This document shows positions 1 through 40,204 of a DNA stretch of 40,204 bases, in pieces. The notes beneath the pieces were generated by a model that saw only the letters and a program-made list of their open reading frames with translations, had not been told where the DNA came from and did not search any database. Position 1 is the first letter of the stretch. Every line of letters begins with the position of its first letter. The position numbers and the translations under genes are program-made. Source of the DNA: Magnetococcales bacterium (GTDB taxonomy: Bacteria; Pseudomonadota; Magnetococcia; Magnetococcales; JADFWU01); assembly GCA_015234045.1 (NCBI GenBank), contig JADFWU010000028.1:1-40204 (forward strand), written 5' to 3'.

Positions 1-7
1 TATGCTC

Positions 8-125
8 GGGGCGTAAACGCCCCGCATTACTTTAATTTGGGCGCTGCCCAAACCCGCTGGGGACCTTCGGTCCCCAGACCCCTGTAGAAGTCGGCCCTTT
101 GGGCCTCTGACGCAGTCAACTGCGT
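8..125. repeat. Tandem cluster of five short perfect hairpins
   Basis: Five perfect inverted repeats follow each other in under 120 bases: 8-23 (7-bp stem, 2-base loop), 36-52 (7 bp, 3-base loop), 57-77 (9 bp, TTC loop), 93-105 (5 bp, TTT loop) and 110-125 (7 bp, 2-base loop). The tiny loops and GC-rich arms resemble interspersed extragenic repeat elements of REP type. No poly-T tract follows any of them, so they are not simple terminators. No ORF of note overlaps. It may be one copy of a genome-wide repeat; that cannot be tested within this window. Confidence 0.7.
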
Positions 126-185
126 AACTCCTATTTATAATGAATTCACTTCAAAATTATACATTCTCGCCCGACCTGAGTTGAG

Positions 186-255
186 GTTCTGGTGATGTTT
201 TTGCGCCGCTTTTGATATGCGAAGCAGATCATCAGAGCAAAAACATCACCAGGAC
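186..255. repeat. Long inverted repeat (19-bp arms, 32-base spacer)
   Basis: Bases 186-204 and 237-255 are reverse complements except at one position. The stem reads GTTCTGGTGATGTTTTTGC on one side. It lies downstream of trmB on the minus strand and could cap that transcript, although no U-tract follows on that strand. It could also be the paired ends of a very small mobile element. No coding sequence overlaps. Confidence 0.6.
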
Positions 256-334
256 CGGAACGGCTGGCTGTTCAAATTATTAGACGAAATGGCCATAAAA
301 GGCTAATGATTGCAATAGTAATCACGCATATCTA

Positions 335-1045
335 TTATCCATTTTTTCGATACAAAAGATAGTGTGAAGCACGTCCAGCACGCCAGCCACGGCGTTGAAA
401 GTTGGTTTCCAGCCACTCATCCGGTCTTGGTGCAAATCGGCCTTTTTCAATAGCATTGGTTAGACCGGGATGGGCCTCTGTGAGGGCGATCATCCATAAT
501 GCATAGTCTTGCCAATCAGTGGCCAGTTGCACAAAACCGCCAGGGCGTAATTTTTTCACGACAACGTCTAAAAAAGTGTGCTGAATGAGGCGGCGTTTGT
601 GGTGGCGTTTTTTGCGCCAGGGATCGGGAAAATGGATGTAGACACCATCCAGTGAACTGTCTGGGATATTATTTTCAAAGGCAGGTTGGGCGTGATCTTC
701 AATCAGGCGGACATTGCTACAGCCCGCTTTTTCCACTTTCTTAATGGCAGAGACCATGCCCTCTTGAAATACTTCGATACCAATCAACCGATCAACCGGA
801 TGACGCGCCGCCAACCAAGCCAGCACATCACCATTGCCAAAGCCGACTTCAACCAATAGACGACCTTGATCTGGATCAGCGCCCAATGCCTGCATCAGCG
901 TGGCACGGTCGCTGTATTCTTCGGGCAGGCGATAGCGTGGTAGCGATTCGGCTAACCAATCTACTTCCCAATCCTTGAGCTGACCCTTTTTTCGACCAAA
1001 CACCTTGAATGGATTGCCTCGGTTCACATTACTCACCGTCAGCAT
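335..1045 (-). CDS. trmB: tRNA (guanine-N7-)-methyltransferase
   Basis: This SAM-dependent enzyme makes m7G46 in the tRNA variable loop. Seen: a Rossmann methyltransferase core with the SAM loop VEVGFGNGDVLAWLA, then GIEVFQEGM, and the family signature HFPDPWRKKRHHKRRL followed by LRPGGFVQLATDW. About 236 aa, normal for TrmB. The frame stays open upstream to 1144, but that part lies inside thyX and reads as non-homologous sequence. The ATG at 1045 (MLTVSNVNRG) is therefore chosen, giving a 17-base overlap with the end of thyX. That overlap suggests the two are co-transcribed, with trmB translated by coupling. The function is well supported; the exact start is an inference. Confidence 0.93.
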   Translation of the reverse strand: MLTVSNVNRGNPFKVFGRKKGQLKDWEVDWLAESLPRYRLPEEYSDRATLMQALGADPDQGRLLVEVGFGNGDVLAWLAARHPVDRLIGIEVFQEGMVSAIKKVEKAGCSNVRLIEDHAQPAFENNIPDSSLDGVYIHFPDPWRKKRHHKRRLIQHTFLDVVVKKLRPGGFVQLATDWQDYALWMIALTEAHPGLTNAIEKGRFAPRPDEWLETNFQRRGWRAGRASHYLLYRKNG

Positions 1046-1862
1046 TCCCTTTTTCAGCCAAAACGCGATCCATTGTCTCTCCAAGCAGTGGAAAGCGTTT
1101 ATGAAACATCTGATAGGCCGCATCCGCATAGAGACGAATCTCATATTGCGCGTTTGATTTGCGGCGCAGATCGAAGAAATTCATCAAGGAACGAAAATTA
1201 ACCGTCCAATAGACATCCGAATAGGTAGAAACCGGCATGGCATTGCGCAACAACTCACGCGCACGGGCGCGATAGGGATTGCGTCCGCCCTCGATTTTCG
1301 GAATATCGCCCGCCTCTTCCAGTTGGGTGACTTTCTCTTTGATCTCGCCGTAAGTGTCCTGATAAAAGCGGTGCAAGGAATCCATCAGATCGTTGTAACG
1401 ATCCAACTGTTCATCACTGATAATCCGCACGCCATCCACGCTACAGGCCGCTTCATCCGGCACATAATAGGCGGTTATTGGCTCACGATAGCGCTGGGAA
1501 AACTCATTGAACGATCCAACACGATGACGCATCCACTGACGCAGAATAAAGATCGGTGCAATGATCCGCCAACGGAAGTACACCGATTCAAAAGGCGTAC
1601 CATGATTCTTTGAAAGCAGAAAATAGAGCAGATGCCGATCCCGGTCAGAAAAATCGTCCAGCGCTTCTACCCGATGATTGGTGGTGGAAACTCTGGCGGT
1701 GTTGATGATGGTCGCTTCATCGCCCCAACTGGATTCCAATTCCAGGAAACCAAAGTTGCCTATACGTAATGCAAAATCTGGGTTTAGACCGCAACGCGTT
1801 TCAATTTCTTGACGAAGTTCAGCTGTTGCAGCAGTCTCAAAGGGCGCAATAAAATCTGTCAT
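1029..1862 (-). CDS. thyX: Flavin-dependent thymidylate synthase
   Basis: ThyX makes dTMP from dUMP with methylene-tetrahydrofolate, FAD and NADPH. Seen: the ThyX motif RHRVGSFNEFSQRY, which fits RHR-x7-S, preceded by the typical HGTPFESVYFRWRI stretch, and a C-terminal region with RNAMPVSTYSDVYWTVNFRSL and a final helix rich in aromatic and basic residues. Length 277 aa, normal to slightly long for the family. It starts at an ATG (1862) and overlaps trmB at its 3' end. The gene for the alternative enzyme ThyA is not in this window, so whether ThyX is the only thymidylate synthase is unknown. The call is firm. Confidence 0.96.
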   Translation of the reverse strand: MTDFIAPFETAATAELRQEIETRCGLNPDFALRIGNFGFLELESSWGDEATIINTARVSTTNHRVEALDDFSDRDRHLLYFLLSKNHGTPFESVYFRWRIIAPIFILRQWMRHRVGSFNEFSQRYREPITAYYVPDEAACSVDGVRIISDEQLDRYNDLMDSLHRFYQDTYGEIKEKVTQLEEAGDIPKIEGGRNPYRARARELLRNAMPVSTYSDVYWTVNFRSLMNFFDLRRKSNAQYEIRLYADAAYQMFHKRFPLLGETMDRVLAEKGNADGE

Positions 1863-1950
1863 CAGTAACGATTCTCTTGTAAAAGGCTATAATTTTCATA
1901 CCAAGCGGCATAAAAAGATTCAAAGGGTTTACCATCCAGTAACAACATTA

Positions 1951-3228
1951 TCAACCAAACACGGGCCTGAATAATCGTGAAATTGCAGCCCGAAAACGGC
2001 GGAAAAATGGCTTCATACTCCGCATTTTCAAGCGTACCAATGCAGGAAGCCGTTGATCTATCGGAGACCATGCTCTTTTAAGGCGAAACCCCCAACTATC
2101 CAACAATGGATGCGTACTTTTGAGTAATACGGGAATATCCAACGATTCAGGACAGCGCGGCAAACAATCACCACATGTGGTACAGGCGTTACCAAGGGCA
2201 CTGGGATTCCAGAAATCGCCAGGTGCCATCATGGAATAGCGTGTCTGACCATATGCCAACATTTGGAACCTGTCCGCCAGATTACGCAAACGCAAAACAG
2301 ACGGAATATCAATCTGTTCAGGACAAGGTAGACAAGCCCGACACACACCACAACGGCCTAATGGCGCGTTATCAAACTGATCGGCAATGCGTGATTCAAT
2401 CTGTTGTTCAACCGGACCCATCAGCGGATTTTGTCCAATCGCCTGTTGATGAAGGTCCAGCTGGCCGGGCTGATTTGGCCCAACGGATAGTGTATGAATT
2501 TCAGTGTGATTCAAGAGCCAGCGTTCATTAAACAGAGCGGGCGGAAGCGGATTACACAGGGCTTTCAACTGGTCAGGCGGCTCATAAAGCTGCCCGCCCT
2601 TATCGTTGGGCGAGATGATAAACACACCCATATTATGACGATTTGCCACTTCAATCACCGGTTTATTTACGGTCATGAACCGGTAATAGTGCAGATTGAT
2701 AAATGAAAAAAAACCGCTTTCAACCATGCGTAGTTGAAGTTCCATCGCTGCATGGGTAGCAATGCCGATGTGACCGATAACCCCTTCTTCCCTTAACTGC
2801 TCAAGCGCACTGAGAGGACCACCCGGTTGAATGAGTCGTTCATAATCTTCAACCGAATTAACACCATGTACAGCGAACAATTCTATATGGTCCACATTGA
2901 GATGACCCCGCGATTCCAACACCCATTCACGCATCATTTGGGCATCTCTGGCGACCGGCGCTTTGGTCATAATCAGATAGTCCGCCCGATCATAATCAAG
3001 CTCAGGCAGGATCTGACCGATCAAACGTTGGCTTTTTCCATACCATCGGGCGGTCTCAATAACATTGATACCAGCTGAAAGCGCCTGATTGAGCACAAAA
3101 CGCGCATGCGCCAAACTATCTTCGGGCAGATGATCATGAGGCGGATCCCAACCATGCAGAAAACGCATGGTACCCAAAGTGATTACAGAGACCCTGAGGC
3201 CAGTTTTTCCAAAAACACGATAGTCCAT
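1951..3228 (-). CDS. Aldo/keto reductase with C-terminal 4Fe-4S ferredoxin-like domain
   Basis: A predicted oxidoreductase of the aldo/keto reductase fold (residues about 1-290) fused to a ferredoxin-like tail. The core begins MDYRVFGKTGLRVSVITLGTM and has the lysine (LIMTKAP) and histidine (LFAVHGVN) of the catalytic tetrad. The usual Asp-Thr-Ala-x-x-Tyr-Gly site reads ETARWYG, so Asp is replaced by Glu. The tail has two Cys clusters, CGVCRACLPCP and CTTCGDCLPRCP, expected to bind two 4Fe-4S clusters. A basic C-terminus rich in Phe and Arg follows. ATG 3228 is preferred over the in-frame upstream ATG because it matches family N-termini and lies 4 bases after the nnrD stop, as in an operon. 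The substrate is unknown. Confidence 0.88.
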   Translation of the reverse strand: MDYRVFGKTGLRVSVITLGTMRFLHGWDPPHDHLPEDSLAHARFVLNQALSAGINVIETARWYGKSQRLIGQILPELDYDRADYLIMTKAPVARDAQMMREWVLESRGHLNVDHIELFAVHGVNSVEDYERLIQPGGPLSALEQLREEGVIGHIGIATHAAMELQLRMVESGFFSFINLHYYRFMTVNKPVIEVANRHNMGVFIISPNDKGGQLYEPPDQLKALCNPLPPALFNERWLLNHTEIHTLSVGPNQPGQLDLHQQAIGQNPLMGPVEQQIESRIADQFDNAPLGRCGVCRACLPCPEQIDIPSVLRLRNLADRFQMLAYGQTRYSMMAPGDFWNPSALGNACTTCGDCLPRCPESLDIPVLLKSTHPLLDSWGFRLKRAWSPIDQRLPALVRLKMRSMKPFFRRFRAAISRLFRPVFG

Positions 3229-3232
3229 GATC

Positions 3233-4792
3233 TCACGTAGCAAACTGATTGCGTAGCGTCCAAATCTCAGGCAACAGATCACGAGCCATCAAACCCGCCT
3301 CACCACCACCGTTTTCAACTGCCAAATCAGCGGCCTTACCATGTAGCCAGACACCCGCTCGTGTCGCACTTGCCAACGACCATCCCTGAGTTAACAAACC
3401 CGCTATGATACCAGTCAACAGATCACCACTTCCACCGGCTGCAAGTCCATTATTCCCGGTTTCATTGATCCAAACCTGTCCATCCGGTGCGGCAATAATA
3501 CTTCCCGACCCTTTAAGAACCATCCATACCTGCCAATCTTTAGCCGCTTTTCGTGTAATATCAATACGATGATCCTGAACCTCTGCCACAGTCGATCCAA
3601 GCAAACGGGCCATTTCTCCGGGATGGGGCGTTAATACAGTCGGCCCATTGCGGGCCCGTAGACAGCTACCCGGACCGGATTTTTCCTGTGATAACAGGTT
3701 CAATGCATCGGCATCCAACACCATGGGAATGGCAAGGTGTACCATCAATCGACGCAATAATGTTCGAGCACCATCACTTTGTCCCAAACCCGGACCGATC
3801 GCCAAAGCGGTTGGTTTCACACCACTGGCCTCAATGGTTGCCATGGCCTCTTTGGAAAGGACACCATTCTGCTCAGGGAGCGGCAACGTCATGGCCTCGG
3901 TCAACTGACCAGCAATCTGTATTTGTGCCGATGCCGGTGAAGCCACAGTGACCAAACCCGGACCGCAGCGTTGCGCCCCTAACGCAGTTAATACCGCTGC
4001 CCCCCCTTTGCCAACACTGCCAGCCACCACTAACAGATGTCCAAAACGTCCTTTATGGGCATCGGATTCCCGATTGGGAATCACCAGATCATCCATGACA
4101 TTCCGCGCGGTGTTGTGCTCTGGTCGATCAATATAGTGATCCGGTATGCCGATGGGTACACAGATCACTTCACCACAATAGCCCGCACCCGGTTGAACAC
4201 GATGGCCGATCTTTTCCGCTGCAAAGGTTACGGTCCAATCCGCCCGAAGTGCCACCCCCAACAATGCGCCACTATCCGAGGAGATGCCAGACGGAATATC
4301 AACCGCAAGCACCATGCGTCCCGCACGATTAACCCGCTCAAACACATCGGCAAACACACCGCCCACATCACGCGCCAAACCCGTTCCAAACACCGCATCA
4401 ACGACAATACTGGCATGAGAAAGTTGATGATTAAAACCTTTCAAATCATCAGGACAGGTCACTGAACGCACCCGACCACCCAGCCCGACAAACACTGTGT
4501 AGTTGATCGCCGCATCCCCTTTCAGCTGCTCTCCCTGACCAAACAACAAAGCCGAAACACGCACCCCGGCTTGAAGCAGATGACGCGCGATAACAAACCC
4601 ATCACCACCATTGTTGCCAGCCCCTGCCAGAACCAATACCCGCCTCTGTCTTAGATCTGAAACACGGCTCCAAAGAACATCCACACACCCTCGACCGGCG
4701 TTTTCCATCAGTACAACACCGGGCAAGCCCAACTCTTCAATGGTGCGTTGATCCGCCTGACTCATTTGAGCGCTGGTCAGAAGTTTTGCCAT
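3233..4792 (-). CDS. nnrD: Bifunctional NAD(P)H-hydrate epimerase / ADP-dependent NAD(P)H-hydrate dehydratase
   Basis: A cytoplasmic metabolite-repair enzyme that converts damaged NADHX and NADPHX back to NAD(P)H. The N-terminal YjeF_N/NnrE epimerase half (about 1-215) shows MENAGRG, GAGNNGGDGFVIARHL, VDAVFGTGL and VDIPSGISSD. The C-terminal NnrD kinase-like half (about 235-510) shows HKGRFGHLLVVAGS, AIGPGLGQ, VLDADALN, LTPHPGEMARLL, VLKGSGS and the NGLAAGGSGDLLTGIIAGLL loop. The length of 519 aa is typical of the fused form. It appears to be the first gene of a minus-strand run with the aldo/keto reductase, thyX and trmB. The upstream gap to the divergent ABC genes probably holds both promoters. 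Confidence 0.95.
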   Translation of the reverse strand: MAKLLTSAQMSQADQRTIEELGLPGVVLMENAGRGCVDVLWSRVSDLRQRRVLVLAGAGNNGGDGFVIARHLLQAGVRVSALLFGQGEQLKGDAAINYTVFVGLGGRVRSVTCPDDLKGFNHQLSHASIVVDAVFGTGLARDVGGVFADVFERVNRAGRMVLAVDIPSGISSDSGALLGVALRADWTVTFAAEKIGHRVQPGAGYCGEVICVPIGIPDHYIDRPEHNTARNVMDDLVIPNRESDAHKGRFGHLLVVAGSVGKGGAAVLTALGAQRCGPGLVTVASPASAQIQIAGQLTEAMTLPLPEQNGVLSKEAMATIEASGVKPTALAIGPGLGQSDGARTLLRRLMVHLAIPMVLDADALNLLSQEKSGPGSCLRARNGPTVLTPHPGEMARLLGSTVAEVQDHRIDITRKAAKDWQVWMVLKGSGSIIAAPDGQVWINETGNNGLAAGGSGDLLTGIIAGLLTQGWSLASATRAGVWLHGKAADLAVENGGGEAGLMARDLLPEIWTLRNQFAT

Positions 4793-4814
4793 AAAAAAAC
4801 ACTCCCAGAAAGCC

Positions 4815-4843
4815 TGTTTTCACAGCCATTTATTCCATATAAT
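4815..4843 (+). promoter_or_regulatory. Possible promoter for the ABC exporter pair
   Basis: A perfect -10 TATAAT lies at 4838-4843, in the gap between nnrD and the ABC genes. The matching -35 (TGTTTT at 4815-4820, 17-base spacer) is poor. The call rests mainly on the -10 box and position. Confidence 0.35.
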
Positions 4844-4944
4844 CCAACATCAACAATATTATTTACTCAAGTACTGAAGCCAACGTGCCGATAAGGTGCA
4901 TTTACCATGAATGATGACCACCCTTTGTGAGTCGAATATTGCCC

Positions 4945-5856
4945 ATGAGTGCCATTATCCAGGCCAAGCAGATTCTGAAGCAGTATAACGGCGTAACCGT
5001 GGTGGATCGAATCAGTTTCGATGTTCAGCACGGCGAATGCTTCGGTATTCTTGGTCCTAATGGTGCCGGAAAAACCACCACCATGCGTATGATCATTGGT
5101 CTGGCCGGTGTGACTGAAGGACAATTACACGTATTCGGTTATCCCATGAGCCCAGAACAACGGCTGGTGCCGCCCCGTTTGGGCGTGGTATCCCAAGAAG
5201 ATAACCTGGATATTGATCTGAGCGTATCAGAAAATCTATTGGTTTACGGTCGCTACTTTGGTCTCAGTGCCCGACTTATTCGTGAACAGATTCCCAAGCT
5301 TCTTGAGTTTGCTCAACTATCAGACCGTGGCGCAAGCCCGGTTCGAGAGCTTTCCGGCGGAATGAAACGCCGTCTGGTCATTGCCCGCAGCCTGATCAAC
5401 AACCCGGAATTGGTGACCCTGGATGAACCAACCACCGGCTTGGACCCGCAAGCCCGCCACTTGATCTGGCAACGGTTACGCGCCTTAAAAGAGAAAGGTA
5501 CCACCCTACTGCTAACCACCCATTATATGGAAGAGGCTGCACAAATCTGTGACCGACTATTGATTCTTAACCATGGTCAGATCCTTGATCAAGGTACGCC
5601 TGCTGATTTGATCAAACGTCATGTTGAATCAGAAGTGGTAGAGATTCGTGGTTGCATGTTGGATTCTGACCTGGACTGCTTTGAAAATCTGCCCGGCCGA
5701 CTCGAACGTGTCGGTGATACCCTGTTTTGCTACACGCACAATGCTGACTCCGTAATGGCGGCACTTAAAGACCATAGCGCCTTGACCCTTTTGCTTCGCC
5801 CCTCCAATCTTGAGGATGTTTTTCTGAAACTTACCGGACGGGAGTTAAGGGATTGA
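4945..5856 (+). CDS. ABC transporter ATP-binding protein, NodI type
   Basis: ATPase subunit of an ABC-2 exporter. Seen: Walker A GPNGAGKTTT, the Q-loop region VVSQEDNLD, signature LSGGMKRRL, Walker B LVTLDEPTTGLDPQAR, and the H-loop histidine in LLTTHYMEEA. A C-terminal domain of about 90 aa follows, as in NodI-family subunits. It overlaps the permease gene by 4 bases, which indicates coupled translation. ATG 4945 (MSAIIQAKQ) is chosen because it fits the family N-terminus; an in-frame GTG at 4927 is possible, and neither has a clear Shine-Dalgarno. NodIJ exports lipo-oligosaccharides in rhizobia, but free-living relatives are mostly uncharacterised, so the substrate is not assigned. Confidence 0.93.
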   Translation: MSAIIQAKQILKQYNGVTVVDRISFDVQHGECFGILGPNGAGKTTTMRMIIGLAGVTEGQLHVFGYPMSPEQRLVPPRLGVVSQEDNLDIDLSVSENLLVYGRYFGLSARLIREQIPKLLEFAQLSDRGASPVRELSGGMKRRLVIARSLINNPELVTLDEPTTGLDPQARHLIWQRLRALKEKGTTLLLTTHYMEEAAQICDRLLILNHGQILDQGTPADLIKRHVESEVVEIRGCMLDSDLDCFENLPGRLERVGDTLFCYTHNADSVMAALKDHSALTLLLRPSNLEDVFLKLTGRELRD

Positions 5857-6638
5857 GTCAACTTATACGGTGCAACATCATACCAACATTGGGTGTTTTT
5901 CAAGTATGGCGTCGTCATTTCATGGTATGGCGTCAAACATATGCGGCTTCTCTGGCCGGCAATCTCGGCGAGCCACTGCTGTTTTTATTGGGTATGGGAT
6001 ATGGTCTGGGCCGGTTTGTCGGTGAAATCGGTGATATGCCCTATATGCACTATGTCGCACCGGGAATTCTAGCCGCCAGCGCTATGAACAATGCGACCTT
6101 TGAGGCGCTTTATGGTGGATTTACGCGAATGACGCGGCAAAACACCTTCCATGCCATGTTGGCTACACCATTAGGTGTCTCCGACGTGGTGGCCGGTGAA
6201 ATTCTATGGGCCGCTACCAAATCGTTGATTGCCGGTATTGCCATTTTTCTAGTGGGCTCCCTGTTGGGTGCATTTCCGGCTTCCACTGCACTACTTGCCC
6301 TTCCTGTCGTGTTTCTTGCTGGTCTTGTATTTGCCTCCATGGGCATTGTTGTTACTGCCATTTCACCTAGTTATGAGTTCTTTCTTTATTATACCACTCT
6401 GATAACCACACCGATGTTTCTGTTCTGTGGTGTCTTTTATCCTGTCAGCTCATTGCCGGATACAGTGGCAACCATTGCCCGCTGGCTACCACTGGGTCAT
6501 GTGGTGTCATTAACCCGCCCTTTGGCCACTGGATTGCCTCTGGGAAATCCTTTTTTACATATTTTTGCACTCATTGTTTTCACCTTATTGGCTTACTCAG
6601 CAGCGGTGTTTTTTGTAAAACGACGCATCATCACATGA
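5853..6638 (+). CDS. ABC-2 type transporter permease, NodJ type
   Basis: Membrane subunit of the exporter, 261 aa. About six hydrophobic segments are visible, among them LGEPLLFLLGMGYGLG, LIAGIAIFLVGSLLG, LLALPVVFLAGLVFASMGI, LITTPMFLFCGVFYPVS and IFALIVFTLLAYSAAVFFV. The central HYVAPGILAASAMN stretch and the FCGVFYPVSSLP stretch are typical of ABC-2/NodJ permeases. It starts at TTG 5853, which overlaps the stop of the ATPase gene (TTGA). The short positive tail KRRIIT is consistent with a cytoplasmic C-terminus. Substrate unknown. Confidence 0.92.
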   Translation: MSQLIRCNIIPTLGVFQVWRRHFMVWRQTYAASLAGNLGEPLLFLLGMGYGLGRFVGEIGDMPYMHYVAPGILAASAMNNATFEALYGGFTRMTRQNTFHAMLATPLGVSDVVAGEILWAATKSLIAGIAIFLVGSLLGAFPASTALLALPVVFLAGLVFASMGIVVTAISPSYEFFLYYTTLITTPMFLFCGVFYPVSSLPDTVATIARWLPLGHVVSLTRPLATGLPLGNPFLHIFALIVFTLLAYSAAVFFVKRRIIT

Positions 6639-6787
6639 ATTTTGTAAAAATATTTTCATTTAAAAATAGATAGATAGAATGAAATTTAGAATATTCTAAT
6701 ATTAGAGTTTACTGTTGAACAAAAATTTTATATACTCCGATCAAATTGATTCACGTGTTTGATTGGTTAAATCCGTTTTTCAAACAC

Positions 6788-6817
6788 TTGGCGAATGCGT
6801 AAAGAGTCCCCTATAAT
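6788..6817 (+). promoter_or_regulatory. Sigma70-type promoter for the SCP2-RND operon
   Basis: TTGGCG at 6788-6793, an 18-base spacer and a perfect TATAAT at 6812-6817. It lies about 100 bases before the SCP2-like gene, in an AT-rich gap after the ABC permease. It is the best promoter match noticed in the window. Confidence 0.65.
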
Positions 6818-6916
6818 ACCGGGCTGATTGGTGTTAACTAGAAAAGCGTTGTATTAAGAACCAAGTACCAATAGCCCTTTACCGGACATATCAAATAGAC
6901 GAGCGGAGGAATAACC

Positions 6917-7312
6917 ATGGCCGAACTTTTTTCCGATGAGTGGATGAAGAGATTGCAGGAAGAATGGAACAAAGAACCTGAACTCAAAGATGCGCTGGCA
7001 AAAATTGAGTTCAACTCCACCATCGCGTACGGCTTTGACGATGAAGATAACCCACGTGGCGTAGTCACCATTCAAAATGGTGAAGTCATCGCCGCCGCAG
7101 CCTATAACGGCCAAGAACTGAACTGGGACCTGCGTGCCTCTTCTGGCAACTGGGAAAAATGGATTAAAAAAGGCATCGGCATGATGGGATTGGGCATGGC
7201 CTACACATCCCGTAAGCTGAAGTTCAAAGTGGGTGACTATGCCGCCATGATCAAAGATCCTCGGATGGCAAAACCATTTATCAAGAGCTTTACGGTCATG
7301 GGCCGAGTTTGA
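6917..7312 (+). CDS. SCP2 sterol-binding domain protein (small lipid-binding protein)
   Basis: 131 aa, with no signal peptide, so probably cytoplasmic. The pattern fits SCP2-fold lipid carriers: an N-terminal amphipathic helix (ELFSDEWMKRLQEEWNKEP), a strand-rich middle with FDDEDNPRGVVTIQNGEV, then KWIKKGIGMMGLG and a C-terminal KLKFKVGDYAAMIKDPRMAKPFIKSF. The gly-rich loop followed by a long helix is where SCP2 proteins hold a hydrophobic ligand. A clear Shine-Dalgarno (GGAGG at about 6905) supports the ATG at 6917. It leads the RND adaptor and pump genes. The ligand is unknown; fatty acid, quinone or hopanoid are all possible. Confidence 0.72.
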   Translation: MAELFSDEWMKRLQEEWNKEPELKDALAKIEFNSTIAYGFDDEDNPRGVVTIQNGEVIAAAAYNGQELNWDLRASSGNWEKWIKKGIGMMGLGMAYTSRKLKFKVGDYAAMIKDPRMAKPFIKSFTVMGRV

Positions 7313-7323
7313 TTTCACCTTTT

Positions 7324-7351
7324 GAGCGGGTGTCATCCCTGACACCCGCTC
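7324..7351 (+). promoter_or_regulatory. Strong intercistronic hairpin without a U-tract
   Basis: A perfect 12-bp stem (gagcgggtgtca) with a 4-base loop directly follows the SCP2-like gene. No T-run follows, so it is unlikely to be a full terminator. A second short inverted repeat (ACCAGG...CCTGGT) follows at about 7360-7381. Such structures often protect the 3' end of an upstream message, giving more SCP2-like protein than pump; this is inference. Confidence 0.6.
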
Positions 7352-7442
7352 CGGTGACTCACCAGGATGATTGCCCTGGTACTACCCGTGAGGCAGAACC
7401 ATGATAATCATTCGGTCAACCGCTTGAAGGAACCGCATACTC

Positions 7443-8615
7443 ATGTTCAGAATCAATAGACTCTATTCTATATGTGCCGTCTCTTTGGCGGTCTGGTGTT
7501 TATCCGCTGTTCCGGCAACAGCTCAACCAGTGGCAGATCATCAGGTCATTACGGTTGACTCCGGTGCCATTGGTACCACCACCACATTGGGCGGCACTGT
7601 TGTTCCGTTCAAAGAGGTGGCGCTGTCCGCACAGATGCCAGGTCGCATTGAATTTATCGCTGGTGTTGAAGGCGATTGGTTCAAAGCAGGCACACTACTT
7701 GTTGCATTGAACAATGATAATCTACTGGCAAAACAGCGGGCTGCCTATGCTCAGCTGGCTCAGGCGCAGGCTGGGTGGCGTAACGCACGTGTCCAGTACA
7801 CCAAGCAGGTCTACGCTGGTTCTGAATTCGCCAACAATGCCGGTATGGCTCTGCCCAAGGTAATGGATGAGGTGGTTACCCATCCCCTATCCTCTTTCAT
7901 GGGCACTACTGATCCCGAGCTGATCCGCCGCGCGCAGATCTTTGCCCAAGGTACTCGGATCGACCAAGCCCGTTTTCAGCTGATGCAAGCCTATGCTGGC
8001 ATCCAGGAGCTGAACGCCTCTCTGCGTGATACCAAAACCATCGCACCGTTTGACGGCGTGATCGTCAGCAAAGGCATTGAGATTGGCGATACGGTTCAAC
8101 CCGGCATGCCACCCTTTATGCTGCGCTTTGCCGATACCCGCCATCTACAAATCAAACTGGAAGTACCAGCCCGTCTGATGCCCGGTCTACGCAAAGGAAT
8201 GGTGATTCCCTCCCGCCTGGATGTCGGTGGTACTCGGATTGATACCCAAGTTGCCCAAATTTTTCCCATGGCAGATCCTCAGCGCCATACTGTGACGGTT
8301 AAGCTGGACCTACCCCAGGATGCACCTGGTGGCCCTGGTATGTACGCTGAAGTGATGGTGCCGGACATCACCTCCCCTATTGAAGATCTGCCTATCGTGC
8401 CAAAATCAGCGGTATTGTGGCGTGGCAGTCTGCCAGCGGTGTTTGTTGTGGATAGTAAAAGCAATTCCGAACTTCGGATGATCCGTTTGGGTGGTTTTGT
8501 AGACAATGATACCGTGAGCGTCCTCTCTGGCCTTAAAGTCGGTGAGCGCATTATTGTTAGTCCGCCGAGCACAATGGTCTCAGGCTGGAATAAAAAAGAT
8601 GATAATAAACAGTGA
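7443..8615 (+). CDS. RND efflux system periplasmic adaptor subunit (membrane fusion protein)
   Basis: 390 aa with an N-terminal signal peptide (hydrophobic core SICAVSLAVWCLSAVPATA). Seen: a first lipoyl half-motif (VALSAQMPGRIEFI ... VEGDWFKAGTLLVALN), a long helical hairpin of about 100 aa rich in Ala and Gln, the second lipoyl half (TIAPFDGVIVSKGIEIGDTVQPG), a beta-barrel domain (LQIKLEVPARLMPGLRKG) and a membrane-proximal domain ending in GLKVGERIIVSPPS. It should bridge the inner-membrane RND pump and an outer-membrane channel. No TolC-type gene is present nearby. The hairpin includes an unusually long insert around PKVMDEVVTHPLSSFMG. Confidence 0.92.
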   Translation: MFRINRLYSICAVSLAVWCLSAVPATAQPVADHQVITVDSGAIGTTTTLGGTVVPFKEVALSAQMPGRIEFIAGVEGDWFKAGTLLVALNNDNLLAKQRAAYAQLAQAQAGWRNARVQYTKQVYAGSEFANNAGMALPKVMDEVVTHPLSSFMGTTDPELIRRAQIFAQGTRIDQARFQLMQAYAGIQELNASLRDTKTIAPFDGVIVSKGIEIGDTVQPGMPPFMLRFADTRHLQIKLEVPARLMPGLRKGMVIPSRLDVGGTRIDTQVAQIFPMADPQRHTVTVKLDLPQDAPGGPGMYAEVMVPDITSPIEDLPIVPKSAVLWRGSLPAVFVVDSKSNSELRMIRLGGFVDNDTVSVLSGLKVGERIIVSPPSTMVSGWNKKDDNKQ

Positions 8616-8623
8616 GTCACGTG

Positions 8624-8640
8624 GGACGGTTATACCGTCC
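8624..8640 (+). promoter_or_regulatory. Intercistronic hairpin between adaptor and pump genes
   Basis: A perfect 7-bp stem with a 3-base loop (GGACGGT-TAT-ACCGTCC) lies just after the adaptor stop, in a 221-base gap before the pump gene. No T-tract follows. It may modulate read-through or message stability. Confidence 0.4.
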
Positions 8641-8836
8641 TACTCTCTGAACCACTGCATGATGACTGGCTCTTAACAGACCGGTTATCAAATCTACCGG
8701 ATTTGAAAAAATCCACCCTGAGGGAATGAACCGCTCCAGGATCAGGCAGATTACTGTTTATATCTGCTTTCCAAATGGATTACGGTCGCTGAGCGACTTT
8801 CCCAACTTCAAGCTTGTTCAATATTGGATTTGATCG

Positions 8837-11800
8837 ATGCAATCGAACTCTGACGATTATTCCAAAAAGTTCGAAAACGCGCTGGGCGTTGCGGGCTCAA
8901 TGGCGAACAACTTTATCCATTCGCCACTTTCGCCACTGCTGCTTTTTGCCTGCCTTGCCATGGGGATTATCGGCCTCATCGTAACGCCACGGCAGGAAGA
9001 TCCGCAGATCTCTGTGCCCATGGTGGATATTTTTGTCCACTATCCTGGTGCGTCCAGCGAACAGGTCGCCACACTGGTAACTGATCCCCTCGAACGGATC
9101 ATGTCTGAAATCTCCGGTGTCAAACATGTCTACTCCATGTCCGCCCGTGGTCAGTCCATGGTGACGGTTGAGTTTGATGTGGGCGAAAATATGGAGGATT
9201 CTCTGGTCAAACTCTATGACCGAATTCACTCCAATATGGACAAGGTGCCACCCGGTGTCACCAAACCCATGATCAAGCCAAAAGCGGTGGATGATGTACC
9301 TATCGTCACGCTGACCCTTTGGTCTAACGATGTGGATGATTCGGCATTGCGCACCCTCTCACTGGATGTTTTACAACGCCTTAATGAGGTAAAAAACACC
9401 AGTCAGGGATTTATAGTGGGTGGCCGTTCGGAACAGATTCGTGTTGAAGTCTATCCTGAACGACTCTCCGGCTATGGCATCAGCCTGGATCAGATTGCCA
9501 ATACCATCAAAACAGCCAATAGTGAGCAAGGTGTTGGCAATGTGGAGTCCGGCGGTGTCGGTTTCCAGGTCTATACCGGTGCTTTTTTGAAAAACGCACA
9601 GGATGTCAAACGCTTGGTGGTGGCTACCCGTCAAGGCATGCCCATCTATGTGGGTGATGTGTCCAAAGTGTATGCCGGCCCAGAAGATGCGAAACAGATT
9701 GTCACCTACTACACTGGCCCTGCCTATCAAGAGAATACCCCACCCGCAATTGGAGCATCCGCTGTCACTATCGCGGTTGCCAAACAGATTGGCTCTAACG
9801 GTGTTACCGTGGCCAATGAAGTTCTCGCGCGTGTGGAAGAGCTGAAAGGCCATCTGATTCCCAATAACGTCTTTGTTGCTGTGACCAGAAACTACGGTCA
9901 CACAGCAAATGAGAAAGTAAACGATCTACTGTTCAAACTGTTCATCGCCACGGCTGCGGTGACGGTTTTAGTGTACTGGTTCCTTGGCTTACGTCCCGCC
10001 ATTGTGGTGTTGATCGTCATTCCGGTTGTAATCCTGATGACGGTGTTTGCTGCATGGTTTATGAATTACACCATCGACCGTGTAAGTCTGTTCGCGTTGA
10101 TTTTCTCCATTGGCATCCTTGTGGATGATGCCATCGTTGTTGTGGAGAACATCTATCGACGATGGTTGCTTGAAAATAGTTGCTGCCCACTCACCTCCGT
10201 AGATGCAGTACGTGAAGTAGGCAACCCCACGATTCTAGCCACGCTGACGGTTATCGCCGCCTTGTTGCCCATGGGCTTTGTTAGCGGCATGATGGGCCCG
10301 TACATGGAGCCCATTCCTGCTCTGGGTTCGGTGGCAATGATCTTTTCATTGTTTGCCGCCTTTATCTTCACCCCTTGGTTGGCTCAGTTGATCAAGCCAC
10401 CAATGAAGACCCTGCACATTGCTTCTGAAAAAGAGCACAGCTCCGCAGAACGTTTGGAAAAATTCTATCGTTGGATCATTCCAACCTTGGTCTATAGTCG
10501 TTTCAAGGGCTTTATGTTCCTTGGTATCCTGGTGGTTGCATTTTTCCTCTCATTGTCACTTTTCTACACCACAGATGTGACTGTGAAGATTCTGCCCTTG
10601 GACAATAAAGGCGAATTCAACGTTGTGATCAATATGCCTGAAGGCACTGCACTGCCGCGCACGGCTAATCTGACCCAACGATTGACACAAAAATTGCGTC
10701 AGGAAATTCCTGAAATCATCGCTATGCAGACCTATGTCGGTACCGCCTCACCGTACAACTTCAATGGAATGGTACGTCACTACTATCTGCGTGGTCGTTC
10801 TTGGGAAGCCGATATCCAGGTTCAGTTGGTCCACAAATCCAAGCGTGAAAAGACCAGTCATGATATCGCATTGCTGGCGCGTAAACTGCTCACACCGATT
10901 GCAAAAGCTGAGAATGCCGCTATCCAGGTGGTTGAAATGCCACCAGGACCACCGGTTCTGCAATCCGTTGTAGCAGAGATTACCGGGCCGGATGCGCACA
11001 CTCGGCGTAAAATTGCTGAGGACATGACCGCCTTCTTCCGTCAGGCAGAGTCCATTGTGGATGTGGATAACTATATCCAACAGCCCTATGAAATCTGGCG
11101 CTTTGAAGTGGACACAGAAAAGGCTGTTCGTCGCGGTGTTTCTGTGGATGCCATTAACCGTAACCTCGGTATGGCCATGGGTGGCGCTAAACTGGGTGAT
11201 GTAAAGCGCGGGACCATTCTGGAACCGACCTATATCGTTATTCAGGTTCCACTTGAGATCCGTGCAAAAATCAGTAGCCTGGGCGACCTTCCCATCTCCA
11301 CACCGATGGGTACCACGATTCCGTTGGGTGAACTGGGACGATTCGTCAAGGATTATCAGGATGATTTGATCTTCCATAAAGACTTGCGCCCGGTTGAGTA
11401 TGTCACTGGTGAAGTGGAAGGCGATCTGGATGCGCCGATCTACGGCATGATGGAAGTTCAGGAGATTTTGGACAACTACATCACACCGGATGGCGTCTCC
11501 ATGTCCGGTCATTACATGGGACCGCCTGAAAACTATTCCCAATCCGGCTTTGAATGGAGCGGTGAATGGACGGTGACCTATGAGACCTTCAGAGATATGG
11601 GTATCGCCTTTGGCGTGGCTCTGATCTTGATCTACATGCTGGTTGTTTGGGAGTTTGGTAATTTCATTCTACCTGCGATCATCATGGCACCAATTCCTCT
11701 GACTCTGATCGGTATCGTACCGGGTCACTGGCTGTTTGATGCCAAGTTTACCGCGACTTCCATGATTGGATTTATCGCACTGGCTGGTATTATCGTGCGT

Positions 11801-12796
11801 AACTCCATTCTCCTGGTGGACTTTGCCCAACAGGAGATTCTCAAGGGCGTTAACGTTCTTGAAGCGGTAATCCTATCATGCAAGGCTAGAACCCGGCCTA
11901 TTATCATCACAGCTTTTGCCTTGGTCGCAGGTTCCAGTGTGATCATCACTGACTTTATCTTCCAAGGCATGGCTATCTCACTATTGGCTGGTGTATTGGT
12001 TTCTACCCTATTGACTTTGCTGGTTATTCCATTGGGTTGCATCAGTGCCCAACACGCTTTCCACAGCAATGATCCCGATGGTATACCACCACTGCCAAGC
12101 CCTCAGCAGATGGCTGCAAAACACCGGGAGGATACCTGCGCGCCACAGACTGGCAATGCTGGCTCTGCCCGTGATTTCATTGAGAAGTACAACTCACTCC
12201 CTGAAAAGAAACAGTCAGCCGTCAGCACAAAGGCAGAAAGCAGTAGCGCGCCTTTGGACGAAAATGTTGTGGATGCCGTTATCGTTGAAAATCCACCTGA
12301 AAAAGAAACAACGGACGGCACTGTCGGTACATTGGTAAAACAATCAGCTCCAAAAAAGCAGGTTGCTCCCAAAAAAGCGGTTAAAAAAACGCCCGCAAAA
12401 ACAGCAACCAAAGCGAAAGCCTCTCCTGCTAAAAAACCAGTTACTGAGGCCACCGCCAAGAAAAGCGCAACAAAGAAAACAACTGCAACAGTTGCAACTG
12501 ATGAAAAGGCAACAGGCACAACGGCAAAGACTGAGAAGCCCGCCGCAACAAAAAAGCCAACACCCCGTAAAACCACACGGCGTAAGGCTGCCCCCAAAAC
12601 AGCGGCATCCAAGAGTGCTGATAAAAGCACAAGCACACAAAAAACGGCGACAAAGAAAGCTGCGCCTAAAACTGTGGCAAAAAAGCGCACAACCAAGGCA
12701 CAGACAGCCAAAAATACCGATGCAACAGGCACCAAACGGCGTGGTATTCGGTTGAGAAAACCCGGGAGTGAAACAGAAGACAAATCTACTTCTTAA
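8837..12796 (+). CDS. RND superfamily efflux pump with a lysine-rich, histone H1-like C-terminal tail
   Basis: Inner-membrane proton-driven pump. Residues about 1-1075 form a full RND protein: TM1 (SPLLLFACLAMGIIGLIV), a periplasmic loop, TM2-6 with the proton-relay motif FSIGILVDDAIVVVENIY, a second periplasmic loop, and TM8-12 including IIMAPIPLTLIGIVPG and FIALAGIIVRNSILLVDFA. Related pumps end soon after TM12 at about 1050 aa. Here about 245 further residues follow. Residues about 1172-1312 are almost only Lys, Ala, Thr and Pro, with repeated PKKA, AKKS and TKKA units, ending RRGIRLRKPGS. By RND topology this tail is cytoplasmic and could bind DNA, RNA or acidic lipid head-groups. Start ATG 8837 has no clear Shine-Dalgarno. 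Substrate unknown. Confidence 0.93.
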   Translation: MQSNSDDYSKKFENALGVAGSMANNFIHSPLSPLLLFACLAMGIIGLIVTPRQEDPQISVPMVDIFVHYPGASSEQVATLVTDPLERIMSEISGVKHVYSMSARGQSMVTVEFDVGENMEDSLVKLYDRIHSNMDKVPPGVTKPMIKPKAVDDVPIVTLTLWSNDVDDSALRTLSLDVLQRLNEVKNTSQGFIVGGRSEQIRVEVYPERLSGYGISLDQIANTIKTANSEQGVGNVESGGVGFQVYTGAFLKNAQDVKRLVVATRQGMPIYVGDVSKVYAGPEDAKQIVTYYTGPAYQENTPPAIGASAVTIAVAKQIGSNGVTVANEVLARVEELKGHLIPNNVFVAVTRNYGHTANEKVNDLLFKLFIATAAVTVLVYWFLGLRPAIVVLIVIPVVILMTVFAAWFMNYTIDRVSLFALIFSIGILVDDAIVVVENIYRRWLLENSCCPLTSVDAVREVGNPTILATLTVIAALLPMGFVSGMMGPYMEPIPALGSVAMIFSLFAAFIFTPWLAQLIKPPMKTLHIASEKEHSSAERLEKFYRWIIPTLVYSRFKGFMFLGILVVAFFLSLSLFYTTDVTVKILPLDNKGEFNVVINMPEGTALPRTANLTQRLTQKLRQEIPEIIAMQTYVGTASPYNFNGMVRHYYLRGRSWEADIQVQLVHKSKREKTSHDIALLARKLLTPIAKAENAAIQVVEMPPGPPVLQSVVAEITGPDAHTRRKIAEDMTAFFRQAESIVDVDNYIQQPYEIWRFEVDTEKAVRRGVSVDAINRNLGMAMGGAKLGDVKRGTILEPTYIVIQVPLEIRAKISSLGDLPISTPMGTTIPLGELGRFVKDYQDDLIFHKDLRPVEYVTGEVEGDLDAPIYGMMEVQEILDNYITPDGVSMSGHYMGPPENYSQSGFEWSGEWTVTYETFRDMGIAFGVALILIYMLVVWEFGNFILPAIIMAPIPLTLIGIVPGHWLFDAKFTATSMIGFIALAGIIVRNSILLVDFAQQEILKGVNVLEAVILSCKARTRPIIITAFALVAGSSVIITDFIFQGMAISLLAGVLVSTLLTLLVIPLGCISAQHAFHSNDPDGIPPLPSPQQMAAKHREDTCAPQTGNAGSARDFIEKYNSLPEKKQSAVSTKAESSSAPLDENVVDAVIVENPPEKETTDGTVGTLVKQSAPKKQVAPKKAVKKTPAKTATKAKASPAKKPVTEATAKKSATKKTTATVATDEKATGTTAKTEKPAATKKPTPRKTTRRKAAPKTAASKSADKSTSTQKTATKKAAPKTVAKKRTTKAQTAKNTDATGTKRRGIRLRKPGSETEDKSTS

Positions 12797-12869
12797 GACG
12801 AATACGGTGGATGTCTACACGCCCTGACGCTACTTGGGCCGTCTTCACGTACAGGTCAAGGAGAGCATG

Positions 12870-14483
12870 ATGAGCCGTTTAACTTTGAAACGATCTTTAA
12901 TGACCACGCTTGCTGCGGCGACACTAATTGCTGTGTCAACCGGTCAAGCGTCTGATATGGCCCAAAGCTCTCCGACATGGCAAGACCAGGGGTTCAATGT
13001 TGCCCCTGGTGAGCCTTGGTATGATCAAAATTTCGGTGGCGTTCAATCCGCCAGTCCTGATCGTTATGGAACGCCACAGCCTCCACCACCAATACAGCGT
13101 CATGTTGCACCTAATCCTGGCTTTGTTCCGCCAGGAATGCCTACAGCACCTGGTGAGTCGGCTGACACGCCGGAAAATCCACCATTGGCTGCAATTCCCA
13201 TGGAGCCAACACCTTTCGGTTATCCACCAGCACCGCCTCCAGGATTTCAAGATGCGCCTTCCCATGCAATGGGAAACCCATATCCTCATGCCATGCGACT
13301 ACCTGGTACAAACCATGGTATGACGCAGCAAACCAACCAATGGGACATACCCAATCAAGTACAATATGGTCAAACGGGTCAAAACGGTGTGATACCGGGC
13401 AACCAGATTGATTGGTCACAATCCCCATTGCCCGGTCAAAATGGTATGCCCGACCGTATGAGATCAACACCGGGATATCACGGAACACCTACTCAATCCT
13501 ACGGATTGAGCAATAGGACAGCACCTTCCCATGGCATGACTTACGGTAACTCAGACAATTTCTATCGGCCCCGTCCAAATCAGCAGATGGATTATGGTCA
13601 ATACGGTCGTATGCCTGACCGTATGAATAGAAACCATGCTCTGCCCGGCACTACTCCTTATGGCCGTTTGCCTGATCCTGCCACCAGATACGATGCGCCT
13701 GAACCAATGAATTATGGTCAACCTGGACGTTCTGGGATGCACTATGGCCAGCCTGACATGTCCAATCACGACATGGGTCTGAGTCATTCTGGACACAACT
13801 CAGCGACAATGGACTACGGCAGGTATAATGCCAACCCAAACGCAAACTATGGGATGCCCTCCAATTCCTATCAAAGGCCCGGCAATCAAGGAATGTATGG
13901 CAGACAGGCTGCCAACCCCGGCATGAATTACGGAAGGCCTGACAACAATCACCACATGAATTTTGACATGCCCAGCACACCGCCTGACATGTCTTACACA
14001 ATGCCCGATCCGAATCAAGCCATGAACTACGGCATGCCTTTGCCCAATCGAGGTATGCATTTTGATGTGCCCAATCCCAATCGAGGTATGAACTTTGACG
14101 TACCTGATCCCAGTCGGAACATGCGCTTCGATGTACCTAGTCCCAATCAAGCCATGAACTATGCGCCCCACTTTGATCATCCCGCAGGGTTACTACCAAA
14201 CCTGGGAACAAATGGTGGACCTGCCCCCTACATGTCACAGGGTAATAGTGGTCATCAATCTGGATTCCAGCAGCCATCACAAGGGGATTCCGACTTTTCT
14301 CATTCGGGTTCCAGGCCTTTGATCATGACACCGCCCCCTTTTGGGCATGCCCCAGATAGTGGGGCTGAAATGATAACGCCACCACCGATCTTTGTAACGC
14401 CGAGCATGCCTGACATGCCCGAACAAGCCTCTGAGGCTGATTCAAATAGTGGTGAGCTGGAAACACAAGCAGTATCTGAGTAG
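12870..14483 (+). CDS. Exported Met/Asn/Pro/Tyr/Gly-rich repeat protein
   Basis: Not a family I recognise. 537 aa with a signal peptide (RSLMTTLAAATLIAVSTGQAS). The start is placed at ATG 12870, 6 bases after an AAGGAG box; ATG 12867 is adjacent. The mature protein is low-complexity: a Pro-rich first part, a Met/Tyr/Gly/Asn-rich middle, then an acidic tail with TPPP motifs. From 13923 it carries seven exact-length tandem units of 11 residues, consensus M-x-[FY]-x-x-P-x-x-x-x-x, with an eighth starting at 14154. The composition suggests a disordered or self-assembling extracytoplasmic protein. Regular Met and His could also bind copper. It is the first of six clustered genes for exported proteins that precede the ParA gene. 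Confidence 0.8.
   Translation: MSRLTLKRSLMTTLAAATLIAVSTGQASDMAQSSPTWQDQGFNVAPGEPWYDQNFGGVQSASPDRYGTPQPPPPIQRHVAPNPGFVPPGMPTAPGESADTPENPPLAAIPMEPTPFGYPPAPPPGFQDAPSHAMGNPYPHAMRLPGTNHGMTQQTNQWDIPNQVQYGQTGQNGVIPGNQIDWSQSPLPGQNGMPDRMRSTPGYHGTPTQSYGLSNRTAPSHGMTYGNSDNFYRPRPNQQMDYGQYGRMPDRMNRNHALPGTTPYGRLPDPATRYDAPEPMNYGQPGRSGMHYGQPDMSNHDMGLSHSGHNSATMDYGRYNANPNANYGMPSNSYQRPGNQGMYGRQAANPGMNYGRPDNNHHMNFDMPSTPPDMSYTMPDPNQAMNYGMPLPNRGMHFDVPNPNRGMNFDVPDPSRNMRFDVPSPNQAMNYAPHFDHPAGLLPNLGTNGGPAPYMSQGNSGHQSGFQQPSQGDSDFSHSGSRPLIMTPPPFGHAPDSGAEMITPPPIFVTPSMPDMPEQASEADSNSGELETQAVSE
13923..14153 (+). repeat. Seven in-frame 33-bp tandem repeats
   Basis: ATG codons recur exactly every 33 bases from 13923 to the start of an eighth copy at 14154. 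Each unit codes for 11 residues, such as MNYGMPLPNRG, MHFDVPNPNRG, MNFDVPDPSRN and MRFDVPSPNQA. The units have diverged, so the array is not very recent. The 33-bp period preserves the frame on gain or loss of copies. Confidence 0.9.
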
Positions 14484-14597
14484 AACAGTTGAACGGGTTA
14501 TGATGAGCAAAACAATGCGCTTTTGATCGTGTTACCTGTTATGAATTATACTGCACTCTCTTCTTCTTTCACCTACAGCGACTAACGGTTGATTGCG

Positions 14598-15638
14598 ATG
14601 CGTACCAATCATAGCTTTCTCCCAACGTTCATTTCTGTGCAGCGATATGCCCGGATGGGTATACCTGCCGTTGGACGATTGGTTTTTGCCGAAATGATCG
14701 CTGTTTGCGTGGGCTTTGCTTTGTTCACGAGCGGATCAGTTAACGCAGAACAGAACTGGCAATCGATCAATAATTCCGAAACCTGGAATGCCAAGCAAAG
14801 CAGCCGCACCCCTTCGACAACACCAGAGTGGAAAACGTCCACGACGAAATCCAATCATCGCCAGGACCACTGGAGTTGGTACGACAACCAATACATTCAA
14901 CATCCCGCTGGTTCTCAAGAGAGTTATCAGTCCCCTTTTCAAACACCGCCGAAACGCCCCTGGGGACATGCGCCTCAAACTGAGAAGAATCAGCAATTCT
15001 ATAGCAATACACAACCTTCACCCAATACACAGTCCTTTCAGCCCTATTCGGCACCAGGGTATACAGCACCAGAATATCAAGGCGGCCACCACGCTACGCC
15101 TTTACCCACTTATCCGCAGCAACCAACCAGTCAAATGGGACAGGTCCCAGGATATGGTGGCATCCCTCACCAGACAGCCATAGAACGGGAATCAGCATAC
15201 GGTGCAGCACCTGCCTACGGGGCACCATCTGCCTATGGTGGTGCACCTATTTACGGAGCACCACCTGCTTATGGTGCTGTACCTGCCTACGGTGCACCAC
15301 CTGCTTATGGCGCACCACCTGTTTATGGCACTACGCTCCAGTATCCCCATTCACAAGACTATGGTAGATATCCCTCTTATGTGCCAAGAGCAGAGTATCG
15401 TGATCCACTCTACGCGCGTGGCTATGATGGCTATGCTGGCCCACTTCGGCCATCATATGAGGCGTATTATCATCGCCGGCCAGACTACTATCGTGACTAT
15501 GCTCCTCGGGATGAGTACGATCATCGTTCCAGCCGTGACCGCAGCCCCTGGAGCATGCCGATCCTTGAAGACAGTGGTTTCTTTGACTTATGGCGTGGAC
15601 GTTCACGGACACCCTGGTCTCAACGTAATCCTTGGTGA
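14598..15638 (+). CDS. Exported Tyr/Pro/Ala/Gly-rich protein with AYGAPP repeats
   Basis: No family recognised. About 346 aa with a signal peptide (GRLVFAEMIAVCVGFALFTSGSVNA, likely cut before EQNW). ATG 14598 is preferred; a TTG three codons earlier is in frame. The order is a Gln/Ser/Asn-rich part, a Pro/Gln part, eight tandem six-residue units (AYGAPP type), and a Tyr/Arg/Asp-rich part. It ends in SRTPWSQRNPW. Tyr-Gly-Pro repeats resemble those of sulfur globule envelope and cell-wall-like structural proteins. The ending is shared in style with the 213-aa protein at 16753-17394 (DTPWRANPWGW). The role is probably structural, outside the cytoplasm; this is inference from composition and context. 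Confidence 0.78.
   Translation: MRTNHSFLPTFISVQRYARMGIPAVGRLVFAEMIAVCVGFALFTSGSVNAEQNWQSINNSETWNAKQSSRTPSTTPEWKTSTTKSNHRQDHWSWYDNQYIQHPAGSQESYQSPFQTPPKRPWGHAPQTEKNQQFYSNTQPSPNTQSFQPYSAPGYTAPEYQGGHHATPLPTYPQQPTSQMGQVPGYGGIPHQTAIERESAYGAAPAYGAPSAYGGAPIYGAPPAYGAVPAYGAPPAYGAPPVYGTTLQYPHSQDYGRYPSYVPRAEYRDPLYARGYDGYAGPLRPSYEAYYHRRPDYYRDYAPRDEYDHRSSRDRSPWSMPILEDSGFFDLWRGRSRTPWSQRNPW
15195..15338 (+). repeat. Eight 18-bp in-frame repeats (AYGAPP units)
   Basis: Eight consecutive six-residue units with Tyr-Gly at positions 2-3: AYGAAP, AYGAPS, AYGGAP, IYGAPP, AYGAVP, AYGAPP, AYGAPP and VYGTTL. The codons vary between units (tac/tat, gca/gct), so the repeat has been kept at protein level. Confidence 0.88.
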
Positions 15639-15661
15639 CTTGTGTGAGCGTTGATTCTTAC

Positions 15662-16408
15662 ATGCATAATACTCAAATAGTCTCACACTATCTGACAGGC
15701 TCAACACGTGATATGGGCTGGATCAATAGACCTGTTGCGGTTTTTGAAAACGTATTTTTCGGTGGTGCCAAACCACTTATTCAATTTTTTTTTTCGTCCA
15801 GAATTCTTTTGGTCGGGCTGACATTCTTATGTTTTTTCATGCTTGGAATCAATACAGTATACAGTAAAAATTTCGAGAAATCGTTTTCAGCAGATGTCGT
15901 TCGCAACCATCCGCATCATCCAGAACGGAACTCTTCTGGCCGTATGTTTGTCTCTCCTTCTAAGGTACGTACTGAAGGAATATTGGATGGACACGCCGTG
16001 GTCATCCTTTTCCACACCGATCAAAATAAGGCTTGGATGCTGTTTCCAAAACAGAAGCGATTCACACCGTATCCTGGCAAAGATTTCTCTCGGCCGCCAT
16101 TACCTTATGAGAAAGAGAGCCCGTGTTACACCAATCCAGCCTATCAATGCCATAAACGGGGCAGGATACGTATTGAAGGGCGCTTGGTTGAACATTGGGA
16201 GGTGTTTGTCCTGCATGAAGGTAGAAGAATGCCTCATATGCAGCTTTGGGTTGATCCGAAATTGAAAATCGCCATTCGAGAACATTATGCAGATGGTATG
16301 ACTGTTGAATTGAAAAACTTGCACGAAGGGGCTCAACCCCCCAATATGTTTACTATTCCGGTTGATTATAAGGAACTCCCGTCAGAAAAAGAGGCGGCAA
16401 AGGAATAG
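15662..16408 (+). CDS. Membrane-anchored or exported protein with a LolA/DUF4412-like beta domain
   Basis: A hydrophobic segment (RILLVGLTFLCFFMLGIN) precedes a domain of about 165 aa: FSADVV, then SSGRMFVSPSKVRTEG, AVVILFHTDQNKAWMLFPKQKRFTPY, IRIEGRLVEHWEVFV, MQLWVDPKLKIAIREHYADG and PPNMFTIPVDYKEL. This strand pattern, with K-x-R-x-E followed by a W-x-L-x-P motif, is typical of LolA/LolB-like and DUF4412 periplasmic proteins that hold lipids or hydrophobic chains. The frame runs back to 15632, overlapping the previous gene; ATG 15662 is a compromise and ATG 15713 is possible. It is the only folded-looking protein among the low-complexity exported ones, so it may chaperone them; this is inference. 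Confidence 0.7.
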   Translation: MHNTQIVSHYLTGSTRDMGWINRPVAVFENVFFGGAKPLIQFFFSSRILLVGLTFLCFFMLGINTVYSKNFEKSFSADVVRNHPHHPERNSSGRMFVSPSKVRTEGILDGHAVVILFHTDQNKAWMLFPKQKRFTPYPGKDFSRPPLPYEKESPCYTNPAYQCHKRGRIRIEGRLVEHWEVFVLHEGRRMPHMQLWVDPKLKIAIREHYADGMTVELKNLHEGAQPPNMFTIPVDYKELPSEKEAAKE

Positions 16409-16752
16409 AAGCCGTAATATCCATTCTTGTGGATGATCGGAGATAGGTTAGGCCCAAGATATTAAAGTGAAGGACAAGCAATTTTCAGTTGTGTTTTAGG
16501 AAATTGGCGCGTATATTAGAGTTTCATGATATTAGACAATGCTGATATAGCAGATATTTTCTACTATAAATTTTTGGCAACTTATTGATTTTATGAATTT
16601 AACTAGGTGCCATTATGCATCTAATGCTAATCAAAAAGTGTTCTTTCCTTCTGGATTCGAGGCTTTCCAAGTCGTTCCGAAGGGTGATTCCAGCTCGGTT
16701 AGAAAATGTTTAGACAGCTGGTTGTGATTGGCTCGGTGGAGAGGGTATCGGG
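16409..16752. other. Gap with probable upstream region of the 213-aa gene
   Basis: 344 bases with no credible ORF. The left two-thirds are AT-rich. A possible -35 TTGGCA lies at 16574-16579, but the matching -10 (AATTTA at 16597-16602) is weak. The right end has a good Shine-Dalgarno (GGAGAGG) before ATG 16753. No hairpin followed by a T-run was seen, so termination after the preceding gene is not evident. Confidence 0.4.
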
Positions 16753-17394
16753 ATGATACGGCTTTCACCCCATTTGACTATTGTGGTGGTTGGGCTTCTG
16801 GTAAATTTAGCGATACCACTGTCGTATTCGACAGCTCAAGCAGGGGATGCTGTTGCTGGTAATGCGCTGTCAGGTCAGGAAGCGGCTGACTGGGGACGCC
16901 GGTTTGGGCAGTTTATGCACTCTTTTCAACAACAGATGCAGAGTGCTCAGAAAGATGCCCAGCAAAGTGTCCAACAATCCGGCGCTATTGTACCCAATGT
17001 AGCACCAGCGCTACCTCCTCAAATCACAGCTGTTCCCGAAGTACGTACCAAGCCGGCAACACCGCAAAAGCGGTCATATCCGGTTGATTCGGGTTTTGAT
17101 CCCTGGGGTGCCCGCAACTGGGGCGCACCGTATCTGGGCGTTGATCCTGGTCTATCTCAACTTCAGGATCCGTACTTATGGAGTGCAGATGGCTACCCAC
17201 GGGTTTATTGGCCTGAACACTCCAATGGTTTGTATGATCCTGGTTACCCGTATAATTGGCTCGACCATTCGGGTTACTATACTGGACATGACCCGTTTTA
17301 TGACCGAGGCTACGCACCTTGGGGCAATAATTCTTACGATGCGTATGATGGGTATTCCGACACACCATGGAGAGCAAATCCATGGGGTTGGTGA
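16753..17394 (+). CDS. Exported Tyr/Trp/Asp/Pro-rich protein ending in PWGW
   Basis: 213 aa, with a signal peptide (LTIVVVGLLVNLAIPLSYSTAQA, likely cut before GDAV). A helical Gln/Ser-rich stretch (RFGQFMHSFQQQMQSAQKD) follows, then a Pro/Val linker, then about 110 residues rich in Trp, Tyr, Asp, Pro and Gly (for example DPWGARNWGAPYLGVDPG). It ends DTPWRANPWGW. A GGAGAGG box supports the ATG. A hairpin with a T-run (17417-17452) follows. It has no recognised family. The aromatic-rich composition and position place it with the neighbouring Gly/Asn/Trp proteins as a likely extracytoplasmic structural protein. Confidence 0.8.
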   Translation: MIRLSPHLTIVVVGLLVNLAIPLSYSTAQAGDAVAGNALSGQEAADWGRRFGQFMHSFQQQMQSAQKDAQQSVQQSGAIVPNVAPALPPQITAVPEVRTKPATPQKRSYPVDSGFDPWGARNWGAPYLGVDPGLSQLQDPYLWSADGYPRVYWPEHSNGLYDPGYPYNWLDHSGYYTGHDPFYDRGYAPWGNNSYDAYDGYSDTPWRANPWGW

Positions 17395-17416
17395 CCGGTA
17401 ATAATTTGGTCGGAAC

Positions 17417-17452
17417 CAGGCTCAGTTAAGAAGAGAGCCTGATTAACTTTTT
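17417..17452 (+). terminator. Rho-independent terminator or attenuator
   Basis: A perfect 7-bp stem (CAGGCTC...GAGCCTG, loop 17424-17434) is followed by ATTAACTTTTT. It lies 22 bases after the 213-aa gene and only about 28 bases before the next start codon. Partial termination with read-through to the next gene seems likely. Confidence 0.6.
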
Positions 17453-17480
17453 CCACACCTGTGCTTATTAGGAGGGATTC

Positions 17481-17840
17481 ATGAAAAAGGGTACACGTAT
17501 TCTCATGTTTGCCGCACTTCTTGGTATCGGCGCTATGACTAGCTCAGGCGATGTAGATGCCTGGGGTTGGGGCCCCGGATGGGGTAACAACAATGGCTGG
17601 GGCAACAATGGTTGGAACAACGGTTGGGACAACAACGGTTGGGGCAATGGCTGGGGCAACGGTAACGGCTGGGGCAATGCTGGTTTGAATTTCAACATTG
17701 GCGCCGGTGGCTGGGGCAATGGCAATGGCAACGGTTGGGGAAACAACGGTTGGAATAACGGCTGGAACAATAACAACAACGGCTGGAACAATGGCTTCTT
17801 TCCTGGAAATGGATGGGGTCCCGGTTGGTGGGGTTGGTAG
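17481..17840 (+). CDS. Exported Gly/Asn/Trp-rich protein, sulfur globule protein-like
   Basis: 119 aa. The signal peptide MKKGTRILMFAALLGIGAMTSS is followed by a probable cut before WGWG. The mature chain is nearly all Gly, Asn and Trp in GW-N-N units, with one short more normal stretch (LNFNIGAGG), and ends GWGPGWWGW. A perfect AGGAGG box lies 8 bases before the ATG. Purple sulfur bacteria coat periplasmic sulfur globules with small exported Gly/Tyr/Asn-rich proteins of this size and layout (SgpA, SgpB, SgpC). The resemblance here is in composition and architecture, not in alignable sequence. It is paralogous to the next gene. Other glycine-rich structural proteins remain possible. Confidence 0.82.
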   Translation: MKKGTRILMFAALLGIGAMTSSGDVDAWGWGPGWGNNNGWGNNGWNNGWDNNGWGNGWGNGNGWGNAGLNFNIGAGGWGNGNGNGWGNNGWNNGWNNNNNGWNNGFFPGNGWGPGWWGW

Positions 17841-17866
17841 GTCGTTTAACTTTTAGTTTTACCTTT

Positions 17867-17889
17867 GGACGGCTCATTTGGGGCCTTCC
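17867..17889 (+). terminator. Imperfect hairpin with short T-run between the paralogues
   Basis: Arms GGACGGCTC and GGGCCTTCC pair at seven of nine positions and are followed by GTTTTCC, just before the Shine-Dalgarno of the next gene. A weak attenuator is possible. Confidence 0.3.
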
Positions 17890-17916
17890 GTTTTCCACTT
17901 GATACGGAGCAACATA

Positions 17917-18315
17917 ATGAAAAAGACTATCAGTGCTTTGGCGTTTGCCGCCCTGTTGGGTAGTGCTACATTTATGACCAGCACAGGCGCTGACGCCTGG
18001 GGTTGGGGTGGTCCTGGTTGGGGCAACAACAATGGCTGGAACAACAATAACGGCAATTGGGGCAACAACGGCTGGGGCAACGGCAACGGCAATGGCTACG
18101 GCGGCGGCAATGCTGGCATGAACTTTGGCTTCGGCGGTGGTGCCGGTGGCAATGCTTATGGTAATGGCAACAATTCCTGGAACGGTAACAACGGCTGGAA
18201 CGGCAACAATGGCTGGAACAACGGCTACGGCGGATACCCCGGATACGGCTATCCCGGATACGGTGCTGGCCCTTGGGGCGCTCCTCCTGCTCCTAAAGCA
18301 GAAGCTGAGAAGTAA
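17917..18315 (+). CDS. Exported Gly/Asn/Trp/Tyr-rich protein, sulfur globule protein-like
   Basis: 132 aa from ATG 17917. That start follows a CGGAG box and gives a signal peptide matching the preceding paralogue (MKKTISALAFAALLGSATF, likely cut after GADA); the frame is open back to 17878. The mature part begins WGWGGPGWGNNNGW, the same as its neighbour, then a Gly/Asn run, then a GGYPGYGYPGYG segment and a charged end PAPKAEAEK. The Tyr-Pro-Gly segment is strikingly like that of sulfur globule proteins of purple sulfur bacteria. The two paralogues lie 76 bases apart and have probably arisen by duplication. Likely periplasmic or surface structural protein. Confidence 0.84.
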   Translation: MKKTISALAFAALLGSATFMTSTGADAWGWGGPGWGNNNGWNNNNGNWGNNGWGNGNGNGYGGGNAGMNFGFGGGAGGNAYGNGNNSWNGNNGWNGNNGWNNGYGGYPGYGYPGYGAGPWGAPPAPKAEAEK

Positions 18316-18318
18316 TCA

Positions 18319-18353
18319 CGCTGAGTCAATCAGCGATCCGATCTTTTGATCGG
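18319..18353 (+). terminator. Two tandem hairpins after the sgp-like gene
   Basis: CGCTGA-GTCAA-TCAGCG (18319-18335) and CCGATC-TTTT-GATCGG (18338-18353) follow the stop directly. No T-run follows either, but a full terminator lies just beyond. They may stabilise the 3' end of an abundant message. Confidence 0.45.
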
Positions 18354-18366
18354 TGTGCGTCATGCA

Positions 18367-18618
18367 TTAAGGAGGGCGTTTGTCGTCCTCCTTTTTGCTT
18401 GGCCAATAATCCACTGGCTTGCGCCTTTTATTCCCTGATTCTGGAAATATTTTTCCTGTCTTATCGTTGAACAGCACCTTATTTTTTATCAATTCGCGCT
18501 GCTTCTGTGAAAAACCTGTCACAGTTGCTGTGGAAATTTCGTTCAACTGGTGATACCATTCATGTCCTGGCTGGGAATTTTGCTCTATAAATTCCTGAAG
18601 GCTTTTGTCGTCTGGCAT
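18367..18618 (-). CDS. Small hydrophilic protein, function unknown
   Basis: 83 aa, charged, no signal peptide or membrane segment, and no family recognised. The N-terminal part (MPDDKSLQEFIEQNSQPGHEWYHQL) looks helical; the C-terminal part is Lys/Pro-rich and ends KKEDDKRPP. Composition is that of a real soluble protein. Against it, no clear Shine-Dalgarno precedes the ATG, and its last codons overlap a terminator. Its start is only 23 bases from the divergent ParA start, so the ParA promoter would have to lie inside this gene. If real, it may belong to the ParA locus, since ParA-type systems often include a small partner protein. Confidence 0.45.
   Translation of the reverse strand: MPDDKSLQEFIEQNSQPGHEWYHQLNEISTATVTGFSQKQRELIKNKVLFNDKTGKIFPESGNKRRKPVDYWPSKKEDDKRPP
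18369..18396 (+). terminator. Rho-independent terminator closing the exported-protein gene cluster
   Basis: The 10-bp stem AAGGAGGGCG...CGTCCTCCTT has one G-T pair and a 5-base loop, and runs into TTTTT. It overlaps the last codons of the small minus-strand gene. It separates the exported-protein genes from the ParA gene. Confidence 0.7.
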
Positions 18619-18641
18619 GGCGTCTACTTCGAAAGGAAGCC

Positions 18642-19328
18642 ATGATAACGGTTGTTGCGAATCTAAAAGGTGGATGTGGCAAGAGTACGGTAACCTTTAA
18701 TTTGGCCGTATGGCTTTCCATGACCGGGCAGTCTGTCATCTCATTTGACCTGGATCCCCAGGCCACATTGAGTGAGGTGGTGGACGTGCGTCGAGAAATG
18801 GGTGTTGAGCCTGCCCTCACCGTTTACCGGCCGGATGTTGATCCTGAGCCGTTGATCAAGCAAAAAGATGGTGGCATGGTCTTGATGGACATCAGCGCGA
18901 CAAACCGCTGGACCATGCGGTATGCCATTCGGAACGCTGCTCGCATCATCGTTCCTGTTCCACCCAGTCAGGCAGATGTCTGGTCTACCCAGCGTTTTCT
19001 GGATATCGTTGCGGAAACGTTGGCTGGCAAGAAGCAACCTGAAATTTACATGTTCATCAACCGCGCTGATACCCATCCCGGTTTGAAAGAATCGGATGAA
19101 ACACAGGAGGCGCTTGAGTCTCTGTATGGTGTCACGGTATTGAAAGAACGTCTTGGCCAACGAACAGCCTTTCGTCGCTCTTTCAGTGAAGGGCGGGCCG
19201 TTTTCGAGCTTTCCCGCCGTAGCAAAGCCGCTGAGGAGTTTTTGCAATTGACTGACAGGCTCTTTCCAGAGCTTTCCAAATCTTTTGCTATTCCAAGCGC
19301 CAAAAAAATCGGAAAGGCTGATCAATAA
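18642..19328 (+). CDS. ParA/MinD-like P-loop ATPase
   Basis: 228 aa cytoplasmic ATPase of the Walker A cytoskeletal family, which moves or positions chromosomes, plasmids and large protein bodies. Seen: deviant Walker A KGGCGKST with signature lysine K9 and catalytic lysine K14, Walker A' FDLDPQATLS, Walker B GMVLMDIS, and PVPPSQADVWSTQRFLDIV as in ParA-like proteins. The short, orphan-like form lacks an N-terminal helix-turn-helix, as in McdA-type positioning proteins. An AAGGAAG box supports ATG 18642. Its stop overlaps the start of the next gene (TAATG), so the two proteins are made together. No ParB or parS-like site was seen, which argues against plasmid partition. Confidence 0.88.
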   Translation: MITVVANLKGGCGKSTVTFNLAVWLSMTGQSVISFDLDPQATLSEVVDVRREMGVEPALTVYRPDVDPEPLIKQKDGGMVLMDISATNRWTMRYAIRNAARIIVPVPPSQADVWSTQRFLDIVAETLAGKKQPEIYMFINRADTHPGLKESDETQEALESLYGVTVLKERLGQRTAFRRSFSEGRAVFELSRRSKAAEEFLQLTDRLFPELSKSFAIPSAKKIGKADQ

Positions 19329-20020
19329 TGTCTGATAAGCCAACAGATAATAAAAAACGGCAAGAGGATGCAAAAAAAACTGCTGGCGGTCCTCAGTTTC
19401 GTTCGCAATCCCGTCCTGATTCTCCGATCATTCCCATAGGTAACCACTCTGATTGTGGAAACTGTTCGGCAATGGTGTTGGATCAGTTTGCCAAAAGCTT
19501 TGATAAAAGTGCCAAACGGTGGGAATTGATTGTTTATCCTTCTCTGCTGGCGTTTATTTTTCTTGCGCTGTACGGTTTTTTCCTTATTTACAGCCTCACC
19601 CAAGATATTCGCACCATGGCAACCTCCATTGATCCAAAAATGGGGATGAATATGGGAGGGATGTCTACCAATATCAAGATGTTGTCTGACAATGTCCAGC
19701 TGATATCAACACACTTGGAATATATCAGCGACAATATGGAAACCATGTCCATGGACATGCAGTCCATTGCCCAACATATCAACACCATGACTGGTCGTGT
19801 GGATACCATGGCTTCGGTCGTGACCACCATGAACGGTCATTTAAGTGAAATGAATACCTCTGTTGCTGTGGTCTCAAAACAGATGGAGGTTCTGCCTTCC
19901 ATGGCTGATAACCTCAGCACCATGACCAAGACCATGCATGTAATGACCGGATCGGTCTCTCGCATGGGCTATGATGTGGGCCGACCTATGAGCTTTATCA
20001 ATCGATTCATGCCCTGGTAG
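19328..20020 (+). CDS. Single-pass membrane protein with Met-rich coiled coil, ParA partner
   Basis: 230 aa, with no family assigned. Residues 1-65 are basic and likely cytoplasmic, with a CGNC pair (43-46). Residues 68-90 (LIVYPSLLAFIFLALYGFF...) form one membrane helix. Residues about 112-215 have heptad-like spacing of Met, Ile, Val and Leu (for example TMSMDMQSIAQHINTMTGRV) and should form a long coiled coil outside. The protein ends MSFINRFMPW. Topology follows the positive-inside rule. It is translationally coupled to the ParA-like gene and followed by a terminator. It is well suited to link the cytoplasmic ATPase to something beyond the membrane; the target is inferred, not seen. Confidence 0.8.
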   Translation: MSDKPTDNKKRQEDAKKTAGGPQFRSQSRPDSPIIPIGNHSDCGNCSAMVLDQFAKSFDKSAKRWELIVYPSLLAFIFLALYGFFLIYSLTQDIRTMATSIDPKMGMNMGGMSTNIKMLSDNVQLISTHLEYISDNMETMSMDMQSIAQHINTMTGRVDTMASVVTTMNGHLSEMNTSVAVVSKQMEVLPSMADNLSTMTKTMHVMTGSVSRMGYDVGRPMSFINRFMPW

Positions 20021-20058
20021 CTGTTTTTCCTGAGGTATTTATAGAATATTTTTAACGT

Positions 20059-20083
20059 GAGAGCCTGTTTATGATGGGCTCTC
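20059..20083 (+). terminator. Rho-independent terminator after the ParA operon
   Basis: A perfect 7-bp stem GAGAGCC...GGCTCTC with an 11-base loop, followed by TTGTATTT. It lies 38 bases after the membrane-protein stop, in the convergent gap to mltC. Confidence 0.65.
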
Positions 20084-20153
20084 TTGTATTTCTGCCTATT
20101 AATATGCTGTGATTGAAGCCTGTCCTACTCTTTTCGAATGCTTCAACACTCTT

Positions 20154-21335
20154 CTAAGACCCTGCAAAACGTTTCCGCTGCGCCAATACCCGCTTTAGAT
20201 AGTTCTGCGTCTCTTCGGGCATTTTCGCTAAGATGCGGGCGTGGACCTGTGCGGGTGTCATTTCATTAATGCGGTTGAATGCTGTTTTTTGATTTCGATC
20301 AAAAGCGCGTAGCAGAGTGCCAATGCCGCCATTATATGACGCGATCACACAGTACTCTCTCGATACCGAATTGGTGACCCGCTTTAGATAGTTATCCTTG
20401 AGAATTTTGATATATGCGGTGCCCATCTCGATATTTTTATCTGGGTCAAACAGGTAGTCCTTATCCGGCATGCCTTTTTTATCATAGAGGAACTGATAGG
20501 CATCCTGACCGGCGGTTTTCGGCACGATCTGCATCAAACCAAAGGCGGGTATCCAACTGACAGCAAATCGGTTGAAATTGCTTTCTGTCTTGATGATGGC
20601 GTAGATCAATGACCGGCTAATACCATATTTCTCGCCATATTTGGAGACCAGATCCTTATAGCGTGCAGCCCGGTGGTCAGCATGCCCCTCTACAAGATTA
20701 AAGGTGACATACTGAACCTTCTGATACCCGCTTTCTCCTTTGATCTTCTTGGTTGAGATCCCCGCATTGATCAAGTGGTCGGCAAAAGCCTCGGCTTGAG
20801 CCATGGTGTTTATGGACTTGCCATGGTGGTCCAACACCTGATTGAGCAAATAGGGCGTTCCGCTCAGGTCTACCGGATCATCGGAGAAAAAATCCACCTT
20901 GCGCGGATCATCTGGCGTAAGCACCGCCACGATGATCATCTCGCGTAAATGTGCCACCGGCTCCTCAGTATTGACGGTTTCAACACGAACAATACCATTA
21001 TCAAAATCCACCATGGCACGGCTGCGGAATTTATCGGTGTATTTGATTGTGACCTTTGGAGACGGTTTTTCAGCCTCACTGCGTCCCCAAATCTTGGCGA
21101 TACTGTCTTTGGTCTTCTGGTAGGCTACTTTGAATTTATTCCAGTCACGGCGGATCTTATCGGGATCATTCAGATAGGCGCGCGCCTTCTGCTCTGCATA
21201 TTGAATCGCCACCTGTTGCACATCACCACCGCTATTAATCAATCGACTGGCAAGGTCAGTGACATCAGACTGTTCACACCCGGTGGCAGGCAGTAAAGCG
21301 GCCATAAGAATCAGCGTTCGAGAAGCACGGCGCAT
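20154..21335 (-). CDS. mltC: Membrane-bound lytic murein transglycosylase C
   Basis: A lipoprotein that cuts peptidoglycan between MurNAc and GlcNAc. The lipobox LLPATGC follows a 19-residue signal peptide when ATG 21335 is used; the upstream ATG at 21380 would give an overlong n-region. The N-terminal MltC-specific domain (about 20-200) is followed by an SLT domain. The SLT domain has the catalytic glutamate in IYAIIKTESNFNRFAVS, then AFGLMQIVPKTAGQDAY, NIEMGTAYI and VIASYNGGIGTLLRAF. About 393 aa, near the usual length. It transcribes toward the ParA operon and away from the ATPase/nuclease pair. Confidence 0.93.
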   Translation of the reverse strand: MRRASRTLILMAALLPATGCEQSDVTDLASRLINSGGDVQQVAIQYAEQKARAYLNDPDKIRRDWNKFKVAYQKTKDSIAKIWGRSEAEKPSPKVTIKYTDKFRSRAMVDFDNGIVRVETVNTEEPVAHLREMIIVAVLTPDDPRKVDFFSDDPVDLSGTPYLLNQVLDHHGKSINTMAQAEAFADHLINAGISTKKIKGESGYQKVQYVTFNLVEGHADHRAARYKDLVSKYGEKYGISRSLIYAIIKTESNFNRFAVSWIPAFGLMQIVPKTAGQDAYQFLYDKKGMPDKDYLFDPDKNIEMGTAYIKILKDNYLKRVTNSVSREYCVIASYNGGIGTLLRAFDRNQKTAFNRINEMTPAQVHARILAKMPEETQNYLKRVLAQRKRFAGS

Positions 21336-21466
21336 GGATTTCACAAAACTATCCCAATGACTAGATGGTCTCAGAGGCATGACCTCAAAGAAAAATGGAG
21401 ATGCTCATCACTTCAGACTACAATAGACAGAGTAAACGTGACAGCAGTTTTTGAGGCGATCAAAAA

Positions 21467-22792
21467 ATGGAACCATCCTGGACTCTTCATATTCGCGGAC
21501 TTGGACCGATCAAAGAGGCTGACATTGAGGTTCGGCCTTTTATGATGTTTGTTGGGCCTAATGATGTTGGCAAGAGCATGGTTGCTTCAATGTTATATGG
21601 CGTATTGCATTCGATAGATTCTTTTTTTTCTTGGAAGAATTTCGAGCAAAGTAGAGAGTTCATCGCATGTCAAAATATGCTTCAAGCTTATTTAACTGAT
21701 AATGCGGATAAGGAAACCACCCTCAATCATGATGACAATTCATTGATTACTGCGTTAATCAATAGATGCTTGGAGGAAAAAAAAGACGCTATTGTTCAAT
21801 CTTTATTTTCAACAAAAAGAATAAATATACTCGAATTAAGTATCACTTACAGCTATACACTTCCAATATCACTTAAGAAGGGGTTAAGTGACTCTAACAT
21901 ATTCCTTGAAGAACCATTAAGTTTTTCTATTCCAGCAAATATATACAATGAAAATGAAAACACAAACTCTTTAGCAGTATTCTTTCGTTTTTTATTTCGC
22001 GACCTACTTACCAATCATGTCGGCGACATATTTGGAGCATACTTCAAATATCCATTATATTTTCCAACTTCTCGATCTGGATATACACTGACCTACCGAA
22101 CAATAGCATCAGAAATGATGAACCAGTTTGGCGTTGACCCTAAACCTCAAACTACGAAACTTGCACAAACTACGATCAATTTTCTGCAAAGATTAATTCA
22201 TCTTGAAATTACCGAGCATTCTGAATATTCAGATACTGCTGAACAAATGGAACAAAATATTATTAACGGAAAAATCCTTTTATTAGATACAGGTGGTATG
22301 CCAGAAATTCGATATCAGCCCAAGGGTTCTGACCAACATTTTCCTTTGCATAATGCCTCATCACTGGTTAGTGAACTGGCAAGCCTCGTTCTTTTTCTCA
22401 GATATAAGACAGAGTTTTCCTTCCTATTTATTGATGAACCAGAGGCACACCTGCACATTACCAACCAAAGAAAACTCGCTGGAATTTTTGCAAATTTGGT
22501 GAATCAAGGAATTCCTGTCTGTATCGCAACACATAGCGATATCCTATTCCAACAGGTAAATAACCTTATTAAAATGTCCCGTTTTCCGAGACTTACTGAA
22601 GAGTATGGCTATCAACCTGAAGATGTTTTTGACCCGAATCAGGTGGCAGCTTACTCTTTTGAACCTAGCGAAAATGGAACAGTTGTTCAAAAAATTGAAT
22701 GCACAAAGCATGGATTTGCAGCGGTAACCTTTAACGATGAACTGATGGCGCTCTCCAAAGAAACACTGGCGCTCCAGGAGAATGATCAGTGA
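21467..22792 (+). CDS. AAA/ABC-type ATPase of an OLD/SMC-like family, putative defence module
   Basis: 441 aa. Seen: N-terminal IRGLGPIKEADIEVRPF, typical of RecF/OLD-like ATPases; Walker A GPNDVGKS (30-37); a long helical, divergent middle; a signature-like SLVSELASLV; Walker B FLFIDEPEAHLH (about 318-329); and an H-loop in CIATHSDILFQQ. There is no TOPRIM domain, unlike OLD nucleases. Base content is clearly lower in GC than neighbours: one hand-counted line (21721-21780) is 35% GC against 50% for a line in cca (23521-23580). This fits horizontal transfer. It overlaps the nuclease-like gene by 4 bases (GTGA). ATPases of this kind act as sensors in several two-gene anti-phage systems; that role is inferred here. 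Confidence 0.85.
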   Translation: MEPSWTLHIRGLGPIKEADIEVRPFMMFVGPNDVGKSMVASMLYGVLHSIDSFFSWKNFEQSREFIACQNMLQAYLTDNADKETTLNHDDNSLITALINRCLEEKKDAIVQSLFSTKRINILELSITYSYTLPISLKKGLSDSNIFLEEPLSFSIPANIYNENENTNSLAVFFRFLFRDLLTNHVGDIFGAYFKYPLYFPTSRSGYTLTYRTIASEMMNQFGVDPKPQTTKLAQTTINFLQRLIHLEITEHSEYSDTAEQMEQNIINGKILLLDTGGMPEIRYQPKGSDQHFPLHNASSLVSELASLVLFLRYKTEFSFLFIDEPEAHLHITNQRKLAGIFANLVNQGIPVCIATHSDILFQQVNNLIKMSRFPRLTEEYGYQPEDVFDPNQVAAYSFEPSENGTVVQKIECTKHGFAAVTFNDELMALSKETLALQENDQ

Positions 22793-23391
22793 ATGCATGG
22801 AAACAAGCATTATCAGATTGGATCTTGGCAGACAAATATATTGAAAATAAAGAATCTATCCAAATATCTGAAGAAAATGAAGACGGAAAAGCACGTCTTC
22901 TCATTCTATCCAACAATAAGATTATCCATCTGCTACGGAAAGATAATGATAAGATTCCTTTCTTGGCAAACAAAGCATGTGCAGACGGCATACTCATTGA
23001 ATTTATTGGCAATTATCCAGTTGCAATCCATATAGTTGAGCTTAAACGGACAATTTCGACGAAGTCATGGAATACCATACGTAAACAATTTATTGGTGCT
23101 TTGGGATATACACGGGCATTCTTAGGTGTCCTTGGGCTTCCTGCTCCAAAAAACATACACTGCTATACTGCATTTTATCGTGACAAATTAGCCAGCCGGG
23201 AAAATCCCGACCCAATTTTTGAACGGCCATTCACGGGTGTACCGATTACTCCTGAAACCACGCCTACTCTTTTCTGGGAAACGCGCACTCTCTCTATTTT
23301 TTCTGAAGAAGCCAAACACCATAAAATACAATGGGACTGGAAAGAAGACACAGAACATACCCACACTCTCTCACCTTCGGAGCACACTTAA
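22789..23391 (+). CDS. PD-(D/E)XK nuclease-like protein, putative effector
   Basis: 200 aa, cytoplasmic, starting at GTG 22789 within the ATPase stop codon. No named family was recognised, but the catalytic pattern of PD-(D/E)XK nucleases is visible: D66 in ACADGILIEF, then E84-L-K86 in VAIHIVELKRTIS, then a helix with Q100 in RKQFIGALGY, as in RecB-like nucleases. The spacing D-x17-E-x-K is normal for the fold. It shares low GC with the ATPase. Its stop is 6 bases before cca, so it either shares the cca transcript or was inserted immediately upstream. Likely the DNA- or RNA-cutting partner controlled by the ATPase. Confidence 0.7.
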   Translation: MNAWKQALSDWILADKYIENKESIQISEENEDGKARLLILSNNKIIHLLRKDNDKIPFLANKACADGILIEFIGNYPVAIHIVELKRTISTKSWNTIRKQFIGALGYTRAFLGVLGLPAPKNIHCYTAFYRDKLASRENPDPIFERPFTGVPITPETTPTLFWETRTLSIFSEEAKHHKIQWDWKEDTEHTHTLSPSEHT

Positions 23392-23397
23392 ACCACG

Positions 23398-24663
23398 ATG
23401 TCACTCAATCAAACACCATTGTCCGACTTTCCTTTCGATGCCTATCAGGTAGGCGGTGCGGTGCGTGATGGTTTGCTGGGCTTGCCGATTAAGGACCGGG
23501 ATTGGGTGGTGGTTGGTGCGACTGAATCTGCATTGATAGACGCAGGGTTTCGCAGCATAGGGGCGGACTTTCCCGTATTTTTGCATCCTGAGACTAAAGA
23601 AGAGTATGCATTGGCAAGGACTGAGGCTAAAACCGGTCCGGGATATCATGGCTTTGCAGTACGGTTTGATCCATCGGTTACGCTGGAGGAAGATCTGAGC
23701 CGCCGGGATTTGACCGTTAACGCCATGGCATTGGATAGCACTGGTGATATTATTGATCCATTTGGCGGTCAGCGGGATTTGAAAAAGGGTCTATTACGAC
23801 ATGTTTCAGACGCTTTCAAGGAAGATCCGTTGCGGGTGTTGCGGGTGGCGCGGTTTCATGCCCGGTTTGCTCAGTTGGGATTTTCTGTTGCCAAGGAGAC
23901 GATTCAACTGATGGCTCAGTTGGTGGATTCCGGTGAGTTGGATCATCTGACACAGGAAAGAGTCTGGTTGGAGACCCGCAAAGCGTTGGAAACAGACACA
24001 CCTTCATACTATTTCAAAACGTTGGATCAATGCGGTGCGCTGGCGGTGATTTTTCCTGAGTTGGCGGCTTTGAAGGGTAAGCATCAACCTGAAAAGTATC
24101 ACCCTGAAGGCGATGCCTGGATACACACGCTCTTAGTGATTGATCAGGCGGCACACATTTCAGACGATATTCCAGCCCGTTTTGCCGCGCTGTGTCATGA
24201 TCTCGGCAAAGGTCAAACACCAGAGCACACCCTACCACATCATCGTGGACATGATGTGGTAGGCGTACCTATCGCTGAAGCGTTGTGTGATCGTCTGAAG
24301 GTATCCAATATCTTCCGTTCGATCGCGCTATCCACAGTGCGTTATCACATGCTGTCACATCACACGCCCAAACTTAAGGCCAAAACCATTATCAAAATCC
24401 TCAAAGGCATCAATGCCTTTCGGAATGAGACTGCCTTTGAGCGCTTTTTGATCGCCTGTCAAGCGGACATGCAAGGACGCGGAGAAGCCTCGCCCGACAC
24501 ATGCCCAGAAATAGAAATATTACGCCAATGTCGTCAAGCCTGCCTGGAAATATCTGTCCAAACCTTGCAACAACAAGGGCTTCGTGGTGAAAAGCTTGGA
24601 CAGGCTATCCATAAGGCGCGTATTCGTGCTATCAGTGCAATCATAAAACGGTCTAACCAATAG
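23398..24663 (+). CDS. cca: Multifunctional CCA tRNA nucleotidyltransferase
   Basis: Adds or repairs the 3' CCA end of tRNAs. Seen: YQVGGAVRDGLLGLPIKDRDWVVVGAT at the N-terminus, DFPVFLHP, the neck-region motifs LSRRDLTVNAMALD and EDPLRVLRVARFHARFAQLGF, and the C-terminal HD domain (WIHTLLVID, RFAALCHDLGKG) that gives phosphohydrolase activity in the E. coli enzyme. 421 aa, close to E. coli Cca. The N-terminus is about 15 residues longer than that of E. coli. It follows the nuclease-like gene by 6 bases, without a visible own promoter in the gap. Confidence 0.95.
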   Translation: MSLNQTPLSDFPFDAYQVGGAVRDGLLGLPIKDRDWVVVGATESALIDAGFRSIGADFPVFLHPETKEEYALARTEAKTGPGYHGFAVRFDPSVTLEEDLSRRDLTVNAMALDSTGDIIDPFGGQRDLKKGLLRHVSDAFKEDPLRVLRVARFHARFAQLGFSVAKETIQLMAQLVDSGELDHLTQERVWLETRKALETDTPSYYFKTLDQCGALAVIFPELAALKGKHQPEKYHPEGDAWIHTLLVIDQAAHISDDIPARFAALCHDLGKGQTPEHTLPHHRGHDVVGVPIAEALCDRLKVSNIFRSIALSTVRYHMLSHHTPKLKAKTIIKILKGINAFRNETAFERFLIACQADMQGRGEASPDTCPEIEILRQCRQACLEISVQTLQQQGLRGEKLGQAIHKARIRAISAIIKRSNQ

Positions 24664-24666
24664 CCA

Positions 24667-26292
24667 TCATTTGTACTTTGTATTGATTATCCGTCCTTCA
24701 ATTTGTGGCTTAAATATAGTGCCTTTGAGCGCGGACAACCCTTCAAAAGAGAGCTCTTTCAATCCACGCGCTGATTTATCCGTCTTCTGAACCATGGATT
24801 GATTCAGCATGGTATAGCCATCCTGACTAAAGTTGGCATCCAGTAGAAAATCATTGGTTACCGCTTTAATTTTCATCTCATCGGTTACCGGAATCGTGCC
24901 CTGATCAGTCACCAAGACCAACTGATCAACGTTGCCTGAATCAGGATCAAATTGAAATGAAAAACCGGAGATCTGCAACCACCAGCCATTTCCTGTCCAA
25001 TGGCTGATTGATCTATTGATCACCTCTTTCAAAATAGCGCCATTGATTTCGATCAGATAGAGCGTATTTGGATAGGGAAACATCTCTTCAAGATGACGCC
25101 GAGTAATCATGGTGCCTGACGCTAAATCCTGATTCAGACGCAAACTGCCAGAGTTGATAAAAGCAATCTGTGCGCCCTCTTCTTGATAGTACGCCCTGGC
25201 CTGATCCATAAACCAGTTACCAATATTTGTTTCAAAACGACGAATTGTCAGCTCTTCCGCTTGAATAACCACACCAGCTTCAACCAATTGCTCATCCAAG
25301 CACCCAGGCTCACTTTCGTTTTGTTGACAAAATTCTTGATCAAATCGGCTTTGCCAAGAGAGTGTCCGTTTCTCTACCAACGAATCAACGGCTACATTTT
25401 GATCCAGATCAAGAAATTGATGATCAACAATCGGCGCTTGACCGGATTGCGGCGTTACAGTGACCAATGCAGCGGTGCGTGCATCCGCATCGGCTTTGAT
25501 GATTAGTCTGCCATTTACAGTATGCACCTGCTTCTGGTGCTCATGACCGCCGATGATTAAATCCGGCCCATCTTGACCCAGCTCTTCCAAAATTGCCTTA
25601 TCTTCACTCACCATAAGATGTGTCAGAGCAATGACCAGATCCGCACCCTGTTTGCGAAGCTGTGCGGTCATTTTTCGGGCTGTTGAACTGTGCCCTTCAA
25701 AAGCGGTGACATAGGCTGGATCTTTGACATCCGTGGTTACTGAGAAAACACCCACTTTCAGGCCATTAGCCTCAAGCATGCGGTAGGATTTTACGTGCGA
25801 ATTATTGCCGATTGACACACCCTGGGCATCGTCCATGAAATGAATATTTGTACCTAACCAATCAAACTGAGATTCTGCAATCCGTGCATTGAGCAATTGA
25901 GCGTGTTTCAGTTCACTTTTATCAAACTCATGATTACCAAAAGTAACCATAAAGCGTGCATCAAACGCCTCAAAATCACCATCCAATCCATTGAGCACAT
26001 CAATCATCTGCTCACCGTCATACATACGGCTCATCAGCGAGGGATACAAAATATCGCCAGCATGAAGAACGATCAGATCAGGATGCTTTGCTTCCAGCTC
26101 TTTTCGAATCTGACGTACTCGAGATAAAGCCCCTCTTGTACCTGAGTCCACGCCTGCAATACGATAGATATCATTGACGGTCAATAACGTAATGGTGTTA
26201 GATCGTTCGGCCTGCGTGTTAAATTGACAACTTGCAACGGTTATACACGCAGCAGCAACAACCGAATACTTGATTAAATGCAATAAACGCAT
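24667..26292 (-). CDS. 5'-nucleotidase/UshA-family metallophosphoesterase lipoprotein
   Basis: Probable envelope lipoprotein (signal MRLLHLIKYSVVAAACITVASC, lipobox VASC) that hydrolyses nucleotides or related phosphoesters. ATG 26292 is chosen because an AGGA box lies 8 bases upstream. Metallophosphatase motifs: TVNDIYRI, LHAGDIL, VTFGNHEFD, ALTHLM and GGHEHQ. The first motif of the family normally reads N-D-x-H; here the histidine is Tyr, which may change the metal site or mark a known subgroup. A C-terminal 5'-nucleotidase domain follows (about 330-520, NIGNWFMDQARAYY, FINSGSLRLNQDL). It is convergent with cca, stops 4 bases apart. Confidence 0.88.
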   Translation of the reverse strand: MRLLHLIKYSVVAAACITVASCQFNTQAERSNTITLLTVNDIYRIAGVDSGTRGALSRVRQIRKELEAKHPDLIVLHAGDILYPSLMSRMYDGEQMIDVLNGLDGDFEAFDARFMVTFGNHEFDKSELKHAQLLNARIAESQFDWLGTNIHFMDDAQGVSIGNNSHVKSYRMLEANGLKVGVFSVTTDVKDPAYVTAFEGHSSTARKMTAQLRKQGADLVIALTHLMVSEDKAILEELGQDGPDLIIGGHEHQKQVHTVNGRLIIKADADARTAALVTVTPQSGQAPIVDHQFLDLDQNVAVDSLVEKRTLSWQSRFDQEFCQQNESEPGCLDEQLVEAGVVIQAEELTIRRFETNIGNWFMDQARAYYQEEGAQIAFINSGSLRLNQDLASGTMITRRHLEEMFPYPNTLYLIEINGAILKEVINRSISHWTGNGWWLQISGFSFQFDPDSGNVDQLVLVTDQGTIPVTDEMKIKAVTNDFLLDANFSQDGYTMLNQSMVQKTDKSARGLKELSFEGLSALKGTIFKPQIEGRIINTKYK

Positions 26293-26540
26293 ACCAATTT
26301 TCCTCAGGTGATATTTCATCTAACAAGCATGCCTCAGATTCAATAGTGGTAACAATTATCTTGATCCATTGCCCAACGTGAGAGCCACGGAAACTGAATA
26401 TCATTTCATTCAGAAGTACAATTCAGCTGAATGAATATGCTATACTTAACAATGAATCAGCAACAAAATAAACAATAATAGTCATAACATACCACTTAAA
26501 ATCAATCCTGGCAACCCTAACATGTCACATACATTGAGCC

Positions 26541-26906
26541 ATGGACAAACAAAAGCTGGCAGAAAAGATCGCAAAAAAAACCGGTCACGATCCTGAAACC
26601 GTACTCTCGCTTCTTGCTGCTTTTGTGGAGGAGGTTGCGCTTTCTCTTGAGTCTGGTGAACCGGTAGATTTTAAAGGATTTGGCTGTTTTGCGGTGAAAT
26701 CCATTCCACCTTGGCAAGGACACAATCCAGAAACTGGACAAATCGTCTCTTTGCCCAGCAAAGAGGTGCCTTATTTCCAATCTCATAGCCCACTCAGAGC
26801 CAGAATGAACGGTGGACGCGATTGGAAAGTATCGCGCAATGCATCTAAAGAGCGCGAAGCCGCTCGGAAACAACCGCCTGTCAATGATGAAACAGGCAAA
26901 CAGTAG
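26541..26906 (+). CDS. HU/IHF-family DNA-binding protein with a basic C-terminal extension
   Basis: 121 aa. Residues 1-90 follow the HU/IHF fold: MDKQKLAEKIAKKTGHDPETVLSLLAAFVEEVALSLESGEPVDFKGFGCFAV, and the DNA-binding arm with PWQGHNPETGQIVSLP, where the usual Arg of RNPxTG is His. The conserved Pro that intercalates into DNA is kept. About 30 charged residues follow (SKEREAARKQPP...). The N-terminal half lacks signs of decay. Start ATG 26541 has only a weak Shine-Dalgarno. It is more divergent than the usual HU-alpha/beta or IhfA/B, so it may be an accessory nucleoid protein. Confidence 0.85.
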   Translation: MDKQKLAEKIAKKTGHDPETVLSLLAAFVEEVALSLESGEPVDFKGFGCFAVKSIPPWQGHNPETGQIVSLPSKEVPYFQSHSPLRARMNGGRDWKVSRNASKEREAARKQPPVNDETGKQ

Positions 26907-26917
26907 TTGAGGATTCA

Positions 26918-26983
26918 TTAGGGTCGCGGCAGACGGACCAAGAGACAAGTGAGTGGGATAATTTATTTTTTCCGCGACCCTTA
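26918..26983. repeat. Inverted repeat downstream of the HU-like gene
   Basis: GGGTCGCGG at 26921-26929 and its exact complement at 26972-26980, with a 42-base AT-rich spacer and near-symmetric TTA flanks. A second inverted repeat follows: CAGCTGGAC at 26996-27004 with its complement at 27020-27028. Both lie between convergent genes and may act as bidirectional terminators, but neither has a convincing T-run. Confidence 0.5.
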
Positions 26984-27041
26984 ATGTAGATGGGCCAGCT
27001 GGACGGTGTTGAAGCCCTTGTCCAGCTGACACAGTACCATT

Positions 27042-28730
27042 TTACTCTTCTGCCTCGCCTGTTGGCGCATCCTTATCTGCTAATTTGACACAGTTGCGTC
27101 CCGCCTTCTTACCTTGATAAAGCGCTTCATCTGCCGCTTTAAGCATCAACTCCGCATTATCAATATTGTGATACGGATAGACCGAGATACCAATACTAAT
27201 GGTTACTTTCAATCCATCAACCACCATATTCTCAATTCGCTCACGGAAGCGCTCGGCGGCAATTTTTGAGCCTTCAATACCACAGCTGGGCAGAATGACA
27301 ACAAACTCCTCACCGCCATAACGACATGGAAAATCCACATTGCGGAAATGATCTTTCATCGCCTCCGCTAACGCCTGTAAAACGCGGTCGCCTTGATCGT
27401 GGCCGTAGGTATCATTAAATTTCTTGAAGTGATCGACATCAAACAGCAGGACACCGAGTTCCTGTTTATAGCGCCGTGCCCGACTATGCTCCTGTGCCAA
27501 AATTTCATCCATGCGCCGACGATTAAGCAACCCTGTCAATCCATCGGTATTGGACAGCGTCCGCAACTGCTCCTCAAGCCGTTTTTCTTCGGTTACATCG
27601 CGGATCAATGCCGCCGAACCCACGGTATTCAGATTCGCATCTCGGATTGTGGTGGCATAAAAATGGAGTACACGGCCTTTATAGACATGCGTCTCCGGCA
27701 TACCCACACCATTGCTGCTCAGATATGCATGAACATAATCAGGATCATCTATTATGTTCTCAAATCCACCTTCCACAAGCTCTTCAAATGACTTACTCAA
27801 CAACTTCTCAGCCGCAGGATTGACCAATACAATCTTTCCACTGCTGTTGGTAGCAACCATACCTTCCCGAGCACCAAGGATGATGGTGGTCAATTTATCC
27901 CGTTCAGTCTGAAGACCATCATGACTCTCTTTAAGTGCGTCACCCATTTGATTGAAACTGTTTGCCATCTGGCTTAATTCGTCGTCACCAATAACCGGGA
28001 TACGCTCGGTTAGATTGCCAGAAGCCATACCACTCATACCCGCAGTAACACGGGTGATAGGTCCAACGACTGAACGCCGAATAAGAATATAGGTCAAACC
28101 AAGAATCAAAATAATAGCAACAGCACCAACCACTGTTGCCTGCTTGCGGGCATCATCAATCTCTGCATAAACCGGTGCCAGAGAGGTTGTCAATTTCATC
28201 ACACCCTGGCTTTCACCTTCACCATGACAGCCATAACACGCGGAACGCTTCTCAATAGCCGCATAGAATGACAACTGAGGCTGACCATCTTCGCCCGTGC
28301 CATAAATAGTCAAAGAGCCTTTATCATCAATATGTTTAAACTGTTCTATGATATCTTGTGAGACAATCTGCGGATTATCCTGCTCTTTCCGTTTGGGGAA
28401 ATGATCTGATTCCAGCAAGGTATTGACGGCATTAATAGTGATATTGTCTCGAAAGGCTTCGCGTCCATCCATGCGAAGGATACGAAAATCACGAATCCGC
28501 GAAACCTGTTTGAGGTTATCCGAATACTCTTGAGCAATATCCGCATAGCCTGCCAACATCACCGTTTGCAAACCACCGCTGACACTTTCGGTCAACAACT
28601 CCATGGCCCGTTCATTTTGGTGAAGCAACGACTCTTCCTGGTGTTGTGTATAGACCATCAGGACGGCAACCAGTCCTAAAATCACCGCAACACCTACCAG
28701 TAAAAGAATTTTGTGCCCAATATTTTTCAA
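27042..28730 (-). CDS. Diguanylate cyclase with periplasmic c-type haem motif (HAMP-PAS-GGDEF)
   Basis: About 562 aa sensor that should make c-di-GMP. The start is placed at TTG 28730, which follows a GAGGG box; an in-frame TTG at 28757 is also possible, and there is no ATG nearby. Order: TM1, a periplasmic domain ending in the haem-attachment motif CYGCH (residues about 165-169), TM2 (VVGAVAIILILGLTYILI), HAMP (VVGPITRVTAGMSGMASGNL), PAS (about 280-380), and GGDEF with intact RYGGEEF. The haem motif sits in a DUF3365/Tll0287-like redox-sensing domain. This suggests control of c-di-GMP by redox state, NO or oxygen. Confidence 0.9.
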   Translation of the reverse strand: MKNIGHKILLLVGVAVILGLVAVLMVYTQHQEESLLHQNERAMELLTESVSGGLQTVMLAGYADIAQEYSDNLKQVSRIRDFRILRMDGREAFRDNITINAVNTLLESDHFPKRKEQDNPQIVSQDIIEQFKHIDDKGSLTIYGTGEDGQPQLSFYAAIEKRSACYGCHGEGESQGVMKLTTSLAPVYAEIDDARKQATVVGAVAIILILGLTYILIRRSVVGPITRVTAGMSGMASGNLTERIPVIGDDELSQMANSFNQMGDALKESHDGLQTERDKLTTIILGAREGMVATNSSGKIVLVNPAAEKLLSKSFEELVEGGFENIIDDPDYVHAYLSSNGVGMPETHVYKGRVLHFYATTIRDANLNTVGSAALIRDVTEEKRLEEQLRTLSNTDGLTGLLNRRRMDEILAQEHSRARRYKQELGVLLFDVDHFKKFNDTYGHDQGDRVLQALAEAMKDHFRNVDFPCRYGGEEFVVILPSCGIEGSKIAAERFRERIENMVVDGLKVTISIGISVYPYHNIDNAELMLKAADEALYQGKKAGRNCVKLADKDAPTGEAEE

Positions 28731-28757
28731 CAGACCACCCTCACAATGCAGAATCAA

Positions 28758-29092
28758 TTCAGCCAGTATTTATTGATAATGACGACAACATCATAAAACA
28801 ATTGATCATCTCATATTTCATGTATGAGAAAATCATCTTATAGTCGTAAAAACTTCTATATCTGACACCTCATAAGCCATTCAACATCGCAATATCTCTC
28901 TGCGTCAGGAAACCAATTCATTTTACCAATCCACACAAAATTACCAAGGACTTTTAATGGTCACTATTTACCATAATCCGATACAACGAAAACAGCCCCT
29001 CCCGTTTCCGAGAGAGGCTGTGAAAAAATTGTCTTTTTTGCACCTGTTTCTGGCCCGTGTTTGAGAGCCTCAATGCCTAACCGAAGCATCCA
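28758..29092. other. Gap upstream of the diguanylate cyclase gene
   Basis: 335 AT-rich bases between two minus-strand genes. The right part holds the terminator of the small membrane-protein gene. The left part should hold the cyclase promoter; no convincing -35/-10 pair was found by eye. Confidence 0.4.
28993..29020 (-). terminator. Rho-independent terminator of the 50-aa gene
   Basis: Read on the minus strand, CAGCCTCTCTCG-GAAA-CGGGAGGGGCTG forms a stem with few mismatches and a stable GNRA-type loop, followed by TTTTCG. Confidence 0.65.
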
Positions 29093-29245
29093 CTAGGAGA
29101 ACAGGGCAAGCAATCCAACGGCAATCAGAGTAGTGACACCCATCATTTCAACCATCTTACGCATCATATGCGCTTGACGCTCTTCGGCAATGGCGATGGC
29201 AATAGCGCGTTGGCGATTTGCATTTCTTCTTTGAGCTTGATGCAT
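29093..29245 (-). CDS. Small single-pass membrane protein, 50 aa
   Basis: From ATG 29245: a basic, Gln/Arg/Ala-rich N-terminal helix (MHQAQRRNANRQRAIAIAIA) and a C-terminal hydrophobic helix (MMGVTTLIAVGLLALFS) that would be the only membrane segment. A GGAG box lies about 10 bases upstream, and a good terminator follows. The frame is open upstream to 29341, but that part is less protein-like. No family recognised. It may regulate or anchor a membrane complex. Confidence 0.5.
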   Translation of the reverse strand: MHQAQRRNANRQRAIAIAIAEERQAHMMRKMVEMMGVTTLIAVGLLALFS

Positions 29246-29474
29246 AGTAGCGTGACTCCATTCGCTGATCAGGGTCGTTACGCCCTTTTTAGAAGAGTCT
29301 CCAAACAACCGGCCAGTCACGCACCGATGAAAGGATTCCAAGGTGTCATTGTTTCAACACCCATATAGTTATAACTCTGACGCTTGAATAATTCCAGAAA
29401 AAAATATTTTTTACATGGTAAGGTTTTATTAATCTCAAATCTTTCGCTTTATTCTGTACCAAACCGTTGAATGT

Positions 29475-32400
29475 TTATTGTTCTATTTTGGGCAGACCAT
29501 TTTGCAGATATTTGGCAAAGGTATTGGTATCAACAGGCCGACTATAAAGGAATCCTTGAATCTGATCACAACCAAATTCTCTTAATATATCAACCTGCTC
29601 CATCTCTTCAACACCTTCAGCAACCACTTGCAGCTTCAAACTTCTGGCCATGGAAATAATGGCCGAAACAATGGCGCGGTCATCGTTGTCATGCTCCACA
29701 TCCCGGATAAATGAGCGGTCGATCTTCAATGTCTGTATGGGAAATTTTTTTAACACACTGAGAGAAGAGTAACCGGTTCCAAAATCATCCATTGCCAAAT
29801 GGGTTCCAAGCTCTCTCAAGCTGTTCATGGTTTCAAGGGCTTCATCAGCGCTTCCCATCACCATACTTTCGGTCAACTCCAACTCCAACCACGCGGGCGG
29901 CATCCCGGTTTCCTGCAAGATCTTTTTAATTGTGGTGAGCAGATCACCACCGGTTTGAAACTGTCTGGCTGAGAGGTTGACCGCCAATCTGGGCGGATTC
30001 AAGCCCTGTTCGTGCCAGGCCACCCACTGCACGCACACGGTGCGTAAGATCCACTCTCCCAAAGGCAGAATCAAGCCTGTCTCTTCTGCAACAGGGATAA
30101 ACTCACCTGGAGAGACCAAACCGCGTTGAGGACTTTCCCAACGAATCAAAACTTCAGCCCCTTCCAATTGACCTGATTTCAAGGCCACTTTAGGCTGATA
30201 GTGTAGAATAAATGTCTGATCCTCGATACCCTGTCGAATTTCACTCTCCAAGGTTAAACGCCGTGCAACACGCTTACCCATGGTATCGGTATAGAAGTGG
30301 TAACCATCCCGGCCTGACTCTTTGGCACGGTTGAGCGCGAGTCCGGCGTTTTTCACCAAAATATCAGCGTTATTACCATCGGTCGGGAACAGAGAAATCC
30401 CAATACTTGCCGTAAAGAACAGGCGTTCCGACTCAATCAAAAAGGGCTTGTCCAACGCGCTACGCAAGCGTCGAATAACCTGAGTCGCTCCGCGTTCATC
30501 GGGAATATTACGAAAAACCGCCAAAAATTCATCACCACTCACCCGTCCAATGGTATCGCCTTCACGCAGCCGGTCACGCATTCTATCCGCCAACTCACGC
30601 AGCAACGAATCACCGGCACTGAAACCAAAGCGGTCATTGACCTTCTTGAAATGATCCAAATCCAGTGCAACAGCAGCCACGCGGGTGTGTGTACGATGGC
30701 TTTCACGAATGGCCTGCTGAAGACGATCATGCACGATGTCACGCACCGGAAGGGTTGTCAGTGGATCATGGTGGCGACGGAAACTGAGTTCAGCCTCTTT
30801 TGACTTGATACCGGTCTGATCTTGCAGAACAACCATCAAGTTCTGTATCACGCCTTTCTGATCCCGCAATGCAGTGACATGACGTTCTTCGGGATACAAC
30901 TCACCACTTTTGCGTCGATTCCAAAACTCGCCACTCCAGTGTCCATCTTTGGTCAACAGATGCCAATCTTCAATCCGTTTCCGAAGATTGAACCAGAAAA
31001 AACCCTCTGGTCCTTCTTCATGACCAACCACATCATGTTCTGTATAACCGGTGATGGCAGTAAAGGCGGGGTTGACTGACTGCGGCACGCCGTGAGGATC
31101 GGTAATCACCACACCTTCACGGACATGCTCAAAGACCTTTGTGGTGACTTGAAGTTGATCATGTACTTCGTCAATGGCTTCGGAGAAGATCCGTGTGGCA
31201 GTTTCCAGACGCTCTTCCATCTGACGCAGGTGAGAAATATCGAGAATTGTGCCGATTAACAACACAACACGCCCTTCCCGATCATGAGAAATATCACTGC
31301 GTTCACGAATGGTCAATACCGTACCATCAGGCCTTCGGATGCGGTATTCCACTTCTGTTGGCTCATTCTGATCACCGGAAGACAATGCACGTAAATGGTG
31401 ATCAACCCGTTTTCGATCTTCAGAATGAATGCCGAGCAGATAGTCGGAATAGGTTGGTATAAAAGCATCCGGCGCATATCCAAACATACGAAATATCTGA
31501 TCCGACCAGGTAATTTCTCGCCGTATGCGATCCCATTCCCAATTGCCAACCAGGGCCACACGTTGAGCGCGCAAAAAACGCTCGTGCTCGGTACGCAAAG
31601 CATTGCCGGCTTTCAGACGCTGCTGAATCTCACCACGCAATTTGTTATTAATCCGAACCAACTGGCTGGATTGTCGGCTCTGTTTCAAAAACAGATAGAC
31701 CATATAGATCATCATGATGGCGGCCAACACAAACAGAATGGACCGATAGCTATTGGCCTTATCTGCTTTAACACCAGCATGATCATCACACTCATGAATC
31801 AGATACTCTGACTCTCTTTTCAGTGAGATATCCAGACTCTCTTTTAACGCATCATCCAACAACGGCTTATTCACCAACAACAAATGCACATGACGCAGCA
31901 AATTATCTAACTGTTTTATTTCGTCTTCTGATTTACTTTGATTGAGGGTTTGTTGAAGAATTGCCTCATAATCAAGCAGTTGCTCACGCGAACCGTTCAA
32001 CTGGGCAACACCATACTCAAGAACAGCATCTCGAAGCTGATAACGCGTTGTATTGTTTTGCTTTAGGTCAGGGGCGTTCTGTGGATGTGAAGGAAGTGTG
32101 TACAACAGGTAGTTGAGAGAATTATTATAGAGTGCATTACTGCTTTTAAACTGTTCAATCAATGTCTGTTTTTTATGAACAAACAGTTTCAGCGCCTGAG
32201 ATTTTGGTACAGTTTGAATAGCGCGTTCATCAGATGTCTCACTACATGCAGAAACATCCAAATTATCCATAATACTTCGTAATGCTATGATTGGATTAGC
32301 CAAAACATCAAGATTGACCTGTGCGCCATAACGCACATCAACCAGATGCCTGTTCAACTCACTATCCAATTGTGCCACGGTGCGAAGGTCGTCTTCGATC

Positions 32401-32504
32401 TGCTGGTAGGCGGTAAGATTGATCTCAGCACCAAAAAAGAGCAAACCGCTACCAACCACTACCCCAATCAAAATTGGCGACAACCGTACTAATGCCCAGA
32501 TCAC
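29475..32504 (-). CDS. Membrane sensor with PAS-PAS-GGDEF-EAL (c-di-GMP turnover)
   Basis: 1009 aa. TM1 (8-27) and TM2 (about 256-274) enclose a helical periplasmic sensor of about 230 aa that looks like the DAHL domain often found on cyclases. Two PAS domains follow (about 315-425, with GNWEWDRIRREITWSDQIFRMFGY, and about 450-560, with GVVITDPHGVPQSVNPAFTAITGY). The GGDEF has the active loop RVSGDEF, with Ser in the first place, and an intact inhibitory site REGD five residues upstream. The EAL domain keeps AEVLIRW, NLSARQF, LELTESMV, MDDFGTGYSSL, KIDRSFI and QGFLYSRP, so phosphodiesterase activity is expected. Its GTG start overlaps the peroxidase stop (GTGA), and an AAGGAG box is 7 bases upstream. 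Confidence 0.94.
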   Translation of the reverse strand: MIWALVRLSPILIGVVVGSGLLFFGAEINLTAYQQIEDDLRTVAQLDSELNRHLVDVRYGAQVNLDVLANPIIALRSIMDNLDVSACSETSDERAIQTVPKSQALKLFVHKKQTLIEQFKSSNALYNNSLNYLLYTLPSHPQNAPDLKQNNTTRYQLRDAVLEYGVAQLNGSREQLLDYEAILQQTLNQSKSEDEIKQLDNLLRHVHLLLVNKPLLDDALKESLDISLKRESEYLIHECDDHAGVKADKANSYRSILFVLAAIMMIYMVYLFLKQSRQSSQLVRINNKLRGEIQQRLKAGNALRTEHERFLRAQRVALVGNWEWDRIRREITWSDQIFRMFGYAPDAFIPTYSDYLLGIHSEDRKRVDHHLRALSSGDQNEPTEVEYRIRRPDGTVLTIRERSDISHDREGRVVLLIGTILDISHLRQMEERLETATRIFSEAIDEVHDQLQVTTKVFEHVREGVVITDPHGVPQSVNPAFTAITGYTEHDVVGHEEGPEGFFWFNLRKRIEDWHLLTKDGHWSGEFWNRRKSGELYPEERHVTALRDQKGVIQNLMVVLQDQTGIKSKEAELSFRRHHDPLTTLPVRDIVHDRLQQAIRESHRTHTRVAAVALDLDHFKKVNDRFGFSAGDSLLRELADRMRDRLREGDTIGRVSGDEFLAVFRNIPDERGATQVIRRLRSALDKPFLIESERLFFTASIGISLFPTDGNNADILVKNAGLALNRAKESGRDGYHFYTDTMGKRVARRLTLESEIRQGIEDQTFILHYQPKVALKSGQLEGAEVLIRWESPQRGLVSPGEFIPVAEETGLILPLGEWILRTVCVQWVAWHEQGLNPPRLAVNLSARQFQTGGDLLTTIKKILQETGMPPAWLELELTESMVMGSADEALETMNSLRELGTHLAMDDFGTGYSSLSVLKKFPIQTLKIDRSFIRDVEHDNDDRAIVSAIISMARSLKLQVVAEGVEEMEQVDILREFGCDQIQGFLYSRPVDTNTFAKYLQNGLPKIEQ

Positions 32505-33463
32505 AGAGGCACTCCTTGATAGCTACCGGTCAACGATTCCAAGAAGCGTTCAATTTTCAAGACTTCATCATCTTTGAGCGATCTGCCCAGCTGATACCGC
32601 CCCATGATCCGAATTGCTTTATCAAGTTTCTCAACAGAACCATCGTGCAGATACGGTCCAGTACGCGCAACATTGCGCAGTGAAGGTACTTTGAATACAA
32701 AACGGTCTTTATCCTTTTGACTATGGACATAGCGGCCAAGATCACTTTGATCCCATTTTCCGCGTTTTTCAAAATAGTTTTCCATCACACCAAGCTGTTG
32801 AAACAGATTACCCCCAATATTTACGCCTTGGTGACACGCCGAACAACCATAGCCTTTGAACAGTGCATACCCCTGTTTAGCGTCCTCAGTGATTGCGTTT
32901 TGATCGCCCTTCAGATAGCGATCAAAAGGTGCATCCGGTGTAATCAATGAACGAATGTACACCACAAGCGCATCCACAATACTCTCTTGCGTCAAACCCT
33001 TTTCATAGGATTGGCTGAACTGACTTATATAGCTTGGATCACGATGCAATATATTTAGAATTTCATTCCAATCGCCATCCATTTCTTTTGGATTGGCAAT
33101 GACCATGCGAATTTGCCCTTCCAAGGTTTCCGCACGACCATCCCAATATTGGTAGAGATTGTAACGACTGTTGAATACAGTCGGCGTATTGAAAAGCGTG
33201 GTGTACTCATCCAGACCATAGGATTTAGCCAGACCATCTACTCCGGCCTGTTCGAGAATATGACAGCTGGCACAGCTGGTCTGCTGACCATGAGACAAAC
33301 GAACATCATGAAAAAGACGTTCACCAAGCGCAACGATATCAGGATCTTGACCATGTTTTGAAGGCAGTGGAGTGATAGGCTCCATAGCTTGGCAGGCTTG
33401 AAAACCAAAAAACTTAATAAACACCGCTAGATATATATAGATTACTATATTATGAGATTTCAT
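32501..33463 (-). CDS. Dihaem cytochrome c peroxidase (MauG/CcpA family)
   Basis: 320 aa with a signal peptide (VIYIYLAVFIKFFGFQACQA), so periplasmic. It reduces H2O2 to water with electrons from small cytochromes. Two haem motifs are present: CASCH (peroxidatic haem) and CSACH (electron-entry haem). Also seen: FNTPTVFNSRYNLYQYWDGRAETLEGQ and FKVPSLRNVARTGPYLHDGSVEKLDKAIRIMG, both standard for the family. It overlaps the c-di-GMP gene by 4 bases, so peroxide defence and signalling are made from one message. Confidence 0.95.
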   Translation of the reverse strand: MKSHNIVIYIYLAVFIKFFGFQACQAMEPITPLPSKHGQDPDIVALGERLFHDVRLSHGQQTSCASCHILEQAGVDGLAKSYGLDEYTTLFNTPTVFNSRYNLYQYWDGRAETLEGQIRMVIANPKEMDGDWNEILNILHRDPSYISQFSQSYEKGLTQESIVDALVVYIRSLITPDAPFDRYLKGDQNAITEDAKQGYALFKGYGCSACHQGVNIGGNLFQQLGVMENYFEKRGKWDQSDLGRYVHSQKDKDRFVFKVPSLRNVARTGPYLHDGSVEKLDKAIRIMGRYQLGRSLKDDEVLKIERFLESLTGSYQGVPL

Positions 33464-33525
33464 GGTACTCTACACTGTCAAAAAATCTAAACACATGTCA
33501 GTTACAGTGTAATAGTTATTTCCAC

Positions 33526-33531
33526 ATTATA
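33526..33531 (-). promoter_or_regulatory. Possible -10 box of the peroxidase operon
   Basis: TATAAT on the minus strand, 63 bases before the peroxidase start and downstream of the terminator at 33621-33664. No good -35 was found at 17-18 bases, so an activator may be required. Confidence 0.35.
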
Positions 33532-33620
33532 GCAACCAACATGCTTTCAGCGCAGCACTATACCTGTTTTATCTTTAGAAGGGTATGAATGGAGATTTTT
33601 CAAGAGAAAATTTGGCGCAT

Positions 33621-33664
33621 AAAAGAAAGGCGCTCCAATCATAAGATCGGTACGCCTTTCTTTT
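33621..33664. terminator. Bidirectional Rho-independent terminator
   Basis: The 12-bp perfect stem AAAAGAAAGGCG...CGCCTTTCTTTT has a 20-base loop and T-rich flanks on both strands. It closes the transcript of the small genes to its right on the minus strand. Confidence 0.7.
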
Positions 33665-33697
33665 TACAATCTATTTTCTGACAGTTTAACTATTCCA

Positions 33698-33826
33698 TCA
33701 TGAAAGCAAAGCATGCAGCGCCAACAGCACGCCACTGAGAATCAGTGCCGGCAGAGTGAGGCTGGTCAACAACACCAGCAGCGGATGGGAATCAACATCA
33801 TCGGAAAAATGGTGAACATGGTGCAT
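33698..33826 (-). CDS. Very small membrane protein, 42 aa, paralogue of the 36-aa neighbour
   Basis: The ATG at 33826 lies 7 bases after a perfect AAGGAG box. The product has a His/Asp-rich head (MHHVHHFSDDVDSHP) and one membrane helix (LLVLLTSLTLPALILSGVLLALHALLS). The helix and ending match the next small gene: both have PL, then TS-x-T-x-PA, then LL and H-x-L-x-S at the same spacing. The shared pattern and good ribosome sites argue that both are real. No family recognised. Small proteins of this kind often tune a larger membrane complex. Confidence 0.7.
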   Translation of the reverse strand: MHHVHHFSDDVDSHPLLVLLTSLTLPALILSGVLLALHALLS

Positions 33827-33930
33827 GGTCGTTCTCCTTAAGTATCGCCCGATAGCGGATCACAACTTACAACAACCGCCTTGCGAAATATCCTTGAAAG
33901 ATTGGCTGTCATCTCAACTGAAAAGCAGCA

Positions 33931-34041
33931 TCAACTCACAAGATGGTGAATAGAAAGCAGGATCAAGCCCAACATGATTGCTGGTGCTGTAAAACTGGTC
34001 ATCAACAACATCAAAGGATTCTCAGACATGTAATGATCCAT
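33931..34041 (-). CDS. Very small membrane protein, 36 aa
   Basis: ATG 34041 follows an AGGAG box by about 8 bases. The product is MDHYMSENPLMLLMTSFTAP followed by AIMLGLILLSIHHLVS, a single hydrophobic helix with a short polar head. It aligns without gaps to the 42-aa neighbour over 29 residues. The frame is open upstream to 34164, but the ribosome site and the paralogue both support the short form. Function unknown. An AT-rich region of 400 bases upstream probably holds its promoter. Confidence 0.68.
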   Translation of the reverse strand: MDHYMSENPLMLLMTSFTAPAIMLGLILLSIHHLVS

Positions 34042-34441
34042 CAATATTCTCCTAACCTGACATAGTTGATCATTAAAATTCGCTCTCAACTTGGTATTCA
34101 CGGATACATTGCCCATGAACTTATATTTAACAATGAAGATCACTCTTTTAGGTGTGTTTCTCACTGTTCAACTACAAATAACGGTAGCATAATTTTCACT
34201 AAAATGTCACAAAAAAAAATAATTAAGCTATTAACCTTTTGATTAATCTCGAACAAAAATGTTCATTAAAATTTCATTAAATTATCATAAACAAGCCATC
34301 ACATTGATTATATTGAAATCTAATTATGACGCGATTTTCATGATTTCAAGCGAAATCATCTAAATGGTTGCAAAACAGACGGATTTTCAGGGAAAAGGGA
34401 AAAGAACCAGGTGCAGAAAGCGGGATTAAGGGGAATGTATT
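34042..34441. other. AT-rich gap, probable promoter region of the small-protein genes
   Basis: 400 bases with no credible gene between the sulfotransferase 3' end and the 36-aa gene. The tract 34195-34310 is strongly AT-rich. A perfect 7-bp hairpin lies at 34341-34358 (TGATTTC-AAGC-GAAATCA), with no T-run. No clear -35/-10 pair was settled on by eye. Confidence 0.45.
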
Positions 34442-35194
34442 CTACAAAATGGAGTAGCCAAACCGCCGCAAAAGTACCTCATGGGAATGGAAAACACGAT
34501 TGAGGGTTTGGATATCTTCTGGGCTCAGGCGTTCTATCTGCTGGGCATTCATATTGCGGATCTGTTCGTGATAGCGGCCTTTTATTTTAATTTTCTGTTG
34601 AAAATTAACATCATGCAGATCAGGGATTAAGTTGGAAATCTGCTTGGCTACTGCATTAGGCTGGGCGCACATGCGTTCATAGGTAAAGAAAAGCGAACGG
34701 TCTGCATAGCGCTTTAGATTCATATCCTGCCACTTAAAGCAGGTCATCAGGTGAGTTGCGGCGCGTGTTAAATCGGCCTGTGGATTTTGTCGGCAGATAC
34801 CTTCAGCCACGGCATAGGGGTTTCGTACCATCACCAGGAACTTCACACGCGGGAAGTTCTCGATTAACATATTGGCTCTGAGCAGATTTGGTGGTGATTT
34901 CTCAACAAACACGCGTGGATCGGTGTTATTGGTGCGCAACCGTTCTTGCCAAGCGCGTTTGGTTTTTGGCCAATCAAAGTGCGCTGGATCGGTGAACAGA
35001 TCGAGTTTTTCGGTCCAGAGAGAGACCACATTATCACGAATGGGCGTTGGTCCGACAAAACCGGGGATAAACTGGCCTTCAGCAGGCAGGTGAGCCACAT
35101 TTTCACAACGGTTGAGCACCTGTTCCAAAAAGGTGGTTCCACTATTGTTGGGCATCAACAGAAAAAGATTGGTCTGTACTTGACGATAGATCAT
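34442..35194 (-). CDS. Sulfotransferase-family protein
   Basis: 250 aa, cytoplasmic. The N-terminal PAPS-binding loop reads LLMPNNSGTTFLEQVLNRC, and the 3'-phosphate region reads FPRVKFLVMVRNPYAVAEGICR, both typical of the sulfotransferase fold. VFVEKSPPNLLRANMLI lies between them, as in Stf0/tyrosylprotein-type enzymes. It transfers sulfate from PAPS to an unknown acceptor, perhaps a sugar or a peptide. Its ATG overlaps the stop of the upstream gene by 4 bases (ATGA), so the two are co-translated. Confidence 0.85.
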   Translation of the reverse strand: MIYRQVQTNLFLLMPNNSGTTFLEQVLNRCENVAHLPAEGQFIPGFVGPTPIRDNVVSLWTEKLDLFTDPAHFDWPKTKRAWQERLRTNNTDPRVFVEKSPPNLLRANMLIENFPRVKFLVMVRNPYAVAEGICRQNPQADLTRAATHLMTCFKWQDMNLKRYADRSLFFTYERMCAQPNAVAKQISNLIPDLHDVNFQQKIKIKGRYHEQIRNMNAQQIERLSPEDIQTLNRVFHSHEVLLRRFGYSIL

Positions 35195-35967
35195 AGCGGA
35201 GGCGGGATATCACCAATTAACTTGAATGTGGAAAAACCATCAAAGCGCGGGTCTTCCAGATCGAAGGCGTAATAAGGATCTTCTTCCATGGGACTTTTTT
35301 TCTTACTTTGACCGCCTTTTGAGCATTTTGATGTCTCTTGCTTACCAAACATCACTTCTGAGATACCCAAATAGCAACTCCGGTTTCTACAGGGATAACC
35401 ACAGCGTCCATTGCCAAAGACTATGACCTTCTCTTTCCAAGGAATGGATTGCAGAAACTCTATTCTATCGTTCTGGTCGATATGGAGCGTGACAAAATCA
35501 TAAAGCTCGAGAGCGGATTCGATACCCTCCAGTGTATCGACTTCGCGAATAGCACTTAACCGGCGGGTATAGCCTGGAAAATCTCTTTTGATCATACGGG
35601 TCAGATCATCATTCAGACAGATGACACCATTTCCAGGTAGCGCCAACTGCTCCAGCAGAGGCCATGTTTTTTTATAGGCTTCCTGGCTGAAGAAATGGTT
35701 GGAGAGCACCAGATCGAGACTGATATTGTTTTGGCGCAAGATGTCGAGTTGTTCAAAGGAGAGCGCGTTAGGCTTATTGTAGCCACGTCCACCATAGAAA
35801 GGGGTAAATTTCTGCACAAACCCGAACACACTGCGGATCTTATAGTTTGAAAAGGCTTCATAGCGCAGTTCAAGCACACGCAGGATATTTTTTGCATGGC
35901 CGAGATTGCGTCCTGAAACGATCAACTCACGCTGAGCATTGGTTGCTGTTGCTTTTTTCTGACTCAT
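35191..35967 (-). CDS. Conserved-looking protein with a Cys cluster, function unknown
   Basis: About 258 aa from ATG 35967; the frame can be extended to a TTG at 36024. I do not assign a family. The alternating strands and helices (ISLDLVLSNHFFS, GVICLNDDLTRMIKRDFPGY, FVTLHIDQNDRIEFLQ, KVIVFGNGRCGYPCRNRSCY) suggest a TIM-barrel-like fold. The cluster C-x3-C-x4-C, with further Cys after it (TSKCSK), could bind iron-sulfur or zinc; U32-peptidase-like or radical enzymes are possible. It is coupled to the sulfotransferase and divergent from the TIGR03032-like gene, so all three may act on one product. Confidence 0.6.
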   Translation of the reverse strand: MSQKKATATNAQRELIVSGRNLGHAKNILRVLELRYEAFSNYKIRSVFGFVQKFTPFYGGRGYNKPNALSFEQLDILRQNNISLDLVLSNHFFSQEAYKKTWPLLEQLALPGNGVICLNDDLTRMIKRDFPGYTRRLSAIREVDTLEGIESALELYDFVTLHIDQNDRIEFLQSIPWKEKVIVFGNGRCGYPCRNRSCYLGISEVMFGKQETSKCSKGGQSKKKSPMEEDPYYAFDLEDPRFDGFSTFKLIGDIPPPL

Positions 35968-36061
35968 AATGAGTGGGGTTCGCCCTATAATCGGGCCTCC
36001 ATGGTCAGTAGATTGGATTGTCAAAAAGGCCTTTGGCCTGTAAAGTAACTCTCCGTCCTAA

Positions 36062-36090
36062 TTGTGAACTATTTATATATACATTATACA
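36062..36090 (+). promoter_or_regulatory. Possible promoter of the TIGR03032-like gene
   Basis: TTGTGA at 36062-36067, a 17-base spacer and TATACA at 36085-36090. The start codon is only 12 bases further on, so the message would have an unusually short leader. No Shine-Dalgarno is visible, in line with that. Confidence 0.4.
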
Positions 36091-36102
36091 GTGTGAAATG
36101 AC

Positions 36103-37188
36103 ATGGCTGAACAAACCGAAGAAAAAAAAGATACTCAAGTTCGCATTTCTGCCAGCGATGGTTTTATTGAATTTTTAAAGAAACATAATATTGGTCTGAC
36201 TTGGACTGCCCGCCGAAGCAACCGGCTCTTTTTTGCCGGTGTCACACCGGAGGATGGTCTTCATCTACTGGATCGGCACTATCCAGTGTGTGCCGGACTG
36301 TGTGCCAAAGGGAATCAGATCCACGTCAACAGCAAGTCGGAGATGTGGACCCTTCGGAATGTGCTGGAACAAGGCGAATATCGCGGTTTTGACCGCGTTT
36401 TTGTGCCGCGTATCGCCTATATGACCGGCGATGTGCAAGCTCATGAGATGGATCTTGATGCTGATGGCAGGCTGATCTTTGTAAACACCCGTTTTAGTTG
36501 TCTGGCCACCACGGCGGATCTACACAGTTTTCAACCTCTGTGGAAACCACCATTCATCAGTGAATTACGCCCGGAAGACCGGTGTCATCTAAACGGATTG
36601 GCCATGAAAAAAGGTCAGCCACGTTATGTCACCGCTGTTTCTACTTCCGACACCGCTCAAGGATGGCGTGAACACCGTGGCGATGGTGGCTGTATCATGG
36701 ATATTCGCACCGGTGAATTTGTCATCAAAGGGCTATCCATGCCCCACTCTCCCCGCCTTTATAAAGGCAAATTTTACGTGCTCAACTCTGGAACTGGACA
36801 CTTTGGAGAGGTGGATATCAAGGCGAACAAATTCACGCCCATCACGTTTTGTCCGGGATTTGCCAGAGGGATGAAATTTATCGGAGATCATGCGTTGGTC
36901 GCGGTATCCAAACCACGTACCACCAAGGCGTTTGAAGGGCTTGATCTGGATGATGCGTTGATTGCCTACAGTCAAAAACCGCTATGCGGCGTACTACTGA
37001 TCAATCTTAAAAAAGGCAAAATTGTCGAAAGAGTCACCATTGATGGCTTAATTGACGAAATCCAGGATCTCGCCATATTGGAAAATTGCCAACGCCCCTA
37101 CGCCATTTCCCCTGCGGATAAGACCATGGCAACCACCATTCACATTGATAACAAAGTTGCCCATAGCGTTCCATCCACATGGTCATAA
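36103..37188 (+). CDS. TIGR03032/DUF4915-like family protein
   Basis: 361 aa, cytoplasmic, without signal peptide. Seen: LTWTARRSNRLFFAG, the repeated beta-strand pattern of a propeller-like protein, DVQAHEMDLDADGRLIFVNTRFSCLAT, FQPLWKPPFISELRPEDRCHLNGLAM, and SMPHSPRLYKGKFYVLNSGTGHFGEVD. These match what I know of the TIGR03032 family, whose members often lie beside sulfotransferases. The biochemical role is not established. It is divergent from the sulfotransferase pair and lies just before the division cluster. Confidence 0.82.
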   Translation: MAEQTEEKKDTQVRISASDGFIEFLKKHNIGLTWTARRSNRLFFAGVTPEDGLHLLDRHYPVCAGLCAKGNQIHVNSKSEMWTLRNVLEQGEYRGFDRVFVPRIAYMTGDVQAHEMDLDADGRLIFVNTRFSCLATTADLHSFQPLWKPPFISELRPEDRCHLNGLAMKKGQPRYVTAVSTSDTAQGWREHRGDGGCIMDIRTGEFVIKGLSMPHSPRLYKGKFYVLNSGTGHFGEVDIKANKFTPITFCPGFARGMKFIGDHALVAVSKPRTTKAFEGLDLDDALIAYSQKPLCGVLLINLKKGKIVERVTIDGLIDEIQDLAILENCQRPYAISPADKTMATTIHIDNKVAHSVPSTWS

Positions 37189-37366
37189 ATCCAATAATGT
37201 CCCCATGAGGGTCTCATATAAGGATATCGGGGCCGTATGTAAATCGCACAACATCTTGACAGAGACCAACCCGGACACCGATACTCAATGGCGGAAAAAA
37301 ATCTCCTTATTAATAAACCGAAGGGCCTCAAGCCTCTGGGAAACTGTATTGCCGGGATCGAAACGG

Positions 37367-38407
37367 ATGTCCTCTCAACCGGACACACTCATTCATTCAG
37401 GAAGCACACACTCGGATAACCGGTATCAACCTCCAGCCGATCCGACATTTCCGCTATCCTTTCAACACACTTCCGTCCTGTCACGTGAAGTGATTGATGC
37501 ACTTCAGCCGCAATCTGGTGGACTCTATCTGGATGCCACCTTCGGTGGTGGTGGACACAGTGGCGCAATTCTGGCCGCTTCTGGCCCAAATGGGCAGGTG
37601 ATCGGGCTGGATCGTGATCTGGATGCAATCAATAATGGTCAACATCTGCTGAACCAATTCCCTGATCGCTTAACCCTGATTCATAGCCGATTCGCACAAA
37701 TGGCTGACGTATTGGCTGAGAAAGGTATTTCTCAAGTCCAAGGTATTCTCATGGATTTGGGTGTCTCTTCACATCAATTGGATACTGCGCAACGTGGCTT
37801 CTCATTCCAACAGGACGGCCCGTTGGATATGCGTATGAATGGCGGTCAACAGAGCCAGGACCAAAGCGCATCTGATTTGGTAAACACATTGGAAGAAAAA
37901 GAACTCAGCACAATTTTCTTCAAATATGGTGAAGAACGACACGCCCGCCGCATTGCACGCGCTATTGTTCAAGATCGTCTACAGACACCCTTTACCACCA
38001 CCCGACAGTTGGCTCGATTGATTGAGCGGGTTATGCCACGCTCTCGAAAAAGTCATCAACGTATTCATCCCGCAACCCGCGTTTTTCAAGCGTTGCGTAT
38101 CGCTGTTAATCGGGAGTTGGACGAACTGAAAACCGGTATCACCGCCGCGCTATCCTTGCTGGCTGAAGGCGGCCGTCTGGCCATTATCAGCTTTCATTCA
38201 TTGGAAGATCGTCTGGTCAAGCATACCTTTAGAGAAGTGGCTACACCGCCGCCACCCGGACCTTTTCCCATCCAGGAAATAACACCACCGTTTCGCCTGA
38301 TCACCCGCAAGCCCATCATGGCCGATGCGGATGAACAGAAAAATAACCGCCGGGCCAGAAGCGCCCGCTTACGTGTTACCGAACGCCGTATTGTGGAGCA
38401 GAGCTGA
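37367..38407 (+). CDS. rsmH: 16S rRNA (cytosine1402-N4)-methyltransferase
   Basis: Methylates C1402 in the ribosomal P-site. Seen: HTSVLSREVIDALQPQSGG, the SAM loop LDATFGGGGHSGAIL, GLDRDLDA, ILMDLGVSSHQLD, RGFSFQQDGPLDMRM, and the C-terminal THP-type region with HPATRVFQALRIAVNRELDEL and ISFHSLEDRLVK. The frame runs back to 37052, inside the previous gene. ATG 37367 is chosen; it still leaves about 25 residues more than usual before the core. ATG 37205 is another option. No mraZ precedes it, unlike in many division clusters. Its stop overlaps the ftsL start. Confidence 0.94.
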   Translation: MSSQPDTLIHSGSTHSDNRYQPPADPTFPLSFQHTSVLSREVIDALQPQSGGLYLDATFGGGGHSGAILAASGPNGQVIGLDRDLDAINNGQHLLNQFPDRLTLIHSRFAQMADVLAEKGISQVQGILMDLGVSSHQLDTAQRGFSFQQDGPLDMRMNGGQQSQDQSASDLVNTLEEKELSTIFFKYGEERHARRIARAIVQDRLQTPFTTTRQLARLIERVMPRSRKSHQRIHPATRVFQALRIAVNRELDELKTGITAALSLLAEGGRLAIISFHSLEDRLVKHTFREVATPPPPGPFPIQEITPPFRLITRKPIMADADEQKNNRRARSARLRVTERRIVEQS

Positions 38408-38673
38408 TGCCGCGCTGGATTTTGCCGACACTCCTCTCTTTTCTTTTGGTTATTTCTGCGGTTGCGGTGATCAACTCCCGCCTGTGGCTCCAGGAAACAC
38501 ACCGAGAGTTACAAGCCGCTCATAAAGAGTTGAATCATCTGCGCGATGAAGAACAAGCGCTACGCATTGAATGGGTTTCCCGAACCGATCTCAATGCCAT
38601 TGAACGCCGCGCACGAGACACGTTAGGCATGACAGCACCCAAACCGGATCAGTGGCAGGTGGTCACACCATGA
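38407..38673 (+). CDS. ftsL: Cell division protein FtsL
   Basis: 88 aa, with one N-terminal membrane helix (WILPTLLSFLLVISAVAVIN) and a periplasmic coiled coil (ETHRELQAAHKELNHLRDEEQALRIEW). The ending RTDLNAIERRARDTLGMTAPKP is typical of gammaproteobacterial FtsL. It bridges FtsB, FtsQ and FtsW/FtsI at the septum. Overlaps of 1 base with rsmH and 4 bases with ftsI point to tight translational coupling. Confidence 0.9.
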   Translation: MPRWILPTLLSFLLVISAVAVINSRLWLQETHRELQAAHKELNHLRDEEQALRIEWVSRTDLNAIERRARDTLGMTAPKPDQWQVVTP

Positions 38674-40204
38674 AACAGAGCCGGATGAAAAAACGCCAAG
38701 AATCCAGTGTTCGGGAAGCACCTATTCGCCGTAACAGACGCTCACGCCTACCCAAGAAAAAACGCGGCGGACTATTTACCAAGCTGTTCCCTGCGCCTGG
38801 CATACGTGCCTCTAAAGGCAGCTCACGCACACCACCAGAGGGTGGTCGTACACCACCGCCAGAACCCGGATCTTATATACGGAGTCGGCTTGATTTCCTG
38901 GTAGGGCTGTTCTTCCTGGCCTTTTTTATTCTTGGCCTTCGTGCCGTTGACTTAGCCATTTTTCAACATCAGAAATTAAGCAATCGCGCACAACGTCAAC
39001 ATGAGAAAAAAGTCACCCTACCGGCATTTCGCGGCCAGTTTTTTGACCGAAATGGCCGTACATTAGCCATCAGTCTACCGGTCCAGTCGCTTTCGGTGGA
39101 TATGAGCCGGGTTGAAAGTCCTGTGGGCTTGGCCCGCGTTCTGGCACCCTATCTCAATATTTCTCAACGTCAGTTGATTAAAAAACTGACCTCTGCCCGT
39201 GCCAACAGTTTTCCAACCATACGTCGAAAACTACCACCACCGGTTACTCAAAAAATCCGTGCATTGGATGAACCGTCCGTCTTTTTCATTCCCGAAATGA
39301 AACGATTCTATCCCGCAGGTGAGATTACCTCGCACGCGCTGGGATTTGTCGATATTGATGGAAAGGGCGTTGAAGGGCTCGAAGCCGCTTTGGATAATGA
39401 TCTTCAGGGCCAGGCGGGTATGAAACTCATCGCCCAGGACCGTCTAGGACGGCCTATGTTTCCGGTCGCTCAGACCCTGGAACCTGCCAAGCCAGGCACC
39501 GATGTTTCTCTCACCATTGATGCGACTGTACAGTACATTACCTATCGCGCCCTGCTGAAAGGCGTTTCGGAAAGTAAAGCACGGGCAGGTATTGCCCTTG
39601 TAATGAATCCCAAAAATGGCGATGTACTCGCCATGGTCAACCAACCGGGATTCAACCCAAATAATATGGCCAATAGCACAGCAAGCAGTCGGCGCAACCG
39701 CGCCATCACTGATGCCTTTGAGCCAGGCTCGACCTTTAAAATCTTCACTATTGCAGCAGCCATGGATTCTGATCTGGTCTCACCCGGCACATGGGTTGAT
39801 ATCGGTGGTGGTGTGATGAAAATCGGACCGCGTGTTATTCGGGATACCCATAGCAAACGCAAACCCAAAATGACCGTCCGGCAGATCCTGCAAAAAAGCT
39901 CCAACGTTGGTGCCGCAAAAATCGGCCTGATGCTGGGCCATGAAGCCCAAGAACATTATCTGCGCTCTTTCGGCTTTGGCCGGCGCTCCGGCGTGGAATT
40001 GTCTTACGAATCTTCCGGACAATTTCCAGATATTACCCATTACAAAAAAATTGGCGTGGCCAACCGTGCCTATGGCTATGGTATTACGGCAACACCATTA
40101 CAGCTGGTCACAGCCGCCTCAGCCGCTATCAATGGCGGTCTGCTCTATGAACCTCATATGGTCTCTGGATACTGGAAAGACGGAAAAATGATTCCCATCA
40201 GACG
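38670..40204 (+). CDS. ftsI: Septal peptidoglycan transpeptidase FtsI (PBP3), 3' end outside window
   Basis: The frame is open from ATG 38670 to the window edge, about 511 codons. Order: a basic, Pro-rich cytoplasmic tail of about 72 aa, one TM helix (FLVGLFFLAFFILGLRAV), and a dimerisation/pedestal domain starting with FRGQFFDRNGRTLAIS. The transpeptidase domain follows, with the active-site serine in EPGSTFK and the SSN motif (LQKSSNVGAAKIG). The KTG motif lies beyond the edge. The gene overlaps ftsL by 4 bases. The N-terminal tail is longer than the roughly 20-25 aa of E. coli FtsI. Confidence 0.94.
   Translation, partial: MKQSRMKKRQESSVREAPIRRNRRSRLPKKKRGGLFTKLFPAPGIRASKGSSRTPPEGGRTPPPEPGSYIRSRLDFLVGLFFLAFFILGLRAVDLAIFQHQKLSNRAQRQHEKKVTLPAFRGQFFDRNGRTLAISLPVQSLSVDMSRVESPVGLARVLAPYLNISQRQLIKKLTSARANSFPTIRRKLPPPVTQKIRALDEPSVFFIPEMKRFYPAGEITSHALGFVDIDGKGVEGLEAALDNDLQGQAGMKLIAQDRLGRPMFPVAQTLEPAKPGTDVSLTIDATVQYITYRALLKGVSESKARAGIALVMNPKNGDVLAMVNQPGFNPNNMANSTASSRRNRAITDAFEPGSTFKIFTIAAAMDSDLVSPGTWVDIGGGVMKIGPRVIRDTHSKRKPKMTVRQILQKSSNVGAAKIGLMLGHEAQEHYLRSFGFGRRSGVELSYESSGQFPDITHYKKIGVANRAYGYGITATPLQLVTAASAAINGGLLYEPHMVSGYWKDGKMIPIR

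Follow-up and report, generated by a model that had tools for sequence, protein, structure and literature searches.

The RND pump encoded in the window (the whole analysed stretch of 40,204 nucleotides) carried a long disordered C-terminal tail with a short basic peptide at its end, and this peptide and a ParA-type ATPase of the same gene cluster were found to go together among genomes, joint losses included. As suggested by these comparisons, the pump is probably a partner or cargo of this ParA, through which it would be indirectly tethered to the nucleoid. Judging from the aligned tails, their conserved part is the end peptide and not the H1-like composition emphasised by a previous sequence-only reading. 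The features of the pump gene were as follows.

8837-12796, + strand: pump ORF, 1319 aa in one uninterrupted frame
8837..12058, + strand: RND permease core, residues 1-1074 (ACR_tran, PF00873)
12059..12793, + strand: C-terminal tail, disordered, covering residues 1075-1319; stop codon at 12794-12796
12338..12733, + strand: Lys/Ala/Thr/Pro-rich, H1-like linker part of the tail, residues 1168-1299, composition unconserved
12737..12757, + strand: RRGIRLR, the conserved end peptide (consensus in the family: RRGI[R/Q/K]LK)

The identification as an RND pump, already proposed in that reading, was borne out by a Pfam match to ACR_tran over the full core (residues 23-1066, 499.5 bits for a cut-off of 28). 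Both Asp residues of the GILVDDA motif were invariant among the 39 sequences of alignment A3 (D418 and D419 in the numbering of orthologue L038), and we take them to be the acidic proton-relay pair in TM4. No NCBIfam cut-off for a named RND subfamily was reached, the best score being that of RND_permease_2 (444.7 versus 1250 bits). Window-type pumps share with RND permeases of the AcrB/MdtB/CusA superfamily the full ACR_tran core, an upstream periplasmic adaptor gene and the invariant Asp pair, but they differ in staying under all these subfamily cut-offs, in their link to dsrA-bearing genomes (dsrA was present in 30 of the 31 pump-bearing genomes) and in their C-terminal tail of ~80-380 residues with its conserved end peptide, encountered in orthologues across Magnetococcales and many gammaproteobacteria. 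RND pumps do typically end soon after TM12, as had been stated: solved chains were ~1022-1069 aa long and matched to ~residue 1003-1040, and in the remaining RND permeases of the window's genome the match ended at ~residue 1066.

The announced ~245 residues beyond the last helix were recovered exactly (245 after residue 1074), and the histone-like stretch, initially put at ~140 residues, comprised 132 (K 34, T 30, A 29, P 10). Its net charge was +32, that of the whole tail +29, and the window tail contained no tandem DNA repeat. Comparison with close relatives, which had been proposed as a check, revealed that the same core was followed by a tail of 108-336 aa in 30 out of 30 order-level loci (the window's included; in one, L009, the pump was interrupted by an assembly gap). 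Because of this recurrence, and given the single frame in the window, a frameshift, fusion or assembly artefact was excluded. In the AlphaFold2 model of orthologue L038 the tail displayed pLDDT values of 27-36 and was not confidently placed on the pump. Many gammaproteobacterial tails also included a hydrophobic helix of intermediate amphipathicity, whose hydrophobic-moment figures were compatible with either topology.

The end of the tail was strongly conserved. After removal of eight duplicate loci (L031-L035, L038-L040) and 10 run-off tails, RGI[RKQ][LM] was found 6-29 residues from the C-terminus in 63 of the 71 long tails that were complete (0.01 out of 71 expected from shuffling), and in none of the 21 short tails. 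Among 81 tails, the column counts for R, G and I were set by the search pattern itself; next to them, position -1 was R in 78, +4 was L in 78 and +5 was K in 71. Among 4487 ORFs from the cluster loci, the motif was displayed by a single further one, and it was the remainder of the L033 tail past an assembly gap (in the L009/L033 pump the motif is located beyond this gap). The tail thus holds a short conserved basic peptide, RRGI(R/Q/K)LK, in a disordered terminal region.

The pump belonged to a conserved cluster, represented in the window by the following genes.

6917..7312, + strand: small conserved cluster protein (no Pfam match; 56-95% identical beside the pump), presumably SCP2-like
7443..8615, + strand: the pump's membrane fusion protein, a periplasmic adaptor (HlyD_D23 / HlyD_3); adjoins most pump loci
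12870..14483, + strand: Pro-rich protein of low complexity whose N-terminus is signal-like (no Pfam match); similarly placed proteins in L070, L059 and L042
14589..15638, + strand: low-complexity Pro/Tyr-rich protein
15704..16408, + strand: LolA/DUF4412-like cluster protein, position conserved; the L070 homologue matches DUF4412 (35.3 bits)
16753..17394, + strand: putative secreted protein with a Tyr/Gly/Trp-rich C-terminal part (sequence only)
17481..17840, + strand: putative secreted Gly/Asn/Trp-rich protein (from its sequence)
17914..18315, + strand: another Gly/Asn/Trp-rich protein like 17481..17840; similar ORFs in L070 and L034
18642..19328, + strand: ATPase of the ParA type, with KGGCGKST as deviant Walker A; proposed binding partner of the peptide
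19328..20020, + strand: orf230, with one hydrophobic helix, a Met-rich coiled-coil-like part and the C-terminus RPMSFINRFMPW

Protein 17481..17840 presumably resembles sulfur globule proteins; the one such Gly/Asn/Trp-rich protein searched (L070:13506-13892) matched no NCBIfam or Pfam model. Secreted Gly/Asn/Trp- or Tyr-rich proteins are a likeness between the window cluster and the Allochromatium sulfur globule proteins SgpA-D (PMC10386293), which the available excerpt of that paper does not tie to ParA.

ParA was encoded in the same cluster as the pump in Magnetococcales, gammaproteobacterial and Rhodospirillaceae loci. Within its deviant Walker A motif (KGGxGK[ST]), K9, G10, G11, G13, K14, S15 and T16 were invariant among 25 ParA sequences. 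The model (pLDDT 90.7) displayed a ParA fold with TP228 ParA as best structural match (E 6e-13); the nearest relative was TP228 ParA/ParF according to sequence and the TP228 ParA-ParB complex according to fold. The cut-off of the ParA_partition equivalog NF041546 was not reached (135 and 129.8 versus 180 bits). ParA-type ATPases use the nucleoid as positioning matrix, and many ParA/MinD ATPases are orphans with unknown partner (PMC10241942, in the part available). Known partners act through short, positively charged, disordered terminal peptides, as reported in the accessible portions of PMC10241942, PMC12462528, PMC12204374 and PMC7993993.

The distribution of peptide and ParA was scored by hand in 40 genomes, a sample that overlaps with the 41 Magnetococcales genomes and the 397 genomes considered below. 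A peptide-bearing pump was present in 28 of the 29 genomes with ParA (one unreadable), while among the 11 without ParA the peptide was absent from eight, present in two and unreadable in one. With the unreadable G053 and G050 left out (in the latter, the third pump fragment runs off the contig end beside the dynamin gene), this amounted to 28/28 scorable genomes with ParA versus 2/10 without (Fisher p 9e-7). The peptide-bearing pump is therefore encoded with, or co-occurs with, its putative cognate ATPase. In the phylum sample of 397 genomes, the pump was detected in 31, ParA in 31 and both in 30; the sole pump-only genome, G003, displayed a degenerate peptide. Among the 41 Magnetococcales genomes, the peptide was present in 31 (27 with ParA), absent from one (G003, no ParA) and unreadable in three (G009, G016, G027; all with ParA); no pump orthologue was found in the other six (G013, G014, G025, G035, G036, G038), of which G025 and G038 contained ParA. 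Counting against ParA as the partner, the peptide without a detected ParA was encountered in six genome entries: the 65-80% complete G002, G030, G033 and G037, and in addition G042 and G079. G042 and G033 appear to be one MAG, since identical tails come from their loci L033 and L009.

Joint losses were found in L034, L060 and L065, where the cluster was otherwise collinear, ParA was cleanly missing and all three pumps lacked the peptide. A tree-based sign test of low power, with only four independent pairs on well-supported branches, gave 3.8 in the same direction and 0 in the opposite one (p 0.125). Most tailless pumps were discarded as counter-examples, being paralogues from genomes with a second, peptide-bearing copy, mostly on the ParA contig.

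In the proposed mechanism, the pump would be a membrane-anchored partner, probably the cargo, of the ParA encoded ~6 kb downstream. Its tail would serve as a flexible cytoplasmic tether, by which the basic peptide RRGI(R/K/Q)LK could dock on the nucleoid-associated ParA dimer in its ATP-bound state and stimulate the ATPase activity, in the way that ParB, ParG, McdB and PomX act on their ATPases with N-terminal basic peptides. The pump would consequently be clustered or positioned, along with the envelope site where the sulfur-globule-type cluster works. This arrangement resembles known ParA/MinD ATPase-partner systems (TP228 ParA-ParG, ParA-ParB, McdA-McdB, PomZ-PomX, PpfA-TlpT) in its deviant Walker A ATPase, in a putative partner whose disordered terminal segment bears a short conserved basic peptide, in the shared cluster and co-occurrence of both, and in TP228 ParA as nearest solved structure. 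Unlike in those systems, the putative partner is an integral-membrane, proton-driven RND pump, and the peptide is C-terminal, on a tether of ~60-330 residues. The partners described in the available text of PMC10241942 and PMC7993993 carry theirs N-terminally, and the C-terminal position counts against ParA as the partner. So would a single membrane crossing by the gammaproteobacterial tail helix, if it occurs, because the peptide would then face the periplasm. No paper joining an RND pump tail to ParA was recognised by title or abstract start among the open-licence matches listed.

It is rather unlikely that the peptide docks instead on a different cytoplasmic protein of the module (the TPR protein, orf230, the dynamin-like GTPase) or on an unlinked enzyme, ParA being merely gained and lost with the module. 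The entire cluster is conserved, and a module-wide loss would likewise yield co-occurrence; G036 (96% complete) indeed lacked the pump orthologue, ParA and dsrA together. However, L060 and L065 retained the LolA-like, TM/TPR, orf230 and dynamin genes while devoid of ParA and peptide, and L034 retained orf230. The dynamin-like GTPase was ruled out as the gene tracking the peptide, being kept in five of the eight genomes lacking both peptide and ParA (p 0.09, not significant).

A direct, histone H1-like binding of DNA or RNA by the Lys/Ala-rich tail, tethering the nucleoid to the pump, seems very unlikely. The window tail is basic, low in complexity and rich in Lys, Ala, Thr and Pro like bacterial histone H1-like proteins, a K/A-rich composition recurred in several other tails, and a weak similarity to the H1-like family NF038053 was detected; its score of 30.6 bits nevertheless remained far from the cut-off of 80. 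Linker composition drifted among orthologues (K/A-rich, acidic V/E-rich or P-rich) and a strongly basic tail was not an orthologue-wide trait: 26 of 81 linkers had a net charge of zero or less, yet all 81 tails displayed the end peptide. Since the composition drifts and the H1-like model stays under its cut-off, a histone-like DNA tether was rejected as the conserved function. From the sequence-only reading, the real and unusual tail thus stood and direct nucleic-acid binding as the conserved function did not, while its ideas of a nucleoid tether or of pump clusters return through a different mechanism, the basic peptide co-occurring with ParA. By these comparisons the histone-like look of the tail is incidental.

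Basic-hydrophobic peptides can bind acidic lipids, and the peptide lies on the pump's own chain, so that it might serve the pump as an autoregulatory or membrane-surface element. This appears extremely improbable, for the whole tail was modelled at pLDDT ~30 by AlphaFold2, the same genomes also encode paralogues that have a related core but no tail, and the link between peptide and ParA would be left unexplained; a self-docking tail was rejected within the limits of a single tail model of low confidence. An artefact or a neutral low-complexity extension, to which a fast-evolving and compositionally biased linker might point, has a negligible probability and is refuted by the conservation of the end peptide, which recurs on tails across orders and classes.

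With ParA thus as the probable partner, it is nearly as likely as not that sulfur-storing bacteria possess a ParA system whose partner and cargo is a proton-driven RND pump bearing the tag RRGIRLK at the C-terminal end of a disordered tether, by which an envelope machine serving sulfur globules is held or distributed over the nucleoid. If true, sulfur globules would be placed by an organelle-positioning system comparable to the McdAB of carboxysomes, and in the lineage of the window the K/A-rich linker might lend some additional, weak affinity for the nucleoid. More generally, histone-like tails should be regarded with caution, as they can be drifting linkers bearing a short functional motif. 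One ParA subfamily receives here a strong partner candidate, equipped with a seven-residue peptide and with naturally occurring joint losses that serve as controls; an RND transporter would be an unexpected class of ParA partner. If confirmed, a connection would emerge between nucleoid-based positioning and the envelope transport of dsrA-bearing bacteria, and the placement of sulfur globules or their export sites would become directly testable.

The pump frame at 8837-12796 was unbroken and encoded 1319 residues, of which residues 23-1066 were spanned by a match to ACR_tran (PF00873). The host genome is Magnetococcales-like, the closest named relatives of the pump being Magnetococcales MAGs displaying 75-80% identity. 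A tail of 245 residues followed the core, its Lys/Ala/Thr-rich portion occupying residues 1168-1299. Chains of solved RND structures end soon after the point where this tail begins, so the anatomy proposed in the sequence-only reading, an RND pump with a long additional tail, was right. Long tails also recurred in relatives. Orthologues were drawn from 41 order-level genomes and named genome contigs, and their translated tails represented 102 distinct pump loci (L-numbers); 92 tails reached a stop codon, 71 of them with at least 80 residues and 21 being short.

The pattern RGI[RKQ][LM] was found 6-29 residues before the C-terminus in 63 of the 71 long tails (0.01 in shuffled tails) and in none of the 21 short ones. 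The consensus was R-R-G-I-(R/Q/K)-L-K; of 81 tails, 78 had R at -1, 78 had L at +4 and 71 had K at +5, the R, G and I of the search pattern itself being preset. Among 4487 ORFs of the cluster loci, the sole further match was the remainder of the L033 tail. The window displayed the following version:

12737-12757, end of the pump tail, peptide RRGIRLR, motif match

Eight long tails had no match. The motif of L009 was present past an assembly gap and the peptide of L014 was degenerate (RRRAVRVRK). L047, L060, L095 and L098 had long tails devoid of the peptide, the genome of L095 encoding a second pump that carried it (L182). In L081 (8001-11492) and L093 (3878-7342), both without RRGIRLK, the disordered tail was replaced by C-terminal segments, 100-105 residues long and related to each other, which we take to resemble a small HMA-type domain.

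The linker preceding the peptide was far more variable. In the 81 peptide-bearing tails its median length was 186 residues (63-330), its K+A+T+P fraction 0.24-0.63 and its net charge per residue -0.13 to +0.18. Tails were K/A-rich (window), acidic and V/E/Q-rich (L004, L008) or P-rich (L002, L027). Given this wide composition and the 26 out of 81 linkers without positive charge, the histone H1-like appearance is one state of a compositionally drifting linker. The H1-like composition noted from sequence held for the Lys/Ala/Thr-rich part in the window and is not conserved in the family. The NCBIfam H1-like model gave a score of 30.6 bits, under its cut-off of 80. In L047, L042 and many gammaproteobacterial tails, TM12 was separated from the linker by one or two long hydrophobic-amphipathic helices, which may cross the membrane. 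An AlphaFold2 model of orthologue L038 was confident for the RND core and gave the tail a pLDDT of 27-36; confident docking of the peptide onto the pump itself is therefore not predicted for this orthologue.

The cluster around the pump was kept in Magnetococcales, gammaproteobacterial and Rhodospirillaceae loci. It comprised secreted proteins of low complexity (some of them rich in Gly/Asn/Trp), a LolA/DUF4412-like protein, a dynamin-family GTPase and, in many gammaproteobacteria, a TM/TPR protein, besides the pump and the following:

6917-7312, small protein, presumably SCP2-like
7443-8615, adaptor
18642-19328 (+), ParA-type ATPase
19328-20020, orf230

The small protein was up to 95% identical within Magnetococcales, and even distant loci retained 56-74% identity, a conservation unusual for an unnamed protein; Pfam and NCBIfam searches gave it no match. 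The C-terminal end of orf230, RPMSFxNxFMPW, was near-invariant from Magnetococcales to gammaproteobacteria (four sequences aligned). The dynamin-family GTPase (PF00350; L070:17016-18605 and equivalents) belonged to the cluster in gammaproteobacteria, and 34 of 40 genomes carried it.

The deviant Walker A motif of the ParA-type ATPase was invariant in 25 sequences. Profile comparison placed TP228 ParA/ParF nearest, and the model (pLDDT 90.7) had the TP228 ParA-ParB complex as nearest fold; against the nearest curated family it scored 135 bits, under the cut-off of 180.

ParA was found in most motif-bearing loci with long downstream flanks, and elsewhere in the same genome for motif-bearing L031, L038 and L054. 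The 40 genomes reached via pump loci (G-numbers) were each searched for ParA and every pump copy, unseen C-termini being fetched. ParA was present in 29, with a peptide-bearing pump in 28 and an unreadable one in G053. It was absent from 11, a call limited by MAG incompleteness: eight lacked the peptide (G043, G045, G047, G048, G049, G056, G063, G066), two carried it (G042, G079) and one was unreadable (G050). The association was strong (Fisher p 9e-7). In G079 the pump contig stops a short way past the LolA-like gene and another contig opens with the dynamin gene, so ParA may fall in the gap. Tailless pumps of ParA-bearing genomes were paralogues, the tailed copy lying mostly on the ParA contig. 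In two further sets, which overlap with the first and each other, ParA occurred in 27 out of 31 peptide-bearing Magnetococcales genomes (41 considered; the other four only 65-80% complete), and, of 397 genomes of the phylum, 31 encoded the pump and 31 encoded ParA, with 30 encoding both. The sole pump-only genome (G003) had a degenerate peptide; in the sole ParA-only genome (G009) the pump was truncated by a contig end. Outside Magnetococcales, three of the 397 had ParA; the peptide was present in G247 and G289, and the G414 tail leaves its contig.

ParA and peptide were also lost jointly. The gene immediately after the LolA-like one was the TM/TPR gene in L060 and, in L065, a frame that leads on to TM/TPR and orf230; in L034, orf230 came immediately after a Gly/Trp-rich gene. 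ParA was absent from these junctions, and ParA queries gave only weak matches in the three loci (E 0.007 or worse). Their pumps all lacked the peptide, which was degenerate in L034, missing from the Lys-rich tail of L060 and lost from L065, whose tail was cut to 40 residues. The dynamin gene was retained downstream of the pump in L060 and L065; genome-wide, it occurred in five out of eight peptide-less versus 27 out of 30 peptide-bearing genomes (p 0.09). The pump tree displayed five changes of peptide and nine of ParA, with 3.8 of four independent pairs in the same direction and none opposite, a number too small for significance.

Within the 397 genomes, 30 of the 31 with the pump had dsrA, versus eight of the 366 others; the pump therefore goes with dissimilatory sulfur metabolism and not with drug efflux in general. 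The cluster's Gly/Asn/Trp-rich proteins presumably resemble sulfur globule proteins, and no library model supported that label for the L070 homologue. Pump orthologue, ParA and dsrA were all missing from G036, a 96% complete Magnetococcales genome, which suggests loss of the entire sulfur module.

Published partners of ParA/MinD ATPases work via terminal peptides that are short, disordered and positively charged, that of ParB additionally containing aliphatic residues (PMC10241942; PMC12462528; PMC12204374, preprint; PMC7993993). The pump peptide matches this description except in being C-terminal. The PomX paper argues that an activating protein can arise by grafting such a peptide onto an interaction domain. 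A single membrane crossing by the extra hydrophobic helix of many gammaproteobacterial tails would place the peptide on the periplasmic side. The best-supported reading is that the pump is both partner and cargo of ParA: its end peptide would bind the ATPase and may stimulate it, and the pump would be positioned via the nucleoid.

Follow-up and report, generated by a model that had tools for sequence, protein, structure and literature searches.

What does a ParA-type ATPase do beside a series of genes for exported proteins, and through which partner does it act? The question is raised by a contig of the 3.6-Mb draft genome of a Magnetococcales bacterium, of which the whole stretch of 40,204 nucleotides was analysed (the window). 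A sequence-only reading had proposed that the ATPase works through a membrane protein with an external coiled coil on an extracytoplasmic body, perhaps sulfur globules. We found that the six consecutive exported-protein genes on which it relied, five of them of low complexity, are all present on the plus strand, with signal peptides called by a crude rule and no dedicated predictor. They comprise an ORF for a Pro/Gly/Asn-rich protein (12870-14483), with same-place counterparts in other families; a low-complexity ORF (14589-15638), whose same-place counterparts carry W.WYGD and RPWGE.P motifs in families f2, f4, f5, f6, f7 and f12; the non-low-complexity protein C3 (15632-16408); a Gly/Asn/Trp-rich protein with RFGQFM..F and YDPWG motifs (16753-17394; phmmer matches to L064 at 1e-10 and L078 at 7e-4, with the motif at the same place in several families); and two Gly/Asn/Trp-rich proteins resembling sulfur globule proteins (SGP-like 1, 17481-17840, with same-place homologues at E values down to 1e-20; SGP-like 2, 17911-18315).

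The small divergent gene is likewise present, as an 83-aa ORF without family match on the minus strand (18367-18618), between the second SGP-like gene and parA. In a complete relative (G010), which we take to be Magnetococcus marinus MC-1, an ORF at the same place (L062:9283) has no detectable similarity to it. The ParA-type ATPase (18642-19328, plus strand) is translationally coupled, as had been claimed, to the single-pass membrane coiled-coil protein, here TMCC (19328-20020, plus strand), their stop and start codons overlapping as TAATG. An MltC-type lytic transglycosylase gene adjoins TMCC in the window (20154-21380, minus strand); no homologue is grouped there in the other families compared. 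Furthermore, the unit is larger than originally described, since two upstream genes (7443-12796) also belong to it: a periplasmic adaptor (MFP) of HlyD/CusB type (7443-8615, plus strand; Pfam HlyD_D23 and HlyD_3 over cut-off), which lies 5' of the RND gene in related loci, and an RND permease of the AcrB family (8837-12796, plus strand; ACR_tran at 499.5 bits over residues 23-1066 of 1319, a PF00873 member), the translation of which reads into a Lys/Ala/Pro/Thr-rich, cytoplasmic C-terminal tail of about 250 residues. No outer-membrane factor gene was seen beside the MFP and RND genes in the window.

Identification of the ATPase as ParA-like was borne out by a CbiA domain scoring 57.7 bits against a cut-off of 25.4, which places it in the ParA/MinD group, and by a deviant Walker A motif, LKGGCGKST, which conforms to xKGGxxK[T/S] and in which K9, G10, G11, G13, K14 and S15 are invariant among 33 orthologues. 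Its closest curated family is the partition ATPase ParA_partition (NCBIfam NF041546), at 135 bits and thus under the cut-off of 180, and the nearest PDB entries by sequence are ParF and ParA (4dzz, 5u1g). Profiles and alignment mark a distinct subfamily with NRADTHP and RRSFSEG signatures, which also stands apart from other ParAs in a FastTree tree that has long branches and from which the start-finding rule dropped some rows, so that it was used only for the separateness of the subfamily. No conserved membrane-targeting end was seen in the orthologue alignment, and no ParB or centromere-binding gene adjoins parA in the window, where its neighbours are the SGP-like genes and TMCC.

TMCC has one hydrophobic segment, at residues 73-91. 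Lys and Arg are more frequent on its N-terminal side (mean 3.9 vs 1.9 across 34 orthologues), the protein displays a strong 3.5-residue periodicity, and helices are predicted at 46-101 and 105-217; together these support the proposed orientation, in which the N-terminus would lie inside and the Met-rich coiled coil in the periplasm. The cytoplasmic side carries a conserved basic segment, FDKSA[RK]RWE. The outer tip, with the pattern (R/K)PM..(N).FMPW, is almost identical in Magnetococcales and gammaproteobacteria (RPMSFINRFMPW in the window, RPMNFMNSFMPW in L242), and most TMCC proteins terminate in FMPW. Pfam matches to IFT57, BLOC1, COG and others fell below cut-off and were rejected as coiled-coil noise. 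One genome (G015) has, besides a normal pair, an extra full-length TMCC paralogue ending KFMNTFMPMR (L120:9115-9795).

Upon comparing the locus across Magnetococcales, we found TMCC and ParA in almost every genome of good quality, at 50-71% identity, and adjacent in every genome having both (gaps of -11 to 520 bases); because of this conservation and constant adjacency, the pair is not a chance arrangement. The conserved set consists of MFP, the RND pump, Pro/Gly-rich exported proteins, C3, SGP-like proteins, ParA and TMCC. In families f1, f2, f5, f6, f7, f11 and f12, the genes run from RND through one or two Pro/Gly-rich exported proteins, C3, the QFM/YDPWG protein and two or three SGP-like proteins to ParA and TMCC, the f2 contig beginning 3' of the RND gene. 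Elsewhere the arrangement varies: in f8 the SGP genes accompany the pair, and a distance of some 8-15 kb separates them from RND and C3; f9 has the two halves as divergent neighbours, and f13 has them intact at separate loci; f10 (8% contamination) shows just the pair. The SGP genes of f4 lead directly into TMCC (L075:8005-9699, genome G003), and ParA was not found in either genome of the family even at E 1e-8 (G003, 96% complete; G014, 69% complete); the TMCC there retains its whole conserved cytoplasmic segment, and both ParA and the RND motif described below are lost. Matches to C3 occur in 45/48 genomes of the order, the weaker ones being to a second, paralogous family. We also considered a dynamin-like GTPase as a member of the locus in Magnetococcales; 45/48 genomes encode a protein that shares about 50% identity with its counterpart at the G231 locus, and the candidate was rejected, as the gene sits elsewhere (L290-L297).

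The distribution of TMCC in a sample of the phylum suggested a system confined to Magnetococcales, an interpretation that we rejected after searching gammaproteobacteria with ParA. Some 40 gammaproteobacterial families have the gene set, as do a few further genomes, probably alphaproteobacterial, where a membrane TPR protein and the dynamin-like GTPase join it; from their sequences, G231, G493 and G290 appear to be Alphaproteobacteria, and G317 appears to belong to the Gammaproteobacteria. In a sample of roughly 350 genomes from elsewhere in the phylum, members of the ParA subfamily were distinct in G231 and G290 (228 and 257 bits vs a background of about 100). At the G231 locus, C3 and ParA are accompanied by two exported proteins, an SGP scoring above the Pfam cut-off, a membrane TPR protein, the GTPase and a short TMCC; the G290 locus combines C3 and ParA with an RND, exported proteins, an SGP-like protein, TPR and GTPase. 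The TMCC profile also led to G493, whose locus contains TMCC and TPR together with an RND and with exported and SGP-like proteins, with no ParA in 20 kb. TMCC matches were confined to G231 and G493 among the 148 genomes of their order, and in each of the two the gene set is present.

Within 312 evenly drawn gammaproteobacterial genomes, ParA was detected at E < 1e-35 in 56. For the 34 loci with at least 8.9 kb upstream, an RND gene was present in 27 (within 10.5 kb of ParA), C3 in 14 and a recognisable SGP-like gene in 15, and for the 41 loci with at least 4.5 kb downstream, TMCC was present in 23 and a GTPase, of the dynamin type, in 22. None of the partners was found at 3 of 26 well-covered ParA loci, which counts against the association. 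Three loci (L181, L234, L235) have ParA and the RND motif with TMCC absent nearby. Between ParA and TMCC, gammaproteobacteria encode membrane-anchored TPR proteins that share an ELGN[ILV]Y motif (L236:10478-11422, L237:10640-11998); none was noted in the Magnetococcales cluster.

Next, we examined the link with sulfur globules. The SGP-like proteins of the window stay under the Pfam SGP (PF17228) gathering score of 26.7. SGP-like 2 scores 13.1 bits, and it matches, at a phmmer E value of 8e-22, an MC-1 protein that scores 64.9 bits; other same-place homologues over the cut-off reach 57 bits in G550 and 43 in G231. Proteins over the cut-off occur at the locus in MC-1, G018, G023, G231, G550, L244 and L256, and thus in all three groups, G550 and two more being gammaproteobacterial. 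Additionally, dsrA was present in 35/40 ParA-positive vs 12/40 ParA-negative gammaproteobacteria (Fisher p = 2.4e-7, a value that is too small because the lineages are not independent). These two observations support the sulfur-globule link, and a third line of support is the setting of SgpD described below. Pointing the other way, 5/40 ParA-positive gammaproteobacteria lack dsrA, and SGP-like genes are recognisable at just 15/34 loci.

SgpD of Allochromatium vinosum is the most abundant globule protein, sits on the periplasmic globules and is encoded beside an exporter of hydrophobic or amphiphilic compounds, but deletion of sgpD leaves globule number and size unchanged (PMC10386293). Magnetic cocci are reported to possess reverse dsrAB and, in many cases, sulfur globules (PMC6783814, PMC5447723), but TEM revealed no globules in one Magnetococcales strain that has the pathway (PMC6783814). 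A magnetosome link was dropped, and is not needed because the gene set occurs in many gammaproteobacteria with dsrA. Overall, comparison of gene content across genomes shows the set to be one inherited, sulfur-linked unit that goes with the reverse Dsr pathway. The grouping of the pair with exported proteins of sulfur-globule type, as first noticed in the window, is supported. The condition named at the outset as refuting it, homologues of the pair occurring for the most part away from such genes, did not hold in Magnetococcales, where SGP-like genes adjoin the pair in most genomes of eight families, and the grouping recurs as a conserved neighbourhood in other classes.

The non-low-complexity protein of the set, C3, has matches within the order, and its structure model (pLDDT over 90 in the core) retrieved LolA, RseB, LprG and EPDR1 with Foldseek at E 1e-5 to 1e-8 and TM about 0.35-0.6; by sequence, DUF4412 stayed below cut-off. 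The model thus predicts with high confidence a half-barrel fold as in LolA, RseB and ependymin-related proteins. Several proteins of this kind bind lipids or other hydrophobic ligands, and that C3 carries sulfur or lipid is a guess.

The feature that follows the presence of ParA is the cytoplasmic end of the RND pump. Beyond their final membrane segment, the RNDs of the locus extend into a tail of variable sequence, in many cases with abundant Lys, Ala, Pro and Thr, with RRGIRLK at 0-21 residues from the C-terminus; the C-terminus of AcrB is cytoplasmic. In the window the motif reads RRGIRLR (codons at 12737-12757, plus strand). It is kept in 53/55 distinct RNDs with an intact end (56 rows, L069 and L303 being the same gene), of which 47 are strict, five are off in one or two positions (L249, L269, L275, L278, L282) and one has the motif just past a broken frame (L240). 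The two RNDs without it are L075, from G003, a genome without ParA, where the end has degenerated to RRRAVRVRK, and L145, from G493, without ParA in the 20-kb locus; both retain TMCC. Both tail and motif are missing from nine paralogous RNDs of the order, and RRGIRLK was found in no other ORF among 15,754 scanned. Against the pairing, the RNDs that lack the motif number only two, and G043 has the motif and ParA was not found, in a genome that is 77% complete. ParB binds ParA through a disordered terminus that contains aliphatic and positive residues and suffices as a peptide (PMC12462528), and partners of ParA/MinD ATPases generally have charged disordered ends (PMC10241942). RRGIRLK fits these descriptions, and by analogy we infer that it may bind ParA.

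Since the two motif-less RNDs come from a genome and a locus, respectively, without ParA yet with TMCC, and ParA occurs elsewhere without TMCC, the pump tail, not TMCC, is the probable partner, and the pattern of gene presence makes it fairly probable that ParA works on this tail. Whether the purpose of the system is to place globules appears evenly balanced. We give a similarly even standing to the reading in which the window encodes that part of a conserved envelope apparatus which coats and positions periplasmic sulfur globules, with ParA acting via the RND tail. The full proposal, which we put forward tentatively and hold at somewhat less than even, is that nucleoid-bound ParA, via the RRGIRLK-tagged RND tail, spaces, anchors and shares out periplasmic globules in Magnetococcia, Gammaproteobacteria and a few other proteobacteria. 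A nucleoid-bound ParA dimer would grip the charged and aliphatic RRGIRLK on the flexible cytoplasmic tail of the pump, which in turn would hold the growing globule by means of TMCC, the coat proteins and its own periplasmic parts. ATP-dependent binding and release would then spread or anchor pump and globule over the nucleoid and share both between daughters. TMCC may dock on the periplasmic side of the pump or stiffen it, with its conserved end as a binding tip, and the pump and C3 may, as a guess, move hydrophobic sulfur species or lipid.

Several other explanations have to be weighed against this proposal. ParA might cluster or distribute the RND pump alone, which would export hydrophobic sulfur species or lipid while globule placement stays uncontrolled. 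The constancy of the pump as neighbour (27/34) and bearer of the motif, the frequent lack of SGP-like genes at gammaproteobacterial loci, and a second TMCC-like family that lies directly 3' of another RND gene without ParA or SGP at nine Magnetococcales loci are all compatible with this view, but SGP and C3 genes within the set in three groups and the strong dsrA association make it rather unlikely. The proteins of that second family are encoded by two tandem genes that overlap the end of the other RND and have RPMKLFNS-type C-terminal ends (L109-L119; for example L109:9086-10352 and L112:7278-8584). From this family and the separations of TMCC from ParA, it follows that TMCC-type proteins go with RND pumps and ParA with the tagged pump. 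The same separations bear on the wiring first proposed for the locus, in which TMCC is the partner of ParA and carries the pull of the ATPase through the membrane to the globule. The overlapping genes in the window, the adjacency across the order and the conservation of both the basic cytoplasmic segment and the outer tip would all suit it; however, the f4 TMCC (G003, G014) keeps FDKSA[RK]RWE though ParA is gone, ParA occurs without TMCC in L181, L234 and L235, and the TMCC of L144 is almost without a cytoplasmic part, with only about 10 residues ahead of the membrane segment. Because of f4 and the three loci without TMCC, we downgraded TMCC as the sole partner and regard this wiring as improbable; the sulfur-globule half of the earlier idea is supported, its ParA-TMCC half less so.

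Two further explanations concern the ATPase itself. As parA is embedded in the gene set of an envelope machine, and its positioning role is one that we infer, it might be a non-spatial regulator of the pump or of coat-protein assembly; yet its sequence relatives (NF041546, ParF, ParA) are small partition ATPases and its alignment has no conserved membrane-targeting end, and we consider this quite improbable. That relationship would equally suit an ordinary chromosome or plasmid partition pair lying here by accident, but the score is under the family cut-off and the ATPase is conserved with the pump across classes; we rejected this reading, which has a negligible probability, because no ParB-like neighbour is present.

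The globule-positioning proposal resembles McdAB and ParABS in principle, and the locus is a member of neither, because their defining partners are missing. As in McdAB, a ParA-type ATPase would serve a metabolic body, and McdB adaptors need a C-terminal Trp for cargo binding (PMC11321042), the residue in which most TMCC proteins end. McdB and carboxysomes are cytoplasmic, whereas here the cargo side would be across the inner membrane, with the pump tail as the best candidate for an adaptor; no soluble McdB or carboxysome genes were found among the neighbours examined, where the candidate partners are membrane proteins. A small ParA and a partner motif that combines aliphatic with positive residues in a disordered terminus (PMC12462528) are shared with ParABS/ParFG, but there is no ParB or ParG gene, and the candidate motif is the C-terminus of a membrane transporter. 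The locus shares PF17228 members with SgpA-D of A. vinosum, where sgpD adjoins an amphiphile exporter gene (PMC10386293), but ParA, TMCC and C3 are not reported alongside in the literature surveyed. Its AcrB and HlyD families are those of HAE-type RND-MFP pumps, from which it differs in the long charged RND tail with RRGIRLK and in having no outer-membrane factor gene beside it in the window. None of the seven H. neapolitanus ATPases is reported at such a locus. A literature search on ParA or RND with sulfur globules and on Magnetococcus with SGP, which took in few subscription papers, returned nothing relevant beyond SgpD, and the system appears undescribed there.

The joint conservation of motor, coat proteins and tagged pump suggests that cells may position globules that lie external to the inner membrane through a cytoplasmic hold on a membrane protein. 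The seven-residue peptide RRGIRLK makes the idea directly testable in vitro. If it is true, sulfur globules would gain a dedicated machine for their assembly and inheritance, and, as the ParA/MinD cargos described in the literature surveyed are DNA, cytoplasmic bodies and motility, chemotaxis and division machines, a ParA-type ATPase tied to a periplasmic storage body would widen the range of these motors.
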